DNA of 8,856 nt from a bacterium (GTDB taxonomy: Bacteria; UBP4; UBA4092; JAOAEQ01): NCBI GenBank assembly GCA_026416715.1, contig JAOAEQ010000016.1, forward strand, positions 1 through 8,856, given 5' to 3'. Below the pieces are notes generated by a model that searched no databases, was not told where the DNA came from, and was given only the letters and a program-made list of their open reading frames with translations. Of this stretch, positions 1 through 8,856 are shown in pieces. The translations under genes were made by a program, and so were the position numbers. How positions within the stretch are numbered: the first letter of the stretch is position 1; the number at the start of each line of letters is the position of its first letter.

Positions 1-76
1 CCGCTTGCTCAAATAACGGAACCCGGTCTCCTTCTTTATGTTGGTAGGCGAATAGAATCCGATCTCGAGATTGCAT
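1..76 (-). CDS. Partial gene, N-terminus like uroporphyrinogen decarboxylase (URO-D) superfamily
   Basis: Reading leftwards from an ATG at 76, 25 codons stay open to the window edge and begin MQSRDRILFAYQHKEGDRVP. This matches the opening typical of URO-D superfamily proteins and related corrinoid methyltransferases, whose usual form is M-x-S-R-E-R-V-L-x-A-L-x-H-x-x-P-D-R-V-P: a short helix with S-R-(D/E)-R, then a histidine and the D-R-V-P turn. The start lies 30 nt after the stop of the 722-residue gene, so the two could be co-transcribed. No good Shine-Dalgarno sequence precedes the ATG. Only the first helix is visible, so substrate and reaction cannot be assigned: porphyrinogen decarboxylation and methyl transfer are both possible. 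The family call rests on one short motif and is moderately confident. Confidence 0.6.
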   Translation of the reverse strand, partial: MQSRDRILFAYQHKEGDRVPLFEQA

Positions 77-106
77 AAATTATAGTTGCTCGCGGTCGAT
101 TGAAAT

Positions 107-2275
107 TTATTGGTGTCTATCCCAATTTTCTACGGTTGCAGGAACTAGATAATCCACAACTACCCCGTTAATCAACAGTTTACTTCCTTGCATCGTTTTA
201 GTTCCATTAGCGGGAGCAAGAACTAGCACAACTGCAGAATCCGCAGGAATCGAAAAATAGGTCACCCCGGTTACATTCTGCCGTAAAAAAGTATTCGATA
301 CACAATCCCATAAATCTTTCGGCGAAGTTCCAACATCAATCTGAACCGACGTAGCGGTACTGAATGGGTTGTAGTATAAATATGTCGGATAGGCGGAATC
401 GTGATAATAATCAGTTTTTAAACAATCTAACTGTAAAATATATTGATTATTCGTTGTTGAAATTATTCCACCAAATATCCCAACATGAGCGGAACCATAA
501 AGCCCGAAATCAGTCTTAACTCCGTATGGGTATCCGGAAATACCATCTCCCATACTATACGGACTTACACTCAATTCTGACATAACAAAAATCGCATCTA
601 TATACAGTGTATCTAACATAGTGTTTCCGCCCGTGCGATTATTATCCTGTACTCGAATATAAATCCTTCCGCTAAGATTGGATGGTAGGCTATTCCAACG
701 TAATTGACTCGGTGAACTGTTACTGATGGTAAATAAAGTAATAAATGGTCCTGCTGTAGATGTCGAATAAGAAAACACAAAACCGGAATCACTATCGCCC
801 CCATCACTATAATATGCATTTACAAGGATGGTATGCGAGGTTCCAACAGGTAACGTCATATCCCAGATATGTTCTAATTGATCATTACTACCTACCACTG
901 CTTCTTTCAAAACTTCATATTGGTTATCCGTTTGATATTGTTGTGTATTGATATAGTTTCCAGATTCAATCGTTCCATACCGATGTAAATAATCTGAATC
1001 TACTAAAACCTGTTTCCGACCATATTTTCGAAACCCTTCATATCCTATACAATAGTTAGGATCGTACACATCCGCCCACGCTTTGGAAGACTGATGTGCT
1101 GAATCTAATGAATTTGCATAAAAGAACCGAGAGGCATTTGCCGCATTCAACATCCATTTTCCGATAGCCCGCGCATAGCGATCATCATAGCGAACAATCG
1201 GAACCAGTGCACCTGCCATATGATAAGTATTCATCGCAAAACCATATCCTCCTCCATCAGTATTTCCTCCTATCAATCCATGAACGTCATATCCAGCCCA
1301 AGTATCTGCAATGACGCCAAAATACGGTCGAGCATCGCTTGAATAGCATAAACACCAATTAAGGAATTTTTCAAGATTATAATTCCGACCTAACTCTGCA
1401 TTCATTCTAGCAGCTAAATAAGCACCATAAGGGAGCAAACATTCATAGAACGGATTAGTTATTCTATTGTGTAAAAATTGCATACCCCAATCTGCAGTGG
1501 TTAATCCGGTATATAACGTCTTACCGCTTTTTACGTAGGCCATATAGCCAAGCCAAGCAATTCCCGCTGCTGCATCTGGCTCTTTCCATAACCCATTATC
1601 TACCGGGGTCAACGTTGAAAACCGAAATGCAGTATGGTCGTAATTCGGAATACCGGAGTTTCCTCCCATAAAATAACTCGCAAGATACCAGCGATTCGCA
1701 ATCGTATAAAACATATTATCAGTTGTTCCTAAACTTGGATAATAATAGGCTAATTGATAAAACAAAATATTGGGAAAAATCTCGTACCAAAAAGATTGTC
1801 CGGTAGTGGTATTACTTCGATTTAAAACTAGATTTTCGCCATTATCTTTATTAAAATAATTTTCTTGCATGATTACCCAGTTCATTCCATTTTGGTTACT
1901 CTTGTCAATTCCGATGAGAGTCGCACCTAATACAGCTCCCATACAATTAATTGATTCATGATTATTCCTAGTTGTCCACGAAGCTGGCCAACCAACATAC
2001 GACGGCTGGCCAAATACTACCCGTTTATAATTCGTCGAAGTCCTATCCCACCAAATTAAGGGGAGATACTGACCAGTAGTATTAAAATTAAATACAAACG
2101 CATCATAATCAAGGGCAACTTGTTTCCAATTCCGCATCTGAAACGGCTGCGGTATATTTGGCATCAACTCGACCCGCGGTAAAGTAATTTGAGCGGTATA
2201 ACTCCAAACTACTAACACTATGAAAAATAAAACTCCTATGAAACTAATCCTTCGAATTTTAATTAAATTGTGCAT
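107..2275 (-). CDS. Membrane-anchored or secreted (alpha/alpha)-toroid-like protein with inserted beta-sandwich module
   Basis: This 722-residue protein starts with a basic stretch and one hydrophobic segment (about residues 11-26), read as a signal anchor or uncleaved signal peptide, so most of it should lie outside the membrane. Residues about 45-425 are rich in aromatics and helix-like, with repeated W/Y/G-rich turns (WKEPDAAAGIAWLGYMAY at 230-247, DTWAGYDVHG at 324-333, NTDGGGYGFAMNT at 338-350, then RYDDRYARAIGKWMLNAANA). This resembles the (alpha/alpha)-barrel of six-hairpin glycosidases and polysaccharide lyases. Residues about 431-566 look like an inserted beta-sandwich (LEHIWDMTLPVG, GRIYIRVQDNNRTGGNTMLD), and 567-711 form a beta-rich C-terminal domain. 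A strong ribosome site, AAAGGAGA, lies 5 nt before the ATG and supports this start. The same architecture occurs in uncharacterised bacterial proteins; no catalytic residues can be assigned, so enzymatic activity is inference. A decayed paralogue lies immediately upstream. Confidence 0.72.
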   Translation of the reverse strand: MHNLIKIRRISFIGVLFFIVLVVWSYTAQITLPRVELMPNIPQPFQMRNWKQVALDYDAFVFNFNTTGQYLPLIWWDRTSTNYKRVVFGQPSYVGWPASWTTRNNHESINCMGAVLGATLIGIDKSNQNGMNWVIMQENYFNKDNGENLVLNRSNTTTGQSFWYEIFPNILFYQLAYYYPSLGTTDNMFYTIANRWYLASYFMGGNSGIPNYDHTAFRFSTLTPVDNGLWKEPDAAAGIAWLGYMAYVKSGKTLYTGLTTADWGMQFLHNRITNPFYECLLPYGAYLAARMNAELGRNYNLEKFLNWCLCYSSDARPYFGVIADTWAGYDVHGLIGGNTDGGGYGFAMNTYHMAGALVPIVRYDDRYARAIGKWMLNAANASRFFYANSLDSAHQSSKAWADVYDPNYCIGYEGFRKYGRKQVLVDSDYLHRYGTIESGNYINTQQYQTDNQYEVLKEAVVGSNDQLEHIWDMTLPVGTSHTILVNAYYSDGGDSDSGFVFSYSTSTAGPFITLFTISNSSPSQLRWNSLPSNLSGRIYIRVQDNNRTGGNTMLDTLYIDAIFVMSELSVSPYSMGDGISGYPYGVKTDFGLYGSAHVGIFGGIISTTNNQYILQLDCLKTDYYHDSAYPTYLYYNPFSTATSVQIDVGTSPKDLWDCVSNTFLRQNVTGVTYFSIPADSAVVLVLAPANGTKTMQGSKLLINGVVVDYLVPATVENWDRHQ

Positions 2276-2369
2276 TTAGGTCTCCTTTCAAAGTATTGAT
2301 AATTCTATAAAGTAAAAGCAATTGAAAATTTGTCTGTATATCGAACCCTAACAATAAATTTCCTTTCTA

Positions 2370-2687
2370 TTAAAATTCACTATTTGTTATCGCAAACGCA
2401 CTTAATTCTGCAGGCACTCGGCTGAAATGTTAGTAAACAACACTGTCAATAAAGAATTTCGTACTATTCTCAATTTCTTAGTTCCACTTGCCAAAGTGAT
2501 AACTGCAACTACTGCAGAATCAACGTGAATCACAAAACTAGTGGTACCTTTTACATTTGTTTTTAACAATCAACTATTACACAAAATAATTTAATGTTCT
2601 CTGTCCCAATCTTGTATCTTGTATTTGATAATAAAAACTCGGAATATTCGGCATTAACTCAATTTGTGGAATATTAACCTGCGTAGT
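2370..2687 (-). pseudogene. Relic of a paralogue of the 722-residue toroid-like gene, most of the middle deleted
   Basis: Two separated pieces of the neighbouring 107-2275 gene can be read here in the same order. At 2687-2631 the minus strand encodes TTQVNIPQIELMPNIPSFY, matching residues 27-44 of the neighbour (TAQITLPRVELMPNIPQPF). A degraded continuation to about 2575 resembles its NWKQVALDYDAFV segment after a frameshift and ends in a stop. At 2569-2477 the frame encodes LLKTNVKGTTSF then VIHVDSAVVAVITLASGTK, matching about 663-693 (FLRQNVTGVTYF, SIPADSAVVLVLAPANGTK). After another frameshift comes FIDSVVY, matching LINGVVVDY, then a stop and a tail VPAELSAFAI ending at the stop at 2370-2372. 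Roughly 600 codons between the two pieces are missing, and the start codon is gone. It explains most of an otherwise gene-free 598-nt gap. Confidence 0.85.
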
Positions 2688-2746
2688 ATCGTTGGTGATA
2701 CAATTATGAAGACCAAAACAAATTTTATGATTTAGTGATAGTTAAT

Positions 2747-2774
2747 ATACTATATAATTTGAATGTTCATTCAA
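2747..2774 (-). promoter_or_regulatory. Weak promoter-like site over a palindrome, upstream of the pseudogene
   Basis: On the minus strand TTGAAT (2774-2769) is followed after 16 nt by TAGTAT (2752-2747), a mediocre sigma-70-like pair. The -35 part falls inside an inverted repeat with 7-nt arms and a 2-nt centre (2759-2774). This would be the right place for the old promoter and operator of the decayed paralogue. The DNA is very AT-rich, so chance matches are likely. Confidence 0.22.
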
Positions 2775-2796
2775 TGCTAATCTCTTATTTCGCTCT

Positions 2797-2843
2797 GATA
2801 GAAAAAGGGTGGTAGTGAACTAAATTATTTTCCATTACCACCC
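2797..2843 (-). terminator. Rho-independent terminator of the beta-helix gene
   Basis: The minus-strand transcript reads GGGTGGTA (2843-2836), a roughly 20-nt interior with further partial pairing, then TACCACCC (2814-2807), followed directly by TTTTT and C (2806-2801). A GC-rich stem with a U tract 30 nt after the stop codon of the beta-helix gene is a classic intrinsic terminator. Its stem resembles the terminator after the LamG gene. Confidence 0.85.
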
Positions 2844-2873
2844 AAAATTTTCTCATATTCGAACTTTAACTTC

Positions 2874-4697
2874 TTATTCAAATTCAAACCTTATCCATTC
2901 TGCTATAGGAACTCCAGTTGCTGGAAACGCGGTTTGCTCTTCATAAGCGCCAATATCCGGAGATGTCCCTATTGGCCGGGGACGCGGATTTCCGTCAAAA
3001 TCATTAGGTATTCCTAAATTAATCCCTCTATACAATGCAGGTGAATTCGTCTGAAGATGGAAATCACCTGTTCCAGGACCACTAGAAGCCCCTACAAATT
3101 TCGGGTCTCCCGGATAATATGATATACTCCCAATATTAATAGCGCTACCAGTATAAATGGTATCAATGTTGTATAGCAGATTCGCAATCCCACTGATATT
3201 CACCGATGAATTGTTATAAGTTTGAAATGCGACCGAAGCACCGGAAAATATACAGTTATTAATAATCACATCGCCGCCGGTTCGAATCCATTCACTATGC
3301 ACTGCATTTCTGGTATTTTTAGTAGTTGTCACAAAATCGCAATGGTATGCTCTGACATTTGCCCCTTCAATCCATAACTGATCTTGACCTTCGTCAAAAA
3401 TACAATTGATAATGGTGGTTTCAGACCAACTCCGCATTCGAGCTAACGCTCTTGCATTTCCTGAACCATCAACGAATTTTGACCGTTCAATATACACAAC
3501 ACTATACCCACTATCCACATTATTAGTGTTCAAATAAATCTGGTACGAGGGGAAAGACTGACATTTATTCATAATAAATTCGCATTGTGAAAAATAGGTA
3601 TTGCAATTTCCTTCCATATCCCAGGTAACAAAACCGCTATCCCGATTTTCATTAAATTTACACCGTATCGCAGTCACTGCAGATAAATAATACTGACCGC
3701 CTACACCAAATCCGCTGATTGTGTTCCTAGAGAATTCCGAATCCGCAAAGTAGAAAGAACATGGGGTATTGTCTCCTGCAGGAACATATGCATAATAGAA
3801 TCCGTATTCTCGATTATAATTAACGATGCAAGAAGTTAACGATATTGTTATCCCCGGTCCCATACATAAAATACCTAATCTACCATTATTTAGTATCGAA
3901 TTGGTCACAGTGATTACCGAACCCTTAGCATTATTCGCAGCATCATTGCCTGCTCGGATATTATCCCAATAATTGCCCGAAATCGTTGAATGAGATACGG
4001 TTACATTTGCCTGTTTCAACAACCAAATTCCAACTTGACCTTCATTCATAATCATACTGTTGGTTATGGTGATATTAGAGCCATCTAAGGTTTGCGCTAC
4101 TACTCCAACCTGATTATTGGTAGATAAACAATACTGCATGGTTAACGTCCCTCCGCCGCCAATCACAATTCCTCTTACTGCGTTATTAATTATAGTTGAA
4201 TTACTAATTGTCATTGCACCGGAACCATTAAAATTTATCGCTCCAGGATTATTACTATTAATCAGAGATCTAGTTATTGTTACAGTAGCTGCACCAGGAA
4301 TATTCAGTCCCCAACCCAATGTCTTATTAGAAAAAGTACATCCTTGGATTGTTACATTCGCACTACTATAGATTGAAATTCCCTGACCAGAAACACCGCT
4401 AAACAAAAGATTCTGCAAAGTAACGGTTGGAGTATCTAAAATATTACACTGATTTACTATGGATACCCCAGAAACAGTTCCCTGAATCGATAGATTCTTA
4501 TTAATATCCATCGTCGTGCTATTGCAATAATTTCCTGCTACTGTAATTTGAATGGTATCTCCAGAAATAGCAGCAGTAATCGCATCCGGAATATCCGAAT
4601 AGGGCACAGGTACAGTCAAAATCGCACCTGTACTTAAAGAAGTTAGAAAAATAACCTTAAAGCATATTATTGCCCACAATATATTAATTTGTCTCAT
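2874..4697 (-). CDS. Secreted right-handed parallel beta-helix protein with choice-of-anchor Q-like C-terminus
   Basis: A hydrophobic signal peptide (ending near LSTGA) is followed by ILTVPVPYSDIPDAITAA, a typical opening of pectate-lyase-like beta-helices in which a set of events is unpacked from P-x-x-I-x-x-A-I. A long series of coils of about 22-26 residues follows, with repeated V-T-I-x-N/G-S/C-x-(I/F)-x-N-N patterns, as in PbH1 repeats. The last ~75 residues (GDFHLQTNSPALYRGINLG, then DFDGNPRPRPIGTSPDIGAYE) match the choice-of-anchor Q domain seen at the ends of many exported beta-helix proteins, and the protein finishes VPIAEWIRFEFE. Such helices bind or cleave polysaccharides or serve as adhesins; no lyase active-site residues are evident, so activity is unassigned. 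An upstream ATG at 4703 is only 2 nt from the G-run of the ribosome site, whereas the ATG at 4697 is 8 nt away, so the latter is chosen (607 residues). It sits in its own unit between two terminators. Confidence 0.85.
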   Translation of the reverse strand: MRQINILWAIICFKVIFLTSLSTGAILTVPVPYSDIPDAITAAISGDTIQITVAGNYCNSTTMDINKNLSIQGTVSGVSIVNQCNILDTPTVTLQNLLFSGVSGQGISIYSSANVTIQGCTFSNKTLGWGLNIPGAATVTITRSLINSNNPGAINFNGSGAMTISNSTIINNAVRGIVIGGGGTLTMQYCLSTNNQVGVVAQTLDGSNITITNSMIMNEGQVGIWLLKQANVTVSHSTISGNYWDNIRAGNDAANNAKGSVITVTNSILNNGRLGILCMGPGITISLTSCIVNYNREYGFYYAYVPAGDNTPCSFYFADSEFSRNTISGFGVGGQYYLSAVTAIRCKFNENRDSGFVTWDMEGNCNTYFSQCEFIMNKCQSFPSYQIYLNTNNVDSGYSVVYIERSKFVDGSGNARALARMRSWSETTIINCIFDEGQDQLWIEGANVRAYHCDFVTTTKNTRNAVHSEWIRTGGDVIINNCIFSGASVAFQTYNNSSVNISGIANLLYNIDTIYTGSAINIGSISYYPGDPKFVGASSGPGTGDFHLQTNSPALYRGINLGIPNDFDGNPRPRPIGTSPDIGAYEEQTAFPATGVPIAEWIRFEFE

Positions 4698-4705
4698 ACA
4701 CATTT

Positions 4706-4713
4706 CCCCCTTT
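4706..4713 (-). promoter_or_regulatory. Ribosome binding site AAAGGGGG that decides the beta-helix start
   Basis: The G-run ends 2 nt before the first ATG (4703) and 8 nt before the second (4697). Normal spacing favours the second. The LamG gene (AAAGGGGGG, 6 nt from its ATG at 5650) and the first pilin (AAGGGGG, about 6 nt from its ATG at 7934) use the same G-run form in place of GGAGG. Confidence 0.7.
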
Positions 4714-4748
4714 CATTTTGAAAAAAATAGTTTAGGTTCAAATAATAG

Positions 4749-4776
4749 ATAATAATTAATAATGTGAGGATTCCAA
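4749..4776 (-). promoter_or_regulatory. Candidate sigma-70-type promoter of the beta-helix gene
   Basis: On the minus strand TTGGAA (4776-4771) is followed after 16 nt by TATTAT (4754-4749), 4 of 6 and 5 of 6 matches to the consensus boxes. Transcription would start near 4742, about 40 nt before the start codon and just past the LamG terminator. The region is AT-rich, so this is only a candidate. Confidence 0.4.
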
Positions 4777-4777
4777 T

Positions 4778-4817
4778 GTAAGAAGAAACACGGTGGTGAA
4801 TAACTATTCACCACCGT
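4778..4817 (-). terminator. Hairpin terminator after the LamG gene
   Basis: A perfect inverted repeat, CGGTGGTGAA (4791-4800) and TTCACCACCG (4807-4816), extends by an outer A-T pair and by inner pairs. On the minus strand it is followed by the U-rich tail TGTTTCTTCTTAC. It lies about 40 nt past the LamG stop and separates that gene from the beta-helix gene. A smaller hairpin, TATTCAG-GTAG-CTGAATA at 4833-4850, sits between the stop and this stem. Confidence 0.75.
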
Positions 4818-4855
4818 ATAGCCTTTCCAACATATTCAGGTAGCTGAATACTGGT

Positions 4856-5650
4856 TTATTCCGCTTCAAAATTAACCAATTCTACGGGAACGAATTCAGT
4901 CCGTTCAATATTTGAAAACCGCAGTTCATCAACTCGTCCCCGTAAAGGCATTAAATTCGATGTGGGTGGACCACCTGGAACCCAAACTCGACCTAACACA
5001 GCAGCAGTGAATGATAGATGTTGATATTCACTCGTTACCGGAGTTCCACCTTGAATTGTCGGAACACGTACCCCATCTACATAGAATTTTACTTTATCAG
5101 CAGTATCAGTTGCAGCTGAATTATACACAATTGCGTAATGGTGCCAGCTATCATACATCTTTGGAACAACACAGTATGCCCATTGATTCGCTGAACCATC
5201 GTACACATTTAACTGCATATAATTATTGATATCGCTCCCAGCATTTCGTAACTGATAAATAGCTCGACCTGCAGCTAAATCCAGCATACAGTTAGTAAAT
5301 TCTACACCACTATCTGATGCATATAGGTAATACCACGCTTCAACGGTATGCGGAGTTGGAATAGTACTAATTGAACCAGGATTAACTTCACACCCGTTAA
5401 TATTTCCACCCGCTCCAGATAAACATTGCCCCCATCCTGCTTGTGATGCAACAAATGTTGGATTAGCGTAACCAGCTATTGTCGACATACTCACGGTATA
5501 AGTTGTATCCCCACTATTTGTTAGGTTACCATCTAAATGCAAAAGTAAAACGGTATTTGCATCTTTAATATATGGACCGGGTGGTGGACCAGCAATTGCT
5601 ATCGTAGCTAATACTGCTGTAATCAAACTTGTAATGACTACTTTGTTCAT
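4856..5650 (-). CDS. Secreted LamG (concanavalin A-like) domain protein
   Basis: This 264-residue protein has a clear Sec signal peptide (MNKVVITSLITAVLATIAIA, cleavage likely before GPPPG). Residues about 31-251 form one LamG/pentraxin-like jelly roll: VLLLHLDGNLTNSG opens the domain, HTVEAWYYLY, SWHHYAIVYNS and KVKFYVDGV are the central strands, and GRVDELRFSNIER closes it. Such domains bind glycans or protein partners and are not usually enzymes. Nothing follows the domain but a short tail ending FVPVELVNFEAE. The ATG follows AAAGGGGGG at good spacing. The gene lies 83 nt after the last pilin and is followed by a hairpin terminator; whether it is co-transcribed with the pilins is unclear because only a weak hairpin separates them. 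A surface or matrix lectin is the likeliest role; the ligand is unknown. Confidence 0.85.
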   Translation of the reverse strand: MNKVVITSLITAVLATIAIAGPPPGPYIKDANTVLLLHLDGNLTNSGDTTYTVSMSTIAGYANPTFVASQAGWGQCLSGAGGNINGCEVNPGSISTIPTPHTVEAWYYLYASDSGVEFTNCMLDLAAGRAIYQLRNAGSDINNYMQLNVYDGSANQWAYCVVPKMYDSWHHYAIVYNSAATDTADKVKFYVDGVRVPTIQGGTPVTSEYQHLSFTAAVLGRVWVPGGPPTSNLMPLRGRVDELRFSNIERTEFVPVELVNFEAE

Positions 5651-5706
5651 TATTATCCCCCCTTTCTCTTCGAGATTATTTTCATAAAGTTAAAACTTGG
5701 TATGAA

Positions 5707-5738
5707 ACAAAAAATAACATAATAACATGATCATTATG
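5707..5738 (-). terminator. Weak AT-rich hairpin at the end of the pilin cluster
   Basis: CATAAT (5718-5723) pairs with ATTATG (5733-5738), overlapping the stop codon of the last pilin. On the minus strand it is followed by TTATTTTTTG. The stem is short and AT-only, so termination here would be partial at best, with read-through into the LamG gene possible. Confidence 0.3.
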
Positions 5739-6291
5739 AGCCATATCCAGTTCCTAATTGTTTAAGATTACCAGGAACAAGACGAAATATTCTTCCCTTG
5801 CTAATAATTCCATTTGATGGGTCGTATTCGATACCATCGGTTTCAGCCCAATATTGTGATGCGGCAGCATAATCTCCTAGGGTTGGTCCCCATGGACCCC
5901 AACTAATTACTGCACCCCATCTTCCAGAATAGATACCTTGCCAAGTATCCTCTCGTTTGACCCAAATATATATCGGTTTCAAAGTATAGGGGTCAATATA
6001 AAACCGTTCATTACCGAAAATATCGTTTGGTAAAGAACTCATATATGATATCGGAGTAGTAAGATCTCTCAAACGATGACTATACGGATAATCGTTATAA
6101 TCGACAAAATATGATTCTAAAGAGTTTATCAATTCACGTTCTTCCTTATTGCAACGAGATACCTTCGACCGGGTTTGTGCAGCTAAAAAGTTTGGAATTG
6201 CTATTGCAGCTAATATCGCTATAATCGCTACCACTATTAATAGTTCAAGCAAAGTAAATCCCTTATTTCCACCCAAATAATCTTTCTTCAT
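5734..6291 (-). CDS. Type IV pilin-like / GspG-like pseudopilin, third intact copy
   Basis: A class III prepilin of 185 residues: leader MKKDYLGGNKG, then FTLLELLIVVAIIAILAAIA with the expected E5 after the G/F cleavage site, to be cut and N-methylated by a prepilin peptidase and assembled into a fibre or pseudopilus. After NFLAAQTRSKVSR comes the alpha-1 helix, LTTPISYMSSLPNDIFG (about 77-93) and the C-terminal EYDPSNGIISKGRIFR. The cluster motif S-x-G-P-D-x-x-x-D, with an acidic pair, is changed to SWGPWGPTLGD, and a basic/acidic block (CNKEERE) replaces the usual KADMRS, so it has diverged from its sisters. It extends past the family end with LVPGNLKQLGTGYGS. The start is 18 nt after the upstream pilin stop with a poor ribosome site, suggesting translational coupling. 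The nearby pseudogene is closest to this copy. Confidence 0.88.
   Translation of the reverse strand: MKKDYLGGNKGFTLLELLIVVAIIAILAAIAIPNFLAAQTRSKVSRCNKEERELINSLESYFVDYNDYPYSHRLRDLTTPISYMSSLPNDIFGNERFYIDPYTLKPIYIWVKREDTWQGIYSGRWGAVISWGPWGPTLGDYAAASQYWAETDGIEYDPSNGIISKGRIFRLVPGNLKQLGTGYGS
6164..6210. repeat. 47-bp exact repeat shared by two pilin genes, copy 1
   Basis: This segment is identical to 6755-6801. It encodes the end of the transmembrane helix and the NFLAAQTRSKVSR segment. The intact pilin at 7359-7934 encodes nearly the same residues with many silent differences, so identity here exceeds what protein conservation demands. Confidence 0.9.
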
Positions 6292-6309
6292 TTCATAAGC
6301 TGTTTCTAG

Positions 6310-6882
6310 TTATGGTCCCCAGCGACTTATATCACCTCGGCTAATGGTTCCATTAGTCGGGTCGTATTGTTTAGTTACTGGATACCAATCAGCGCCATCA
6401 TAAATCCTATCCGGTCCAATCGAATGTATACACCAATCCTGTGAAATACCTTCGTATACCCAAACATTATAATTATATACTGCGGTGCCGAAGGTCATAT
6501 CCCAGTTTTTATAATGGAAATATTGATATATATCAGGCACATTCGGATAAGGAAAAGTATCTTTGGGAACTGAAGCTAGATATGCTACCGGAGTAGTCAA
6601 CGGTACATAATTTTGAATATGGGTACCTCCGGTCCATAAAGGTGAAAAATATGCTTGTCGAGTATACGTATCCGGTGGATACATATTATTATCAACATCA
6701 TACGATTCTAATGCAATCGCTAAACTGCGCATATCTGCTTTGACTCGCGATACTTTCGACCGGGTTTGTGCAGCTAAAAAGTTTGGAATTGCTATTGCAG
6801 CAAGAATCGCAATAATGGCGACAACGATTAATAATTCAATTAAAGTAAATCCAAAGTTGAGTTTCAATATATCTTTTTTCAT
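6310..6882 (-). CDS. Type IV pilin-like / GspG-like pseudopilin, second intact copy
   Basis: A 190-residue prepilin: leader MKKDILKLNFG, cleavage before FTLIELLIVVAIIAILAAIA with E5 present, then NFLAAQTRSKVSRVKADMRS and an amphipathic helix (LAIALESYDVDNNMYPPD). The globular part has LTTPVAYLASVPKDTF (about 95-110), the motif HSIGPDRIYDGAD (about 153-165), which corresponds to the S-x-G-P-D-x-x-x-D region of GspG-like pseudopilins, and the ending YDPTNGTISRGDISRWGP. AAGGGA lies about 8 nt before the ATG. Predicted role: major or minor subunit of a type IV pilus or type II secretion pseudopilus anchored in the inner membrane; the sequence cannot tell which. It follows the pilin pseudogene and precedes another pilin by 18 nt. 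Confidence 0.9.
   Translation of the reverse strand: MKKDILKLNFGFTLIELLIVVAIIAILAAIAIPNFLAAQTRSKVSRVKADMRSLAIALESYDVDNNMYPPDTYTRQAYFSPLWTGGTHIQNYVPLTTPVAYLASVPKDTFPYPNVPDIYQYFHYKNWDMTFGTAVYNYNVWVYEGISQDWCIHSIGPDRIYDGADWYPVTKQYDPTNGTISRGDISRWGP
6755..6801. repeat. 47-bp exact repeat shared by two pilin genes, copy 2
   Basis: Identical to 6164-6210, with both flanking bases different. It is the equivalent codon stretch of the neighbouring pilin, consistent with recent gene conversion or a young duplication. Confidence 0.9.
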
Positions 6883-6907
6883 AATTGTATCCCTTAATAA
6901 ATATATC

Positions 6908-7336
6908 TCATTGAGGTAATGTATCTTCCAATTTCAACCCGCCAGGAACAAACCGTTGAATTCTGCCCGGACCCATGATTCCATTAGTTAGGTCATATTC
7001 CATATTTCCAATATTGCGAACTAGAACTAGGAAAATTCGGACAAATATAAACACTGCTATTCCCAAAAAAATCGTTTGACAAAAATGTTAGGTATGCAAT
7101 CGGTGTTGTTAAACGAGTTAGTCCTATCTGAAACCACGTACCACACCATGTTTCTGGATAGACATTATTATCAGTATTATAATATATGCTTTTCTAACGC
7201 AGTTATTTGCAATTGTAACTCTGCTTGGGCTCATAATACTTTCTTTTGTTCGGGTCTGCGCAGTCAAAAAATTTGGAATCGCTATGATTGCGACTACAAT
7301 TAACAATTCGATTAAAATGAATCCTTTCTTAAGCAT
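6908..7336 (-). pseudogene. Decayed pilin paralogue with frameshifts and deletions
   Basis: The copy starts MLKKGFILIELLIVV and keeps E5, but the T of FTL is I and six residues of the membrane helix (ILAAIA of the intact copies) are deleted. After TAQTRTKES the reading frame breaks. A second frame holds AQAELQLQITALEKH after an in-frame stop, equivalent to KADMRSLAIALES. A third holds YYNTDNNVYPETW and then LTRLTTPIAYLTFLSNDFFG. A final frame holds MEYDLTNGIMGPGRIQRFVP and ends at the stop at 6908-6910. About 40-50 codons between FYIDP-like and SQYW-like segments are also missing. The C-terminal extension and NDxFGN motif make the gene at 5734-6291 its closest relative. The 70-codon open frame at its start is not a gene in its own right. 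Confidence 0.9.
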
Positions 7337-7358
7337 CCGAATTTCGGTATTATAAAAA

Positions 7359-7934
7359 TTATGGACCCACTCTAAAAATATTACCTGGGCTTACCGTTCC
7401 ATTGGTTGGATCATATAGCAAATACGGTGCTGGTGGCCAACCGGTATCTATCCACATATTATCCGGTCCAGGACTATATATACTCCAAACCACATTCGGT
7501 CCCGCTTCTGGAATAAAGTACATGATATTTTCTTTTTGTCGGTCATAACAAAATGTTCCTAACATATATTCACGGGGAAAATTATGCGTATACCACGGAT
7601 TATCTGTTAAATGTTTCCCAACTTGAAATGGGTCACTTGGTAAACTGGTAATATATGCTATCGGAGTGGTAATCTTGTTGGTTAGTTTTCGGCAATAATC
7701 TCCGTTATACGGCCAAGTCCAAACTCCAGCATTTGGACCATCCCAAGGATACATCGTATTATCGACATGATACGACTCAAGCGCAGTAGCAACAGAGGTC
7801 ATATCTGACTTCACCCGAGATACTTTGCTCCGTACCTGTGCCATGAGAAAGTTTGGGATTGCAATTGCAGCTAATATTGCTATAATTGCAACTACAATGA
7901 GTAGTTCAATTAAAGTAAATCCGCTTTTAAACAT
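7359..7934 (-). CDS. Type IV pilin-like / GspG-like pseudopilin, first copy in the cluster
   Basis: A 191-residue prepilin with a very short leader, MFKSG, cleaved before FTLIELLIVVAIIAILAAIA (E5 present), then NFLMAQVRSKVSRVKSDM. The head has a helix ending ALESYHVDNTMYPWD, ITTPIAYITSLPSDPF (about 88-103), YSPGPDNMWIDTG (about 153-165, the GspG-type S-x-G-P-D region) and the ending YDPTNGTVSPGNIFRVGP. Two cysteines (in DYCRK and TFCYD) could form a disulfide, which its sisters lack. AAGGGGG sits about 6 nt before the ATG, a strong site, so this may be the best-translated copy and the head of a pilin transcript; no convincing promoter was found in the 117 nt upstream. Predicted to be a fibre subunit of a type IV pilus or pseudopilus. 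Confidence 0.9.
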   Translation of the reverse strand: MFKSGFTLIELLIVVAIIAILAAIAIPNFLMAQVRSKVSRVKSDMTSVATALESYHVDNTMYPWDGPNAGVWTWPYNGDYCRKLTNKITTPIAYITSLPSDPFQVGKHLTDNPWYTHNFPREYMLGTFCYDRQKENIMYFIPEAGPNVVWSIYSPGPDNMWIDTGWPPAPYLLYDPTNGTVSPGNIFRVGP

Positions 7935-7969
7935 ACAAATCCCCCTTAATCAACACGTTAAAAAGTCAA

Positions 7970-8004
7970 AAAATAAAATAAAATAGTAATTATCTGCACT
8001 ATTT
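7970..8004 (-). terminator. Weak hairpin with T-rich tail after the CBM9-like gene
   Basis: AAATAGT (7981-7987) pairs with ACTATTT (7998-8004) around a 10-nt loop. On the minus strand the stem is followed by TATTTTATTTTTTGAC. It lies about 47 nt past the stop of the CBM9-like gene and before the pilins. The stem has one G-C pair, so efficiency is doubtful. Confidence 0.35.
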
Positions 8005-8051
8005 ATTTACTAAAACACTCTCTACTTTATCTTATTTCAAATTACTTTAAC

Positions 8052-8837
8052 TTATTCATACAATTCCCAATGTATCGCGAAGGTTGGTTCCATAGTTGAA
8101 TCGTGAACTAGCTGAATATCGCGCGAATTCATATCCGCACCGGTTGGTGGTGTATATTGGGAGCCACCGATAAATGTCTGCTTGGTATAATTGTCATCAA
8201 TCAGCAATGGTTCGCAGCCAAATTTAAATCCTATTGATATCGCGGAAAGTAAGTTTCCACCAGGTTGACGAGCAGTATCAACACTGGAAACGATATCTGA
8301 CCAGGATAACCGCGCTTCAATAACTCGGTTATGTGATGTAAAACTTCCGCCAGTTGCTACGGTTCCATTTGCAAACGGTGCAAGCACTAACCCCGCATCA
8401 TTATTAACTCGTGCAATATACAAATCATTTCGACCTAATGAACTGAATCCAAACCACGGATTGAAATCACCAATACTTGGCGAGGTTCGATTATCATTAT
8501 TATTATCCAAATCTATCCAGAACGAAATGCCATCAAACGCCCATGGTGCAGCGGAATATAGTGACCCATTTGCCGCTTCATTTTGTGTCGTATCACCAGC
8601 AGTCTCTTGCACAAGGATATAGAGATAGCTGGCATCCCAAGCGAACTTTACATCACACGCCAACTTACCGCCGGTAGTAGATGCGCTGAAATCACAGTGG
8701 ATTGCGATACTGGTGGTTGACGACCAGTCACTCGGATTCCCATCAATGGTTAATGTAGTACATCGCGAAGCAGGGATAACCAACGCTGATGAAGGAAATC
8801 CTGCAGGATACCGTTTCCCTTTTGAAAACCGCAGTTC
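8052..8837 (-). CDS. C-terminal part of a secreted protein: end of LamG domain plus CBM9/DOMON-like domain
   Basis: The frame is open to the contig end, so the N-terminus is missing. The five-codon start MYKRQ that a gene finder reports comes from the adapter and is not biological. The first real residues, ELRFSKGKRYPAGF, are the closing strand of a LamG domain; the DNA of ELRFS (17 bp) is identical to the same motif in the LamG gene at 4911-4927. From about residue 30 comes a CBM9/DOMON-like beta-sandwich: LTIDGNPSDWSS, then VKFAWDASYLYILVQ, FDGISFWIDLDNNND, RVIEARLSWSDI, GFKFGCEPLLID and NSRDIQLVHD. Domains of this fold bind sugars or haem; no haem ligands are evident, so carbohydrate binding is likelier. 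It ends FAIHWELYE, aromatic and acidic like its secreted neighbours. The full protein is probably a multidomain exported lectin or enzyme whose catalytic part is off the contig. Confidence 0.82.
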   Translation of the reverse strand, partial: ELRFSKGKRYPAGFPSSALVIPASRCTTLTIDGNPSDWSSTTSIAIHCDFSASTTGGKLACDVKFAWDASYLYILVQETAGDTTQNEAANGSLYSAAPWAFDGISFWIDLDNNNDNRTSPSIGDFNPWFGFSSLGRNDLYIARVNNDAGLVLAPFANGTVATGGSFTSHNRVIEARLSWSDIVSSVDTARQPGGNLLSAISIGFKFGCEPLLIDDNYTKQTFIGGSQYTPPTGADMNSRDIQLVHDSTMEPTFAIHWELYE

Positions 8838-8856
8838 CTGTCTCTTATACACATCT
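8838..8856. other. Tn5/Nextera mosaic-end adapter at the contig edge
   Basis: The last 19 bases, CTGTCTCTTATACACATCT, are exactly the reverse complement of the Tn5 mosaic end used in transposase-based library preparation. It sits at the very end with no flanking sequence and no transposase gene, which fits untrimmed library adapter rather than a genomic Tn5 element. Confidence 0.96.

Follow-up and report, generated by a model that had tools for sequence, protein, structure and literature searches.

In this bacterium, as well as in related and distant phyla, dozens of mutually unrelated exported proteins share a C-terminal tail of about 12 residues with the consensus V-P-V-E-L-S-x-F-x-(A/V/I)-x. 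By sequence comparison, the tail is homologous to strand A, the first strand, of an fn3-like domain that appears to be split between the tail carriers and small acceptor proteins. The tail's likely role is to act as a docking tag, tying its cargo to the cell envelope.

Within the window (the whole 8,856-nucleotide stretch analyzed), an earlier note had pointed to the tail on the LamG protein, the beta-helix protein and a relic. Profile scores bear this out for each of them (Table 1), given one inserted residue in the beta-helix protein. The relic, a decayed paralogue of the 722-aa protein, reads RVPAELSAFAITNSEF* at positions 2370-2420 of the minus strand, with the stop codon at 2370-2372. Two further candidates, the FAIHWELYE of the CBM9-like protein, described as a looser match, and the LVPATVENW of the 722-residue protein, were dropped on their negative scores. 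The CBM9-like protein lacks its N-terminus, which is cut off by the contig end. In the beta-helix protein a choice-of-anchor Q domain directly precedes the tail. We also observed that LVPATVENW occupies the same position as the canonical tail of the relic paralogue.

Table 1. Tails and proteins in the window that bear, or were thought to bear, them
Feature	Coordinates	Strand	Evidence
LamG protein tail FVPVELVNFEAE, proposed docking strand	4859..4894	-	Profile match, genome-wide E 4e-4, 26.6 bits
LamG (Laminin_G_3) protein, 264 aa, proposed cargo	4856..5650	-	PF13385 E 2e-10; Sec-type N-terminus/signal peptide
Beta-helix protein tail VPIAEWIRFEFE, one inserted residue	2877..2912	-	18.9 bits without that residue, 2.1 ungapped
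Right-handed beta-helix protein, proposed cargo	2874..4703	-	PF13229 E 2e-25; choice-of-anchor Q (NF041518) at residues 539-589
Canonical tail VPAELSAFAITNSEF, end of decayed 722-aa protein paralogue	2373..2417	-	Frame translation, 18.6 bits
722-aa exported protein, end LVPATVENWDRHQ, non-scoring tail	107..2275	-	-2.8 bits
CBM9-like protein, end AIHWELYE not a tail	8052..8855	-	-7.4 bits; PF06452

The tail is a genuine, genome-wide feature. Profile A1 gave 17 matches at E<=0.01 (best 9.6e-7) in the 2.96-Mb genome that contains the window (G000), and at the same threshold it had no match in 39 genomes outside the class. A classmate genome (G001) carries 21 tails, the Sumerlaeota genome G041 carries 20, and four further Sumerlaeota genomes carry 4-10 each (4-20 across all five). 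Every one of the 17 tails in the window's genome lies 3-27 residues from the stop codon. These tails, which extend up to 27 residues beyond the F, are looser than those of Sumerlaeota, where the stop falls exactly 3 residues past the F in 15/15 G041 tails and in every tail read from the other genomes. P, E and F are nearly invariant in the tail set, in part because the way in which the tails were collected selected for them. A C-terminal xRFELxD pattern, found in a paralogous cluster (L128), was considered as a variant tail and scored below threshold.

As the earlier note had anticipated, the tail is enriched on exported proteins: 16 of the 17 clear carriers in the window's genome have a Sec-type N-terminus (the remaining one is a 102-codon fragment), compared to 26-34% exported-like proteins in a sample of that genome. 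In a 380-kb sample, ends scoring >=8 bits occurred on 1/104 exported and 0/203 other proteins, figures that represent background and not tail frequency because the sample was drawn from stretches that avoid the known strong tail loci. The 48 carriers we collected fall into 26 unrelated passenger clusters, and the passengers include LamG, beta-helix, golvesin and LTD proteins, M1, M6 and papain peptidases, S1-P1 nuclease, EEP, amidase and deacetylase.

Bacteroidota have this string as strand A of an intact fn3-like domain. One example is a Saprospiraceae protein in which the domain comes after VPVELSRFEAE, and its AlphaFold2 model (pLDDT 86) places a strand at residues 5-13, ELSRFEAEA. Similarly, a Hymenobacter LamG protein has SNFSLWTLGNSANPLPVQLVAFTAQ followed by the domain, compared to TSFSDWTLSGPGGVPVELSRFEVEVIKP* in the window's genome. 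The homology takes in an FSDWTLSG-like segment ahead of strand A. Strand A directly precedes the domain in 11/12 intact proteins (9.9-33.7 bits), while the tail carriers end after it. Compared to Pfam fn3 (PF00041), the intact domain scored E 6e-4 and 20.3 bits, under the 25-bit cut-off; its strand order is consistent with fn3, and Foldseek returned mostly FNIII domains (best E 1.4e-3). A sequence search of solved structures gave weak matches (best E 0.075), the second of which was an fn3 domain with the tail aligned as strand A.

Using the domain as a query, we found 1-2 small exported proteins in each of the first six tail genomes tested. These putative acceptors hold the domain from strand B on: most alignments start at query residue 13-17, after strand A, and the strand A score of all stand-alone acceptors is <= -0.4 bits. 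No tail protein contained the acceptor domain, and none of the acceptors had a convincing tail. An export signal is present in 25/25 acceptors and a lipobox in at least 17. The acceptor of the window's genome (C6:26406-26933, 175 aa) is secreted, and no lipobox was found in it; a pseudopilin cluster lies nearby. In G049 a tail gene is directly followed by an acceptor gene.

Stand-alone acceptors tend to occur in the genomes that have tails (Fisher p 2e-4 across all genomes and 0.05 among Sumerlaeota alone), a comparison that is biased because tail-positive genomes were the source of the acceptor profile. As a test of prediction, we inspected G013 and G062, which are acceptor-positive and tail-negative or nearly so by score. 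Both carry diverged tails (LPVTLSRFAAD*, VPVTLSAFSIE*, TPVQISRIEFD*; LLPVELDLYGVE*, LGVTLSGFAVH*). About 18 Sumerlaeota genomes have the acceptor and no detected VPVEL tails, and the two that were sampled had a few diverged ones. G052 carries a single tail, and no acceptor was detected in it. In the receptor-negative control G045, no tails were found among 41 exported proteins sampled.

Because the tails stop after strand A and the acceptors start at strand B without it, we propose a natural strand complementation in which the tail docks into an incomplete acceptor on the envelope, a reading we consider likely with moderate confidence. The cargo would cross the inner membrane via Sec, bearing at its C-terminus strand A alone, detached from the remainder of its fn3-like domain. 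The acceptor, an exported protein and in most cases an N-terminal lipoprotein that includes a flexible linker, would provide the domain from strand B onward, and the tail would insert as its missing edge strand. Unrelated enzymes and binding proteins could therefore be kept on the envelope by a single common receptor. Two features of donor-strand complementation are found here: the acceptor is predicted to be an incomplete Ig-like fold without one strand, and the donor segment is homologous to that strand, as judged from the cis homologues and the modeled strand at residues 5-13. We infer the binding of tail to acceptor, the membrane and the side of it on which the two halves sit, and retention as the purpose. 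A covalent isopeptide bond of the SpyTag kind was also considered and rejected, as a seven-acceptor alignment has no invariant lysine.

One other possibility is that the tail is a sorting signal for a different outer-membrane export or processing machine, the stand-alone fn3-like protein being a part of that machine or unrelated to it. The C-terminal position, fixed stop distance and exported carriers would fit, as would the pseudopilin cluster near the G000 acceptor and the fact that passenger families elsewhere bear T9SS, PEP-CTERM or GlyGly signals. However, the T9SS sorting domain (TIGR04183) had 0 matches in the two genomes tested (G000 and G001) while controls matched, and the SprA/Sov translocon is absent from all six tail genomes tested (G000, G001, G041, G049, G050 and G057) and full-length in the Saprospiraceae control G042; T9SS was rejected as the tail's system on these grounds. 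The sortase-like enzyme suggested by the earlier note was not supported either: the exosortase EpsH family (PF09721) is absent in five of the six tail genomes, including G000, with G050 the only positive, and no hydrophobic segment or basic cluster follows the motif in tails that end 3-27 residues past the F, so sortase or PEP-CTERM-like processing was also set aside. A sorting signal would moreover leave unexplained why the matching remainder of the domain is encoded on its own in these genomes, and we consider such a signal unlikely.

It could also be speculated that the tail is an evolutionary scar, the first strand left behind by ancestral T9SS-type proteins with an fn3-like and a sorting domain after the system was lost. 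The clear strand A homology, including the preceding FSDWTLSG-like segment, and the missing T9SS parts are consistent with this. Random decay of length and sequence would then be expected, yet two phyla conserve the residues of the strand, the Sumerlaeota stop falls at a fixed distance and unrelated passengers have the tail in common; a scar is therefore quite improbable. Least probable is a structural role within the passenger, whose own final domain the tail would complete as a cap or linker. The tail resembles a beta strand and many of the passengers are rich in beta structure, but one tail sequence occurs on 26 unrelated passenger groups, among them enzymes of different folds. An AlphaFold2 model of the LamG cargo alone (pLDDT 34) was too poor to decide on tail capping. 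The earlier note had posed an export, anchoring or processing signal against a truncated beta-domain start. Strand complementation suggests that anchoring and truncation apply together and not as alternatives: given the strand A homology and the remaining domain on a separate exported protein, the truncated strand can itself be the anchoring tag.

The libraries and papers searched, whether for the tail itself or for anchoring by a donor strand and an fn3 domain, gave no description of such a tail system, the Sumerlaeota genome paper makes no mention of C-terminal, lipoprotein or extracellular, and the receptor family is undescribed in Pfam and NCBIfam. On balance, though only just, we favor a general non-covalent anchoring system, a split fn3-like tag and catcher in Sumerlaeota and the window's small phylum, possibly replacing T9SS or exosortase anchoring. 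If true, it would explain how some uncultivated bacteria without T9SS, and mostly without exosortase, could attach hydrolases and binding proteins in large numbers to their envelope, cargo could be listed from sequence by the 12-residue tail, and the pair may serve biotechnology as a natural peptide tag and catcher.

Like the T9SS C-terminal sorting domain, the tail marks the C-termini of many exported proteins that are unrelated to one another, although it has about 12 residues and the sorting domain has 70-80; in at least one G042 protein the intact fn3-like domain with strand A sits before TIGR04183. Like PEP-CTERM/exosortase and sortase signals it is short and C-terminal, and passenger families overlap (choice-of-anchor Q, ScyF-like), but it lacks their transmembrane helix and basic end. 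Cohesin-dockerin and SpyTag/SpyCatcher are functional parallels, with one receptor for many tagged cargos and a beta domain divided so that one half is a peptide; unlike the tail, dockerin is a folded domain and SpyTag is engineered and covalent. The proposed docking also resembles donor-strand complementation and exchange in pili (chaperone-usher and the Bacteroidales FimA/Mfa1 type), where an incomplete Ig-like fold takes a strand from another polypeptide. FimA-type pilins take up the C-terminal strand of a neighbor (PMC5954841). In contrast to pili, whose partners are polymerizing fimbrial subunits, many unrelated cargos would here offer one strand to small stand-alone acceptors on the envelope.

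The window, all 8856 bases of contig C16, belongs to a genome of 2.96 Mb, and its genes of interest all lie on the minus strand. The earlier note had listed a short C-terminal tail, VP-x-(x)-E-(L/W)-x-x-F, on the LamG and beta-helix proteins and the decayed gene, with a looser match in the CBM9-like protein and a related string in the 722-residue protein. By a position-specific score derived from 55 tails, the LamG protein, the decayed gene and, allowing for one extra residue, the beta-helix protein kept their places, while the 722-residue and CBM9-like proteins, with -2.8 and -7.4 bits respectively, were excluded. The tail of the window's beta-helix protein comes immediately after a choice-of-anchor Q domain, a position that sorting signals occupy in other bacteria. 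The contig end is the Nextera transposase end sequence; the DVYKRQ start of the CBM9-like ORF is therefore adapter and its true N-terminus is missing.

Features of the window and of related loci
Feature	Positions	Strand	Remarks
LamG protein		minus	C-terminal end FVPVELVNFEAE; 26.6 bits
Beta-helix protein		minus	C-terminal end VPIAEWIRFEFE; 2.1 bits, 18.9 with one extra residue dropped
Decayed gene	2370-2760	minus	one frame retains RVPAELSAFAITNSEF before a stop; 18.6 bits
Intact pilin-like genes	5734-6291, 6310-6882, 7359-7934
Broken type IV pilin-like gene	6908-7336		remains, flanked by intact pilin-like genes
Contig end	8838-8856		CTGTCTCTTATACACATCT
Locus L128, window's genome	2649-10316		four adjacent paralogous exported proteins; three end xRFELxD or similar
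Locus L120, window's genome	4291-13473		dense pseudopilin-like gene run near acceptor gene; possible link to type II-like secretion
Locus L108, classmate genome	7313-13246		tandem array of four paralogues, tails of VPVELSRFYFE type

Across the window's genome, a degenerate DNA pattern found approximately 18 tail genes, and a profile built from 16 tails gave 17 matches at E ≤ 0.01, every one with a stop codon 3-27 residues from the tail. When signal peptides were assigned by a simple hydrophobicity rule and inspection, 16 of the 17 carriers had a Sec-type N-terminus, the other being a 102-codon fragment. Between roughly a quarter and a third of the proteins in a 380-kb sample of this genome look exported; by our own arithmetic from that background, the chance of 16 of 16 being exported is about 1e-8. 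The proposed enrichment of the tail on exported proteins was thus borne out. The xRFELxD-type ends at L128, which score under the tail threshold, are possibly a second short C-terminal pattern.

The one classmate genome examined carries the same tails, and the profile search matched none of 39 genomes outside the class at E ≤ 0.01. When 84,980 species genomes were scanned for the pattern VPVELSRFE, one named tail protein came up, from a Candidatus Sumerlaeia MAG (L088) and ending in ISVPVELSRFEWD before the stop, together with a Saprospiraceae protein whose copy of the string continues into further sequence. The Sumerlaeia MAG carries about 20 tails, and four more Sumerlaeota genomes carry 10, 7, 5 and 4, with the stop exactly three residues after the F in every Sumerlaeota tail read; the window's genome and a Sumerlaeota genome are related only at the level of "same domain". 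Conservation among aligned whole carriers was confined to the tail. Conservation figures for the tail set itself are biased by how tails were collected. Once signal peptides and tails had been trimmed off, 48 carriers fell into 26 BLASTP groups, and the passenger domains include LamG, beta-helix, peptidases, nucleases, amidases and deacetylases.

The earlier note had offered either an export, anchoring or processing signal or a truncated domain start. Among known C-terminal-signal systems, T9SS sorting domains were missing from the window's and classmate genomes, the SprA translocon was found in none of six tail genomes tested and was present in the Bacteroidota control, and exosortase was missing from the tail genomes tested save G050. 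As to a domain start, the Saprospiraceae protein has LVPVELSRFEAEA and then a domain beginning LLSWTTESEVNNSGFDIERS. Modelled in isolation (AlphaFold2, mean pLDDT 85.9, pTM 0.78), string and domain together form a beta sandwich, with ELSRFEAEA (residues 5-13) as the first strand. Its Foldseek matches were mostly fibronectin type III (best E 1.4e-3), and its residue 9 aligned with position 8 of Pfam fn3 in a match under the Pfam cut-off. On these results, the best reading of the tail is strand A of fn3. A Hymenobacter LamG protein has SNFSLWTLGNSANPLPVQLVAFTAQ and runs into the domain, whereas proteins of the window's genome have TSFSDWTLSGPGGVPVELSRFEVEVIKP and then stop, and these homologues display the cut after strand A.

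The remainder of the domain has a candidate location. When six tail genomes were searched with the intact domain, each yielded one or two matching proteins, all small and exported, in alignments mostly beginning right after strand A. In these acceptors a signal peptide or lipobox comes first, followed by a low-complexity linker and the domain from strand B (for instance GVITLRWRTESEQDNYGFNVYRAESKDGPFEKINPTIIRGHGTTSEPHDYVYVD in the window's genome). The position preceding the domain splits intact from stand-alone proteins cleanly: strand-A scores there were 9.9 to 33.7 bits in 11 of 12 intact proteins and 0.0 in the twelfth, versus -0.4 or lower in all stand-alone proteins. An export signal was present in 25 of 25 acceptors examined and a lipobox in at least 17; no Pfam or NCBIfam family covers those tested, and none of the tail proteins contains the acceptor domain. 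One acceptor gene in G049 comes immediately after a tail gene. In G013 (L201) and relatives the plain linker is replaced, the acceptor domain being fused behind TPR-like repeats together with a conserved LxxLVPDDSPGR segment.

Among 79 genomes, all with at least two tails have a stand-alone acceptor, that of G043 scoring weakly because of an insertion. The co-occurrence (Fisher p = 2e-4 overall, 0.05 within Sumerlaeota) is inflated, since the acceptor profile was derived from tail-positive genomes. Approximately 18 Sumerlaeota have an acceptor and no detected VPVEL tail; if strands dock, diverged tails are predicted there. Both genomes sampled had them: G013 has proteins ending LPVTLSRFAAD, VPVTLSAFSIE and TPVQISRIEFD, and G062 has LLPVELDLYGVE and LGVTLSGFAVH. 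A small sample of acceptor-negative G045 yielded no tails. The exception is G052, which has one tail but in which no acceptor was detected.

The sequences show one domain divided between tail and acceptor, and the best-supported reading of the pair is donor-strand complementation serving as an anchoring device. We infer that tail and acceptor bind and that cargo is retained: cargo would be exported by Sec, its C-terminal strand would complete the acceptor domain, and an anchor on the acceptor, lipid or other, would keep the pair on the envelope, on the periplasmic or outer-surface side. We found no description of donor-strand exchange as a general cargo tag in the open-access papers searched. 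Donor-strand exchange is established in pili (PMC5954841); here, in contrast, the proposed donor strand would act as a general cargo tag.
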